Virus record (IMG/VR): IMGVR_UViG_3300048110_000026 | Span: 1-48,686 of that record | DNA: 48,686 nucleotides | Direction: 5' to 3' (one strand) | Source: a virus | Shown: piece by piece, positions 1-48,686 of the stretch | How positions within the stretch are numbered: position 1 is the stretch's first letter | Layout: every line of letters begins with the position of its first letter | Program-made: the position numbers and the translations under genes | Notes under the pieces: model-generated | Told to the model about the DNA's origin: nothing | The model's database searches: none | Seen by the model: only the letters and a program-made list of their open reading frames with translations

Positions 1-127
1 GTTAGAGAGATAGGCACTGTCATAGCCGTATTGGTGTTGTTGATACCTATGTGTTTAGCACTTTTAATTTCATATTTAACTAGATAACTGGAGGCACTAT
101 GCCAGCAGCTAAAAAGCCAGCAAAGAA
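1..127. repeat. Terminal overlap of circular assembly, left copy
   Basis: Bases 1-127 are identical to 48560-48686. The length of exactly 127 equals a commonly used largest assembly k-mer, so this is most simply the overlap left when a circular or circularly permuted genome is written as a line, not a biological terminal repeat. Bases 1-87 are the 3' end of the membrane protein gene that is complete at 48197-48646, and base 99 starts the next gene. Confidence 0.9.
40..68 (+). promoter_or_regulatory. Predicted sigma70 promoter for the small basic-protein cassette
   Basis: TTGATA at 40-45, a 17-base spacer, and TTTAAT at 63-68; each hexamer has five of six consensus bases. The expected start is near 75, about 24 bases before the ATG at 99, and a GGAGG ribosome site lies in between. 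The promoter sits inside the 3' end of the upstream membrane protein gene. Confidence 0.55.
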
Positions 128-296
128 AAAGTCCAAAGTTAATGAGGCAGGTAACTACACCAAGCCTACTATGCGTAAGCGTTTATTTAACAAGATCAAG
201 GCGGGTAGTAAAGGTGGTAAGCCGGGGCAATGGTCAGCCCGTAAAGCTCAGATGCTTGCTAAGGAATACAAAGCAGCAGGGGGTGGGTACAAATGA
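99..296 (+). CDS. Small basic conserved phage protein
   Basis: A 65-residue, very basic protein of unknown function. It begins with a Lys/Ala-rich tail (KKPAKKK) and then has a conserved-looking core with KPTMRKRLF, GGKPGQWSARKAQ and a C-terminal GGGYK. From memory, proteins with this GGKPGQWSARKAQ core recur in marine phages and also in some large eukaryotic DNA viruses. There are no Cys, no membrane segment and no catalytic motif. The charge suggests nucleic-acid binding, for example DNA condensation in the head, but that is inference. The start has a clear GGAGG site, and the stop overlaps the next start (ATGA). It is first in a co-directional five-gene set with its own likely promoter. 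Confidence 0.85.
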   Translation: MPAAKKPAKKKSKVNEAGNYTKPTMRKRLFNKIKAGSKGGKPGQWSARKAQMLAKEYKAAGGGYK

Positions 297-562
297 GAGC
301 AGTTAAATTAATTTCTATATTAGCACTCTTACAAGGCTGCACATGGTACGGAGAGTTTGAACACATCTCAAGTATCCCTAACGGTACGCCGTTCAACGAT
401 CTAAATGAAACCTCTACAGACATTGTCTGGACAGGCTTGAGAGTGCAGCAAGATACGTGGTACGTAGATGGTGCTTTAGGCTACGAAACATCCTCAGAGT
501 TTGAAGGACGCAACCCTTACGGTAGGATCAAGATAGGTAAGGAACTTAAAACATGGGATTAA
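293..562 (+). CDS. Putative small lipoprotein / surface beta-rich protein
   Basis: An 89-residue protein with an N-terminal hydrophobic stretch (residues about 4-14) ending in LALLQGC, which resembles a lipobox with Cys16 as the lipidated residue; Gln at the -2 position is not ideal. The mature part alternates aromatic and polar residues (WYVDGALGYE, GRIKIGKEL), like outer-membrane beta strands. It overlaps the preceding gene by ATGA and the next gene by 10 bases. Being just after the lysis genes on the circle, it could be an outer-membrane partner in lysis (o-spanin role) or a superinfection-exclusion lipoprotein. Neither is demonstrated. Function unknown. Confidence 0.7.
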   Translation: MRAVKLISILALLQGCTWYGEFEHISSIPNGTPFNDLNETSTDIVWTGLRVQQDTWYVDGALGYETSSEFEGRNPYGRIKIGKELKTWD

Positions 563-807
563 AGAAATCACAGAAGTCCCTAAAGAAGTGGACTAAAGAG
601 AAATGGGGAACCAAGTCAGGTAAACCCTCAACACAAGGAAAGAAAGCAACAGGTGAAAGGTATCTCCCGAAGAAGGCTAGAGAGGCTCTATCAGACAAGG
701 AGTACGCTGCCACTTCCAAAAAGAAACGTGAAGACACAAAGAAAGGAAAGCAGCACTCTAAGCAACCCAAAAAGATAGCAAAGAAAACAGCGAGGCATCG
801 TAAATGA
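553..807 (+). CDS. Lys-rich small conserved protein
   Basis: An 84-residue protein, roughly one third Lys/Arg. It opens with SLKKWTKEKWGTKSGKPS, then TGERYLPKKAREAL, and ends KKIAKKTARHRK. I recognise this pattern from short proteins of marine phages and of some algal or giant viruses, where the function is unknown. No signal peptide, membrane helix or Cys pair is present. It overlaps its upstream neighbour by 10 bases and the next start by ATGA. With the genes at 99 and 804 it forms a trio of highly basic proteins, which might package with the DNA or bind host nucleic acids (inference). Confidence 0.85.
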   Translation: MGLKKSQKSLKKWTKEKWGTKSGKPSTQGKKATGERYLPKKAREALSDKEYAATSKKKREDTKKGKQHSKQPKKIAKKTARHRK

Positions 808-1127
808 TGGATAGAGAAGAGTACAAGAAGGGTGGTAAGGCTAAGAAGAAAGATTCACGATTAACCCGTGCAGGCGTTAGTGGCTATAACAAGCCTAAGA
901 GGACTCCTAACCATCCTAAGAAGTCACACGTTGTAGTGGCTAAAGAGGGTGACAAGATCAAGACTATTCGATTTGGTGAGCAAGGTGCTAAGACGGCAGG
1001 TAAGCCAAAGGCGGGAGAGTCTGACAAGATGAAGAAGAAACGTGCAAGCTTTAAAGCTCGTCACGCTAAGAATATTAAGAAGGGTAAGATGAGTGCCGCA
1101 TATTGGGCTAATAAGGCCAAATGGTAG
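804..1127 (+). CDS. Conserved basic protein with SAAYWANKAKW ending
   Basis: A 107-residue basic protein. The core reads RAGVSGYNKPKRTPNHP, SHVVVAKEGDKIKTIRFGEQG, FKARHAKNI and a terminal SAAYWANKAKW. The last part is a very characteristic ending that I recall from hypothetical proteins of marine phages and of giant algal viruses. The VVVAKEGDKIKTIRFG segment looks like a beta hairpin with interspersed charge. Function unknown. The start may be either of two adjacent ATGs (804 or 807). The end overlaps the next gene, whose ATG lies inside the last codons (atggtag). Confidence 0.85.
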   Translation: MMDREEYKKGGKAKKKDSRLTRAGVSGYNKPKRTPNHPKKSHVVVAKEGDKIKTIRFGEQGAKTAGKPKAGESDKMKKKRASFKARHAKNIKKGKMSAAYWANKAKW

Positions 1128-1327
1128 GCCCTGTATCATCTGTATCAAACATGCTACTGAGTAGTTATGTCAACACAGAGACGCGCACTTCTGTTGTTAA
1201 TAGTGGTGGGGATACTGGTAGAATTGATACTACTGTCTTCAGGACTGTGTACTATCAGTATGATCATGGGACGCTAAGTGTACGCAATGTATCCTCATCG
1301 TCCCAGACCATCAACCTTTTAGTTTAA
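1121..1327 (+). CDS. Small beta-strand-rich hypothetical protein
   Basis: A 68-residue protein, not recognised. It is Ser/Thr/Val-rich with no basic bias, unlike the three genes before it, and ends in hydrophobic INLLV. Its ATG lies within the terminal codons of the previous gene, so translation is probably coupled. It is the last gene of the rightward arm: its TAA (1325-1327) overlaps by nine bases the stop of the leftward gene ending at 1319, so the two arms converge here. Confidence 0.6.
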   Translation: MVGPVSSVSNMLLSSYVNTETRTSVVNSGGDTGRIDTTVFRTVYYQYDHGTLSVRNVSSSSQTINLLV

Positions 1328-1525
1328 AGCTTCTAACTCCTTTTCAAGATGTTCATGAAGCGTACCAACCTTGGTATCTACTTCACTTAATATCTTTTTA
1401 ATTAAAGGTATGTCTTCCCCATCAAATACAGTCCCCAGTTTTTCAACTGGTAATTTACTGTATTCGCTCATTACATTACCTTTAGAGTTAACAAAAACTT
1501 TAAAGCTTATTATGTTTGCTTCCAT
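1319..1525 (-). CDS. Small hypothetical protein downstream of nrdB
   Basis: A 68-residue acidic protein of unknown function. The ATG at 1525 is chosen because it is one base after the nrdB stop codon; the reading frame stays open further upstream, inside nrdB, but a longer start is unlikely. The C-terminal half (DIPLIKKILSEVDTKVGTL followed by HEHLEKELEALN) looks helical, probably a short coiled coil. It is the last gene of the leftward arm. Its stop overlaps the convergent gene, and I see no hairpin terminator between the arms. Confidence 0.6.
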   Translation of the reverse strand: MEANIISFKVFVNSKGNVMSEYSKLPVEKLGTVFDGEDIPLIKKILSEVDTKVGTLHEHLEKELEALN

Positions 1526-1526
1526 A

Positions 1527-2498
1527 CTATGCGACCTTATTAAAGGAAACTTTACCAACATTACCACGTAAGCCAGCCTTCATGTAGGTAGTTGCACGGC
1601 CTTCAAAGAAGTTCTGATGCTCTACACCTAACACATCATCAAGCCAGTTCAGTGGGTTGTCCTTCACCTCATAGTTAGGTTTCAAGCCTAACTGTAACAA
1701 ACGTCTATCAGCAATGTACCTGATGTACTGTTGCATCTCCTTCTTAGTCAAGCCGGGAATATCACCCTGCTCAAACACCAAGTCCAAGAACCTATCCTCT
1801 AGGTCAACCATCTCACGACATGCCTGATAGATCTCAGCCTTGAAGTCATCAGTCCACAGGTCTATGTTCTCCTGCATAAACTCCCTGAAGAGCTTTGTCA
1901 TTGCCTCTACGTGCATGGACTCATCACGTATACTGTAGGTAATGATCTGCCCCATGCCTTTCATCTTACCAAACCTTGGGAAGTTCAACAGGATGATGAA
2001 GCTACTAAAGAGTTGTAGTCCTTCAGTAAAACCTGAGTAGATAGCCAGTGCCTTAGCAATGGACTTCTTGTCGCCTTTAGTGACCTTCACAGCGTTGATG
2101 TACTCATGCTTGTCAGCCATAGCTTCGTACTCTGAGAACGCCTTATACTCCACCTCCGGCATCCCTACGGTGTCCAGTAGCAGGCTGTAGGCATGTTGGT
2201 GTATGGACTCCATGTTAGCAAAGCTAGACATCATCATACGTGCTTCAGGTTTCTTGAAGATACGCATATACCTGTCAACGTACCCAGCACCTACGTCTAC
2301 ATCAGACTGTGTAAACAGACGGAAGATCTGAGTCAGTAGGTTCTTCTCTTCATCAGTCATTGTCTGCCAATCTTTAACGTCATTGTGCAGAGGCACATCC
2401 TCTGGGAACCAGTGCATCTGATTCTGTTGTGAGTAGTAGTCAAACATCCAAGGATGGTCAAACGGTTTGTAGTAATCTCTAGTATCTAATAAGCTCAA
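1527..2498 (-). CDS. nrdB: Class I ribonucleotide reductase, small (beta) subunit
   Basis: Supplies the tyrosyl radical used by NrdA to reduce ribonucleotides to deoxyribonucleotides. At 323 residues it is shorter than the 376 of E. coli NrdB. The metal-site motifs are present: an Asp in the SDVDVGAGY helix, ESIH with a Tyr four residues after the His (the radical Tyr position), a Glu in FTEGLQLF, and ESMH in SIRDESMHVEAM. The radical Tyr is conserved, so a classical Fe or Mn tyrosyl enzyme is expected. The start codon is TTG, overlapping the TGA of the MazG-like gene (ttga), with GGGAGA seven bases upstream; there is no in-frame ATG nearby. It forms one leftward operon with nrdA, separated by four small genes and mazG. 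Confidence 0.95.
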   Translation of the reverse strand: MSLLDTRDYYKPFDHPWMFDYYSQQNQMHWFPEDVPLHNDVKDWQTMTDEEKNLLTQIFRLFTQSDVDVGAGYVDRYMRIFKKPEARMMMSSFANMESIHQHAYSLLLDTVGMPEVEYKAFSEYEAMADKHEYINAVKVTKGDKKSIAKALAIYSGFTEGLQLFSSFIILLNFPRFGKMKGMGQIITYSIRDESMHVEAMTKLFREFMQENIDLWTDDFKAEIYQACREMVDLEDRFLDLVFEQGDIPGLTKKEMQQYIRYIADRRLLQLGLKPNYEVKDNPLNWLDDVLGVEHQNFFEGRATTYMKAGLRGNVGKVSFNKVA

Positions 2499-2800
2499 GC
2501 TGCATCTCCCTCTTTGATAAAGACACCATGACTGTTCATGTGCCCTTTACGATCTTTAATATCATCATACGCTACCTTCAGGCATTCCTCTAGGGTAGTG
2601 TCATTCATTATGGCTAGGTTGTTTAACACCACCAAGCAGTCACCAATGTCATCAGTCACATCACGCTGCTTGGCTACGTTATCCCCTAGCTCTCCTATCT
2701 CTGACACAAGTTTTGCAAACTGTGCAAGAGGTGTACTGTTATTAATTATGCCACGGTTCATAGCCCACAGGCTAATCATGTGTATTAGTTCATCACTCAT
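2495..2800 (-). CDS. MazG-like nucleotide pyrophosphohydrolase
   Basis: A 101-residue all-alpha protein. The MazG signature is visible: EIGELGDN (ExxE) followed by DDIGDCLVVLNNL (a DxxD pair that would complete Mg2+ binding), at about residues 33-60. Members hydrolyse nucleoside triphosphates to monophosphates plus pyrophosphate. In marine phages they are often thought to act on modified or excess dNTPs or on the alarmone pool; the substrate here is unknown. It sits directly before nrdB with a four-base overlap, which fits a nucleotide-metabolism cassette. Confidence 0.88.
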   Translation of the reverse strand: MSDELIHMISLWAMNRGIINNSTPLAQFAKLVSEIGELGDNVAKQRDVTDDIGDCLVVLNNLAIMNDTTLEECLKVAYDDIKDRKGHMNSHGVFIKEGDAA

Positions 2801-3011
2801 CTATAGAATGCCCCGCAGTAATTACAACAGACTTAAATACTTCAATCATGTACACAAGCTCTTTTACATCTAGAGAAGTAGTTGACTTAGCATTCAACAT
2901 ACCCTCATCATCCCATCCAAGGATTAGCACGTCCTTGTAACTGCCCTTGGCATCCTCTAAAACCTCATCAGCCGTAGCGTCTTCAGGCATTAAGTTAATT
3001 ATGTTACTCAT
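2793..3011 (-). CDS. Small conserved hypothetical protein
   Basis: A 72-residue acidic protein. The pattern LMPEDATADEVLEDAKGSY, then VLILGWDDEG, then a helix KELVYMIEVFKS resembles small phage proteins of the 'VLVLGWDE' type that I have seen without an assigned function. Overlaps both neighbours (8 bases each) in the nucleotide-metabolism operon. Confidence 0.75.
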   Translation of the reverse strand: MSNIINLMPEDATADEVLEDAKGSYKDVLILGWDDEGMLNAKSTTSLDVKELVYMIEVFKSVVITAGHSIDE

Positions 3012-3216
3012 TAAAATGTGTCTCCAGCACGATAAGCTTGTCCTCAGACTCAGCCATCTTTTGAACTAATGTATCCATAGTCTCAATCAAGTTACCATGC
3101 TCGCCTACAGCTACGGGATTGTCCAAATAGTTTTGGATCTCTTCCTTGTAAACAGCTATCTCAGCCTTGTAAAGCTTCATAAGCGCGTTAATCTTCGGGT
3201 CTATCACGGTAACCAT
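3004..3216 (-). CDS. Small helical hypothetical protein
   Basis: A 70-residue protein predicted by composition to be almost wholly helical: Lys/Glu-rich heptad-like stretches (LMKLYKAEIAVYKEEIQNYL and MDTLVQKMAESEDKLIVLE) separated by a short turn. No Cys and no membrane segment. It overlaps the upstream gene by 29 bases and the downstream gene by 8. Function unknown. Confidence 0.7.
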   Translation of the reverse strand: MVTVIDPKINALMKLYKAEIAVYKEEIQNYLDNPVAVGEHGNLIETMDTLVQKMAESEDKLIVLETHFNE

Positions 3217-3454
3217 CCTCCAGTAATACTTTATATTTGTTTAGGTACTCCTTGTAACTCAAGGGTGCCTCTTGTTGTTTGATTTTATCATTCATGTAAC
3301 TAGACCACATCTGCATACAGTAACCGCTGAACAACATAATCTTGTCATCTTGTTCCTTATAGTATAGCAGATAGTCAGGCCAGTTGGTGTACTTTTTTAA
3401 CTCAGGTATATAGAACTGTGCTCTGTATGCTGGGTGTTCATTATTATCTTTCAT
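3188..3454 (-). CDS. Aromatic-rich hypothetical protein
   Basis: An 88-residue soluble protein with unusually many Tyr and Trp residues (for example YTNWPDYLLYYKEQD and MWSSYMNDKI). Not recognised. Its ATG lies three bases after the stop of the short membrane protein gene at 3458-3622, and its end overlaps the next gene by 29 bases, so it belongs to the nrdA-nrdB operon. Confidence 0.7.
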   Translation of the reverse strand: MKDNNEHPAYRAQFYIPELKKYTNWPDYLLYYKEQDDKIMLFSGYCMQMWSSYMNDKIKQQEAPLSYKEYLNKYKVLLEDGYRDRPED

Positions 3455-3457
3455 ATC

Positions 3458-3622
3458 TTACCACTTATTTATTATATTAGCCATTATAAAAAAACAAGTT
3501 AAGAAGTTAACTATAACAATAAAAGTTCTCAAAATCGCTATAGCATTATCATACTCCACTGTTTTATCATCATTAAAACTTCCTATTGTGTACTTCCAAA
3601 TTGTCCAAGCTTTACCCCTCAC
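3458..3622 (-). CDS. Short membrane protein between nrdA and the small-gene run
   Basis: A 54-residue ORF filling the 157-base gap that otherwise follows nrdA. It starts with GTG inside the last codons of nrdA (11-base overlap) and stops three bases before the next ATG, which is the tight spacing used throughout this operon. The sequence has a polar, aromatic N-terminus (KAWTIWKYTIGSF), an acidic middle (NDDKTVEYDN), then one hydrophobic helix (about residues 28-50, IAILRTFIVIVNFLTCFFI) and a basic end. A single-pass inner-membrane protein is likely. From memory, similar short 'KPW...TCFFI' proteins occur in other marine phages. Function unknown. Confidence 0.65.
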   Translation of the reverse strand: MRGKAWTIWKYTIGSFNDDKTVEYDNAIAILRTFIVIVNFLTCFFIMANIINKW

Positions 3623-5504
3623 AGCTTAAACACTCTCCGTCTTCAAGGTTGATTCTGGGGATCTTGATGTTAACATTCTCTGTATTTCTAGCCGCTGTAG
3701 TTCGCAAGTAATACATAGATTTGAGTTTGTTAGCTCCCGTCCAATGTACATGATTAACATACTCCAGATACTCATCGTGTACCTCCTGTGGTGCTGTAGC
3801 CGGTGGTGGCTCAAAGAATAAGTTTACGGACTGTGCTTGGCAGACGTACTTCTGTCTTTGGTAGGCGTGTTCGATAACCCAAATCTGGTTAAGTTCAGGC
3901 GCTGTCTTGAAAACTTCTTTCTCTTCTTCCGATAGTTCCGGTAAGTCTTTAACAGAGCCTTCAGCAGCAGCAATATCTTTCCACGTCTGATCGGTGTTGG
4001 CACCTTTTTCTTCAAGTAGTTTCTCCAAGTATTTGTTTTTAACTTTAAACGAGCCTGTTAAAGTTTTGTGCGTAAATACGTTAGCCCTTGTAGGCTCAAT
4101 AGAAGGACTTGTTCCACCACATATAATACTGCTACTAGCATTAGGGGCAATAGCAAGGAGATGGGAATTACGACGGCCACTACCAACCATGTCAGGAGCC
4201 TCCCCACGGTTTCTAGCCAGACTTCTGGAAGCCACTTCAGATCTGTCTTTGATTGTTTTAAACGCTCTATTGTTGAAGCTGGAGGCGTACATTCCTTCAA
4301 AAGGGATTCCATTACGTTGAAGGTAACTATGAAAACCCATCGCTCCAAGACCAACCGCACGTTCTCTATATGCGCTGTAAGCGGCTTTTGCTTTTCCTGC
4401 ATATTCTTTTCCTTGCTTAACATAATTTTGAAACTCTTTAAACGAGCTTATCTCTTTTTCAGGATAGGTGTGTACCACATTATCAATAAAATGTTGGATA
4501 ATATTGTCAAGCATTGTGATTAAATCACCAACAAATAATTCATCGTCCTTCCACTCATCAAAGTATTCTAGGTTAACACTAGACAAACAGCACACTGCTG
4601 AACGTGATTCACTGGTCGGTAAGGTAATCTCAGAGCATAGATTACTCTGTCGTACCTCTAGCCCTAGCTCCTTCTGTTCCTCCGGTAGAGCCTCATTGCA
4701 ACGGTCTAGGTTAACAATGTATGGCTCACCTGTCTCTGCTCTAGTGTGGATTAGTTGCCACCATAAGTCCCTTGCTGATACAGTCTTTACTGCCTGCTTG
4801 GACTTAGGATCTATTAATCTCCAGCTATCATCAGACATGACGGAGGCCAAGAACTCGTCTGTGATTGTAATTCCATTGTGAAGGTTAAGGCACTTACGAT
4901 TAAGATCACCCCCAGTAGTCTTTCGCATAGCGATAAACTCTTCCACTTCTGGATGGCTGATGTCCATATACGCTGCATAAGATCCTCTTCTAGTTTTTCC
5001 TTGATTAAACGCCAACATCTGTGCGTCAACTACGTGCATGAAAGGGATAGAACCAGTAGACTCACTACCGTTACCAACAGGAACGCCATTACTTCTAACA
5101 GCACCCCAATATCCACCCAAGCCTCCACCTCCACTTGCCAACCATATGTTTTCATCATAGTGATCAGATAAGCCTTCCCTTGAATCAGGAACATAATTAA
5201 GAAAGCAACTGATAGGTAGACCAGTAGGGGTTCCCCCGTTACTAAGAATAGGAGTGCTGAAGCCGAACCAGCCCTTACTACTGTAGTTATAAAGGCGCTG
5301 TGCAAGATTGTAGTCAGTATGTCCTTGATACGTTGCACCATAGACCGACGCTCTGGCAAATGCTTCTTGGGCATGTGTTTCACCTCCATCTTCCCATAAG
5401 TAACGATCCTTCAAAGTTTCTAAAGAAAAATTATTAAGTGTTTCTTCACGATCATAGTCAATCTGAATCCCTAAATAATCCTGTATGCCAATCTTTGATG
5501 TCAT
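3612..5504 (-). CDS. nrdA: Class I ribonucleotide reductase, large (alpha) subunit
   Basis: Catalytic subunit for reduction of ribonucleoside diphosphates. In its 630 residues: Cys100 in LPISCFLN (the active-site Cys matching E. coli C225), N288-L-C290-S-E292 (the Asn, thiyl-radical Cys and Glu triad), Cys305 in AVCCLSS (matching C462), GLGAMGFHSYLQ, the phosphate loop around PNASSSIICGGTSP, the Tyr-Tyr radical relay in SMYYLRT, and a C-terminal Cys625/Cys628 pair (CLSC) for re-reduction by thioredoxin or glutaredoxin. The protein begins directly with the core: the roughly 100-residue N-terminal ATP cone is absent, so dATP shut-off is unlikely. No phage thioredoxin is seen, so a host reductant is presumably used. 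Leftward operon with nrdB. Confidence 0.96.
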   Translation of the reverse strand: MTSKIGIQDYLGIQIDYDREETLNNFSLETLKDRYLWEDGGETHAQEAFARASVYGATYQGHTDYNLAQRLYNYSSKGWFGFSTPILSNGGTPTGLPISCFLNYVPDSREGLSDHYDENIWLASGGGGLGGYWGAVRSNGVPVGNGSESTGSIPFMHVVDAQMLAFNQGKTRRGSYAAYMDISHPEVEEFIAMRKTTGGDLNRKCLNLHNGITITDEFLASVMSDDSWRLIDPKSKQAVKTVSARDLWWQLIHTRAETGEPYIVNLDRCNEALPEEQKELGLEVRQSNLCSEITLPTSESRSAVCCLSSVNLEYFDEWKDDELFVGDLITMLDNIIQHFIDNVVHTYPEKEISSFKEFQNYVKQGKEYAGKAKAAYSAYRERAVGLGAMGFHSYLQRNGIPFEGMYASSFNNRAFKTIKDRSEVASRSLARNRGEAPDMVGSGRRNSHLLAIAPNASSSIICGGTSPSIEPTRANVFTHKTLTGSFKVKNKYLEKLLEEKGANTDQTWKDIAAAEGSVKDLPELSEEEKEVFKTAPELNQIWVIEHAYQRQKYVCQAQSVNLFFEPPPATAPQEVHDEYLEYVNHVHWTGANKLKSMYYLRTTAARNTENVNIKIPRINLEDGECLSCEG

Positions 5505-5625
5505 TCAAATCATCCTTCTCTTTTAATTGGGCTTGTCTGTAGCCCCTAGTTCTTGCTTTACTTTTAGATTTCTTTTTCTTCTGAAACCTTTCAACTCTCT
5601 CTGCTTTTCTATCCCAACTTGTCAC
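5458..5625 (-). CDS. Possible small basic protein overlapping the nrdA start
   Basis: A 55-residue frame that fills the otherwise empty 104 bases between the DUF3310 gene and nrdA. It starts at a GTG inside the last codons of the upstream gene (17-base overlap) and ends 47 bases inside nrdA. The N-terminal half is strongly basic (DRKAERVERFQKKKKSKSK) and the C-terminal half mixed (LKEKDDLNDIKDWH). No homologue is recognised with certainty. Support is the operon's habit of overlapping genes and an open frame across the gap; the rare start and the overlap with nrdA weigh against it. Confidence 0.4.
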   Translation of the reverse strand: MTSWDRKAERVERFQKKKKSKSKARTRGYRQAQLKEKDDLNDIKDWHTGLFRDSD

Positions 5626-6010
5626 CCGGATTCTCCAGCATGTAAGTAATCAACCGCTCTTCATACCAACGAGCCTTGCGGAGATCTTCAATAGGTTTCT
5701 TCTTATATCTAAAACGCCACTGATATTTAAGAGCGTTACCTCTTAGATAACCTATGTACTCATCGTGTGTAAGCATACCTTGAATAGCTTCAATACATTC
5801 CATACCGCCATTGTTGTAATGCTCTGGCTTGTGTACAGGATCAAACTTATAATCTCCATATAGAGGATGAGCGTTAGGTTCATCATCATCATAAACATAA
5901 TTCCAAGTATCAGCTACAGGTGTTGCTGTAGGTATTTTAGATCTTTCATCTTTAATAGTTTTAAAACTCATCCTGTTCCATTCCTCCGGTGTTATGTTAT
6001 CAATGCTCAT
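5609..6010 (-). CDS. DUF3310 family protein
   Basis: A 133-residue protein whose C-terminal part carries the DUF3310 signature: PVHKPEHYNNGGMECIEAI, then YLRGNALKYQWRFRYKKKP, then DLRKARWYEERLI (about residues 57-122). The family is common in phages and its function is not settled. The N-terminal 55 residues are acidic and probably flexible. The start ATG overlaps the stop of the endonuclease I gene (atga), so it is translated with the DNA-processing genes. Confidence 0.88.
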   Translation of the reverse strand: MSIDNITPEEWNRMSFKTIKDERSKIPTATPVADTWNYVYDDDEPNAHPLYGDYKFDPVHKPEHYNNGGMECIEAIQGMLTHDEYIGYLRGNALKYQWRFRYKKKPIEDLRKARWYEERLITYMLENPGDKLG

Positions 6011-6525
6011 TGCATCTCCAAATCAAGTTTATCATTACGTTTCTTAAACTCTTCAGTTTTCCTAGCAGCCTTGTCAATCCAACTGTCGGGTATACTTTCT
6101 TCACTAAACCATCTAAACCCGTTAGCTTCTGCCCATTCTGCATGAGATCTTTTAGTACCATCCTTACGACGCTTGGCTCCCGGCATAGGGGCTGATGGGT
6201 TAGCAAACAAGAATACCAGTTCAGTATTTTTAGGCAGCACTTTTTTAACCCATATGTACTTATTGTATTCTTGGAAGTCCCAGAACCTTCCCTTAGATTC
6301 AAGAAGGATCTTCTTCCTACCTACCTTTTTAACGAAATCAGGTTCGTACTTATGCTCAATGATATAAGAAACATAATCTGTGTGGTGTTCCCAATCTTTT
6401 AGAATTGATTCGTGTAACACCATCTCCCAGATAGAGTCGTACTTGTTACCGTCTTTCTTTACAAGCTTTGGGCGAGGTACTCTAGGCTTGCGCCAGCCGC
6501 TGGGTGATTTCTTTTTAGTACTCAT
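6007..6525 (-). CDS. Endonuclease I-like Holliday junction resolvase (T7 gp3 type)
   Basis: A 172-residue PD-(D/E)XK nuclease expected to cut branched DNA and resolve junctions before packaging, and to help break down host DNA. The catalytic residues seen are Glu34 (SIWEMVLH), Asp63 (YEPDFV), Glu76 and Lys78 (LLESKG), in the order E-D-ExK of T7 endonuclease I (E20, D55, E65, K67). The basic N-terminal tail (KKKSPSGWRKPRVPRPK) resembles that of gp3-like enzymes. The ATG at 6525, with AGGTGG just upstream, is preferred over a TTG 24 bases earlier that lacks a ribosome site. It follows the exonuclease in the same operon, separated by one small gene. Confidence 0.85.
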   Translation of the reverse strand: MSTKKKSPSGWRKPRVPRPKLVKKDGNKYDSIWEMVLHESILKDWEHHTDYVSYIIEHKYEPDFVKKVGRKKILLESKGRFWDFQEYNKYIWVKKVLPKNTELVFLFANPSAPMPGAKRRKDGTKRSHAEWAEANGFRWFSEESIPDSWIDKAARKTEEFKKRNDKLDLEMQ

Positions 6526-6814
6526 CAGCCACCTGATGGTTTTTGGCAAGAGCCTCTAAGTCAGTCATTGTTATAGAAGTTAACTCGCGCCCACGCTTTA
6601 CTAATTTCTTAATCCCCTTACGTACCCACTTAGGGCTATAAAAACTGAGACGTATTTCTCTGTTGACAAAAAAGTAGTTAGTGTCAGGTAAGTATTGATC
6701 TAAGTTATTTACATTTAGTTTTTCGTGGTCGCTCTCAGGAACAAGAGTTTTCAACCATTCTAATAGTAGCACATCGGAATGTCTTGAGATAGCTTTACAA
6801 GCTCTAGAGTTCAT
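6515..6814 (-). CDS. Hypothetical protein between exonuclease and endonuclease I
   Basis: A 99-residue protein, not recognised. It is moderately basic in the centre (SPKWVRKGIKKLVKRGREL) and helical at both ends, with the single Cys at residue 6. It overlaps the exonuclease gene by 11 bases and the endonuclease gene by 11, so it may take part in DNA processing; that is inference from position only. Confidence 0.7.
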   Translation of the reverse strand: MNSRACKAISRHSDVLLLEWLKTLVPESDHEKLNVNNLDQYLPDTNYFFVNREIRLSFYSPKWVRKGIKKLVKRGRELTSITMTDLEALAKNHQVADEY

Positions 6815-7679
6815 TTACAATCTCCGTTACTCTGGGGGTGGATTTAACTTCGGTTAAGTATACAGGGCCTTTAGAGTACATAAAGGTTCGCAATCCTTCA
6901 CCATCATTAGCATCCGCATAACAAGAAAACTTGTGCTTGCAATAGAAACAATTCTTATTTAGTTTCATATTGCCTGACTTACCTTCAGGTACAGGATCGT
7001 AGCACCTTTCAGGGGGTGTGTCAAGCGCAATAGACTCTTTTAAGTTATTTATTTTACTTTTTATGTTTACCTTATCCAGTTCTTCTGGGATGTATAAGGC
7101 AAGCTCACCCGTTTCTTTATTGATTGCTAGGAAACCACCGCCGTCCGTACCTTCAGCGGCCTCATAACCACAAAGCTGGGCGATGTAACCAAAGGGATCA
7201 TCTTCTGCTAGTGTACCATTAGAGAACTTTTGGAAGGCTCTACCTGATGCCGTCTTAATATCTATGACTTCACCATCTATCTTGCAGTCCATGTGGCCTG
7301 TTATCCCTTCAACTGTCACCTCCTTCTGGGCTGAGTTAACCTCATGCCCTGATAGGGTAACCAGAAAAAGTAGTATCTCTTCCAGCAGGTGGCCGTACAT
7401 AAACTTAATGAAGGTGGACGGTGTTATATCAGAAACAGATCCTTGACTTTTGTTTTCAAACCACAATTGTCTAGCGGGTTTACCTACATTAGACATCCGC
7501 AATGTGAACCCGTTGTTACGCTGCTTGGGATTTTTCCACTCATAGAATATATTTTTTATATTATCTCCAAGCTCTTCAATTGCTTCGTCAGGGAAATCAA
7601 TACCCTCATTGTTACAAAGAGGCTCAAGAGTTTTATAAATATCCTGCACTAAAGTGTTTAAATTTTTAGAAGAGTTCAA
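6804..7679 (-). CDS. PD-(D/E)XK exonuclease with four-Cys (Fe-S type) C-terminus
   Basis: A 291-residue nuclease of the RecB/Cas4 type, in the place where T7 has its gene 6 exonuclease. Numbered from the TTG at 7679: His97 and Glu100 in YGHLLEE (motif I), Asp131 in GHMDCKIDG, Asp140 and Lys142 in VIDIKTASG (the D...DxK core), and Gln168/Tyr172 in YIAQLCGY (QxxxY). Cys226, Cys244, Cys247 and Cys253 match the Cys spacing of Cas4/AddB-like iron-sulphur nucleases. The TTG with GGAG six bases upstream is preferred over a TTG at 7709 with no ribosome site. Expected role: 5' end resection for recombination and degradation of host DNA. Confidence 0.85.
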   Translation of the reverse strand: MNSSKNLNTLVQDIYKTLEPLCNNEGIDFPDEAIEELGDNIKNIFYEWKNPKQRNNGFTLRMSNVGKPARQLWFENKSQGSVSDITPSTFIKFMYGHLLEEILLFLVTLSGHEVNSAQKEVTVEGITGHMDCKIDGEVIDIKTASGRAFQKFSNGTLAEDDPFGYIAQLCGYEAAEGTDGGGFLAINKETGELALYIPEELDKVNIKSKINNLKESIALDTPPERCYDPVPEGKSGNMKLNKNCFYCKHKFSCYADANDGEGLRTFMYSKGPVYLTEVKSTPRVTEIVNEL

Positions 7680-8160
7680 GTTGTTCTCCAGCAGGGAATA
7701 GTTTATCAAGTTCAGATACAGCCACAGTAGATCCCATATAGAACCACTCGCCTCTACGACCCCTACCTTCCACAGTCAAAGCCTCATGCGCTTTAGATTC
7801 GGCAGTACGCCTGTCTGCAACCTTATAAGATTTTACAAGTGAGTAGTTCCTATAGGGAGATCCAGTTTGGAATTGTTTTATTCTATCTTCGGCATCAATA
7901 GCCATTCCTACCTTAACCCATCCCGGAAAAGCTGGGTTGTGCATGATATAAATAAAACCACTCTTAACAGTTTCGTATCCTTTTAAAGAACTAAAAGCAG
8001 CGTCACCAAGAGTTTTATATCTTCCCGGCTTGTGCAACGGATGAGACTTTGAAATCTCTTTACCGTTTACCCACATCCTTCGTGCATCCCTAGCCTTAAC
8101 AGTTTCAGGATTGTCTTTGTAGTAATACGGTCTATTTGTTTTAGGATTTATATTAGTCAT
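7666..8160 (-). CDS. GIY-YIG domain protein (T5orf172/MUG113 type)
   Basis: A 164-residue protein. Residues 68-141 hold a GIY-YIG-type fold: GFIYIMHNP (68-76), VKVGMA (82-87), Arg93, then Glu121 in the AESKAHEAL helix and EWFY (138-141), the order found in T5orf172-like proteins. The N-terminal 60 residues are basic and Pro-rich, without a known domain. The ATG at 8160 has GGAG seven bases upstream and is preferred over an ATG 18 bases earlier. It sits between the DNA polymerase and exonuclease genes. It could be a nicking endonuclease, a degenerate homing enzyme or a DNA-binding regulator. Confidence 0.8.
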   Translation of the reverse strand: MTNINPKTNRPYYYKDNPETVKARDARRMWVNGKEISKSHPLHKPGRYKTLGDAAFSSLKGYETVKSGFIYIMHNPAFPGWVKVGMAIDAEDRIKQFQTGSPYRNYSLVKSYKVADRRTAESKAHEALTVEGRGRRGEWFYMGSTVAVSELDKLFPAGEQLELF

Positions 8161-8485
8161 CAGTTTTCTCCAGTACAAACCTAGTTATAAAATCAACAAT
8201 TCCTTTAGAGCGGTAGTGTTTATCTGGACGATGGCCTTTATAATAACGTGCCCACCTTCCAGTAGTATAATAGTAATAATAAGTTCTACTTTCGTGATAA
8301 ACCCAAAGCATGTTTGCCCTTATTTCAATATCGTATTTGATATTTTTTAAGTCTAAATAATCTTTAACATATTCAAGCGACTGTTCGGTATCGTGCCTAA
8401 AAGATACGCTACCATCAGCATACTTACCGTTAAACTTATATTTATATTCTTTATCAGTGTGTTTCTGACCAGTTGCTTCCGACAT
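8153..8485 (-). CDS. Hypothetical protein after DNA polymerase
   Basis: A 110-residue Tyr-rich protein (YYYYYTTGRWARYYKG), not recognised. There is a beta-like start (YKYKFNGKYADGSVSFRH) and a helix near SLEYVKDYLDLKNIKY. A clear GGAG site lies eight bases before the ATG. It overlaps the DNA polymerase 3' end by 32 bases and the GIY-YIG gene by 8 bases, so it is co-expressed with the replication genes. Confidence 0.75.
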   Translation of the reverse strand: MSEATGQKHTDKEYKYKFNGKYADGSVSFRHDTEQSLEYVKDYLDLKNIKYDIEIRANMLWVYHESRTYYYYYTTGRWARYYKGHRPDKHYRSKGIVDFITRFVLEKTDD

Positions 8486-10196
8486 TATATTCTCCGTCCA
8501 GTGGGCAGTTTAAATTAAGTTCAATACCTGCTTGAATGATTGCTTCAACACCAAGCTTGCCTACAGTGTCAGCACTCATTTGTGCTGTCTCAACCTGCCA
8601 TTCATCATGCACGTTAGCTACAAACTCAGCAGGTAGATCTTTTATTTTCTCATTGAAAATTACAAGGGCCTTCTTCATTACGATAGCACCAGCACTCTGG
8701 AGCAAGCTATTCAGCGCAGCATGTTTAGACCTGATGAATATCTTACGTCCATCCAAACCTTTTAAGTATCCCTTTGCTGCTGCTCTTTCAACTTTATCTG
8801 TAAGAGTTCTGAATGATGGAAGATTATCGAAGAAAGATTTTCTAAGTTTGCCACCAAGCTTCGCACCTCCGCCAGCCACACTTCCAAGTTTCTCATTTCC
8901 TGCCCCGTACAAGAGGGCGTAGATGAAAGTTTTAGCCTGACTTCTTGATTCAAGTCCCGCAGATCTTTGGTTAGCTGTGTGGACATCTCCGTTAACGATT
9001 TCATTAGTATAGTCCTCATCATTAAGATAGTGTGCAAGCATTCTCAACTCAAGGCCGCTGGCATCGATACCAACTAGCTTGTGTTGTTTAGGTACAGTCC
9101 AGCAAGATCTACAGTCTGCCCCGTATGGTGAGTTACTGCTTGGAACCTGTGCCAAGTTAGGACTGTTATGGGTCATGCGTCCTGTAATAGTACCGTTACT
9201 GTTTACAAAACCTTTTACCCTGTCGTTGTTATCGGCGCTCTTTAGCCATGATTCAACTTGAGCAACCCTTTTCTGATACATGAGATAGTCAGCAATAAGC
9301 TTGGCTTCAGGAATATCTTTTACTTTAGAAAGTATTTTTTCATCTACTTGTGGTTGACCAGTAGGTGTAAATACTTTTGGCTTCCAACCAAACTGAATAA
9401 GATATTCACCTATCTGTTTACGTGAACCCAAGTTAAAGTCTGTTACCTGAACCCTTGCAACTTTCTTATTAGTTTTCAAAGCTTCAAATTCATCTTCAGT
9501 AAGCCTTGTGTTCTTACCGAAGTTTGTAGTAGCTGACTTAGATAGTGTACCATCTTTCTTGTACTGTGGGTACAACCACATGGTTTCTTCTTTGGGTTTA
9601 AATCTTTCATGTACCGTAGTTACTACATCATCCATCTTACTGGATATTTCAGATAGTAATGCAGAAGCTTTATCAACATCAAGAAGGAACCCCTTCTCTC
9701 GCTGGGCGCAGATTATCTTGTAAGTCTCCATCTCAATGTTTACACACTCAGGAGAGAACCCTTTGCTTTCTTTCTTCAGTGCATCAAAGACTTCTTTGTT
9801 CAACCGCACATCTTGCATACAGTAGTCCATCATCTCTTGACTGAAGCTATCGTAATCTTCAAACTCAATCTTAGGACAGCCTAGTGCATAGCCCCACCGC
9901 TCAAGCCCATGATTACCTTCACGCACCGGATTAAATAATCTTGAAAGCACAAGGGTATCTACGAGGATCTTATCAGTAAGATCAACTCCCGATATATTCT
10001 TAAGTACAGGTACATCGAAGCCTATGATGTTGTGGCCTATCAGCTTGTCAGCGGAGGATAAAAGTTTATACCCTTCTTCAAGATCACTGGGGCCGTACTT
10101 GTACTCTTCACCTGTGTCAATATCTACTGCACATATACACCATATTTTAGTTGCGGGAATCGGATCAGTTTCAATATCAAAAACTAATTGTTTCAA
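8454..10196 (-). CDS. Family A DNA polymerase with 3'-5' exonuclease
   Basis: Replicative polymerase of T7 gp5 type, 580 residues (T7: 704). Exonuclease motifs: D7-I-E9 (Exo I), Asn56/Asp61 in GHNIIGFD (Exo II), Tyr125 to Asp129 in YCMQD (Exo III). Polymerase motifs: Asp378 in GIDASGLELR (A), Arg418/Lys422/Tyr426 in RSQAKTFIYALLYG (B), and H530-D531-E in NVHDEW (C). The position matching E. coli Phe762 is Tyr, the residue typical of lytic T7-like phages. The start is TTG, overlapping the helicase stop (ttga); it places the DIE motif at residues 7-9 as usual, and there is no in-frame ATG nearby. Processivity factor is unknown. Confidence 0.96.
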   Translation of the reverse strand: MKQLVFDIETDPIPATKIWCICAVDIDTGEEYKYGPSDLEEGYKLLSSADKLIGHNIIGFDVPVLKNISGVDLTDKILVDTLVLSRLFNPVREGNHGLERWGYALGCPKIEFEDYDSFSQEMMDYCMQDVRLNKEVFDALKKESKGFSPECVNIEMETYKIICAQREKGFLLDVDKASALLSEISSKMDDVVTTVHERFKPKEETMWLYPQYKKDGTLSKSATTNFGKNTRLTEDEFEALKTNKKVARVQVTDFNLGSRKQIGEYLIQFGWKPKVFTPTGQPQVDEKILSKVKDIPEAKLIADYLMYQKRVAQVESWLKSADNNDRVKGFVNSNGTITGRMTHNSPNLAQVPSSNSPYGADCRSCWTVPKQHKLVGIDASGLELRMLAHYLNDEDYTNEIVNGDVHTANQRSAGLESRSQAKTFIYALLYGAGNEKLGSVAGGGAKLGGKLRKSFFDNLPSFRTLTDKVERAAAKGYLKGLDGRKIFIRSKHAALNSLLQSAGAIVMKKALVIFNEKIKDLPAEFVANVHDEWQVETAQMSADTVGKLGVEAIIQAGIELNLNCPLDGEYNVGSNWSETH

Positions 10197-11839
10197 AGTT
10201 CTATTTCCTCACCTGTTTCTTCTTCTACAAATATTTCATTGAGTCTACCAGTATCCTTGTCATAAAGCAAGTGCCCTGCCAAACCAACTTCTCCAGTATA
10301 GCGAGACTTCAAGATACGCATACGGGTTGTTGAAGCCTCAATCGGATCATCAGATTGTTGGTTACGCTCAAGTGCAATCACGCAGTCTGATATTTGACCA
10401 ATACCATTGGAGCCTCTTAGGTGTGACAGCGATACTTCAACACCATTCTCATGGCCCTTGTTACCATCGACACGGCGTAAGTGAGACACAAGCATCATAC
10501 CTACACCAGTTTCCTCGACCAAGGATCGAAGTCTAGTCATGATATTGTCAATAGCCCTGCGCTCATCACCCTCACCCATAGCGGATGTCATCATACCCAA
10601 GTGATCTATTACAACCCACTTACAGTCTAGACCAATAATCATGTAGCGAAGTTTAGAAAACAATTCTTCTACATCCTGCACTCCAAGGTGGGAATGTACG
10701 ATTAAGCGGTGAGCATTTTCCTTATCGTGTAATTTATCAAAGTATCCTGATAGTTCTCCAGCAGGTAGCTCATCTCTAATTTGTTTTATGTACAAACGCT
10801 TGTTTGCCTCAATAGAAAGTAAGCCATACACTGTACGCTTCCAGTTCTCCTCAAGGGCAAGGATACCTACATTATCATTGGTTGTCTTCAGTAGCCAATG
10901 CTCAAGCTCTCTGGTTACACTAGACTTACCTAAGCCTGATCCACCTGTCCAAGTGACTAGCTCACCCTGACGGATACCGAATAGTTTTTCATTCAAGCCA
11001 ACCCAAGGGTATGGGATAGATTCTTTCTCATCATTCTGGAAGAACTCTTCCTTCATCTCAGTGATATCAAGGACACCGGCAGGTGTATAAGTCTTAGCTG
11101 CCCACCAAGCAGCCATGAAAGCAGCGCCACGATTGTTGCGAAGCATATCATTAGGATCTTTGAACTCGTCAGGTAGGTGGACTACTTTACTTTTGCCCGG
11201 CTTGAATAGCCTTGCTACCTTTTGTGCTGCGTCTTTACCTGCTTTGTCGTTATCAAAACAAATAACCACATTGTCGAAGGACTCCAGAAACTCTAGGTTT
11301 TCTTTGACATCTTTAACTCCACCACCAGCACCGTTCTTAACAGATACTACGGGCCACTTGGAACCCATCATTTCGTATGTCGCCATAGCATCACACTCAC
11401 CTTCTGTGATAGTAATAAATTTACCACCCGTCTGACATATCTGCTGACCAAACAACATTGTACCTTTAGGAGAGCCTCGCCATGAGAAGTCTTTGGAGGT
11501 ACAGTCCCTGACTTTGGTGCCAACTATTTCATTGGCAATGTAGTAAGGGTACATATGAGAATGAATTGAACCGTCAGATTTTGCTGTAGTTTTAACTCCA
11601 AATTTCTTAGCAGTCTCAAGGGAGATGCCGCGATCTGTTAATGCAGTAAATGAACCTTCGTTATTGTTCATTGAATTATTTTTGTAAGTCTTAAAATCTT
11701 CCACGTTTTCCTCTGGGTTGGCGTAGTCAGGTATACGTTCATAGCAACTGAAGCAGTAAGCAGAACCGTCTGCATTAATACTAGCAGCATCACTACTGTC
11801 ACATAAAGGACAAGGTTGATGAAACTTTACAAATGCCAT
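10193..11839 (-). CDS. Primase-helicase (T7 gp4 type)
   Basis: A 548-residue bifunctional replication protein. N-terminal zinc-binding domain: Cys10, Cys13, Cys29, Cys32 (CPLC and CFSC). TOPRIM primase: Glu146 in TEGECDAM and D196-N-D198 in CFDNDKAG. RecA-like DnaB-family helicase: Walker A GGSGLGKSS (299-307), catalytic Glu in LALEEN (about 330), Walker B VVIDHLGMM (about 410-418), and LVSHLRR (motif H3). It unwinds DNA ahead of the polymerase and makes primers. Followed by the polymerase with a four-base overlap; preceded by a probable attenuating terminator at 11856-11883. Confidence 0.96.
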   Translation of the reverse strand: MAFVKFHQPCPLCDSSDAASINADGSAYCFSCYERIPDYANPEENVEDFKTYKNNSMNNNEGSFTALTDRGISLETAKKFGVKTTAKSDGSIHSHMYPYYIANEIVGTKVRDCTSKDFSWRGSPKGTMLFGQQICQTGGKFITITEGECDAMATYEMMGSKWPVVSVKNGAGGGVKDVKENLEFLESFDNVVICFDNDKAGKDAAQKVARLFKPGKSKVVHLPDEFKDPNDMLRNNRGAAFMAAWWAAKTYTPAGVLDITEMKEEFFQNDEKESIPYPWVGLNEKLFGIRQGELVTWTGGSGLGKSSVTRELEHWLLKTTNDNVGILALEENWKRTVYGLLSIEANKRLYIKQIRDELPAGELSGYFDKLHDKENAHRLIVHSHLGVQDVEELFSKLRYMIIGLDCKWVVIDHLGMMTSAMGEGDERRAIDNIMTRLRSLVEETGVGMMLVSHLRRVDGNKGHENGVEVSLSHLRGSNGIGQISDCVIALERNQQSDDPIEASTTRMRILKSRYTGEVGLAGHLLYDKDTGRLNEIFVEEETGEEIEL

Positions 11840-11855
11840 TAATTATCTCCACATA

Positions 11856-11883
11856 AAAAGAAGGGGCCTTTTACAGCCCCTTT
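11856..11883 (-). terminator. Terminator or attenuator before the helicase gene
   Basis: On the minus strand a hairpin AAGGGGC / GCCCCTT with an eight-base loop is followed by CTTTTT. It lies between the small gene ending at 11887 and the helicase start at 11839, inside the replication operon. It probably lowers helicase and polymerase expression relative to SSB. The same hairpin read on the plus strand is followed only by TTT. Confidence 0.65.
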
Positions 11884-11886
11884 AAC

Positions 11887-12117
11887 TTAGTCAATACCTT
11901 CAAGAGTTTCTTGCTCAGGTTCGTTGAGTATCTCCTCTAACTCCCTAGAAAGCGTTATCTCTGCGGCCTGAAGCACAGCCAATCTAGACTGTAATTCTGA
12001 AGCTTCTTCACGGACTGTCCGAATGAGTCCAACAAGAGCTTGCCCACGATCAGAAAGATCGGAAACATTATACTCTTTATCCTCGAAAGTCACAGTGCTT
12101 TTAACTTCGTCACTCAT
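11887..12117 (-). CDS. Small acidic coiled-coil protein
   Basis: A 76-residue acidic protein: a short beta-like start (STVTFEDKEYNVSDLSDRG), then one long helix with heptads (LIRTVREEASELQSRLAVL and onwards to LSRELEEIL) and an acidic tail. The pattern 'F.DKEYNV.DLSD...L..L....A.L..LQ.AL..L' is shared by small phage and cyanophage proteins of unknown function. Its ATG overlaps the SSB stop (atga). Confidence 0.75.
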   Translation of the reverse strand: MSDEVKSTVTFEDKEYNVSDLSDRGQALVGLIRTVREEASELQSRLAVLQAAEITLSRELEEILNEPEQETLEGID

Positions 12118-12539
12118 AGTTCTAAGTTCTCCTCTTCATCATCTTCAATATCAAACTCACCACCATCGACTGAATAACTTACAAGATCAATAACCTGCAT
12201 TGCTTGAAAGTCTAGTCCACGATAGACGGTTCCACTACGGTTAACTTCCCAAGGCTTGTATTGTACTTTAACCTTCGAGCCGTTACCAACCTTGCAATCC
12301 ATAGGATTCTTTTGTCGGTCAAGCAACTTAGGTGCTGATCTTACCATACCATTAGGGCCGTTGACCTTCCGCTTGATTACGACAGTCGGGCCTTCTTCCT
12401 TATCTACCACCTTGATTCCCTGCGCTCTCATCTCGTCAGCTTTTTCATCAGTGACTACAAGATTCACAGTATAGCAAGGCTCGTAAGTAGTATTAGGGGA
12501 AGTGACACTAGCCCAATAAGCGATGCCTTCAATAACCAT
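12114..12539 (-). CDS. Single-stranded DNA-binding protein (T7 gp2.5 role)
   Basis: A 141-residue protein from the ATG at 12539, chosen for its GGAG site and because it lies just after a promoter; an upstream extension would run into the previous gene. It has an OB-fold-like beta-rich body (GIAYWASVTSP, YTVNLVVTDE, TVVIKRKVNG, SKVKVQYKPWEV) and a strongly acidic C-terminal tail (FDIEDDEEENLEL), the hallmark of phage SSBs that dock to polymerase and helicase. It stands immediately upstream of the helicase-polymerase genes, as in T7. The family is assigned by architecture and position, since SSB sequence conservation is low. Confidence 0.8.
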   Translation of the reverse strand: MVIEGIAYWASVTSPNTTYEPCYTVNLVVTDEKADEMRAQGIKVVDKEEGPTVVIKRKVNGPNGMVRSAPKLLDRQKNPMDCKVGNGSKVKVQYKPWEVNRSGTVYRGLDFQAMQVIDLVSYSVDGGEFDIEDDEEENLEL

Positions 12540-12570
12540 ATTTAATACTCCGTTGTTTTTTGGTTTGCGA

Positions 12571-12599
12571 ACTTTAACATGATCCCCAAGGTGTGTCAA
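12571..12599 (-). promoter_or_regulatory. Predicted sigma70 promoter for ssb and replication genes
   Basis: Minus strand TTGACA (12599-12594), a 17-base spacer, and TAAAGT (12576-12571). The expected start is near 12564, about 25 bases before the ssb ATG. The -35 element overlaps the stop of the upstream gene, so this is an internal operon promoter that can raise SSB output. Confidence 0.65.
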
Positions 12600-12874
12600 G
12601 CGTAATCGCTTTCCCACCGTAAAGATCTTTTCTTTTTACCTCTACTTGCATGGCACTTAGCAGCGTACCAATAAAGTTTATTTAATTCCTCCTTTAAGGT
12701 TCTAATAGTTAAATTAATTTTACCTCTACCAAACATTGGCGTTACTGTACACTTCTTACTTCCAACTTTAATTGTACACATGCGCCATCCGTCAAGATAA
12801 TACCAAGTCTTAAACTCATCGCTGCGCTTAGGGTTAAGCAAGAAACTTTTAAGTTCTAATATATCTTCTACCAT
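12596..12874 (-). CDS. Small basic hypothetical protein
   Basis: A 92-residue basic protein, not recognised. The middle is beta-like (MCTIKVGSKKCTVTPMFGRG) and the end is basic (SRGKKKRSLRWESDY). Three Cys are present but not as a CxxC pair. Its ATG overlaps the end of the previous gene by 7 bases, and the ssb promoter overlaps its stop. Confidence 0.7.
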   Translation of the reverse strand: MVEDILELKSFLLNPKRSDEFKTWYYLDGWRMCTIKVGSKKCTVTPMFGRGKINLTIRTLKEELNKLYWYAAKCHASRGKKKRSLRWESDYA

Positions 12875-13092
12875 TCACCTAGCCTTTCAATAAATTCAGA
12901 GAACATAATAGAAAGGTCGCCATCTTTAATTTTCCAGCAACCTACTTCAGAGCAGCGTTCTTCTACAAAAGAAATAAAACGATGTTTAATTCTGTCTGAA
13001 GGTGGACTAGCCCCGACTCGCAGTGCAAATAACTGGCACCACCAATCATCTATTTCACTACAAAATTCTTCTCTTGGATCAGTAGCACTCAT
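12868..13092 (-). CDS. Small hypothetical protein
   Basis: A 74-residue protein with several Trp and Cys (EIDDWWCQLFALRVG, EERCSEVGCWKI). Not recognised. Overlaps the previous gene by 14 bases and the next by 7, so it belongs to the dense small-gene run upstream of ssb. Confidence 0.65.
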   Translation of the reverse strand: MSATDPREEFCSEIDDWWCQLFALRVGASPPSDRIKHRFISFVEERCSEVGCWKIKDGDLSIMFSEFIERLGEW

Positions 13093-13270
13093 TCAAAGAC
13101 TCCCATTGTATTTGTAAATAAACTCTAGCAAAATTGACTGTGAATTCCTCACCATGTTCAAGCATTAAATGCTGTGCATGGGCTTTCATTTCATCACTAG
13201 GTTCTTCAAAGCCGCAATACGCACTGGAATAATACAGTATATGGTTACACATATCAATTACATTTTGCAT
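13079..13270 (-). CDS. Small hypothetical protein
   Basis: A 63-residue helical protein, not recognised (HILYYSSAYCGF, EMKAHAQHLMLEHGEEF). The start shares one base with the preceding stop (taatg). It is Met/His-rich, with two Cys near the N-terminus and one near the end. Confidence 0.65.
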   Translation of the reverse strand: MQNVIDMCNHILYYSSAYCGFEEPSDEMKAHAQHLMLEHGEEFTVNFARVYLQIQWESLNECY

Positions 13271-13494
13271 TATCTACACCCTGCTCTTCTTACAATACCT
13301 GCCACCAAGCGGCGAGGTCTACCAACTTTAGCAGCAATCTCATCAAAGTCAAGACCCCTCCGATGCAAGCGTATAGATTCTACTACATGCGGGGAAGGGG
13401 TTTCAACAGCGCCAGCAGGCCAGTTTCTTTCAGGAAACATTTTATCTAGCGCATCGTGCTGACACTTGATAGCTTTATAAAATAAATTATGCAT
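13270..13494 (-). CDS. Small helix-turn-helix protein
   Basis: A 74-residue protein from the ATG at 13494 (GGAG six bases upstream, 8-base overlap with the previous gene). The C-terminal half reads VVESIRLHRRGLDFDEIAAKVGRPRRLVAGIVRRAGC. It has the shape of a resolvase- or sigma-like helix-turn-helix: helix, FDEIAAKVG turn, recognition helix. A role in binding DNA, for example as a small phage regulator, is inferred. The N-terminal 35 residues are not recognised. A longer frame upstream is rejected because it lies within the preceding gene. Confidence 0.7.
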   Translation of the reverse strand: MHNLFYKAIKCQHDALDKMFPERNWPAGAVETPSPHVVESIRLHRRGLDFDEIAAKVGRPRRLVAGIVRRAGCR

Positions 13495-13948
13495 ACTTAA
13501 CTCCCATCCAGCGCATGTCGATAGCCTTTGGTTTGTAATTAAAATAATACTCAGTATACCCAGCCAGTGAAGTCTCACGCTTACACTCATCTGGCATACA
13601 CTGGGGTGGATCAGTCCATTCAATATCTGGCACAGCTTCAGGAGGATTCTTGAGAGCTTCGGCGCACTTAGTGATAGTCATATGTACTTTACCATAACGC
13701 TCAGTATATTCCTTACCTAAAGCCATCATGTGATCCCAGAGCCACTGATAATGTTTCTTGTTAGTGCGAGTCCATACAGTGCTGGGATGATTCTTATGGG
13801 CCAGCTTGTAAGGTACATTACCGTCACCCTCAACATGGTGAGCAGCGCAAAGCATCTGTGCAGATTCTAAAATCATTTTAACTACATGCTTATCGCACTG
13901 CATTTGTGCAGCCTTGACAGGGCAGGTGTCAATATAAAATATGTTCAT
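13487..13948 (-). CDS. Conserved phage protein with CDKHVVKMILES motif
   Basis: A 153-residue protein. It starts MNIFYIDTCPVKAAQM, continues with CDKHVVKMILESAQML, then HKNHPSTVWTR, WLWDHMMALGKEYTERYGK and PPQCMPDECK. I recognise this as a widespread phage family, usually annotated hypothetical. The invariant-looking Asp, Cys, His and Lys in CDKHVVK and the HKNHPS segment could form an active or metal-binding site, but no activity is established to my knowledge. Overlaps the upstream gene by ATGA. Confidence 0.8.
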   Translation of the reverse strand: MNIFYIDTCPVKAAQMQCDKHVVKMILESAQMLCAAHHVEGDGNVPYKLAHKNHPSTVWTRTNKKHYQWLWDHMMALGKEYTERYGKVHMTITKCAEALKNPPEAVPDIEWTDPPQCMPDECKRETSLAGYTEYYFNYKPKAIDMRWMGVKYA

Positions 13949-14229
13949 GCAGTTTCCTTATTCCAAAGAAGATCATTGTGTAAACCCATCAAGGCAGTCC
14001 TAGCATCTATAAGTCTACTATGTTGTGGGCTTACATGTCTATGAGATTCAGTAAGATTTATTTCGTTATCTAGAGTTTTTACACGCTTAAGTAGTACGTC
14101 TTTAACCTCAGAAGAGACAAGCTCACGCAAGTTACTTTTAAACTGCTCTACATTACCATTAAGTATGATAGCCTCACGACTCTCAGAGTGAATTAAAAAA
14201 TGATCTACAAACAAATCTATTTTATCCAA
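13945..14229 (-). CDS. Hypothetical protein
   Basis: A 94-residue, mostly helical protein, not recognised. The charged segment FKSNLRELVSSEVKDVLLKR and a later His-rich stretch (SHRHVSPQHSR) stand out; the latter could bind metal but has no known motif. Overlaps both neighbours. Confidence 0.65.
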   Translation of the reverse strand: MDKIDLFVDHFLIHSESREAIILNGNVEQFKSNLRELVSSEVKDVLLKRVKTLDNEINLTESHRHVSPQHSRLIDARTALMGLHNDLLWNKETA

Positions 14230-14455
14230 CGGTCACAACCTCCAACTCAGTTTCAATCCAAACCTTAGCGCCACAGGGCAGCGGGTTATCAGGGCAGTAG
14301 TAAACACTTACCAGTGGCTTACCTTCAGAGTCTACAACAGCGGCATGATTAGCCTTTCTATTTTGTTTGTAGTCCTTTACAGTAATCACTGGCAACTCAG
14401 CGCCTTTAGCATTAGCCTTGATGTTATGTTGATTGACATGGATTCTAGTTTTCAT
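14222..14455 (-). CDS. Conserved small phage protein
   Basis: A 77-residue protein with the recurrent phage pattern TRIHVNQHNIKAN, PVITVKDYKQNRKAN, then VYYCPDNPLPCGAKVWIETE. I recall near-identical motif strings in many tailed phages, always without a function. It is probably a small beta-rich fold (single domain, two Cys). Overlaps both neighbours by 8-11 bases. Confidence 0.8.
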   Translation of the reverse strand: MKTRIHVNQHNIKANAKGAELPVITVKDYKQNRKANHAAVVDSEGKPLVSVYYCPDNPLPCGAKVWIETELEVVTVG

Positions 14456-14741
14456 TATCAGTATCCTGAGAGAAAGATTTAAACATTTTATAAATAAACT
14501 GTAGATCCGAAAGGGCTATGTCGCAGTAGGTACAATCAATTAATTGAAATTTAATTCCAGACTCATCAAAAATCTCACAAGGGGTAGAGAATAAAGCACA
14601 ACCATCATCAGAATCAAAATAAAGGACATGTAAATCGTCACCACCTAGAGCAGTATGTACACTAGGCTCACTAAGATTAAACCGAAAATCACGGTAACCC
14701 TTTTCAGTAATACCAAACAAACTTTCAATTCTTCTATCCAT
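14445..14741 (-). CDS. Hypothetical protein
   Basis: A 98-residue acidic protein, not recognised. Five Cys are spread along it (DDGCALFSTPCEIF, DCTYCDIA), of which CTYC is a CxxC pair. A structural metal site is possible but there is no match to a known ribbon. It is followed by the small-gene run toward ssb, and 67 bases separate it from the DUF932 gene. Confidence 0.65.
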   Translation of the reverse strand: MDRRIESLFGITEKGYRDFRFNLSEPSVHTALGGDDLHVLYFDSDDGCALFSTPCEIFDESGIKFQLIDCTYCDIALSDLQFIYKMFKSFSQDTDNEN

Positions 14742-14808
14742 ATCAGTCTTCCATTACCGGGGGTTTTATTAAGTGAGCAGTTTAACACCATACTCAGGGT
14801 GTCAGGAG

Positions 14809-15768
14809 TTAGGCTGCCATTGGGAACTTTTCTATTACTTGTTGTACCTTTTCAGATTTCTTGACTTGAGCCACTGGAATGTCTCTCGTATTCTTACGAG
14901 TGCCTACATGATGGCTTGACCAATCAGTCAAAGCATTGTAGACAGCCCAGTAAGTTTCACCCATTGCTCGCTTGTACCGCTCATTGTACTGAGTCCAAGC
15001 ATAAACCAAAGAAGAATTATTATATGCTGTCGGCATGGTCATGATTGAATAAGTATCTTCACCCTCTTTTAGTTTACCAAGTGCAAACTTAGAGCCTGTC
15101 GCCTCTGCAATATAACTAAAGGCTTCCTTGCGACCCACTGATATTTTAGACCACTCAGCCCAGATCTCATTCTGAGTGTCAAGGACATCCATTATCTTAT
15201 TCATTTGACTAGCACCATGATCTACACTGAGCTTATTAGTGTGTCGAGCCTTGTAGATTCCAGCGGTCTGCCCAAGAAACACTTGATGATTAGTACAAGC
15301 ATTTTGCATGGCACCTACAGTAGCCTGATAGGGCCACACTGAATTAAATGAATTTATATGTAACATCTCAAGAATCGCAGTGTCACCATCAGGAGTTACA
15401 ATCTCATGGTTGGGTAGTTGATGTCTAATAAAACAAACTGCGCCACCGTCACCGACTTGAATGTTTTCCTTGATGTCTCGAAGGTTTAGATTACTGCGCT
15501 CCAATACATTACGAGCGGTATCAATCATTCGGGTATGTGATACTGGCTTGTAGCGTTCACCGTGGATCGCCAGAGCATCGCCGGTATCTTCGCGGTAATA
15601 TACATGCTTACCTTCAAGTTTGTTTATATTTCCAAAGTTACCCAAGCCTTCCGCCTTGTATAATACTGGCGTAGAAGATACTTGAAAGTCTGCCTCACCA
15701 TAACCAGCGTCACGAAGATTGTTTACATCTGAGGAAGTTTTATCGAAAAAAGAAACTACTGTGTTCAT
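14809..15768 (-). CDS. DUF932-family phage/plasmid protein
   Basis: A 319-residue soluble protein of the DUF932 type: ALAIHGERYKPVSH near residues 67-80, a central beta-rich region (GGAVCFIRHQLPNHEIV), the INSFNSVWPYQATVGAMQNACTNH block, and the C-terminal TYWAVYNALTDWSSHHVGT signature. The family is frequent on plasmids and phages; the role is unknown, and it is often found near replication genes. Good ribosome site (CAGGAG) and its own likely promoter (15813-15841) suggest high or early expression. Confidence 0.85.
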   Translation of the reverse strand: MNTVVSFFDKTSSDVNNLRDAGYGEADFQVSSTPVLYKAEGLGNFGNINKLEGKHVYYREDTGDALAIHGERYKPVSHTRMIDTARNVLERSNLNLRDIKENIQVGDGGAVCFIRHQLPNHEIVTPDGDTAILEMLHINSFNSVWPYQATVGAMQNACTNHQVFLGQTAGIYKARHTNKLSVDHGASQMNKIMDVLDTQNEIWAEWSKISVGRKEAFSYIAEATGSKFALGKLKEGEDTYSIMTMPTAYNNSSLVYAWTQYNERYKRAMGETYWAVYNALTDWSSHHVGTRKNTRDIPVAQVKKSEKVQQVIEKFPMAA

Positions 15769-15812
15769 GCGAACTCCTGAAAATTAAATTACTTTGTCGT
15801 GCTGACGGAGCC

Positions 15813-15841
15813 ACCTTACCAGCCCCGCCAAGGTCTGTCAA
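15813..15841 (-). promoter_or_regulatory. Predicted sigma70 promoter for DUF932 gene
   Basis: Minus strand TTGACA (15841-15836), 17-base spacer, TAAGGT (15818-15813). The start would lie near 15806, about 38 bases before the ATG at 15768. The -35 box overlaps the stop of the GP88 gene and is part of a 17-base repeat also found at 16717-16733. Confidence 0.6.
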
Positions 15842-15851
15842 GCCAGTAACG
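15835..15851. repeat. 17-bp direct repeat carrying a -35 box and gene 3' end, copy 1
   Basis: CTGTCAAGCCAGTAACG occurs here and again at 16717-16733. Read on the minus strand each copy supplies the last codons (Leu-Leu-Ala-stop) of a gene and the TTGACA of a promoter for the next gene. The two copies therefore mark equivalent gene-to-gene joints. Confidence 0.85.
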
Positions 15852-16656
15852 CAAGCGTAGAAGGATTCCCAAAGAAACTTGGCTTGCTCATCTCAGCCAG
15901 CCGATCAGTAATTTTTGAACCCTTTCTAAGTAATGTACCTACGCTGCCGTCCTTGTCAAGAAACCTTAAGTCTGTATAATCAAAGTCGTTTAACTGCTTG
16001 ATTTCATTATTGATTACAGCCTCAGTGGGCCTCTTAAATTCACCCTTACACTCTTTAGTGTTCAAGGGTAGTGCTACATTAAATCCTTTTGCCACGGCCT
16101 CCTTAGTTTTATTGATTAACTTTTGATTTAGAAATGATGCTGAGTATGTCAAGTGATAATTACTCAGAGTATTTCTTTCAACCCTATGAAATACTTTAGT
16201 GTAATCATAGAACTGGATATTCGGGAGTGATGAAATAAGATCTGACCAATCCTCGTCGCTAGTACCATTGAGTCGGATACAGTAATTATCTGTTTCGTTC
16301 TTGAGTATTTCACTTCGCAATCTATCTTTAACACCATCGGGATCAAGTACATACTGTATTGTTCGACGGGTCATTGCATTTTGCGACAGTAACATCTGCA
16401 AACGACCAGACTTTTTACCTAAACAATCATCCTCACAGCCAGCAGGTTTAGCCCAAGGGCATAAAGTTCTAACTGAAACGGCATTAGAGGGTTGCAAGTA
16501 CAGGATTCCTGTGGTATAATCAAATCTTTTAAGACCTTTAGAGATCTTTACAGAACTATTAAACCCCATAAGAGGTTGTTTAGTAGACATATAATATGTC
16601 TTATTAGATCTTAAAAGTTCTAAAGACTCTGATGTTATTAAATTAGTGTTCACCAT
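15838..16656 (-). CDS. GP88-domain-like protein
   Basis: A 272-residue protein resembling the phage/plasmid 'gene product 88' family: SVRTLCPWAKPAGCEDDCLG (clustered Cys, about residues 62-79), a helix rich in Arg/Gln, CIRLNGTSDEDW, then a YDYTKVFHRVERN strand and a NVALPLNTKECKG segment. The function of the family is not established. The three clustered Cys plus a later one could bind a metal or Fe-S cluster. The start may be the ATG at 16656 or the adjacent GTG (16653), which gives a better six-base spacing to GGAG. It lies downstream of a possible promoter. Confidence 0.75.
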   Translation of the reverse strand: MVNTNLITSESLELLRSNKTYYMSTKQPLMGFNSSVKISKGLKRFDYTTGILYLQPSNAVSVRTLCPWAKPAGCEDDCLGKKSGRLQMLLSQNAMTRRTIQYVLDPDGVKDRLRSEILKNETDNYCIRLNGTSDEDWSDLISSLPNIQFYDYTKVFHRVERNTLSNYHLTYSASFLNQKLINKTKEAVAKGFNVALPLNTKECKGEFKRPTEAVINNEIKQLNDFDYTDLRFLDKDGSVGTLLRKGSKITDRLAEMSKPSFFGNPSTLALLA

Positions 16657-16694
16657 CCGCTCCTAGTTAAATTACTTTTCGACCATCCACCCCT

Positions 16695-16723
16695 AGCAAA
16701 ACACATATCCCCCGACCTGTCAA
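16695..16723 (-). promoter_or_regulatory. Possible promoter for GP88 gene (extended -10)
   Basis: Minus strand TTGACA (16723-16718), 17-base spacer ending in TGT, then TTTGCT. The -10 is weak (three of six) but preceded by the extended -10 TG. The start would be near 16688, about 32 bases before the GP88 gene. The -35 sequence context is shared with the promoter at 15813-15841. Confidence 0.4.
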
Positions 16724-16733
16724 GCCAGTAACG
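16717..16733. repeat. 17-bp direct repeat carrying a -35 box and gene 3' end, copy 2
   Basis: Identical to 15835-15851. Here it forms the end of the mini zinc-ribbon gene (Leu-Leu-Ala-stop) and the TTGACA of the presumed GP88 promoter. Confidence 0.85.
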
Positions 16734-16833
16734 TGAGCCTGTGTCTGAGCGCACATGTCACACATATGAGTTTATTTTTTATTTTTACTAGTAATCCATG
16801 AGGTTTACTAGCACCACACATTAAACACTTCAA
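16720..16833 (-). CDS. Mini zinc-ribbon protein (37 aa)
   Basis: A short frame starting with TTG and preceded by CAGGAG at a seven-base spacing, one of the better ribosome sites in this region. The product has two CxxC pairs: CLMC at residues 3-6 and CVTC at 24-27, separated by a basic 17-residue stretch, as in a four-Cys zinc knuckle. The last residues (LTLLA) match the end of the GP88 protein (LALLA) because both genes share the 17-bp repeat. It could be a DNA- or RNA-binding peptide. It is too short for family recognition; the Cys pairing and ribosome site are the support. Confidence 0.6.
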   Translation of the reverse strand: MKCLMCGASKPHGLLVKIKNKLICVTCALRHRLTLLA

Positions 16834-16941
16834 ATATATACTCCTGAGAGGCTCAGAATTCACTCCTAAGCCGTTTTAGTTTAATACTAGGGCAATCCCC
16901 TTAGTATTCCTTAGAACGCTTTAGAATCCCTCTAACGACGA

Positions 16942-16961
16942 AAGGGCACCGAAGCGCCCTT
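16942..16961 (-). terminator. Terminator-like UUCG hairpin after the 17095 gene
   Basis: On the minus strand AAGGGCGC-TTCG-GTGCCCTT folds into an eight-pair stem (one G-U) with a very stable UUCG loop. The following bases are TCGTCGTT, not a clean U-run, so termination may be partial or the hairpin may serve as an RNA 3' end stabiliser. Confidence 0.5.
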
Positions 16962-17034
16962 AAGTTTAACTATTTGTGGAACCGCTCAAGTTTCTTTTTT
17001 CTTCTAAGTAAAGACTAGCCAGCGGTTGCAACAC

Positions 17035-17054
17035 TTAATCATACGAATGATTAA
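17035..17054. other. A/T palindrome
   Basis: TTAATCAT-ACGA-ATGATTAA is a perfect eight-base inverted repeat, followed on the plus strand by eight T. It would act as a weak terminator for any plus-strand (antisense) transcript entering from the left, or as a protein-binding dyad. Confidence 0.5.
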
Positions 17055-17094
17055 TTTTTTTTAATAGTATTAAATTGTCGTTAAGTTTACATAA

Positions 17095-17340
17095 TTAATC
17101 CTCTTTAGCTTCAAGCCGATTGACTACAAGTAGTAATACCTGAGCCAGATCAAACTCGCTAATTTGAGAAGAAGAATTCTTAAAGGTTTTACTATTTAGT
17201 AAATCTTTAATTGCTTCCAAGGCTTCAGGCCGTCGCTCAGTTCTTCTTAACTGGGATTGTATTTCCCAGAAAGCCTCATCGAATACTACTAGTTCTCTTT
17301 CATCGCTAGTTAAACCTGAAAATTTCTGAAATACTGACAT
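17095..17340 (-). CDS. Small early hypothetical protein
   Basis: An 81-residue, mainly helical acidic protein, not recognised. Helices are seen around DERELVVFDEAFWEIQSQL, RPEALEAIKDLL and EFDLAQVLLLVVNRLEAKED. AGGA upstream of the ATG. It is one of the first genes transcribed leftward from the control region, so a host-takeover role is possible but unsupported by motif. Confidence 0.7.
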   Translation of the reverse strand: MSVFQKFSGLTSDERELVVFDEAFWEIQSQLRRTERRPEALEAIKDLLNSKTFKNSSSQISEFDLAQVLLLVVNRLEAKED

Positions 17341-17349
17341 AATATATCC

Positions 17350-17442
17350 TTAAACGTGAGCAGCGAGTTTAATTAAAATTGGAGACAGCAGAGCCGCCCA
17401 AGTAAAAAAAACAATAAAAGTTAAAAAAATAATAAACTTCAT
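17350..17442 (-). CDS. 30-residue hydrophobic early peptide
   Basis: Starts at an ATG with CAGGAG five bases upstream, straight after a strong terminator hairpin. The product is almost one transmembrane helix (FIIFLTFIVFFTWAALL) with a basic end (IKLAAHV). The frame stays open upstream as far as 17598, but that part lies inside the neighbouring gene and lacks a ribosome site, so it is rejected. A small early membrane peptide could alter the host membrane or be an assembly partner; function unknown. Confidence 0.6.
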   Translation of the reverse strand: MKFIIFLTFIVFFTWAALLSPILIKLAAHV

Positions 17443-17453
17443 TAAAACTCCTG

Positions 17454-17473
17454 AAAAGCCCCCCGAAGGGGGC
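17454..17473 (-). terminator. UUCG-loop terminator after first early gene
   Basis: Minus strand GCCCCC-TTCG-GGGGGC followed by TTTT: a perfect six-pair G/C stem with a UUCG tetraloop, ten bases past the stop of the gene at 17483. The short U-run suggests partial read-through into the small genes downstream. Confidence 0.8.
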
Positions 17474-17482
17474 GTTATAATT

Positions 17483-17962
17483 TTAACTGCGTAGGGCAGC
17501 GATTGCGGCAGCAGCTTCCTTAGCCGTAGGCTTCTTAGGTTTAGCCTGAGCCTCACGCTCTGCAAGCAAAGCTTGAACCTCCTTGCGAAGCTGCTCAAGT
17601 TCCAACTGCTCCGCAGTTTTCTTGGAAGCCTTTGGCTTTGCTTGAGCTTTTGGCTTGGGTGAAGCCTTCGGCTTATCGTCGCCAGTTTTAACTAAGACAG
17701 CGATTTCCTTCGGAAGTTCGCCGGTAGTGATAAACTTCTGAGCATCGCCGTGGCTCATACGCTTATCCTGATCGCCGTAGTATTTCGCACAGGCTGCTGA
17801 CGTTCGGGCCTTAAGAATCTTAAACGCAGGGTTTAACTTACCCGCTTTCTTCTCACTGATCTTGCGAGTCTTCGCCAGACCTTGGGTGAGTTTATACACT
17901 GCGAATTCAAACTGCTTGAACGTAGCGGGACGATTTGCGTCGATGTTTGCGAAATTTTGCAT
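17483..17962 (-). CDS. First early protein; Lys/Ala/Pro-rich H1-like tail
   Basis: A 159-residue protein from the ATG at 17962 (GGAG seven bases upstream). Residues 1-90 form a helical basic domain (TFKQFEFAVYKLTQGLAKTR, KLNPAFKILKARTSAACAKYYG). Residues about 95-125 are a run of K, P, A, S (KASPKPKAQAKPKASKK) like histone H1 tails, followed by a coiled-coil helix (LELEQLRKEVQALLAEREAQ) and a Lys/Ala end. It is the first gene read from the leftward promoter after a 630-base leader, and its bases look more GC-rich than its neighbours. Likely nucleic-acid binding; takeover of host DNA or RNA is a guess. Confidence 0.75.
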   Translation of the reverse strand: MQNFANIDANRPATFKQFEFAVYKLTQGLAKTRKISEKKAGKLNPAFKILKARTSAACAKYYGDQDKRMSHGDAQKFITTGELPKEIAVLVKTGDDKPKASPKPKAQAKPKASKKTAEQLELEQLRKEVQALLAEREAQAKPKKPTAKEAAAAIAALRS

Positions 17963-18170
17963 AATAGATCTCCTGATCTTATCTTTTTGAAGAACAAAGC
18001 TGGCCTCGCCGCCAGCCCTTTCAACGCTGCCAGAAGCCGAAACCGATTGCAACCACTTTTGGTGCGTTACCCTGCGCATTATGCACACCGTAATCGCGTT
18101 TTAAAAGCAGAACGGCCCAAATCGGCCTTGATTTTCGGGAGGTTTTGGAGATCTGGGGAGTTTGCTGAGG

Positions 18171-18188
18171 AGTATCCTTAGGGATACT
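18171..18188. other. 7-bp inverted repeat in the early leader
   Basis: AGTATCC-TTAG-GGATACT is a perfect seven-pair stem. There is no U-run after it on either strand, so it is a leader RNA hairpin or a protein-binding dyad rather than a terminator. Confidence 0.55.
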
Positions 18189-18250
18189 GGGGATGAACTG
18201 GCTGGAGGTTTGGTTGTCGGCAGGTAAAACTACGCAACGCGTTGAAAAAC

Positions 18251-18410
18251 TTAGGAGTTCTTTGGAGTTTAGTATTACTTTAACGTCACTTCACAGCACT
18301 CTGGAGGCTGTCAACCATAAACTATGGAGATACTCTGGAGTATTCTTTAGTAATTCTTTAACGCGGAGGTAGACTTAAGAGTATTCTGGAGTTCTTTAGA
18401 GTATTACTCA
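18251..18410. repeat. Three imperfect A/T-rich repeats (candidate iterons)
   Basis: Related units at 18251-18285, 18331-18363 and 18376-18410 share a GGAGTTCTTT or GGAGTATTCTTTAG core followed by AGTATTACT or AGTAATTCT and, in the first two, TTTAACG. Similar wording (TTAGTATTCCTTAGAACG) appears at 16901-16918. Repeats of this kind beside an A/T-rich tract are typical of origins or initiator-binding sites, but no initiator is identified. Confidence 0.5.
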
Positions 18411-18577
18411 GGGGCGGGCAGGTGCCCATACCCCCACCCGTATATATATACACAATCTCAAACATTTTACAGAACTTTAGAGTGTCAACTAGACTCTGGA
18501 GATCTTGGGGCGGGAACACTGAAGTGCTTAAAAGTGATTATGCAGGGCTTTAAAGTTATACTTGTATATCTATATGC

Positions 18578-18591
18578 AGCCCCGGTGGGCT
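18578..18591 (-). other. 5'-end stem-loop of early transcript
   Basis: Minus strand AGCCC-ACCG-GGGCT lies within one or two bases of the predicted leftward start (about 18592). A stem at the extreme 5' end is a known way to protect an mRNA from 5'-dependent decay. Confidence 0.45.
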
Positions 18592-18598
18592 TAATAAT

Positions 18599-18627
18599 AG
18601 TATAGGGTCAGGATGAGCATTTGTCAA
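18599..18627 (-). promoter_or_regulatory. Main leftward (early) promoter
   Basis: Minus strand TTGACA (18627-18622), exactly 17 bases, TATACT (18604-18599): one mismatch from the sigma70 consensus. A T/A tract just upstream would serve as UP element. Start expected near 18592. Mirror partner of the rightward promoter. Confidence 0.88.
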
Positions 18628-18653
18628 GTCTTTTAAAAAAAATAAAAAAAGAC

Positions 18654-18682
18654 TTGACAGATGCTATACCTAGCCCTATACT
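18654..18682 (+). promoter_or_regulatory. Main rightward (late) promoter
   Basis: TTGACA (18654-18659), 17 bases, TATACT (18677-18682). The same A/T tract lies upstream. Six bases separate the -10 from the ATG at 18689, so the expected start is the A of that ATG. The arm is nearly identical to the leftward promoter, including 11 of 17 spacer bases. Confidence 0.88.
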
Positions 18683-18688
18683 ACTTGT

Positions 18689-19078
18689 ATGGATAATAAA
18701 AAAGAACTAACAGAAAAACAGAAAAGTTTTCTAGGCCATCTTGTAGAAGTAGGAGGTGATCCAAAGAAAGCAGCCGAACTTGCAGGTTATTCTGGGAATC
18801 ATTGGCAGGTTACCAAATCACTTAAGAATGAAATAATAGACCTAGCGTCAAATATCCTAGCGCAATCTGCTCCTCAAGCTGCAATAAAACTAACTGAGGT
18901 GATGAACTCTGACCAACCAGTTCCTCAAGCCAATATCCGACTTCAAGCAGCACAAACAATATTAGATCGGATTGGACTAGGTAAATCTGATAGGTTAGAT
19001 GTTAGTCACACTGTACAAGGTGGTGTTTTTATATTACCTGCAAAAGAAGAGGTGATAATTGAGCATACCGAAGCGTAG
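18689..19078 (+). CDS. Terminase small subunit-like protein
   Basis: A 129-residue protein. The N-terminal region (LTEKQKSFLGHLVEVGGDPKKAAELAGYSG) is the helix-turn-helix typical of terminase small subunits, then a helical linker (AAIKLTEVM, NIRLQAAQTILDRIGL) and a C-terminal strand. It would bind packaging sites on concatemeric DNA and hand them to the large subunit. It is the first late gene, and its ATG coincides with the predicted transcription start, so no ribosome site is possible. No alternative start is near. The next gene overlaps it by 20 bases. Confidence 0.8.
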   Translation: MDNKKELTEKQKSFLGHLVEVGGDPKKAAELAGYSGNHWQVTKSLKNEIIDLASNILAQSAPQAAIKLTEVMNSDQPVPQANIRLQAAQTILDRIGLGKSDRLDVSHTVQGGVFILPAKEEVIIEHTEA

Positions 19079-19295
19079 TAGTTCTATTCCATTTGGATAT
19101 GTTGAATCTGAAGCAGACTCTAAAATACTTGAGGAAGTTCCAGAACAACTATCCGCTTTGGAAGAAATAGCTTCTTTAGTCAAAGAAAGAACCTTAAGTT
19201 TACGCGAAGGGGCTGCTTGGCTAGAATATAAAACTGGACGTAAGCTCAGTCATCAAGGATTAAACAAGATTATACATGAAAGATTGGGAAGTTAA
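19059..19295 (+). CDS. Small helix-turn-helix protein between terminase subunits
   Basis: A 78-residue protein starting with TTG behind a GAGGTG site, overlapping the previous gene. It begins IPKRSSSIPFGY and has a helix-turn-helix-like C-terminus (SLREGAAWLEYKTGRKLSHQGLNKII) similar in layout to the C-terminal DNA-binding part of resolvases. I recall the same arrangement in other marine phages ahead of the large terminase. It may assist DNA recognition in packaging; that is inference. Confidence 0.75.
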   Translation: MSIPKRSSSIPFGYVESEADSKILEEVPEQLSALEEIASLVKERTLSLREGAAWLEYKTGRKLSHQGLNKIIHERLGS

Positions 19296-20961
19296 TCCAG
19301 ATGACTACTTAAAAGATAAAGAAGGTAACTTTGTCTTAAAAGTAGATGGTACTCCAAAGAAACGTGGAGGACGTAAGAAAGGTAGTAAGTCTAGAGGCTA
19401 TAACTACAGCAGAGCTACACAAGCTCGTATGAAAGCTAATAAAGCAGTAAGAGAAAAAGAAAAACTTATTGCTAAGGCTGAAGCAAAGTTAAAGAGTCAA
19501 AAGAATACATTAAGGGCTTCACGATCCACTTTAGCTAAATTAGATAATAAAGAAATATCTAAAGAAGGTAAGGTACTTACAGAAGATAATATAGCATATC
19601 TTCCTAAGAAAGTAAAAGAAGAAGCTCTTGAAAATATTATCTTTAAACCTAATGATGGGCCGCAGACAGACTTCCTAGCGGCTCCAGAGACAGACGTATT
19701 GTATGGTGGCGCAGCAGGGGGTGGTAAGTCCTATGCTATGCTCGTAGATCCCCTCAGATTCGCTCACAGGGCTGCTCACAGGGCGTTAGTATTAAGACGC
19801 TCCATGCCTGAACTGAGGGAGCTTATAGATAAGTCTAGGGAGTTATACCCTAAGGCTTTTCCGGGATGCAAGTTCAGAGAAGTTGAAAAGATCTGGACAT
19901 TCCCTAGTGGTGCTAAACTAGAGTTTGGCTTCCTTGAAAGAGATGCGGATGTGTACCGCTATCAGGGACAAGCTTATAGTTGGATTGGTTTTGATGAGAT
20001 TACTCACCTATCAACAGAGTTTTCTTGGAACTACCTAGCATCAAGACTGCGTACTACAGACCCTGAGATTACGCCGTACATGCGTTGTACAGCTAACCCC
20101 GGTGGTGCTGGTGCAACATGGGTAAAGAAGCGTTATGTGAACCCATCAGAGCCTAATGAGAGCTTTACAGGCCATGATGGTTTGACACGACGTTTCATAC
20201 CAGCCCGCTTAGAAGATAACCCATACCTGTCTACAGATGGTAGGTATGAGCAAATGCTTAAAGCTCTACCAGCGGTACAGCGTAAGCAGCTTCTAGAAGG
20301 TAACTGGGATGTTACAGAAGGTGCTGCCTTCACAGAGTTTGATGTAATGGAGCACGTTATAACACCTTTTGAAATCCCAGTAGGTTGGGAAAGGGTAAAA
20401 GGAATTGACTATGGCTACGCTTCTGAAAGTGCTTGTGTTTGGGGTACTGTTGATCCATCTGATGGCACACTGATTATATACAGAGAGTTATACCGTAAAG
20501 GACTAACAGGTGTTGATTTAGCTCAGATGATTACTAATATGGAGCTAACAGACCCCTACTCTGTGCCGGGAGTACTTGATACAGCGGCATGGAACAGAAC
20601 AGGTACTACAGGCCCTACAGTTGGAGAGACACTTCAACGAGCAGGGCATAAGCTGCGTAGAGCAGATAAAAACAGAATACAAGGGAAGATACAAATCCAC
20701 GAATACTTGAGAGTGCAACCAAGTGGCAGACCTAAGATACAGATATTTAATAGCTGTCCTAACTTGATACGTGAACTCCAAAGTCTTCCTCTGGATAAAA
20801 CTAACCCAGAAGATGTTAATACAAATGCACCTGACCACGCTTATGACGCGCTACGCTACTTAATTATGTCAAGACCTAAAGTCAATGACATCTTTAGTCA
20901 GTTTAGAAACATGAGAATGGAACAGGCATATACACCCGTTGATTCGGAGTTTGGATATTAA
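19276..20961 (+). CDS. terL: Terminase large subunit
   Basis: A 561-residue packaging motor and nuclease. ATPase: Walker A GGAAGGGKS (144-152), Walker B YSWIGFDE (D240, E241), coupling motif CTANPGG (270-276). Nuclease: Asp377 in GIDYGY, an Asp in PGVLDTAAW, and DHAYDALRY near the C-terminus. The first 125 residues are an extra Lys-rich segment with KKRGGRKKGSKSRGYNYS, like an AT-hook or minor-groove binder, then a Lys/Ala coiled-coil. It overlaps the previous gene by 20 bases. Circular assembly fits headful packaging or a terminal repeat collapsed in assembly. Confidence 0.95.
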   Translation: MKDWEVNPDDYLKDKEGNFVLKVDGTPKKRGGRKKGSKSRGYNYSRATQARMKANKAVREKEKLIAKAEAKLKSQKNTLRASRSTLAKLDNKEISKEGKVLTEDNIAYLPKKVKEEALENIIFKPNDGPQTDFLAAPETDVLYGGAAGGGKSYAMLVDPLRFAHRAAHRALVLRRSMPELRELIDKSRELYPKAFPGCKFREVEKIWTFPSGAKLEFGFLERDADVYRYQGQAYSWIGFDEITHLSTEFSWNYLASRLRTTDPEITPYMRCTANPGGAGATWVKKRYVNPSEPNESFTGHDGLTRRFIPARLEDNPYLSTDGRYEQMLKALPAVQRKQLLEGNWDVTEGAAFTEFDVMEHVITPFEIPVGWERVKGIDYGYASESACVWGTVDPSDGTLIIYRELYRKGLTGVDLAQMITNMELTDPYSVPGVLDTAAWNRTGTTGPTVGETLQRAGHKLRRADKNRIQGKIQIHEYLRVQPSGRPKIQIFNSCPNLIRELQSLPLDKTNPEDVNTNAPDHAYDALRYLIMSRPKVNDIFSQFRNMRMEQAYTPVDSEFGY

Positions 20962-20962
20962 A

Positions 20963-21493
20963 ATGAAAAGAACTAAGTATAGTAATGGCGGATTGCACAC
21001 TTCTTACTCAAAAGGTATTTTTTCAGTAGAAGGAAGTGCTTCTGGTAATAATCAAAGAAAAGCTTCTTCTACTACCGCAAGTGTACAGGGTAAAAATGCG
21101 AGAGCTTCAGTAACTAAAAATACAGATAGTTTAGCTGGGAAATCTACAAATTATAATGCCAGTGTATATGGCAGTGGCGCAAGTGCTTTTGTAAATAAAA
21201 ATGTTAATACAAGAGGAAGCTCTACAACTTATGGTTTTCAAAAACAATTACCTAATAACTTTTCAGCTAGTGCTCAAACAACTAAAAGTTCTAATGGCGG
21301 GAAGAGTACCGCAACTTATGGTTTAAAAAAACAACTATCTAATGACTCTTCTGTAGCTGTTCAAAAAAATAAATACAATACGAGTGCTTCTTATAATAAG
21401 CAAACTAAAGGTGGAACAAACTTAGAATTTGGTTTGAATAAAAATGCTCAAGGTGTTTTCGGCGCAAGCATGAGCTTTTCTAAACCTTTATAA
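20963..21493 (+). CDS. Repetitive beta-strand-rich protein
   Basis: A 176-residue protein composed of short Ser/Thr/Asn/Gly-rich repeats: NGGLHTSYSKG, STTYGFQKQLPNNF, STATYGLKKQLSNDS, NLEFGLNKNAQG, ending MSFSKPL. Each unit resembles one strand-turn of an outer-membrane beta-barrel or a decorative head fibre. The ATG lies one base after the terL stop. No function known. It is placed between terminase and portal, where head genes are expected. Confidence 0.7.
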   Translation: MKRTKYSNGGLHTSYSKGIFSVEGSASGNNQRKASSTTASVQGKNARASVTKNTDSLAGKSTNYNASVYGSGASAFVNKNVNTRGSSTTYGFQKQLPNNFSASAQTTKSSNGGKSTATYGLKKQLSNDSSVAVQKNKYNTSASYNKQTKGGTNLEFGLNKNAQGVFGASMSFSKPL

Positions 21494-21504
21494 ACGGTAT
21501 ATTT

Positions 21505-23667
21505 ATGGCAGAAAATACTTTAACAGCAAATGGGATTTACTTCGGAGACGTTGAAGGCGAAGATGGCCTTGAACTAACCCTAGAAGAAAATCTACGCAAT
21601 AACCTAGTAGGTCTAATTACTGACCGCTATGTTTCTGCTAAGTCCTCACGCGACCTAGATGAGCAGCGTTGGCTTACGGCGTATCACAATTATCGTGGTC
21701 TATACGGTAAGAATGTACGCTTTAGAGAGTCTGAGAAGTCCCGTATCTTTGTTAAAGTTACTAAGACTAAAGTACTTGCAGCCTTTGGACAACTTGTAGA
21801 TGTTGTGTTTGGAGCTAATAAGTTTCCTATTGGTATTAGTGAAACTAAGATGCCTGAAGGTATTTCTCAGTATGCACACGTAGCTTCACCGGGAATTGAA
21901 ACTTCTCAAGGACAAGCTCCTGATGTAGAAGAAACTATAGATAGTCCTTTTGACGTAGGTTACGAAGGAGATGGTCGGGTATTAAAGCCCGGAGCCACTT
22001 TTGCTACAGGTAAGTTTGAAGATATTAAACTTGACAAACTTGCTGAAGAAAAAGAAATGCTTGTTGAAGGCCCTTCACCAGACCCACAAGTACTTGAAAT
22101 AAGTCCTGCACAGAAAGCTGCAAGACGTATGGAAAAACTTATACACGATCAGATAGAGGAGTCTAACGGCGCTAGTGAGATCAGAAACGCATTATTTGAA
22201 TCAGCTTTATTCGGCACCGGAATCGTTAAAGGGCCGTTCAATTTTAACAAGACCCTCCACCGATGGGATGAAGGAGAGGACGGTGATAGAGTTTACTCTC
22301 CTGTTGATGTTAGGGTGCCTCGCTTGGAGTTTGTCAGCATCTGGGACTTTTTCCCAGACCCCAACGCAACAAATGTTGACGAATCAGAGTATGTATTCCA
22401 CCGCCATAGAATGAACCGTACACAGCTTCGTAGTCTTGGTAAGATGCCTTACTTTGACAAAGAAGCTATTCGTACATGTCTCCAGATGGGGCCTAACTAC
22501 GTAGAAGAAGATTACGAGCACGAGTTAAAAGATGACAATCGTAATGATGAGTATGGTGCGTCTCAGTATGAAGTACTAGAGTACTGGGGTGTTATGGATG
22601 CAGAGTACTGCCGTCAGGTAGGTATGGAGATTCCTGATGAAGTAGATGACTTAGATGAAGTACAGATCAACGCTTGGGTCTGTAATGGTCAAATGCTTCG
22701 CAGTGTTGTAAATCCTTTTACACCTTTCCGTATTCCTTATCATGCGTTCAGCTACGAAAAGAATCCCTACAGCTTCTTTGGTATTGGCGTAGCAGAGAAC
22801 ATGGATGATAGTCAAAAGATTATGAATGGTCATGCACGTATGGCTATTGATAATCTGGCTCTATCAGGATCTGTAATCTTTGATGTAGATGAAACTGCCC
22901 TTGTAGGTGGTCAGAGCATGGAGATTTATCCGGGTAAAGTATTTAGGCGACAAGCTGGTGTTCCCGGAACAGCTATTAATGGCTTAAAGTTTCCTAATAC
23001 TACTATAGAAAATATGCAGATGTTCGACAAGTTCCGACAGCTTGCAGATGAACAAACAGGTATTCCTTCTTACAGTCATGGTCAAACAGGCGTACAAAGC
23101 ATGACACGTACCGCATCAGGTATGTCTATGTTGCTTGGTGCAGCCTCATTAAACATTAAGACTGTTATTAAGAATCTTGATGACTTCCTGTTAAAGCCTA
23201 TGGGTGAAGCATACTTCCAATGGAACATGCAGTTTTCAGACTATAAGCTTGGTATTGACGGTGATTTAGAAGTTAAGGCTACAGGCACAAACAGCTTGAT
23301 GCAGAAGGAAGTACGCTCTCAAAGGCTTACAATGTTCCTTCAGACCGCAGCTAATCCTGCTGTAGCTCCGTTTATTAAAATGAACAAGCTTATTAGTGAA
23401 CTGGCGTACAGCTTAGACCTAGACCCAGATGAACTGATGAACGACCCTGAAGAAGCTGCGATGATGGCTCAGATTATAGGAATGCAAAATAATGTTGGAC
23501 AAAGCCCTAGCCCGGAAGCTGGCCCCGATGGTCAAGGACAAGCACCAATGGGAGGCCCTGAAGGAGTACCTCAACAGCCTCAAGACCTTGGAGCTACAGG
23601 TACTGGTGGCGGCAACATCGGAACTGGAATTGTTCCGCAGTCAGGGGAAGCTGAGTTCTCTGGCTAG
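21505..23667 (+). CDS. Portal protein
   Basis: A 720-residue protein, head-tail connector by position (after terL, before scaffold and capsid) and by wording typical of podovirus portals: SRIFVKVTKTKVLAAFGQL near residue 75, RVPRLEFVSIWDFFPDP, YHAFSYEKNPYSFFGIGVAE (about 412-431), QTGIPSYSHGQ, and MTRTASGMSMLLGAAS. The last 60 residues are Gly/Pro/Gln-rich and probably disordered; that region also encodes an overlapping gene in another frame. It forms the dodecameric ring for DNA entry and exit. Confidence 0.9.
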   Translation: MAENTLTANGIYFGDVEGEDGLELTLEENLRNNLVGLITDRYVSAKSSRDLDEQRWLTAYHNYRGLYGKNVRFRESEKSRIFVKVTKTKVLAAFGQLVDVVFGANKFPIGISETKMPEGISQYAHVASPGIETSQGQAPDVEETIDSPFDVGYEGDGRVLKPGATFATGKFEDIKLDKLAEEKEMLVEGPSPDPQVLEISPAQKAARRMEKLIHDQIEESNGASEIRNALFESALFGTGIVKGPFNFNKTLHRWDEGEDGDRVYSPVDVRVPRLEFVSIWDFFPDPNATNVDESEYVFHRHRMNRTQLRSLGKMPYFDKEAIRTCLQMGPNYVEEDYEHELKDDNRNDEYGASQYEVLEYWGVMDAEYCRQVGMEIPDEVDDLDEVQINAWVCNGQMLRSVVNPFTPFRIPYHAFSYEKNPYSFFGIGVAENMDDSQKIMNGHARMAIDNLALSGSVIFDVDETALVGGQSMEIYPGKVFRRQAGVPGTAINGLKFPNTTIENMQMFDKFRQLADEQTGIPSYSHGQTGVQSMTRTASGMSMLLGAASLNIKTVIKNLDDFLLKPMGEAYFQWNMQFSDYKLGIDGDLEVKATGTNSLMQKEVRSQRLTMFLQTAANPAVAPFIKMNKLISELAYSLDLDPDELMNDPEEAAMMAQIIGMQNNVGQSPSPEAGPDGQGQAPMGGPEGVPQQPQDLGATGTGGGNIGTGIVPQSGEAEFSG

Positions 23668-23725
23668 GTTAGAAACTTTACCTGAGCAAGTAGACGAAGC
23701 ACTTAATAGGAAAGATTATGAGTAA
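23492..23725 (+). CDS. Small helical head protein overlapping portal 3' end
   Basis: A 77-residue frame, 176 bases of which lie inside the portal gene in another frame. The product is a clear helical protein (HQWEALKEYLNSLKTLELQVLVAA, ELELFRSQGKLSSLARLETLPEQV) with the layout W..L..YL...L..L......E..R.QGK...L..L..LP of small proteins that often follow phage portal genes. It ends overlapping the next start by 8 bases. The portal side of the overlap is low-complexity, which makes a double use believable. Confidence 0.65.
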   Translation: MLDKALARKLAPMVKDKHQWEALKEYLNSLKTLELQVLVAATSELELFRSQGKLSSLARLETLPEQVDEALNRKDYE

Positions 23726-25457
23726 GAGCATGTTAAATCCTCCAGAGCGTGAGCAATATGTAGTCGGTGCTTTAGCTAAAGCCGTAGGTAAGGCTGTTAA
23801 GCCAAAAAGAAAATATAGAACCCGTGAGCAAATAGCTGCGGATAAACTAGAGCATGATCGAAGACATGGTATTTCTAGATATAAAGGAGATATGTTTGAA
23901 TCTTTAGAAAGAGAATATTTAACAAAAAAAGAAATACCTGACGGTACTAATTCTTTTAAACAGGCTTGGCGTCGTGCTTGGGAAAATAAAAAAGATACTT
24001 TTAAACATAAAGGTGATGAATACAGTACGGATTTAAATATGGGAAATACTCAAAAAACTTTATTAGTTTCTCCAGAACGTGAACAATATTTTGCAGGTGC
24101 TATAGCTAAACTTATAAAAGCCGGAGTTAAAAAAGGCACACAAGCTTATAAAAAGTTAGACAGGCAAACTAAAGAAGCTTTAGATAAAGCTCAGGGAATC
24201 ACAAAAGATACTCCCGGAGCTACTGCAAAAAATAGAGGTGCAGTTATTGGTAAAGACCGAACAGCAGCTTTTGAAAAAAGTGCTCAGAATGCAGGTAGAA
24301 TAGAAGGTGCTTTGGGTACTTTAGGTTTAACGGGATTAGCTGAAGGTGTAAGTTCTTTATTTGATAATGATGAAGATTCAAAAGTTTCTTACTCTATTAA
24401 AGATTTACCAATGGAAGGTGCTATTGTAACAAAAGAAACAAAATCAGGCACAACAACTTATAACAACTCTGCATTTAAACGTGCCGCACAAAAAGCTGCT
24501 AAAGCTGGAGAATCTAATTTTTCTTTTGATGGCGATAGTTATAATGTAATGGGTTCTTTAGAAGCTTTAGATAGGTTTAAAATGCAAGATGGTGGTGAAG
24601 TATACGATCAAGAATTATCCTATGTACCGCCTTCATCGGCTTATGAGCAACGTCAGCAAGCTGAAAGAGACTTTCAAGAACGCCTTCGTAAGAATGAAGA
24701 ACAAGCTCAAATGCGTCAACTTATTCGTGAAAATAAAGGAATGACAGTTGAACAAGCTTATGCAGAAGTAAGACGTAAAGATGATGAAGCTCGTAAAAAA
24801 TACGACGAAGATGAAAATCGCTTAGGTAGAGCAGAAGGCGGTAAGTTTCCAGATCTTACAGGCGATGGAGAGGTTACTCAGGCAGATGTCTTGAAAGGAC
24901 GTGGAGTATTTAACGAAGGTGGCTCTATGATGATGCCCCCTGAAGGTATGCCAGTAGATACCTATCCAAACATACCAGAAGATGAAATGGATGAAGCACT
25001 GGCTTCGCAGCTTCCAGACGATGAAATGGAAGACGATTATATTAGTTACGTCATGGATGAATCCCTTGACGATGATGAACAAGATTACCTAGCAGGTGTA
25101 TTACAAAATGATCCAAGACTATCAGATATCTTGGACAAAGTAATTACAGTTGCTAGTGAGTTTTCGGGTGCTGGAGAAGTCGAAGGCCCCGGAACTGGTG
25201 TATCAGATTCTATCCCCGCTCGTTTGAGTGATGGAGAGTTTGTATTTACCAGAAAAGCAACCGACCAGATTGGTGCGGATCAGCTTCAAACAATTATGGA
25301 TGATGCTGAACGTGCTTATGATGGCGGTTATCAAATGAAGGCTATTGGCGGTTATATGCAAGAAGACCCTGAAGAGCAAGATCTACCCCTCAGCAAAACT
25401 GATGAGGAAATCAAGAAGCTCATGATGGGTGCAAATAAGATGCCTAGTCTTCGATAA
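23718..25457 (+). CDS. Large unknown protein with EF-hand-like loop, portal-scaffold interval
   Basis: A 579-residue protein. Two similar Lys-rich units begin with PEREQY (about residues 9 and 119) followed by GA(L/I)AK. Near residue 378 DLTGDGEVTQADVLKGRG matches a dockerin/EF-hand Ca2+ loop (DxTxDGxVTxxDxL). Near 490-510 GPGTGVSDSIPARLSDGEFV is a motif that I recall in several phage structural proteins. The centre is very acidic (DEMDEALASQLPDDEMEDD). No catalytic motif. Good AGGAAAG site. Probably a virion or assembly protein; function unknown. Confidence 0.7.
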   Translation: MSKSMLNPPEREQYVVGALAKAVGKAVKPKRKYRTREQIAADKLEHDRRHGISRYKGDMFESLEREYLTKKEIPDGTNSFKQAWRRAWENKKDTFKHKGDEYSTDLNMGNTQKTLLVSPEREQYFAGAIAKLIKAGVKKGTQAYKKLDRQTKEALDKAQGITKDTPGATAKNRGAVIGKDRTAAFEKSAQNAGRIEGALGTLGLTGLAEGVSSLFDNDEDSKVSYSIKDLPMEGAIVTKETKSGTTTYNNSAFKRAAQKAAKAGESNFSFDGDSYNVMGSLEALDRFKMQDGGEVYDQELSYVPPSSAYEQRQQAERDFQERLRKNEEQAQMRQLIRENKGMTVEQAYAEVRRKDDEARKKYDEDENRLGRAEGGKFPDLTGDGEVTQADVLKGRGVFNEGGSMMMPPEGMPVDTYPNIPEDEMDEALASQLPDDEMEDDYISYVMDESLDDDEQDYLAGVLQNDPRLSDILDKVITVASEFSGAGEVEGPGTGVSDSIPARLSDGEFVFTRKATDQIGADQLQTIMDDAERAYDGGYQMKAIGGYMQEDPEEQDLPLSKTDEEIKKLMMGANKMPSLR

Positions 25458-25463
25458 TTTTAC

Positions 25464-25543
25464 GGCTACCTTGGTAAGACAAGCCCCATAAACTCGACGG
25501 AGTTAATATGGCTACCTTGCAAGACACAAGCCCCGTGAAGGAG
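25464..25543 (+). repeat. Tandem imperfect repeat in scaffold leader
   Basis: GGCTACCTTGGTAAGACAAG at 25464-25483 recurs as GGCTACCTTGCAAGACACAAG at 25510-25530, both followed by CCCC and then a GGAG site. The period is 46 bases. Copy 2 also begins with an ATG (25509) giving a 22-residue frame that runs over the scaffold start. Duplicated translation-initiation region upstream of the scaffold gene. Confidence 0.65.
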
Positions 25544-25550
25544 ATTGAGA

Positions 25551-26372
25551 ATGTCAGAAGTACAAGAAGAAGTTAGTAATCCATACAATGCTCGTAAGCC
25601 TTGGCACGAAGCTGATAAGCCCAGTGGAGGCAGTGCAGATGGATTATTTTTTGAGCCGTCTCAGGCTACCCTTGAAGAAGAGGCCCCTGAAGAAGAAGCT
25701 CAACCCCGAAAGAGGACTAACTATAAGAAACGATACGATGATCTAAAGAAACATTATGATCAGAAACTTGGAGAGTTTAAACAAAAGGAACAAGAACTCC
25801 TTGCGATGGCTCAACAAGCACAACCCCGCTATGAACCGCCTAAGTCTGAAGAAGAGTTAGAAAGTTTTAAAGAGGAGTATCCTGATCTGTACAACACTGT
25901 TGAATCTGTAGCACATATGCAGAGTCAACGGCAGGTAGCAGAACTTGAATCGCAACTACAGGCTATGCGGCAACGTGAGTCTGAAGTATTACGTAGAGAG
26001 GCTGAAACCACTTTGCAACAGCGCCATCCAGACTTTGAGGATATCAGAGGAGATGAGCAGTTTCATGCGTGGGCTAAGGAGCAACCTGAGCAGATTCAAG
26101 ATTGGGTTTATAATAACCCTGATAATGTTGCTTTAGCTTCAAAAGCTATTGATCTTTACAAATTGGAAACTGGTGTTACTCAAAAACAACAGCCCAGAAA
26201 GAAACCTCAAGGTTCGGCAGCAGATATGGTATCAACTAAAACAACTAACGTAGATGCTGGTCAACCTAAGATCTGGACTGAACGGGAAATCGCTGCTATG
26301 TCCCTAGATCAGTTTGATAAATATGAAGAAGATATTAAGCAAGCAATGATGGAGGGTCGCGTAGTAGCATAA
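25551..26372 (+). CDS. Capsid scaffolding protein
   Basis: A 273-residue, very polar coiled-coil protein: acidic N-terminus (EEEAPEEEAQPRKR), long helices (KKRYDDLKKHYDQKLGEFKQ, ESQLQAMRQRESEVLRREAE) and a charged helical C-terminus (QFDKYEEDIKQAMMEGRVVA). The composition and the position just before the capsid gene identify an internal scaffold that directs shell assembly and then leaves. The ATG at 25551 has GGAG seven bases upstream and is preferred to a TTG two codons earlier. Confidence 0.88.
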   Translation: MSEVQEEVSNPYNARKPWHEADKPSGGSADGLFFEPSQATLEEEAPEEEAQPRKRTNYKKRYDDLKKHYDQKLGEFKQKEQELLAMAQQAQPRYEPPKSEEELESFKEEYPDLYNTVESVAHMQSQRQVAELESQLQAMRQRESEVLRREAETTLQQRHPDFEDIRGDEQFHAWAKEQPEQIQDWVYNNPDNVALASKAIDLYKLETGVTQKQQPRKKPQGSAADMVSTKTTNVDAGQPKIWTEREIAAMSLDQFDKYEEDIKQAMMEGRVVA

Positions 26373-26400
26373 TTAATTGTGTTATTAGGAGAATATTAAC

Positions 26401-27390
26401 ATGGCTTATAATGTAAGTGACCAATTCTTTGAACCGTCTACAGATACCAATGCTAACTTTGGTAACTCTGTAGCAGGACAAACCAACTCGTTCTTCCTGC
26501 CTAAAGTTTACTCTAAGCAGGTACTGAACTTTTTCCGTAAGGCTTCTGTGATTGAAGGTATTACGAACACTGACTATGCGGGTGAAATCGCAGCATTCGG
26601 TGATAGTGTACGAATCATCAAAGAGCCTGAAATTACTGTTTATCAGTATGAGCGTGGTCAAGATGTGACCGCTACTAAGTTGACTGACCAAGAAGTAACT
26701 CTGGTTGTTGACACGGCTAACGCATTTAAGTTTATCGTAGATGACATTGAAACTAACATGTCTCACGTTAACTTCCGTGACGTTGCTACGTCTTCAGCAG
26801 CTTACTCTTTGCGTGATGCTTTTGACCAAGGTGTACTGGCTTCTATGTTTGCTGGTGTGTCTGCTTCTAGCCCTGACCATATCCTTGGTACAGACGCTAC
26901 TGCTGACCTTGCTGCTGGAACCTTTGACGGTACTGGTAACCTAGACCTTGGTTTTGCTGCAAATGAGCACGATCCTCTGGATATCATGGCACGTATGGCA
27001 CGTTTGCTAGACGAGCAGAACATTCCAGAAGAAGGACGATGGTTCGTAGCTTCACCACAGTTCTACGAAGTACTGTCTCAGTCTAGCTCTAAGCTGTTGA
27101 ACGTAGACTTTAACGCTGGTCAAGGCTCCATCCGTAATGGTTTGGTAAGCTCTGGCAAGCTGCGTGGTTTTGATATGTACAAGTCAAACAACATTCCTGC
27201 GGTAACTAATGCTGCTGGTCAATGTCTGGCTGGTCACATGTCTTCTACGGCAACGGCTCAAACGATCACCAGCACTGAGGTCATCCGTGACCCAGATAGC
27301 TTCGGTGACATTGTACGTGGTCTACACGTTTACGGTGCTAAGGTACTGCGACCAGAAGCTCTGGTTTCAGCCTTCTACGGTATCGACTAG
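26401..27390 (+). CDS. Major capsid protein
   Basis: A 329-residue protein directly after the scaffold gene with a strong AGGAG site and followed by a strong terminator, as for a highly expressed gene. Features of HK97-fold coats are visible: an N-terminal arm (FFLPKVYSKQVLNFFRKASVIEG), a strand-rich P-domain-like region (GDSVRIIKEPEITVYQYERG), a central helix (RDVATSSAAYSLRDAFDQGV), DPLDIMARMARLLDEQNIP, WFVASPQFYEVL, and a C-terminal strand (VYGAKVLRPEALVSAFY). No protease gene is seen, so cleavage is not expected. Confidence 0.93.
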   Translation: MAYNVSDQFFEPSTDTNANFGNSVAGQTNSFFLPKVYSKQVLNFFRKASVIEGITNTDYAGEIAAFGDSVRIIKEPEITVYQYERGQDVTATKLTDQEVTLVVDTANAFKFIVDDIETNMSHVNFRDVATSSAAYSLRDAFDQGVLASMFAGVSASSPDHILGTDATADLAAGTFDGTGNLDLGFAANEHDPLDIMARMARLLDEQNIPEEGRWFVASPQFYEVLSQSSSKLLNVDFNAGQGSIRNGLVSSGKLRGFDMYKSNNIPAVTNAAGQCLAGHMSSTATAQTITSTEVIRDPDSFGDIVRGLHVYGAKVLRPEALVSAFYGID

Positions 27391-27402
27391 ACCTTTCAGG
27401 TG

Positions 27403-27433
27403 GGGGCTGCTTCGGTGGCCCCTTTCCTTTTTT
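27403..27433 (+). terminator. Strong terminator after capsid gene
   Basis: GGGGCTGC-TTCG-GTGGCCCC forms an eight-pair stem (two G-U pairs) with a UUCG loop, followed by TTTCC and six T. It lies 13 bases after the capsid stop. It would set capsid mRNA apart from the downstream tail genes, which must then be reached by read-through. Confidence 0.88.
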
Positions 27434-27446
27434 ACTGGAGATTATA

Positions 27447-27653
27447 ATGCCACAACTTGGATCTGATGCGAAGCCATTAATGATGAGACAAACTATTGCT
27501 GGTAAAGGCAGTAGAATCCGCAAAGGAACTAATTACGCACGTTACAAAGATAACTTTGATAAAATTTTTAATAAAGACTCTGATCCTGAATGCGCTACAG
27601 AGTTTGAAGGCGCTAGAGCAATTAGTAAAACTTTTTCAATGGAGCAAGACTAA
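27447..27653 (+). CDS. Small protein after capsid
   Basis: A 68-residue basic protein, not recognised: LGSDAKPLMMRQTIAGKGS, then RKGTNYARYKDNFDKIF and an acidic end. TGGAG lies 8-12 bases before the ATG. The stop shares one base with the next start (taatg), so the three small genes here are translated together. Confidence 0.75.
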   Translation: MPQLGSDAKPLMMRQTIAGKGSRIRKGTNYARYKDNFDKIFNKDSDPECATEFEGARAISKTFSMEQD

Positions 27654-27817
27654 TGATGTATGGTAAAGATAAAAAGCAAGGCATGATGTACGGCAGTATG
27701 GTACGCGAAGGTAAGATGGGCGGTGGACGCTCTATGTATAATAAAGGCGGCTATGCTTCTATACAAGAAATGGAAAAGCTGTGCGGTAGTAAAACCGTAA
27801 CGCAGAAAGTAAAATGA
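27653..27817 (+). CDS. Small Gly/Met/Lys-rich protein
   Basis: A 54-residue frame between the 27447 and 27814 genes, joined to both by overlapping codons (taatg before, atga after). It begins with a tandem MMYGKDKKQG / MMYGSMVREG, then KMGGGRSMYNKGGY and a Lys-rich end with one Cys. Similar Gly-rich 'MMYG..KK' peptides are familiar in marine phages near capsid genes, as far as I recall. A small structural or minor head component is possible. Confidence 0.65.
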   Translation: MMYGKDKKQGMMYGSMVREGKMGGGRSMYNKGGYASIQEMEKLCGSKTVTQKVK

Positions 27818-27957
27818 AAGTAGCTGCTCCTAAAGGTTACCACTGGATGAAGTCTGGAAAGACTTTTAAGCTTATGAAAGATCCTAAAGACGGTTATAAA
27901 CCTCATAAGGGTGCAAGTAAATCAGCAACCTTTGAGGTTCAAAAGGCGCATAAATAA
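27814..27957 (+). CDS. Small basic protein (KAPKGYHWMK type)
   Basis: A 47-residue basic protein: VAAPKGYHWMKSGKTFKLM, DPKDGYKPHKGASKSATF, ending EVQKAHK. The 'APKGYHWMK.G....LM' pattern is one that I recall from many marine phage genomes close to the head-tail joining genes; function unknown. Start overlaps the previous stop (atga) and stop overlaps the next start (taatg). Confidence 0.7.
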   Translation: MKVAAPKGYHWMKSGKTFKLMKDPKDGYKPHKGASKSATFEVQKAHK

Positions 27958-28727
27958 TGGCAGCAACATATCTAGATTTAGCAAATGAACTCCTACGGGA
28001 GATGAATGAAGTAGAGCTTACAAGTTCTAGCTTTGCTTCTGCTGTGGGTATTCAACAACACGTTAAAGACTCTATTAACAGAGCTTATCTAGATATTGTT
28101 AATGAAGAACCTCAGTGGCCTTTCCTTGCTGCTAATTTAAGTGGTGAGACAGATCCTATGTATGGTAATGTATACGTAGAAACTGTAGCAGGACAACGCT
28201 GGTATAACTTAAAGCCTGCTAGTTCTTCTTTAACTACTGACTACGGCTACATTGATTGGGACAACTTTTATTTGACTACAGTAGGCGTAGCAGGCGAATC
28301 AGTACCATATACTGCACGTAACTTACGTTTTACTACAACAGAAGCTTGGAAAGACTATAGACGTATTCCAGAAAACTTAGACGATGCAGATACCCAACAA
28401 TACGGTGTACCTGATCGTGTAATTAAAAGTCCTGACAATCGTAAGTTTGGCCTTAGCTCTATTCCAGATAAAGTATATCGTATCTGGTTTTACGCTTATG
28501 TATTACCTACAGAGCTTGCAGCCTTTGGTGATGAAACAGTTTTCCCAAATACTTACAAGCCTGTATTGCTTAATAGAGCTAGATATTATATCTATCAGTT
28601 TAAAGAAAGCCCACAGTTTTCTGCTTTTGCTCTTGAAGACTACAAGCGTGGCTTACGTTTAATGAAACTTAATTTGATGAATCCTAATCCCGGTGAGTTT
28701 AAAGATGACCGTATGAGGTTTGTATAA
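27957..28727 (+). CDS. Tail tubular protein A-like / head-tail adaptor
   Basis: A 256-residue protein whose first 60 residues (ATYLDLANELLREMNEVEL, AVGIQQHVKDSINRAYLDIV, EEPQWPFL) match the helical adaptor domain of T7 gp11-like proteins, followed by a beta-rich part and a C-terminal helix (RYYIYQFKESPQFSAFALED). It would bind beneath the portal and connect the nozzle. Coupled to the next gene by taatg. Confidence 0.82.
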   Translation: MAATYLDLANELLREMNEVELTSSSFASAVGIQQHVKDSINRAYLDIVNEEPQWPFLAANLSGETDPMYGNVYVETVAGQRWYNLKPASSSLTTDYGYIDWDNFYLTTVGVAGESVPYTARNLRFTTTEAWKDYRRIPENLDDADTQQYGVPDRVIKSPDNRKFGLSSIPDKVYRIWFYAYVLPTELAAFGDETVFPNTYKPVLLNRARYYIYQFKESPQFSAFALEDYKRGLRLMKLNLMNPNPGEFKDDRMRFV

Positions 28728-30331
28728 TGTCTCAGCCGTTTGGTTTATCAACTAAAGGCGGTCTATTTACTAGCCTTAACCAGCTTGAGATGCTGGGACA
28801 GCCGGGAGTTGCTTCTAAGCTTACAAACTTTGAAGTAGACACTGACGGTGGCTATCGTCGTATTAATGGCTTTACTATCTTTGGAGGCAGTTCAGCGGTA
28901 CGTCCTAATGGTGCTAACAAAGTATTAGGGATTAGAGGTTATGCTGATGGTGTAATAGTTTGTTCAGGCACTGGAATATTTTTTAGTCAAGACGGAACCT
29001 CATGGATTTCTATATCTAAGTCTAGTGTTCATAGCAGTGGTGATAACTACACAACTTTTACAGGCCGTTCAGACTTAGCTCGCACTGGTCAAAAACAAAC
29101 TAACTTTTCATTCTTTGAAGGTTTGTCAGACTACGGTGAGATACTTATATGTGACGGCGTTAACAAGCCTTACTTTTTTAGGATGGAAGGTACTGGTGCT
29201 TTAAATTCACGTACTTTTTTTGCTGGTGAAGTAACTGTAAGTGGTACTGTTGCTCCAGCAGTAGGTACTATCCATGACAAGCACTTTGTAGTTGCTGGTG
29301 CAGGCGCTGCATCTAATACAATTTATTACAGCCACACAAATGATCCTGATAACTTTACAGGAACTGGGTCAGGCTCTATTGTACTTGAAGACCAAGTAGT
29401 GGGTCTAGCTAGTTTCCGAAGTGATCTTATTATCTTTTGTAAAAACAGTATTTTTAAACTTCTTAACATTAATGATTCTAATGCTATTACAGTACAACCA
29501 GTAACAAAGAACGTGGGTTGTATGGATGCACAGAGCATTCAGGAAATTGCAGGTGACTTGTTATTCTTGAGTCCTGACGGACTTAGAACCGTTGCAGGTA
29601 CAGTACGGATTGGTGACGTTGAGTTAGGAACTGTAAGTAGACCTATTCAGCCTACAATTAAAAGTATTGCAGCCAACATTGATAATTTAGATCTTACAAG
29701 TGCTGTACTTAGAAGTAAATCACAATACAGATTATTTTATAACACAGACGGTACAGCTAATGCTGCCGCTAAAGGTGTTATTGCTACATTAACAAATGAA
29801 GGTTTTCAGTATTCAGAAACTGAAGGCATCAAAGCTACTGCGCTAACATCAGATCTAGATGTAGACGGTATTGAGCAAACGTGGCATGGAGATAGTGACG
29901 GTTATATCTATAATCATGATGACGGTATTTCTTTTGATTATGGTGGTAGCCCTGCTGACATTAGAGCGTCTTATCAGACACCTAATTTAGACTTTGGTGA
30001 TGTAGGTACTAAAAAGACTTTACGTTATGTACGGTTGTCTATAAGTCCTGAAGGGGCTGTTCAGCCTACATTACGTGTACGTTATGATTATGAAGATCCT
30101 GCAATAGCACAACCTTTAGATTATATATTAGATAGTATTCCTCTGCCTAGTATTCTTGGATCAGGTATATTTGGAGCCAATGTATTCGGTGCTCCAGCAG
30201 ATCCTTTAGTACGTCAAACAGTACAAGGCAGTGGACATACTGTAAGTTTTATTGTAACAAGTTCAGATCAAAAATCGCCATATACAGTGAATGGTCTTTA
30301 TATAGACTACACTCCATCAGGAAGGAGATAA
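28727..30331 (+). CDS. Tail tubular protein B-like nozzle
   Basis: A 534-residue beta-rich protein that follows the gp11-like adaptor, as T7 gp12 does. It has propeller-like strands: GGYRRINGFTIFGG, VLGIRGYADGVIVCSGTGIF, NKPYFFRM, HFVVAGAGAASNTIYYSH (about residues 187-204), SDLIIFCKNSIFKLL, GDLLFLSPDGLRTVAG. The C-terminus has FGAPADPLVRQTVQGSGHTV. It would form the tail nozzle and carry fibre attachment sites. Confidence 0.82.
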   Translation: MSQPFGLSTKGGLFTSLNQLEMLGQPGVASKLTNFEVDTDGGYRRINGFTIFGGSSAVRPNGANKVLGIRGYADGVIVCSGTGIFFSQDGTSWISISKSSVHSSGDNYTTFTGRSDLARTGQKQTNFSFFEGLSDYGEILICDGVNKPYFFRMEGTGALNSRTFFAGEVTVSGTVAPAVGTIHDKHFVVAGAGAASNTIYYSHTNDPDNFTGTGSGSIVLEDQVVGLASFRSDLIIFCKNSIFKLLNINDSNAITVQPVTKNVGCMDAQSIQEIAGDLLFLSPDGLRTVAGTVRIGDVELGTVSRPIQPTIKSIAANIDNLDLTSAVLRSKSQYRLFYNTDGTANAAAKGVIATLTNEGFQYSETEGIKATALTSDLDVDGIEQTWHGDSDGYIYNHDDGISFDYGGSPADIRASYQTPNLDFGDVGTKKTLRYVRLSISPEGAVQPTLRVRYDYEDPAIAQPLDYILDSIPLPSILGSGIFGANVFGAPADPLVRQTVQGSGHTVSFIVTSSDQKSPYTVNGLYIDYTPSGRR

Positions 30332-30334
30332 TAG

Positions 30335-32734
30335 ATGGCTCAGAGCTATACCAGACAAAGTACATTCGCTGATGGAGATACTATATCAGCATCGTTATTT
30401 AATAACGAGTATAACCAATTAGTAAACTCTTTTGCTTACTCTTCTAGCAGTGCAGTAAGCACAGGCCACAGGCACGATGGTACTGCTGGTCAGGGTGGTA
30501 ATATTTTTAAAATTGGTGATCTTGATTTTCTTAACAAGATTGAAGTAGACGGAACAAACAACCGTCTTGGTTTTTATGTAGAAGTTTCTAGTGCTGCTGT
30601 AGAGCAGATTCGTATTCAAGATGGTGTTATTGTACCTGTTACAGATAATGATATTGATCTAGGTACTTCTTCTTTACAGTTTAAAGATTTGTATATTAAC
30701 GGTACTGCTAATATTGACAGTCTTGTATTAAGTAGCGGATCTACAGTTACTGCTATCCTTGATGAAGATGATTTAACTTCTAATAGTGCTACATCATTAG
30801 CTACGCAGCAGTCTATTAAAGCTTACGTAGATGCACAAGTAACTGCTCAAGACTTTGACTTCAGTGCAGACTCTGGTGGTGCTTTGAGCATTGACCTTGA
30901 TAGTGAGGCTATGACCTTTACAGGCGGCACAGGTATTGACACGTCTGGTTCAGGCAATGCAGTAACCTTTGCAATTGACAGTACTGTAGCAACTCTTGCA
31001 GGTTCTCAAACCCTTACTAATAAGACTCTTACAAGCCCGGATATCAACGGTGGTACTGTAGACGGTGCAACTATTGCTACGTCTGATATTACTGTAGGGT
31101 CTGGAAAGACTTTAAATGTCTCAGGAGGCACTCTAACACTTGCAGATAATCAAATCTCTGGTGATAAAGTAGAAGGCGGTACTATTGCTGCTACTACTAT
31201 TACAGACTTAACATTTGGAAGTCTTAACGATGGCTCAATCAATGTAACTGCATTTGTAGATGAAGATACTATGTCTTCTAATAGTGCAACGCTTGTACCT
31301 ACTCAACAGTCTGTTAAAGCTTATGTAGACTCTCAAGTTACTGGTTCTATCGTATCAAGAGATTATGGTAGTGCTGCAAGCCCCGTAACATTTGCAGTTA
31401 CAGTAGCTTCAAAAACTTCATCACATCCTTATAGTGGTGACGGTTCTAGCAATGCATATTTTTTAAATGGTGAACAGTCTCCAGCATTATCTTTACTGGG
31501 TGTAGATAGCGTCACAAGTTCTAGTGAATACTATTATAAGTTTGATCAATCTGATTCTTCAAACACTGGGCATCCATTACGTTTCTACTATGACGCAGCT
31601 AAAACTACAGCATACACAACTGGTGTAACAACTTCAGGAACTCCCGGAAGCTCTGGTGCTCATACTACAATAGCTGTCACGTCTGATACGCCTAATATTT
31701 TATATTATCAGTGTAGCTTACATGCTTATATGGGTAATCACGCTACAGCAATTACTACTACAATGGGCACGACAGGAGCATTAAAACTCCCTGTTGGTAC
31801 TACAGCACAGCGTCCTACAGCTTCGGCAGGTCAGTTTAGATATAACAGTACAACTGGAAAGTTTGAAGGTTACACTACTTCTTGGGGAGACATTGGAGGC
31901 GGTGAAGCTCAGTTCACGCTAGACACCATGACAGGCGATGGAAGCGACACAACGCTCACCATGTCTGTTACACCTGCTTCTGAAAACTCTATTCAAGTTT
32001 ATTTTGATGGTGTATATCAGCATAAAGATACTTTTAGCTTTAGCGGAACTACACTTACTTTTAGCACTGCTCCAGCTTTAGGCGTTGCTGTTGAAGTTAT
32101 TATTATTTCTACTGTTGCTGCTTCAACAACTCCGGGCGATGGTACGGTTACTACAGCTAAATTAGCAGGCGATGCAGTTACAAGTGATAAACTAGCCCAC
32201 TCTTTAGATATTGTAACAGATTTAAGTGTAGGCGGAGTGAGTAATGGTGTAGAAATAAGCAACGGATCTATTGCGTTAAAAAACTCAGGTGCTCAATCAA
32301 AGATTGATTTTTACTGTGAGGTTTCTAACGCACATTACACACGAGTACAAGCAGCACCGCACAGCAGTTACTCTGGAAATATTGTTCTTACTTTACCTGC
32401 AAGCGACGGTAACGCAGGACAGTTTTTACAAAGTAATGGATCTGGAGTCATGTCATGGGCTTCAGTATTAACAACCGTAGTTACAAGCTCAAGTATTACA
32501 GCAGCGGTAGATACTCATGTATATGTTGATACTGCTGGTCAAACCATTACATTACCTGCGTCACCTACAATTGGTCAAAGAGTTTTGATCACAGTTGGAA
32601 ACTTTACAAACACAGTAGTTGGACGTAACGGAAGTAACATTATGTCTAGTGGTACTGATATGACACTAGATAAAGAATATCTTTCAATTCAATTTATTTA
32701 TACAAACTCTACAGTAGGATGGGCAATGGCATGA
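30335..32734 (+). CDS. Tail fibre protein, first
   Basis: A 799-residue, Ser/Thr/Gly-rich fibrous protein. The N-terminal part (ADGDTISASLFNNEYNQLVN and GHRHDGTAGQGG with an HxH near residues 44-46) resembles fibre domains that bind the tail. Two copies of a spacer repeat, DEDDLTSNSATSLATQQSIK (about 142) and DEDTMSSNSATLVPTQQSVK (about 309), each end in AYVD(A/S)QVT. The last 60 residues (TITLPASPTIGQRVLI, STVGWAMA) are similar to the end of the protein at 33804. It likely trimerises. Confidence 0.85.
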   Translation: MAQSYTRQSTFADGDTISASLFNNEYNQLVNSFAYSSSSAVSTGHRHDGTAGQGGNIFKIGDLDFLNKIEVDGTNNRLGFYVEVSSAAVEQIRIQDGVIVPVTDNDIDLGTSSLQFKDLYINGTANIDSLVLSSGSTVTAILDEDDLTSNSATSLATQQSIKAYVDAQVTAQDFDFSADSGGALSIDLDSEAMTFTGGTGIDTSGSGNAVTFAIDSTVATLAGSQTLTNKTLTSPDINGGTVDGATIATSDITVGSGKTLNVSGGTLTLADNQISGDKVEGGTIAATTITDLTFGSLNDGSINVTAFVDEDTMSSNSATLVPTQQSVKAYVDSQVTGSIVSRDYGSAASPVTFAVTVASKTSSHPYSGDGSSNAYFLNGEQSPALSLLGVDSVTSSSEYYYKFDQSDSSNTGHPLRFYYDAAKTTAYTTGVTTSGTPGSSGAHTTIAVTSDTPNILYYQCSLHAYMGNHATAITTTMGTTGALKLPVGTTAQRPTASAGQFRYNSTTGKFEGYTTSWGDIGGGEAQFTLDTMTGDGSDTTLTMSVTPASENSIQVYFDGVYQHKDTFSFSGTTLTFSTAPALGVAVEVIIISTVAASTTPGDGTVTTAKLAGDAVTSDKLAHSLDIVTDLSVGGVSNGVEISNGSIALKNSGAQSKIDFYCEVSNAHYTRVQAAPHSSYSGNIVLTLPASDGNAGQFLQSNGSGVMSWASVLTTVVTSSSITAAVDTHVYVDTAGQTITLPASPTIGQRVLITVGNFTNTVVGRNGSNIMSSGTDMTLDKEYLSIQFIYTNSTVGWAMA

Positions 32735-33492
32735 GCAACTTTACAGATTTTATTAGCGGTGGTGGTGGATCGCTTCCAGTAAACATAGCACTAACTAAGT
32801 CTCAAACATGGGTTCCACCTGTTGATGGCACTATCTGCATTCACGTTATAGGCGCAGGTGGTGGTGGTGGTGCTAACAGTAGCTCTTATTCTGGTGGTGG
32901 TGCCGGTGGATATTGCAAGAAAAACTCCTTAGCTGTAACTACATCTGGCTCATTTACCGTTGTTATAGGCGCTGGCGGTTCTGGAGGTCTTCCGGGCGAT
33001 GGAACTGCTGGCGGTAATACAACCGTTGCAGGAACTGGGTTAAGTTCTACATTAACAGCTAATGGTGGAGCTGGAGGCACCACTAGTAATTCAGTGGCAG
33101 GAGGAGCCGCATCTAACGGAGATGTCAATAACGCTGGGCAGAATAGCTCCATTTACGGTGGTGGGGGAATAAGGGTAAACGGAGGTTCCGCATATACTGG
33201 TAACTTTACAGGTGGAACTTGTGATTCTTTAGGCGATCCTTCTTTATCAGGTTATGGGTATCTTGCCGGTGGTTTAGGGGGTAAATATATAGGGTACGGT
33301 AGCGGGGATTCTAATGGAGGGTTCTTGTCTGGCGGAGGTACCACACATTGGTCTGCAAACGCTGAAGTTTCAGGTGGTAGTGGTGGCATAGGCGGTGGCG
33401 GGGGAGCTTGTAAAAATGATTTTAGCGGGAACTTTGCTAACGGCGGACAAGGCGGCAACGGCATTGTAATTATTCAGTACCTACCGGCATAA
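32731..33492 (+). CDS. Glycine-rich adhesin-like tail protein
   Basis: A 253-residue protein from the ATG at 32731 (atga overlap with the fibre gene). After a short start (SNFTDFISGGGG) and a strand IHVIGAGGGGG come many poly-Gly loops (GGYCKKN, GGNTTVAGTG, GDVNNAGQ, GGIGGGGGACKND) ending with GGQGGNGIVIIQY. This is the pattern of Gly-rich domains on fibre tips that recognise surface receptors. Coding bases are GGT/GGA/GGC-rich compared with neighbours. Target unknown. Confidence 0.8.
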   Translation: MSNFTDFISGGGGSLPVNIALTKSQTWVPPVDGTICIHVIGAGGGGGANSSSYSGGGAGGYCKKNSLAVTTSGSFTVVIGAGGSGGLPGDGTAGGNTTVAGTGLSSTLTANGGAGGTTSNSVAGGAASNGDVNNAGQNSSIYGGGGIRVNGGSAYTGNFTGGTCDSLGDPSLSGYGYLAGGLGGKYIGYGSGDSNGGFLSGGGTTHWSANAEVSGGSGGIGGGGGACKNDFSGNFANGGQGGNGIVIIQYLPA

Positions 33493-33502
33493 GGAGAAGA
33501 CT

Positions 33503-33802
33503 ATGAAATATAATATCTTAGATGCCGCAGACGGCAACGTAATTAACACCATCATTGCTGACGCTGACTTTGTTGAGGCTAACTTTGACCACTATGAGTT
33601 GTACGTTGAACCTACGCCTGCGGAGCCTACAGCGGAGGAAGCTGCAAGGATGTGGCGTAATGGTGAGCTAGAGTCTACAGACAAAGCAGCACAGACCCCA
33701 GACTGGCCTAACAGAGATAATATCTTAACGTATCGTCAGGCACTACGGGATTGGCCTAGCACGTCAAACTTCCCAGCTACTCGCCCAGAACTAGGAGCGT
33801 AA
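33503..33802 (+). CDS. Tail fibre assembly chaperone-like protein, first copy
   Basis: A 99-residue acidic protein with a typical phage tail assembly chaperone ending: WRNGELESTDKAAQ then LTYRQALRDWPSTSNFPATRP. In such proteins the YRQALRDW motif is highly conserved. It follows a receptor-binding gene, as fibre chaperones usually do. It would help folding or attachment of the Gly-rich or fibre protein. A shorter relative is encoded at 35987-36169. Confidence 0.8.
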   Translation: MKYNILDAADGNVINTIIADADFVEANFDHYELYVEPTPAEPTAEEAARMWRNGELESTDKAAQTPDWPNRDNILTYRQALRDWPSTSNFPATRPELGA

Positions 33803-33803
33803 A

Positions 33804-34217
33804 ATGGCTACAACAAAAATTAAAGCTACTGGTATTGCTGACGATGCAGTAACTTCTGCTGCTATAGCTGACAATGCCATTACAGCTTCTGCAATCGCTG
33901 ACGGTGCCATAACATCTGCAAAGCTTGCAGTAGGTGCTGGTGGAGCATTTAATAACTTTGCTATTAAAACAGGAAACTATACAGCCGTTGCGCGTGATCA
34001 GCTTATTGTTAACTCAAGCAGTGCAGTAACAATCACACTACCCGCAAGCCCTAGTGCTGGTGATGTAGTATTTATTAAGAACGCTGGAACCGGCACAGTC
34101 ACTGTAGCTCGTAATGGCTCAAAAATTAATTCAGCAACAGACGATGGGGAACTAGCAGCAGATGCTGGAGCTTCTCTGGTTTATGTTGATTCAACTATTG
34201 GATGGAAGGAGCTATAA
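33804..34217 (+). CDS. Short tail fibre protein
   Basis: A 137-residue protein. The N-terminus repeats DDAVTSAAIAD / DNAITASAIAD / DGAITSAKLA, a pattern of beta-helical fibre stems. The C-terminal 85 residues (TAVARDQLIVNSSSAVTITL, SAGDVVFIKNAG, DSTIGWKEL) are a domain shared with the C-terminus of the 799-residue fibre. It could be a detachable fibre segment or an evolutionary spare tip. Confidence 0.75.
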   Translation: MATTKIKATGIADDAVTSAAIADNAITASAIADGAITSAKLAVGAGGAFNNFAIKTGNYTAVARDQLIVNSSSAVTITLPASPSAGDVVFIKNAGTGTVTVARNGSKINSATDDGELAADAGASLVYVDSTIGWKEL

Positions 34218-35984
34218 ATGGCTATTAAATTAGGTGGTGGCGGTGGTGTATCTGTTCCAATTGGTGGAGATTTAAGTTTACTTGATACGGCAAATACTGT
34301 AACTAAAGGGAGTGAGGTTTTTCTTAGGACAGGGCTGACAGCGTCTTCTTCTACATATCCTGATGCTCCAGTAAAAAGTTTTATTAACAATGGAACTTTA
34401 GCGGCGCAATCTGATTATGACACTTCAATATCTCCGTGGCAAGGTGACTCCACTGCTTCGCCCAATGTTGGCGGTGCTATGGCTGACACTAGTACCGGAG
34501 AATTATTTGTAGTTACAGACAATGGCTACGCTAATAAATTCACTAGTTATGGAACTACTTTTGTAGGAGCTAGAAATCTAAGAGATGGTACTGTTTTTCC
34601 TACTACTGCTTCTTCTGCTGGCATCTCATGCGTTGGGTACGGGACTACATCAAGAGCGCAAGGTTCTAATATGCCTGCTACCAACCTAAGAGCTTTTATT
34701 TCTGGAAACGGGGGTACTCTTGGTGTTCCAGCAATTGCATATCTGTCTAATGATTTACAAACGCATTATGGTACGTATAACTTAACTGCGGTTAGTGGGT
34801 ATGATTGGACTACAAGCCCACAATACATTAAAGCAGCTTTTGTATCTTCTACTCAACTTATAGTTTTACAGCCCAGTGGAAATGGTTATCCTATACAGTT
34901 TACACGGTATCCAGTACCCAGCTTGTCTTCAACGTCAGGCAGTTTAACTCATGAGCGTAATAGTATTATTACTGAGTTTGACCATCTGTTTTCTTGGCAT
35001 CCAGAGCTTATACCGCATACCAGTAATCCCGCCCTTGTTGGCTTTATTAACAATGAAACTTCTTCGCAAGGACAAAAAATATATTATTATAATGGCACTA
35101 GTAACTTTCCAAGTACAGCCATTGCCTATAGTTATTATTCCGCTGTTTCTTCTTATGACACAGGTAACATTTCTTCTACCAGCACCAGCACATATAGAGC
35201 GCCCTTTCTACACGGGAGCCACGGCCTAAAGGTAATGCGGAACAATGTTACTGCTACGTTTGCAGCCGACATAGGAAATGTAACTAATAATAGAATTTAT
35301 ACGGCTCTTGCGTTTAGCTCTACTGGATATAGAGGCTACGCATTTAAGAACGCAAACACTGTTTACGTTGGTCACTCTAATGAAAACAAGGCTTTTGCAA
35401 TTCATCCAACTACTAATGTGCTTGGTGCGTCTATTGATATGTCTTCTCAGGCAGCGCCTTACAGGTTAGCACATCACAATAATGTTCTCTATAACTTAAA
35501 TGGTACGAACATACATACCTACTCAACTACGAGTAATGCTTTTGTTTCTACTATAGACATTAGTAATAAAGTCAGTGGGACAAATGCTGTAGGTATAGCG
35601 CACGATGGTACTAACCTCTATGTACTTGATGGGTCTAATTCTAAAATCCATAAGTACAACGCAACTGGTTCCAGCTACGTTAGTTTTGTAACCCTTTCTG
35701 ACACACCACACACGTCTTCAACTCTTGTATCACTTGCTGTTGATTCAACAAACAGTGTGTTTTACGTCACTGATGATACTAATTGCTCGTTATACGCACT
35801 TGACGGTACAGCTAAAGTTGCTTCTGTATCAGCAGGCTGGGAAGACTCTGAAGTACATAACGGTCATTTGGTTGGTATGCAGACTAGCTCAACCACACAG
35901 ACAAAAATTCCTACAGTAGATGTAGTTGGTAATCCTTCAGGATCACTAGGTGCAGTTTCAACAACTTATTATAGGGTGTCTTGA
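34218..35984 (+). CDS. Receptor-binding tail fibre with propeller-like domain
   Basis: A 588-residue protein starting MAIKLGGGGGVSVPIGGD, a Gly-rich start seen on other fibre proteins. The C-terminal 200 residues contain repeated strands with D-G-N/T-x-L-Y pattern (NNVLYNLNGTNIHTYSTTSN, HDGTNLYVLDGSNSKIHKYN, DSTNSVFYVTDD), like NHL or beta-propeller blades. It immediately follows the short fibre gene and is followed by a chaperone gene. Probably the host-range determinant. Confidence 0.78.
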   Translation: MAIKLGGGGGVSVPIGGDLSLLDTANTVTKGSEVFLRTGLTASSSTYPDAPVKSFINNGTLAAQSDYDTSISPWQGDSTASPNVGGAMADTSTGELFVVTDNGYANKFTSYGTTFVGARNLRDGTVFPTTASSAGISCVGYGTTSRAQGSNMPATNLRAFISGNGGTLGVPAIAYLSNDLQTHYGTYNLTAVSGYDWTTSPQYIKAAFVSSTQLIVLQPSGNGYPIQFTRYPVPSLSSTSGSLTHERNSIITEFDHLFSWHPELIPHTSNPALVGFINNETSSQGQKIYYYNGTSNFPSTAIAYSYYSAVSSYDTGNISSTSTSTYRAPFLHGSHGLKVMRNNVTATFAADIGNVTNNRIYTALAFSSTGYRGYAFKNANTVYVGHSNENKAFAIHPTTNVLGASIDMSSQAAPYRLAHHNNVLYNLNGTNIHTYSTTSNAFVSTIDISNKVSGTNAVGIAHDGTNLYVLDGSNSKIHKYNATGSSYVSFVTLSDTPHTSSTLVSLAVDSTNSVFYVTDDTNCSLYALDGTAKVASVSAGWEDSEVHNGHLVGMQTSSTTQTKIPTVDVVGNPSGSLGAVSTTYYRVS

Positions 35985-35986
35985 TT

Positions 35987-36169
35987 ATGAATTTTGAAGT
36001 AATGTGCAGAGAACAAATACGTCTTCGCTTAGAAGAAACAGATGAACTTGTAAAAATTACGGATCACGGAAAAAGAACTGAAATATTAGCATATCGCCAA
36101 CTGCTTCGTGACTATCCAGCTACTGAAGATTTCCCAAGTATAGATGACCTTCCTCAAATAAATTGGTAA
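35987..36169 (+). CDS. Tail fibre chaperone-like protein, second copy
   Basis: A 60-residue protein: REQIRLRLEETDELVKITD followed by AYRQLLRDYPATEDFP, the same signature as the end of the protein at 33503. Start may be the ATG at 35987 or a TTG at 35981 that overlaps the fibre stop as ttga. It supports a fibre-plus-chaperone pair for the 588-residue fibre. Confidence 0.72.
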   Translation: MNFEVMCREQIRLRLEETDELVKITDHGKRTEILAYRQLLRDYPATEDFPSIDDLPQINW

Positions 36170-36187
36170 TAAATAGGATCTTAACAG

Positions 36188-36216
36188 TTGACAACCTTCA
36201 GAAAATATGCTATAAT
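36188..36216 (+). promoter_or_regulatory. Perfect consensus sigma70 promoter
   Basis: TTGACA (36188-36193), 17 bases, TATAAT (36211-36216): every consensus base matches. The start would be near 36223, 12 bases before the ATG at 36235, with AAGGAG in between. It gives separate expression to the two membrane proteins and the internal virion genes downstream. Confidence 0.88.
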
Positions 36217-36234
36217 CTTTTAAGGAGTTTAAAA

Positions 36235-36384
36235 ATGGATTTAATTAATATTGTTACAACAATTGTTACTGTAGCTTCTATTATTGCTGCTTTAAAACCT
36301 ATTCCTAATAATAATAAATGGGTTGAAAAGTTTTACAAACTTACAGACTTGTTAGCCATTAATGTTGGTAAAGCAAAGCAGTAG
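36235..36384 (+). CDS. 49-residue membrane protein
   Basis: Starts at the ATG at 36235 with AAGGAG seven bases upstream, after a consensus promoter. One hydrophobic helix (IVTTIVTVASIIAAL, residues 5-19) precedes a Pro/Asn-rich turn and a basic amphipathic tail (KWVEKFYKLTDLLAINVGKAKQ). Resembles a small class III holin or holin partner in size, but could equally be an early membrane peptide. An in-frame start at 36163 is rejected because the promoter lies between. Confidence 0.7.
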   Translation: MDLINIVTTIVTVASIIAALKPIPNNNKWVEKFYKLTDLLAINVGKAKQ

Positions 36385-36396
36385 GTGAAAGTAGTT

Positions 36397-36618
36397 ATGG
36401 CAGTAAAAACTGAGATGGAGATAGCTCTAGAGGCTTTAGAAAAGATTGCTCAACATGAGAAAGAATGTGGAGAGCGTTGGGGAGAAGCCACGGCTGAGTT
36501 AAAACAGTTAAGGGAGTTAGCTGCATCTCATGCTGCACGGTGGGAAAGACTTGCATGGCTTGTTGTTTCTGTTGTTTTTGCAGGAGCTACTTCTGTTATT
36601 TTTGCACACTTAGGATAA
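36397..36618 (+). CDS. Small coiled-coil protein with C-terminal membrane helix
   Basis: A 73-residue protein: coiled coil (EMEIALEALEKIAQHEKECG, AELKQLRELAASHAARW) followed by one membrane helix (LAWLVVSVVFAGATSVIFA). The layout is that of haemolysin-like XhlA-type or antiholin/holin proteins. The ATG at 36397 with AGGTGA upstream is preferred over a GTG at 36385. It pairs with the preceding membrane protein, suggesting a holin or holin-regulator role in addition to the 3-TM holin at 47811. Confidence 0.7.
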   Translation: MAVKTEMEIALEALEKIAQHEKECGERWGEATAELKQLRELAASHAARWERLAWLVVSVVFAGATSVIFAHLG

Positions 36619-36621
36619 ACA

Positions 36622-39210
36622 ATGAGTAATAAAAGATCTAATAGAAATAATAAAAAAGTTTTAAAGGCTTTAAAAAATAAAAGGCTACAAGCGCATTCAG
36701 GGCAGCATGTAAGAGAAAGGGGAAGATACGAACCACACAATCCCAACTCAGAGTTACATTCTTTTGAGCCTGAAAGTGGTCAAGGTGGGACTGGACTAGC
36801 GCCTGTGGCTACAACAACCAATACTACAACAACTTCAAATCCTTCTGGGGAAGGCGGTGGTTCTGTGTCATCTACACAAAATACTTCATCTACGTATACT
36901 CCGGGAACTTCAGGAACTCTTCCTACTTCTTCAACAACCTCAAGTACTCCTAGAGTTGAAATAAATCCTCCTGCAAAGTTTGAGATAAGTGACGTAGATA
37001 CTGAAAAAGTTTCTTTAACAGGCACTGAGTTAGGGCCTGCTGAACAAATAGGCGCGCAAACAGCAGTGGGCGCATCTACAGTAAAACCGCCACCTACCGT
37101 AAAAGGTGCTTTTTCACAATCAGCTAAACAGGGCGTTACACCAACCGCTATTGCGCCTGCTAAAATAGAAGATGTAGCTCTTGTAGGTGCTGATGCATTA
37201 GACCCTACAACGGCAGCACAAGGCACTATAAGCCCTGAAGCTATTGCCAGTGCTAAAGGCCCTACGCTTACTGAAAGGGCTGTAGCGGCTGAAAGAGATA
37301 CTTCACAAGAGCAAGCATCTTTAGCAGAAGAACAAGATTTCACTGTTTCAGGTAATGCTTTTGTAGATAAAGTAACAGGGCAAACTATAACTGTATCGCC
37401 TACTCCTGAAGCAGAAATGAAGCAGCGTGAAGCTATTACTGGGCAACCTGCAACGGCTGGACAAGCTGCTGAGATTATTGGAATTGTAGGCTACGAACAG
37501 GTTAAAAATCGTAGCTACAGTGGAAGAGAGGCAGCAGCCGGTGCTACAAACATGCTATCAGAACTGGGTAATTTACCTACTAATGTTAGTACATCTATTG
37601 TAGAAGACCCTGCAACTGTAGAGGCTCAGATAGATCAGCAGCCTGTAGAAGTACGTGCAGCCGTAGCAGCATTACCTACAGAGGCTCTTGTATCTTCTCA
37701 GATGGAAACCCTGTTAGCCGGTATGGAGGACGGTAAAACTCCTGCGTGGGCTAGACCAGCAGTAGCAGCTATTGAGCAGAAACTAGCCGTCAGAGGCTTG
37801 TCAGCGTCCACTGTAGGCCGTGATGCACTCTTTAATGCAATCATACAAAGTGCTCTACCAATGGCTCAGAGCAACGCACAGGCCCTCCAGCAACGTGCAG
37901 CGCAGAACCTGTCTAATGAGCAGCAAGCTAATCTTACGCAGTCTACACAAGACATGCAGCGTCGTATGGCTAATCTAGCTAACAGGCAGACAGCAGAAGG
38001 TCAAACTGCACAGTACGCACAACAGATGTCAGTATTGCAGAGCCAGTTCACACAACAAGGTGTTATGGCTGAGATGCAAGTTGCTAATGAGTTTCTTGCT
38101 AGGAATGCAGGCTTTCAACAGCAAATGAATCTTGCTAACTTGTCTAATGATCAACAAATGCAGTTAGCTAACTTGTCTGCTTTGAATCAGGCTGACTCTC
38201 AAAACTTAACTACTGCTCAACAGACAGAGTTGGCTAATCTTAATGCACGTATGCAGACTAATTTAACTCAGGCAAAAATTGCTGAGAGCATGGGAGTAGC
38301 TCAGTTAAATGTAGATCAACAAAGAGCAGTTCAAAATGCTGCTATGATTGCTCGTGTAGACCTTACAAAGTTTAGTACAGATCAACAAACTGAACTGGCT
38401 AATAGTAAGTTTATGCAGTCTATGACTATGACAGACTTTAGTGCTGAACAACAAACAGCTATGCAGAATGCTACATTGATGGCTCAGATGGATCTTGCAT
38501 CGGCTGATCAGCGTACAAAGCTTGCTATTACTAATGCACAAAGTTTCCTACAGATGGACATGGCTAATCTTAGTAATAGACAACAAGCTGCTGTACTTGA
38601 CCAGCAGTTAAAGCAACAACGTCTTCTTTCTGACCAAGCAGCAACAAATGCTGCAAAGCAGTTTAATGCAGCTTCAGAGAATCAAACTAATCAGTTTATG
38701 GCTAACTTAGAGGCTAATATGTCTCAGTTTAATGCTTCACAGACAAATGCCATGAGACAGTTTAATGCTACTGAGCTTAGTAAGACAAGCGCCTTGAATG
38801 CTCAAAACGCTATAGAAGTCAATAAAGCTAATGCTGCTATCCGTAATCAAGTTAATCAGTTTAATTCTCAAGTAGAGTTTCAACGTGATCAATGGAATGC
38901 TGCTAATGCACAAGCTGTTGCACAGTCAAATGTAGAGTGGCGCAGAAAGTCCAATACTATTGATACTGCTGCTATTAATGCTGCTAACCAACAGAATGCT
39001 CAAATGGCCTTTAATTTATCAAGTGCAGAGCAAGAGTTTTTATGGCAAAACTTAAGAGATGAAGCAGCTTATATAAGAACAGCATACGAAAATGAAGAGC
39101 AAAGAAAAACTGTAATGTACTCTACAGCCCTTCAAAATGAAGCTGCGGCTGGTAAAGGTTCTAGTACAACAAGTACACTCATGACACTCATTGGTAATAT
39201 ATTTAAGTAG
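36622..39210 (+). CDS. Asn/Gln/Ala-rich internal virion protein
   Basis: An 862-residue protein in three parts: a basic N-terminus (KRSNRNNKKVLKALKNKR), a low-complexity Thr/Ser/Pro region to about residue 250, and a long helical half with irregular repeats such as LSNDQQMQLANLSALNQ, STDQQTELANSKFMQS, SAEQQTAMQNATLM, QFNASQTNAMRQFNAT. The repeats have a period of about 10-13 residues and give an N/Q-rich coiled-coil. Such proteins recur ahead of internal proteins in marine podoviruses, as I recall. A DNA-ejection or inner-core role is inferred. Confidence 0.75.
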   Translation: MSNKRSNRNNKKVLKALKNKRLQAHSGQHVRERGRYEPHNPNSELHSFEPESGQGGTGLAPVATTTNTTTTSNPSGEGGGSVSSTQNTSSTYTPGTSGTLPTSSTTSSTPRVEINPPAKFEISDVDTEKVSLTGTELGPAEQIGAQTAVGASTVKPPPTVKGAFSQSAKQGVTPTAIAPAKIEDVALVGADALDPTTAAQGTISPEAIASAKGPTLTERAVAAERDTSQEQASLAEEQDFTVSGNAFVDKVTGQTITVSPTPEAEMKQREAITGQPATAGQAAEIIGIVGYEQVKNRSYSGREAAAGATNMLSELGNLPTNVSTSIVEDPATVEAQIDQQPVEVRAAVAALPTEALVSSQMETLLAGMEDGKTPAWARPAVAAIEQKLAVRGLSASTVGRDALFNAIIQSALPMAQSNAQALQQRAAQNLSNEQQANLTQSTQDMQRRMANLANRQTAEGQTAQYAQQMSVLQSQFTQQGVMAEMQVANEFLARNAGFQQQMNLANLSNDQQMQLANLSALNQADSQNLTTAQQTELANLNARMQTNLTQAKIAESMGVAQLNVDQQRAVQNAAMIARVDLTKFSTDQQTELANSKFMQSMTMTDFSAEQQTAMQNATLMAQMDLASADQRTKLAITNAQSFLQMDMANLSNRQQAAVLDQQLKQQRLLSDQAATNAAKQFNAASENQTNQFMANLEANMSQFNASQTNAMRQFNATELSKTSALNAQNAIEVNKANAAIRNQVNQFNSQVEFQRDQWNAANAQAVAQSNVEWRRKSNTIDTAAINAANQQNAQMAFNLSSAEQEFLWQNLRDEAAYIRTAYENEEQRKTVMYSTALQNEAAAGKGSSTTSTLMTLIGNIFK

Positions 39211-39218
39211 AGGTTAGT

Positions 39219-40472
39219 ATGGGATTTTTTAAGAAAATATTTAAAGGTGTCAAAAAAGTCTTTAAAAAGATTGGCAGGGGCATTAAAAAAGTATTTAAAA
39301 AAGTTGGAAAGTTTATGGGTAAGATTGGCATTGTAGGTCAAATTGCTCTTAGCTTTTTGCTTCCGGGGGTAGGCGCTTTAATTGGCAAGGCTGCGGGGGC
39401 TATGATGGCTTCTAGTAATGCTCTTGTAAGCGGCGCAGGAAGTTTTTTAAATGCTGCTGTAAATATAGGCTCTAAGGCCGGATCACTTGTAAAAAGTGTA
39501 GGTGATGGGGTTCTTAAAGTAGTTGGTAGAACTGTAGGTACTGCTATAAATAAAATTCCGGGTGCTGGTGACTTTTTAAAGCAATTAACTTCAGGTAAAA
39601 TTGATATTACTGAAATGAAAAAATTCACAGGCCCCGGTGGTATTATGGATACTGCATCTAAGGCTATTACAGATGTAGCATCTAAAGGCCGTGATTTATT
39701 TTCTGTAGACACTTTAACAGAGCCTAATAAATTTATATCTAAAGATATAAGTGCCAGTGCTTCGGATATGGAAAAAGCTTTAGAGGGAGACTCAGTAGCT
39801 TCTATAAATGAAAAATACGCGCCTCAGCAAGCAACCGTAACTGACGTGGTTCCTGATCCTAATAAGTACGATATACCCCTTGCTAATAGACCCGACTCTG
39901 CAATACCTGATGCATTTCCGGGTTATGGAAGAACCCCAACTGTAGAATCTTTTGATGTTACGAAAGGTGAACTATATAGTGTTCCAGATCAGCCTCCCGG
40001 TAGTTTGTTAGCACCTGATCAGTCACCTTTAAAAATAGATACAACAGTAACGAAACCCCCTGTAGATCCTAGTATAGATATTCAAATAGCTCCACCTGCT
40101 TATCAACAACCTACATCATTAACTGATAAGTTTTTTGAAACTGAAGTAGGTCAAAAAGCACAGGCTAAGGCTACAGAAATGGCAGGTAAATTTACTAAAT
40201 CTAATATAGCTAGGGCACTTACCGAAACAGGGATGGCGGGGGATACTTATACAGGAGGTACTTATGCAGGTACTACTGTTGATCCTGAAGCAGAGCAATA
40301 TGCTGTTAATCAAACTTCTTTAGGTGCAGAAGGCACCAGAAGAACTATTCAAAGAATGGAAGTAGCAGGCTATAGGGGTGTAGATCCCAACTTAGTATAT
40401 CAGCCACAATCTTCATGGTCTACTAATTTAGCAGGTCTTCTTCAAGGACAGCCAGTTGGGAGTGTCGTATAA
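39219..40472 (+). CDS. Virion protein with cationic amphipathic N-terminus
   Basis: A 417-residue protein. Residues 1-38 are a strongly cationic amphipathic stretch (FFKKIFKGVKKVFKKIGRG, KKVFKKVGKFMGKIG) like antimicrobial peptides, followed by a hydrophobic helix (QIALSFLLPGVGALIGKAAGAMM). The middle is Gly/Ala-rich and the C-terminal 200 residues are Pro/acidic with YRGVDPNLVYQPQSSW near the end. It could insert into the host inner membrane during DNA ejection; inferred from composition and its place among internal virion genes. Confidence 0.75.
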   Translation: MGFFKKIFKGVKKVFKKIGRGIKKVFKKVGKFMGKIGIVGQIALSFLLPGVGALIGKAAGAMMASSNALVSGAGSFLNAAVNIGSKAGSLVKSVGDGVLKVVGRTVGTAINKIPGAGDFLKQLTSGKIDITEMKKFTGPGGIMDTASKAITDVASKGRDLFSVDTLTEPNKFISKDISASASDMEKALEGDSVASINEKYAPQQATVTDVVPDPNKYDIPLANRPDSAIPDAFPGYGRTPTVESFDVTKGELYSVPDQPPGSLLAPDQSPLKIDTTVTKPPVDPSIDIQIAPPAYQQPTSLTDKFFETEVGQKAQAKATEMAGKFTKSNIARALTETGMAGDTYTGGTYAGTTVDPEAEQYAVNQTSLGAEGTRRTIQRMEVAGYRGVDPNLVYQPQSSWSTNLAGLLQGQPVGSVV

Positions 40473-41003
40473 ATGATTGAACAACCTAACCAACAGCTAG
40501 AAGAATATCAAAGTCGCATGGATAGACCTATTCCGGGTCAGTCTTTAACTGAAGATCCTGATAGTCCTCAACCGTATACAGCCGCTCCTGAGTTTACTAT
40601 AATTCAAGAGGCTTTAGAGTATATTTTTGTTACTACAACAGAAGAAGAGACATATGAAAATATTATGTCTTCTATAGCTCGTGGTGTTTCTATTATGGAA
40701 ATTACACAGTTAATATTATTCGCAGGATTTAATGAGGGTAAATGGAATCCAGATCTAATGTTGCTCCTTGCTGAACCCACCGCTTATATGTTAATGGGAC
40801 TTGCTGAAAAGGCAGGTATTGACTATGAAATTACTGATGAGCAAGATGACGAAATAAATGTATTTGGCGCTAAGATGCCTGAAGAAACAGCCCAGAAATT
40901 AGAAAGCAAGGAAATACCCGAAGAAACTTTACAGCAAGTAGACTCTAAAAAACTTCCTAGTTTAATGGAAAAACCTCAACCTAGTTTAATGCAGAGGCAG
41001 TAG
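40473..41003 (+). CDS. Conserved structural protein (RPIPGQSLT type)
   Basis: A 176-residue acidic protein. DRPIPGQSLTEDPDSPQPY near the N-terminus, FTIIQEALEYIFV, then SIMEITQLILFAGFNEGKWNPDLMLLLAEPTAYM and AEKAGIDYEI form a pattern that I recognise from structural proteins of cyanophages and other marine phages. The C-terminus repeats KLESKEIPEET / QVDSKKLPSL / EKPQPSL. The start lies directly after the preceding stop. Function in the virion unknown. Confidence 0.78.
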   Translation: MIEQPNQQLEEYQSRMDRPIPGQSLTEDPDSPQPYTAAPEFTIIQEALEYIFVTTTEEETYENIMSSIARGVSIMEITQLILFAGFNEGKWNPDLMLLLAEPTAYMLMGLAEKAGIDYEITDEQDDEINVFGAKMPEETAQKLESKEIPEETLQQVDSKKLPSLMEKPQPSLMQRQ

Positions 41004-41004
41004 T

Positions 41005-42885
41005 ATGGCTATTGAAACAACTTACCAAAGTTTATTAGGCGCTCAAAGACAGCGACGTAAAAAACAAGAACGCCAAGATACGTTGCTACAAGCAGGTACT
41101 TTAGCGGCTAATTTGTATCAGCAAAATCTTGATAAAAAAGCACAAGAGTTTTTTGATCGCACCGAAGTAGCAGACCAGCGTGTCAAGTATCAAGAAGGAT
41201 ACGATCTATTTAATAATAAAATTAAAAAGGTATATGATCAAGGTACAAATAGCGTGGGTGGCTTGGGTAACTATCTTGTAGACAATTATGCTATGGGTAT
41301 TGCTCAGGATAGAATTTATTCTAACTATGATGAAGACATGGTGCAAGACCCTGATGAGCTTGGTAGTGCTGTTAGATCTTATGCTGAAGAAATGGTTTAT
41401 GGAACACGGGATGCTGAAGGTAATCGTGTAGGCGGTGCTATGCTTGATCGTTTAACAGCGGCTTACAATAGCGGTAAGACTCTTCAGAGTATGGACAAGT
41501 ACGACGAGTATATTTCACGCAGGGCTGATTTACCTGAAAATGTAGGTATGGCTTTGGTTGGTAAGTTCTTTGATAAAAAATCTAGAGAAGAAGTAGAACA
41601 AGATGCGTTAAGACGAATAGGAGAGGAGAATCAATTTACTCAAGACTCTACTGCTTTCATGACTCTTGCACAAGCTTTCGATCAAGGAATGACTATAACG
41701 GATTCAGAAAAGGTTGCTAAACAAGTAAAAACTTATACTGATGGTTTGAAGCGTAGACCTGAAGAAGTTTTAACAAATACTGAAGAGGTTACAAGGAAAA
41801 GACCTGATGGACAAGGCGGTCAATTTGAATGGCATTATTTTGTAGATACTTTTACAAATCAAAAAACAGGTGTTACTAGACAAGTTAGCAGGGCTGATCC
41901 GAATGATGAATTATCTGCAAAAATATATGCGAAAGAAGAAGTTACGTTACCCATGAAGCCTGTAGAATTTGAACAGTTTGATTCTTTATCAGGTGAAGTT
42001 AGAAAAGGTTCGCATATACCTCTTTTTAATGTCTCAGGTGAAAAAATAGGAAGCTTTGATGAACAAGTAGTTTCTAGAGAAGTTTCTCCTCAATTAAGAA
42101 ATAATTATGCGTCGGTTGGTGAGCGACAATTAAATGTTGCTGAAACATCATTAAATTATGTTTTAAGGCAAGATCCTGAAAGTTTAAGGGACTCTTTCGA
42201 TAAGGCTATACAAATTGAATACGGTGAAGATGAAGACCAAGCAGATGTATATAGAGAAAATGTACACAGAAATATAGCAATAATTGGAAACAATTTACAA
42301 GCAGAATATGGAATTAAAGATCAAGTAACTGCTAATAATATTGCAGCGCAAATTATAGCTAATAATATTAGATACATTAAAGATGTTGAGGGAGAAGAAA
42401 ACAAAGGGTATAGCGGGGCTAATTTAGCCGCTTCTAATGAAATTAGTGGTTTAAGAATTCTTGAAGCATTAAATGATTTAGAATTAAATACTGGTGGTAA
42501 ATTTCAGATGAAAGGATTTAGTAAACCAGAATTTGATAGTTTTTTAGAAAATTTAATACAAGAAAGTGATTTACAGTATTTTAGAGGGGCTAGTAGAAAA
42601 GATACAACTAGAGAGACTGCTGTGTTTGATGAATCAAGCAGGCTTTATTTTTTAAAAAGAAATTTACCTAAAGATAATAGCCGTATTAATTTATTTAACA
42701 GGCGGCTTCCTTATGTTACAGATTCAATTCTTGCTGGTGTAACTCTATATGATATGATTGAATACGAGACAATGAGTAATATGACTAGAGGTTTAAATAC
42801 CAGTAAGTATTATGAAAATAAAGAATTAACTGAAGATGAAGCACTTGCTAAAATTCAAGCAACTATAAGCCGTGGTGGTGGTTAA
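41005..42885 (+). CDS. Internal virion protein
   Basis: A 626-residue, mostly helical polar protein, not recognised by family. It starts with a helical basic region (SLLGAQRQRRKKQERQD, LAANLYQQNLDKKAQEFFDR) and has acidic helices throughout; the part from about residue 300 to 360 looks beta-rich (YAKEEVTLPMKPVEFEQF). Position between the 176-residue structural protein and the 1515-residue protein matches the internal core genes (T7 gp14-gp16). No enzymatic motif is seen. Confidence 0.75.
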   Translation: MAIETTYQSLLGAQRQRRKKQERQDTLLQAGTLAANLYQQNLDKKAQEFFDRTEVADQRVKYQEGYDLFNNKIKKVYDQGTNSVGGLGNYLVDNYAMGIAQDRIYSNYDEDMVQDPDELGSAVRSYAEEMVYGTRDAEGNRVGGAMLDRLTAAYNSGKTLQSMDKYDEYISRRADLPENVGMALVGKFFDKKSREEVEQDALRRIGEENQFTQDSTAFMTLAQAFDQGMTITDSEKVAKQVKTYTDGLKRRPEEVLTNTEEVTRKRPDGQGGQFEWHYFVDTFTNQKTGVTRQVSRADPNDELSAKIYAKEEVTLPMKPVEFEQFDSLSGEVRKGSHIPLFNVSGEKIGSFDEQVVSREVSPQLRNNYASVGERQLNVAETSLNYVLRQDPESLRDSFDKAIQIEYGEDEDQADVYRENVHRNIAIIGNNLQAEYGIKDQVTANNIAAQIIANNIRYIKDVEGEENKGYSGANLAASNEISGLRILEALNDLELNTGGKFQMKGFSKPEFDSFLENLIQESDLQYFRGASRKDTTRETAVFDESSRLYFLKRNLPKDNSRINLFNRRLPYVTDSILAGVTLYDMIEYETMSNMTRGLNTSKYYENKELTEDEALAKIQATISRGGG

Positions 42886-42900
42886 AATAAAGGATATTTA

Positions 42901-45900
42901 ATGATATTTGATGATACTATAAAAGAAGAAGAGGGTAAGCGAGAAGTTTCTTTTGTAAAGCCTTCTTTAGCTGCTACGCCTATACCCACATCTACAAACG
43001 CTTGGAAAAATGATCCGCGTGTTCAAAAGGCAGCAGAAAGATATTTATATGGTCTTTCAAAACTAGACAACACTTTTGATCCCGGAACTTACTTTGATGA
43101 TAATCGGGATATTGTAGAAGCCTTGCGTGATGAAGATAATAGAATTATGACAATTATGCAACGTGCTGGTAATTTAGGTGAATTACCTCCTGAAGTAAAA
43201 GAAGATTACAAGTTTCTTAAAACCACTTGGGAACAAACTAATCCATCAAATACTGATGAATGGTTAAACTATGCAGGTGATTTAGGTGTTGATATTTTAG
43301 CAGACCCTCTGAATGCTTTAGGTTTTATTTTTACTGGCGGTAGCGGTAATGTAGCCGCGCAAACTGTAGGTAAAGAAGGGTTAAAACAAGTATTAAAAAG
43401 AGCAGCGGTTTCAGATACTACAAAAGCACAGACTATAAGAGGCAGTATAGCTGGTGGAGCTTTTGGTGCTGTACATGAAGATCAGCTACAACGTGCTGAA
43501 ATAGCTACAGGAATATCTAATGACTATCAAATTAACAGGACAGCAACTGTTGGTTTAGGTTCTGCTTTAGCTGGTGCCGCTTTAGTAGGATCTATTGCAA
43601 AAACAAGTAAGTATTTTAAAAATCGTGCTCAAGAAAGACTAGACTCTGAAGAACAATTAAGGAAGGCTAATCAAGAAGGCCCTGAAGGTTTAGACCCTGA
43701 TGTTCAGAAAGCCGTAGAGGACAATATAGAAATACTTACACCTAGCTCTAGGACTGATTTATCTACTGATGTAGAAACAGGTAGGGCTTCTATTGTTATA
43801 GATCAAGAACCTATTGAAAGGTTTACTGAAGAAGTAAACAAAAAAGCAGGTGGCGGTCAACGTACTAAAGAAGAAGTGGCGGATACAGTAAATCAAGCAG
43901 TGCGTGATAATGTGGGCAAACCTCTTGATAGTATTGGTAAACGATTAGGCTTTGAAATTAATAGGGTTGTTAATAGGTACGGGGCTAAGATTGCTTTTAA
44001 ACCTGTGTCTGTTATAGAGTCCTTTAGCCGTTACTCTCAAACAGCTAATAACTTAATGAAAAAGTTTAGGTATGACGCAGGACGTAATGTCTGGGGAGAT
44101 CGTGATTACGATAGCCAAGATTTCTTTGAAGTCTACAAAGAAACTGCTGGACGTTATTACGTGCAGGCTAAAACTGCTATGGAGCCTTTAGCACTAAACA
44201 TGCGCGGTAAACTTTCGGATATTGCTAATGATAATCTTATTAAGGCTTTACGAGGCGGTGAAGTACAGGGAGAAGCTATTGGAACAATGGCAACAGAACT
44301 CCGAAGTGTCTTAGACGATATTGCAGGTAGGCTTCTTGATGACGGCTTTATAGATGAAGCAGCTACTAACTACGTACCTCGTATGTGGAGCCGTGGAGCT
44401 ATTGAAAAAAATAAAGATGTTTTTATAGATAAACTAATAAAAGCCGGTGAGGTTAACTCTAGAGAAGAGGGCTTAGATGTTGTAGAAGAAATGTTGGATA
44501 AGAAATTTCAACTAGACGGTGGAAGCTCAGGTGGTAATAGTTTTTTCTACAAGCGCCAGTTTAGCCTTATAAATGACAATGACTTTGAAGAGTTTTTAAA
44601 TAATGACATTGTAGATGTAATGAACACCTACATCTTTCAATCATCTAAGCAGTTAGCTAAGAAGCAAGTTTTTGGTGCCCGTAACTTAAGCGAATATCGT
44701 GCTATGTACGTTGATCCTATTCGTAAAGAAATGCGTAAAGCAGGTAAGACATTAACTAAAAACGATGAAAAAGATTTGCTTAATGTATGGAAGCTTACTA
44801 CTGGTGAAGATGTCAGTAGATTTGAAAGCAACAAAGTGCAGGGCGTTATTGATGCCTATAGTGTGGCAAACCGTTTGGCCTATCTACCCCTAGCTACGCT
44901 GTCTAGTGTTACTGAGGTGTTTATTAATGTAGGTAAAGCCGGTGTAACTAAAACTCTAAAGGGGCTTGCTAGATCTACGGATACGGCACAGGAAACTATT
45001 CAAAAAACCTTGAAAGAAAAACTAGGTAAGCAGGGACTTACTGATCCTGAAATCTGGAAGGAAATGAATAAGTTTGGTTTGGCTCTTGATACTTCAATGG
45101 CTGATTTGGCTGATAGGCTTGCAGGTGATTCTTTAAATACTGAGATTGCTCGTAAAGTAAACAATACTTTTTTCCGCGTTAACTTCCTAGATCAATGGAC
45201 TAAATCAGTTCAGATGATGTCTTACATGACGGGTAAAACTTTAATTAGTGACAACTTAAAAGAGATTGCTAAGAATGCTGGGCTTCCAGACTCTAAGCGT
45301 ATTACTCGTTTAAAGGATGAGTTAAAAGAACTTAATGTAGATATTGATCAAGGGTTGGATTGGGTTAAAACAGGTAACAAAGACTTTGAAGAAGTTATAC
45401 AGCGCGGTGCTGCTAGGTATACTAACGAAGTAATTCTTAACCCATCTGCTGAATCTGGTCTTAAGCCTATGTTAATGGCTAACCCCCAGACATCTATATT
45501 ATTTCAGTTTATGGGATACCCTGCTGCCTTTACAAATACAGTGCTTAAAAATGCTGCTAAAGGATTGTTACGTAATCCTTCAAATGCCTCTAAGGTTGTA
45601 CCTGCTGCGTTAATTATGACTGAAATGGCTAGGTGGACTAACTACGCCCGTAGTGGTGGCGAGTCTGAAAGGTTTAAAGACCGTGAAGAAATCTATGCTG
45701 ACGCTGTAATTCGATGGGGTGGTAATGGCCTTATTGCAGATATGATGCAACGAGGACGTAAGGCCGCAGAGATCTATCAAGATCCTCTGGCATATGGTGC
45801 AGGTGTTACAGGCCCTGTAGGACAAGACTTGTATACGCTTATTCGTAGGGGAGACATCGTAAGTTTCTTTGGTAAGAAAGTACCTTTGTATGGTGCAGGT

Positions 45901-47448
45901 AAAACTATTGAGCGTACATTTGATGTTGAGTTTATGGACGAGTACAACAAAAGTCTTAAAGAACTAAATGAAAAGTTTGAAGAGGCTGTCGTTCCTGAAA
46001 GATCCAGAAAGCCGTTTAAGTACGCGACAGGTGGTGTAGTAAAGAATGTACCTAATGTGCCTGAAGAACCTGATGAGCGTATTGATAAGATGACAGGTAT
46101 ACCTTATAACCAGCAGGCTGGTAAAGCTTTTGAAGACACTGAAGATCCTTTAAACCGCTTAGGATTTAAAGGTGGTGGGACAGTAGATCCTTTACAGCGT
46201 CTTGGGTTTAACTTAGGAGGCATAATAGGTCGCAACATTAGTAAGTCTCTTACAGGTGAAGTTGCTAATCTTATTAAAAAATATTCAAAGCCTGATTCTG
46301 ATTTAAAAGATGTCCAACGGGCTGCTGATGATATAGAGCAGTTAGGTATTGGACAAGATGATTACGACTTAGAACAAATTAAACAATCTTTAGAGCGTAC
46401 ATCTTTTACCAACTATGATGAGGATATTAATGAGCCTGTAGAAAGTATTCTTGATTCTTATAACTTAAGAGAAACAGAAGAAGAATCTTTTATTGAAGCT
46501 ACTGGGCAATTTAGAGCTAGTCAAGAAGTATTAGATCCTGAAGAAGTTATTGATGTAAATGAAGAAGCAGGCATGGCGGGTTTAGAAATAAACCAGTTAA
46601 CTTCAGCAGGCGATGAAGTGTCTAAAAAGACTACAGCGATTCTCCGAAGGCTCTTAACAAAGATGCCTAAGTCTGGTAGAACTGTTTCAGATACAGAGGT
46701 TGATCCTGCTGTAAGAGAAGCTAATCTTGAACAACTTTTAGAAGAATCTGTTGTTAAACAACCAGTGTACAGGGCAACAGGACATGGCGTTGACACTGAC
46801 TTTGAAGTAGGTTTTGCACTGCCTAATGAAATTAGCCCACACTTCGGCACTAAAGGTCAAGCAGAAGCTTTATCTATAAGAGAATACTTTGATTATGAAA
46901 TGGGGTATACAGAAAAAGTACCTGCCGAAGATTTATTTATTAGCGGTGCTCAGAGTCCCGGAGCACAACCGGCGATGATTAAAGGTTATTTAAATATTAA
47001 AAATCCTATAGTCGTTGAAGAAGACTTTGGCAACTGGCAAGCGCAGAATATACTTGAAAAAGAAGACTTGCAGCGCACCCTGATTGACTCAATGGTTAAA
47101 GGGTCTAACGGTAAATTGAAAGCAAAGAATTTAAAAGAAGAGTTAAATAGTTTATTGTCTAAGCCTTACTACGAGCTTTTAGATTTAATGCAGGATTATG
47201 ATCCCTCAAAAGTACCGCAAATTGAAACTCAAATAAAAATTAGGAAGTATGATCTAAATGATAAATTTAGAAGCTTCCTAAAGTCTAAGGGCTTTGATGG
47301 TATCAAGTATCTTAACACGGGAGAGGACAAAGTTGCTGAAGCTTACTCTTACATTCCGTTTGATCCCCAGCAATTCAAAGCTGTGTTTTCAGAAAGCTTT
47401 GATGTAGAAGATCCTAGAGTTTACAAGGCAGAAGGTGGATATGTATAA
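42901..47448 (+). CDS. Giant internal virion protein with C-terminal ADP-ribosyltransferase-like domain
   Basis: A 1515-residue protein, likely the gp16-like ejection protein by position and size. Parts: N-terminal helical region; a Gly/Ala segment near 140-235 with hydrophobic stretches (SIAGGAFGAVHE, GLGSALAGAALVGSIA); a long helical middle; twin DPLNRLGFKGGG / DPLQRLGFNLGG near 1080-1105. Residues about 1285-1505 resemble the ART domain of phage polyvalent proteins: VYRATGHG, PHFGTKGQAEAL (His near 1313), GYLNIKNPIVVEEDFGNW, KGFDGIKYLNTGED, YIPFDPQQFKAVF. It would reach the host cytoplasm at ejection and could modify host proteins. Confidence 0.85.
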   Translation: MIFDDTIKEEEGKREVSFVKPSLAATPIPTSTNAWKNDPRVQKAAERYLYGLSKLDNTFDPGTYFDDNRDIVEALRDEDNRIMTIMQRAGNLGELPPEVKEDYKFLKTTWEQTNPSNTDEWLNYAGDLGVDILADPLNALGFIFTGGSGNVAAQTVGKEGLKQVLKRAAVSDTTKAQTIRGSIAGGAFGAVHEDQLQRAEIATGISNDYQINRTATVGLGSALAGAALVGSIAKTSKYFKNRAQERLDSEEQLRKANQEGPEGLDPDVQKAVEDNIEILTPSSRTDLSTDVETGRASIVIDQEPIERFTEEVNKKAGGGQRTKEEVADTVNQAVRDNVGKPLDSIGKRLGFEINRVVNRYGAKIAFKPVSVIESFSRYSQTANNLMKKFRYDAGRNVWGDRDYDSQDFFEVYKETAGRYYVQAKTAMEPLALNMRGKLSDIANDNLIKALRGGEVQGEAIGTMATELRSVLDDIAGRLLDDGFIDEAATNYVPRMWSRGAIEKNKDVFIDKLIKAGEVNSREEGLDVVEEMLDKKFQLDGGSSGGNSFFYKRQFSLINDNDFEEFLNNDIVDVMNTYIFQSSKQLAKKQVFGARNLSEYRAMYVDPIRKEMRKAGKTLTKNDEKDLLNVWKLTTGEDVSRFESNKVQGVIDAYSVANRLAYLPLATLSSVTEVFINVGKAGVTKTLKGLARSTDTAQETIQKTLKEKLGKQGLTDPEIWKEMNKFGLALDTSMADLADRLAGDSLNTEIARKVNNTFFRVNFLDQWTKSVQMMSYMTGKTLISDNLKEIAKNAGLPDSKRITRLKDELKELNVDIDQGLDWVKTGNKDFEEVIQRGAARYTNEVILNPSAESGLKPMLMANPQTSILFQFMGYPAAFTNTVLKNAAKGLLRNPSNASKVVPAALIMTEMARWTNYARSGGESERFKDREEIYADAVIRWGGNGLIADMMQRGRKAAEIYQDPLAYGAGVTGPVGQDLYTLIRRGDIVSFFGKKVPLYGAGKTIERTFDVEFMDEYNKSLKELNEKFEEAVVPERSRKPFKYATGGVVKNVPNVPEEPDERIDKMTGIPYNQQAGKAFEDTEDPLNRLGFKGGGTVDPLQRLGFNLGGIIGRNISKSLTGEVANLIKKYSKPDSDLKDVQRAADDIEQLGIGQDDYDLEQIKQSLERTSFTNYDEDINEPVESILDSYNLRETEEESFIEATGQFRASQEVLDPEEVIDVNEEAGMAGLEINQLTSAGDEVSKKTTAILRRLLTKMPKSGRTVSDTEVDPAVREANLEQLLEESVVKQPVYRATGHGVDTDFEVGFALPNEISPHFGTKGQAEALSIREYFDYEMGYTEKVPAEDLFISGAQSPGAQPAMIKGYLNIKNPIVVEEDFGNWQAQNILEKEDLQRTLIDSMVKGSNGKLKAKNLKEELNSLLSKPYYELLDLMQDYDPSKVPQIETQIKIRKYDLNDKFRSFLKSKGFDGIKYLNTGEDKVAEAYSYIPFDPQQFKAVFSESFDVEDPRVYKAEGGYV

Positions 47449-47809
47449 GTACTTCACAGAAGAAGAACTGGAGTGTAAGCACTGTCAAACCAAGGGTATA
47501 GACCCTGAGTTCATGAAGAAGGTAGATGCCTTGCGTGAAAAGCTTGGCTTTAGCTTCCCTGTAACCTCTGCATACCGTTGTAAAGACCACCCCATAGAGG
47601 CCCGTAAAGCCTCTCCGGGAGCACATGCTTCAGGCAGGGCCATAGATATAGGGGTACGTGGTGAAGCCGCTTACAAGCTCTTACAGGGCGCTCTAGAGGC
47701 AGGTTTCACTGGCATTGGTATTAGTCAGAAAGGTGGCTCTAGATTTGTACACCTTGATGACCTTGAATGCTCTGAAGGCCGTCCAAGGCCCCACATCTGG
47801 AGTTATTAA
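47441..47809 (+). CDS. Endolysin, peptidase M15-like
   Basis: A 122-residue cell-wall peptidase. Zn ligands: His62 and Asp69 in GAHASGRAIDIG (SxHxxGxAxD type) and His104 in RFVHLDD. TSAYRCKDH before the first His is typical of M15_3 members. An N-terminal CKHC pair (12-15) is also common in this group. No signal peptide, so a holin must release it. The ATG at 47441, overlapping the previous gene by 8 bases, is preferred over a GTG two codons earlier. Confidence 0.9.
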   Translation: MYKYFTEEELECKHCQTKGIDPEFMKKVDALREKLGFSFPVTSAYRCKDHPIEARKASPGAHASGRAIDIGVRGEAAYKLLQGALEAGFTGIGISQKGGSRFVHLDDLECSEGRPRPHIWSY

Positions 47810-47810
47810 T

Positions 47811-48200
47811 ATGAGTATGTTAGCAAACTTAGTAGGCCCTGTCACTGGATTACTAGATAAGTTTATTGAAGACAAAGACCAGAAGGCGATGCTGGCTCAC
47901 AAGATTGCTACGATGTCAGAAGAACATCATCAAGAACTTATGAAGGGGCAGCTTGAGGTTAACAAGACTGAAGCAGCACACTCTAGTATTTTTGTGAGTG
48001 GTTGGAGGCCCTTCATTGGCTGGACATGTGGACTAGGAATGTTCGGTAACTTTATTACAATTCCATTTGCAAACTTTGTACTGGCCTTAGTGGGTATAGA
48101 CATTGTTATTCCTCTTGTACCTTTAGAAACTATGATGCCTGTCCTTATGGGTATGTTAGGGCTAGGTGCTATGAGATCCTATGAGAAGACCCGCAAATGA
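47811..48200 (+). CDS. Holin of the 3-TM family
   Basis: A 129-residue membrane protein. The N-terminal part is a charged helix (DKDQKAMLAHKIATMSEEHHQ) with KTEAAHSSIFVSGWRPFIGW, the hallmark of the three-TM holins of phages and gene-transfer agents, followed by hydrophobic segments (TCGLGMFGNFITIPFANFV and beyond, then MMPVLMGMLGLGAM). It would form pores to release the M15 peptidase. The ATG at 47811 follows the endolysin stop by one base; a longer frame upstream lies inside the endolysin. Confidence 0.9.
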   Translation: MSMLANLVGPVTGLLDKFIEDKDQKAMLAHKIATMSEEHHQELMKGQLEVNKTEAAHSSIFVSGWRPFIGWTCGLGMFGNFITIPFANFVLALVGIDIVIPLVPLETMMPVLMGMLGLGAMRSYEKTRK

Positions 48201-48646
48201 TTGCTGAAATATCTGCGATCATAGCAGGTGTTAACGCTGCCACAGGCGCTATCAAGCGTGTAGCTGAAACTACAAATGATATACAATCTATATCAGGTTT
48301 CTTATCTACACTTGGTGGCGCTGAAGTAGAGCTTGCAAGAGCACAGAATGAGGGTAAACTATCTGAAGCAGATGCTGTAAAAGCTGCACTAGCCAAAAAG
48401 CAGATACAAGAAACTATGAAGGAGATCAAAGATCTCTTTACAGTCAGTGGTAACGGTCAGCTATATCAAGAAGCTATGGCTGCTATGGCTGAAGCTAGAA
48501 AGGCTAAACAGCTAGAGTTAGCTAGAGCATTAGCTGCTAAGAAGAAGTTTTGGAAGGATGTTAGAGAGATAGGCACTGTCATAGCCGTATTGGTGTTGTT
48601 GATACCTATGTGTTTAGCACTTTTAATTTCATATTTAACTAGATAA
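48197..48646 (+). CDS. Lysis-module membrane protein, C-terminal TM
   Basis: A 149-residue protein with ATGA overlap to the holin. Short hydrophobic N-terminal helix (AEISAIIAGVNAATGAI), a long charged helical middle (ADAVKAALAKKQIQETMKEI, ARKAKQLELARALAAKKKFW) and one C-terminal membrane helix (GTVIAVLVLLIPMCLALLISYL). It resembles small proteins found next to holins in other marine phages. A spanin-like or holin-regulatory role is possible, but the orientation is opposite to a classical i-spanin. Confidence 0.78.
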   Translation: MIAEISAIIAGVNAATGAIKRVAETTNDIQSISGFLSTLGGAEVELARAQNEGKLSEADAVKAALAKKQIQETMKEIKDLFTVSGNGQLYQEAMAAMAEARKAKQLELARALAAKKKFWKDVREIGTVIAVLVLLIPMCLALLISYLTR

Positions 48647-48686
48647 CTGGAGGCACTATGCCAGCAGCTAAAAAGCCAGCAAAGAA
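48560..48686. repeat. Terminal overlap of circular assembly, right copy
   Basis: Identical to 1-127. It contains the promoter copy (48599-48627), the end of the 48197 gene and the first 29 bases (from 48658) of a second, partial copy of the 65-residue basic protein gene that is complete at 99-296. Confidence 0.9.

Follow-up and report, generated by a model that had tools for sequence, protein, structure and literature searches.

The stretch of DNA analysed here, the 48 686-nt genome of an HTVC103P-like marine phage (the window), carries two strong sigma70-like promoters that diverge from the border of its replication and structural arms, an assignment supported by their sequence and by their counterparts in relatives. 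Judged from sequence comparison, the locus (18599–18682) is real and conserved; it is a control region of familiar type but unusual build. The pair is probably the main site in this phage family at which the host RpoD-type RNA polymerase would start transcription, feeding both gene arms outward.

The phage and its gene arms

The window has identical ends of 127 nt and is thus a circular contig. Its leftward genes encode both ribonucleotide reductase subunits, a Cas4-type exonuclease, endonuclease I, a family A DNA polymerase and a primase-helicase, and its rightward genes encode TerS, TerL, portal, capsid, tail and lysis proteins. No RNA polymerase gene was found among the main ORFs scanned, and within these ORFs the first-pass annotation was right to describe a phage without an RNA polymerase.

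The large terminase subunit (TerL) shares 65–67% identity with those of the Pelagibacter phages HTVC103P, HTVC104P and HTVC115P, and about 49% with that of HMO-2011. An HMO-2011-type terminase is found here together with an HTVC103P-like primase; likewise, HTVC103P-type pelagiphages and the group IV genomes (PMC8528129) carry HMO-2011-type packaging and structural genes and a related primase. The HTVC103P-type isolates also have the same divergent promoter pair and the same leaderless terS geometry as the window, but their G+C content is about 31–34%, compared with 40.8% in the window. In gene content and G+C content the window fits the metagenomic genomes of group IV (PMC8528129), and we place it among these relatives. 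Promoters go unmentioned in the text of PMC8528129 and PMC9038755, and our literature search found no paper describing the divergent promoter locus.

Divergent promoters in the window

As had been reported in the first-pass annotation, TTGACA-17-TATACT occurs on both strands. The leftward promoter, P-left (18627–18599, − strand), consists of TTGACA (18627–18622), the 17-nt spacer AATGCTCATCCTGACCC and TATACT (18604–18599), and the rightward promoter, P-right (18654–18682, + strand), consists of TTGACA, the 17-nt spacer GATGCTATACCTAGCCC and TATACT. Each scores 11/12 against the RpoD/sigma70 consensus, and the 17-nt spacing falls within the 16–18 nt usual for such promoters. The A/T-rich stretch of 26 nt that separates the −35 boxes (18628–18653) holds an inverted-repeat loop and possible UP tracts.

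The equidistance of both −35 boxes and both −10 boxes from one centre, which had been pointed out for this locus, is geometrically true but adds no information, since equal spacers place any two divergent promoters symmetrically around the point halfway between them. The real observation is the agreement between the spacers, which are alike at 11 of 17 positions, as claimed (naive binomial P = 0.0016, from the spacers' own composition). No inverted repeat in the window is longer than the one made by the arms 18598–18634 and 18647–18683, which are 84% complementary, and an ungapped scan with 37-nt arms gave 31/37 matches around a 12-nt loop. Because the maximum in 20 dinucleotide-preserving shuffles of the window was only 23–26 matches of 37, a chance origin of this repeat was ruled out. 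The likeness between the arms stops at the −10 box.

The stronger claim, that this locus alone governs the entire genome, was not established: a third promoter, a perfect 12/12 match with an extended −10, lies inside the structural arm (36188–36216, + strand), and terminator-like hairpins occur in both arms, one past the first leftward gene (17458–17473, listed on the + strand) and one at 27402–27423. A 22-nt direct repeat (CTGTCAAGCCAGTAACG..., 15835–15856 and 16717–16738, 91% identical) flanks a GP88-like gene.

Conservation of the promoter pair in relatives

Relatives were gathered via terS homology, together with a pattern scan. At 382 of the 391 loci having a terS homologue, two near-consensus promoters stand back to back within 60 nt, and the nine exceptions are three loci too short to score, five with a wider gap (L016/L228 and L270–L272) and one truncated contig (L361). 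Hence, the site expected of an RpoD promoter is conserved in relatives and its exceptions are explained. In L016, L019 and L270–L272 the left promoter had seemed to be missing, but it is present across the wider gap. In L016 and L019 the gap is widened by an insertion between the promoters with the inverted repeat TAACCGAACA...TGTTCGGTTA; a word similar to this repeat was found in the leader of L062.

The left −35 box is TTGACA in all 144 unique arm pairs; members of the HTVC103P clade have TTGTCA as the −35 box of P-right. The cultured phages HTVC103P, HTVC104P and HTVC115P all carry the pair, both promoters of HTVC115P scoring 12/12, and no pair was found in the stretches of HMO-2011 and CRP-1 that were scanned. 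In all 15 records of about 44–53 kb the exact pattern TTGACA-N17-TATAMT recovered the pair (one arm where the spacer is 16 nt), in nine of them it matched nothing but the pair, and the reversed pattern gave almost no matches.

In relatives the −35 boxes can be as close as 6 nt or over 80 nt apart, and the two sites therefore need no fixed phasing. Where the gap is near 8 nt there would hardly be space for two polymerases at once, and competition between them is likely. As far as can be read from DNA, the divergent layout is a family trait, kept in every relative with enough upstream sequence.

Predicted 5′ ends of the two transcripts

On the rightward side, the ATG of the terminase small subunit gene terS (18689–19078, + strand) lies 6 nt past the −10 box, at the predicted +1. 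The terS ATG is 6–11 nt downstream of the −10 box in 138 of 143 unique relatives, whereas on the left side any ATG at this distance was found in just 8 of 144. The start codon would thus lie near +1, leaving no room for a Shine–Dalgarno sequence, and the mRNA would be leaderless if transcription starts at the usual distance. We therefore predict a leaderless rightward terS mRNA across the family.

On the leftward side, a putative 5′-terminal stem-loop, AGCCC-ACCG-GGGCT (18578–18591, − strand), starts at the predicted +1, its stem beginning about 6 nt past the −10 box. A covarying left stem-loop is present in most relatives, with compensating stem pairs (GUAAUCGG/CCGGUUAC, UGACCC/GGGUCA, AACCC/GGGUU and AGCCC/GGGCU), and the left hairpin score was 13.2 compared with 9.7 for shuffled sequences (paired t = 8.0). 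No hairpin was found on the right side, where the control gave t = −0.2, and the left stem-loop matched no Rfam family at E 0.5.

The stem-loop opens a predicted untranslated leader of ~600 nt (17963–18591, − strand), which contains repeated CTYTAAAG words, spaced 9 nt, and a conserved element, TCTAGTTGACACTCTAAAGTTCTGTAAAATGTT (18461–18493, − strand). This element reads TCTAGTTKACA ... TAAAATGT, and TCTAGTTKACA recurs in the leaders of most relatives. Together with the CTYTAAAG words it is possibly an origin, an operator array or an RNA element. The leader ends at the first leftward gene (17483–17962, − strand), encoding a conserved early protein of 159 aa with the invariant residues I7, D8, A13, Q17, H71 and P84; its distant members bear the AT-hook-like motif GRPKGSKNK. 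A structural model of this protein was of moderate quality (pLDDT 74) and matched neither PDB nor viral structures at E 0.001, and no known family or fold was found for it. With a hairpin and leader on the left and a leaderless gene on the right, the matched promoter cores would feed differently built 5′ ends.

Likeness of the two promoter arms within a genome

The agreement of the spacers had been read as a sign of one regulator that binds both arms, with spacer conservation in related genomes as its check. This comparison did not bear out an operator that is fixed across relatives: spacers differ widely from genome to genome and the gap varies as well, which disfavours a fixed operator of fixed geometry. 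What stands of the proposal is some coupling of the arms within a genome. The two arms of one genome are alike at 8.34 of 17 spacer positions, compared with 6.70 for swapped arms (z = 9.8), and for 34 representatives differing at at least 14 positions, which are not fully independent of one another, the signal was strongest in register (z = 5.8). Position by position, the excess likeness falls mostly on spacer positions 3–5 and 11–17 and on the fifth base of the −10 box, with its main share in the half of the spacer next to the −10 box, and it is absent from the loop and beyond the −10 box. The strongest covarying pairs are spacer 16, spacer 17 and TATA[A/C]T. As the arms of one genome are alike in register, some coupling is real, whether it comes from a shared regulator, a polymerase preference or homogenization by template switching, and these three causes are compatible with one another.

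The age of the resemblance bears on the other explanation that had been offered, a recent duplication by inversion. The 84% likeness of the 37-nt arms would agree with such an event, but in the close relatives L012, L013 and L017 (TerS 92–95% identical) the arms are alike at up to 14/17 positions with different letters, and the resemblance is therefore ancestral, maintained and older than the clade of the window. Moreover, the likeness stops at the −10 box, and the flanking first proteins have no similarity to each other, so that no duplicated flanking gene accompanies the arms. A recent inversion is thus very improbable. The arms appear instead to have undergone moderate concerted evolution that predates the clade of the window.

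The extent of this coupling was estimated from changes mapped on a tree of TerS (a 130-residue protein), about 440 for each arm. Cases in which the two arms underwent the same change on the same branch numbered 37 in register, compared with 8–20 at shifts of 2–6 and with 31 and 21 at shifts of one; 37 in-register against 8–31 off-register changes indicate a moderate coupling. In pairs of close relatives, 24 spacer changes were co-located against 15.4 expected, and most recent changes were independent. Template switching is known to homogenize short inverted repeats (PMC8604942), and if it acted between the two arms it would make them change in parallel, as they moderately do. The in-register excess agrees with it, though less clearly against shifts of one, as do striking parallel changes in the clade of the window (L012/L013/L017) and in L267/L268, a greater excess at gaps up to 16 nt than at gaps of 17–30 nt, and a possible loop inversion between L337/L339 and L343/L345, in which the edges between the −35 boxes look exchanged or inverted, with an 11-nt reverse-complement match. 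However, the excess peaks beside the −10 box, at a distance from the loop, and there is none within the loop. Of 196 loop pairs, 183 match better in direct than in inverted orientation. The dependence on gap length is also weak (Spearman −0.19, P = 0.10), and the class with the widest gap is as alike as the tightest. Hence, we consider template switching a rather unlikely main source of the likeness.

The confinement of the in-register excess to the promoter core would suit a phage or host regulator that binds an operator in both spacers beside the −10 box, and the product of the first leftward gene is a candidate, being conserved and bearing the AT-hook-like motif in distant members. In some clades, TGTAAACT occurs in the P-right spacer, in 9 of 100 distinct spacers compared with 0.02 expected, and it also occurs in the leftward leader on the same genomic strand, with up to 12 identical bases. 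Members of the HTVC103P clade show almost no variation in their P-right spacer. On the other hand, TGTAAACT is missing from all left spacers and from the spacers of the window itself, gap lengths vary freely, the spacers have no consistent dyad, and no regulator was identified, the candidate protein being without a fold match. Two more specific readings were rejected: an internal dyad in each spacer, as no consistent centre was found in left or right spacers, and words shared between spacer and own leader as a general trait, as these are limited to right spacers of some clades and do not include the window. A shared regulator is a tentative explanation.

It is also quite conceivable that both promoters are merely tuned to the same host polymerase, the preference of which next to the −10 box differs by host lineage. 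The strongest covarying sites (spacer 16, spacer 17 and the fifth −10 base) map to promoter positions contacted by polymerase, and column preferences are common to both arms. Such tuning does not account for the in-register signal at spacer positions 3–15 (z about 5), where we know of no base contacts by polymerase.

DISCUSSION

With the pair as the probable main start site, incoming phage DNA would be transcribed outward into both arms by the host housekeeping RNA polymerase. The leftward RNA would open with a short 5′-terminal stem-loop and then carry a long leader, the small conserved early gene and the replication genes. The rightward RNA would start at the terS AUG, to be translated, as we infer, without a leader, and continue into the genes for packaging and structure. 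The two promoter cores of a genome would be alike because both have to serve one DNA-reading factor, for which a shared regulator or a common host polymerase is the likeliest candidate; now and then, one arm may also be copied from the other as the inverted repeat is replicated.

In the immunity region of phage lambda, one intergenic locus launches two opposed transcripts by host RNA polymerase, and lambda cI is a leaderless phage mRNA. The present locus would share with that region the back-to-back launch of two opposed transcripts from host-type promoters. Unlike lambda, it has no recognized repressor or fixed operators, and comparison of left and right spacers revealed no shared dyad-symmetric operator; its promoter cores mirror each other, and its leaderless gene would be terS. 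On the leftward side, a parallel may be drawn to the 5′-terminal stem-loops that protect bacterial mRNAs, such as ompA, from RppH/RNase E entry. The phage stem likewise begins at the predicted first nucleotide, but it sits on an early leader and has no Rfam match.

A further reading joins these features, namely that a large family of marine phages relies on a single promoter module, the matched cores of which co-evolved under one early phage DNA-binding protein, and that the 5′ ends sort the transcripts, giving a temporal order. We regard it as speculative and unlikely to hold in full. If true, the hairpin-capped early RNA and the leaderless terS RNA would be translated under different ribosome conditions, and neither a polymerase nor a sigma factor of the phage would be needed for temporal order.

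Abundant marine phages that lack an RNA polymerase of their own still need to time replication versus packaging. The locus offers a concrete, family-wide candidate for this timing, in which matched host promoters would have outputs differing only at their 5′ ends, and the idea can be put to a direct test in the cultured phages HTVC103P, HTVC104P and HTVC115P, with Pelagibacter HTCC7211 as host.
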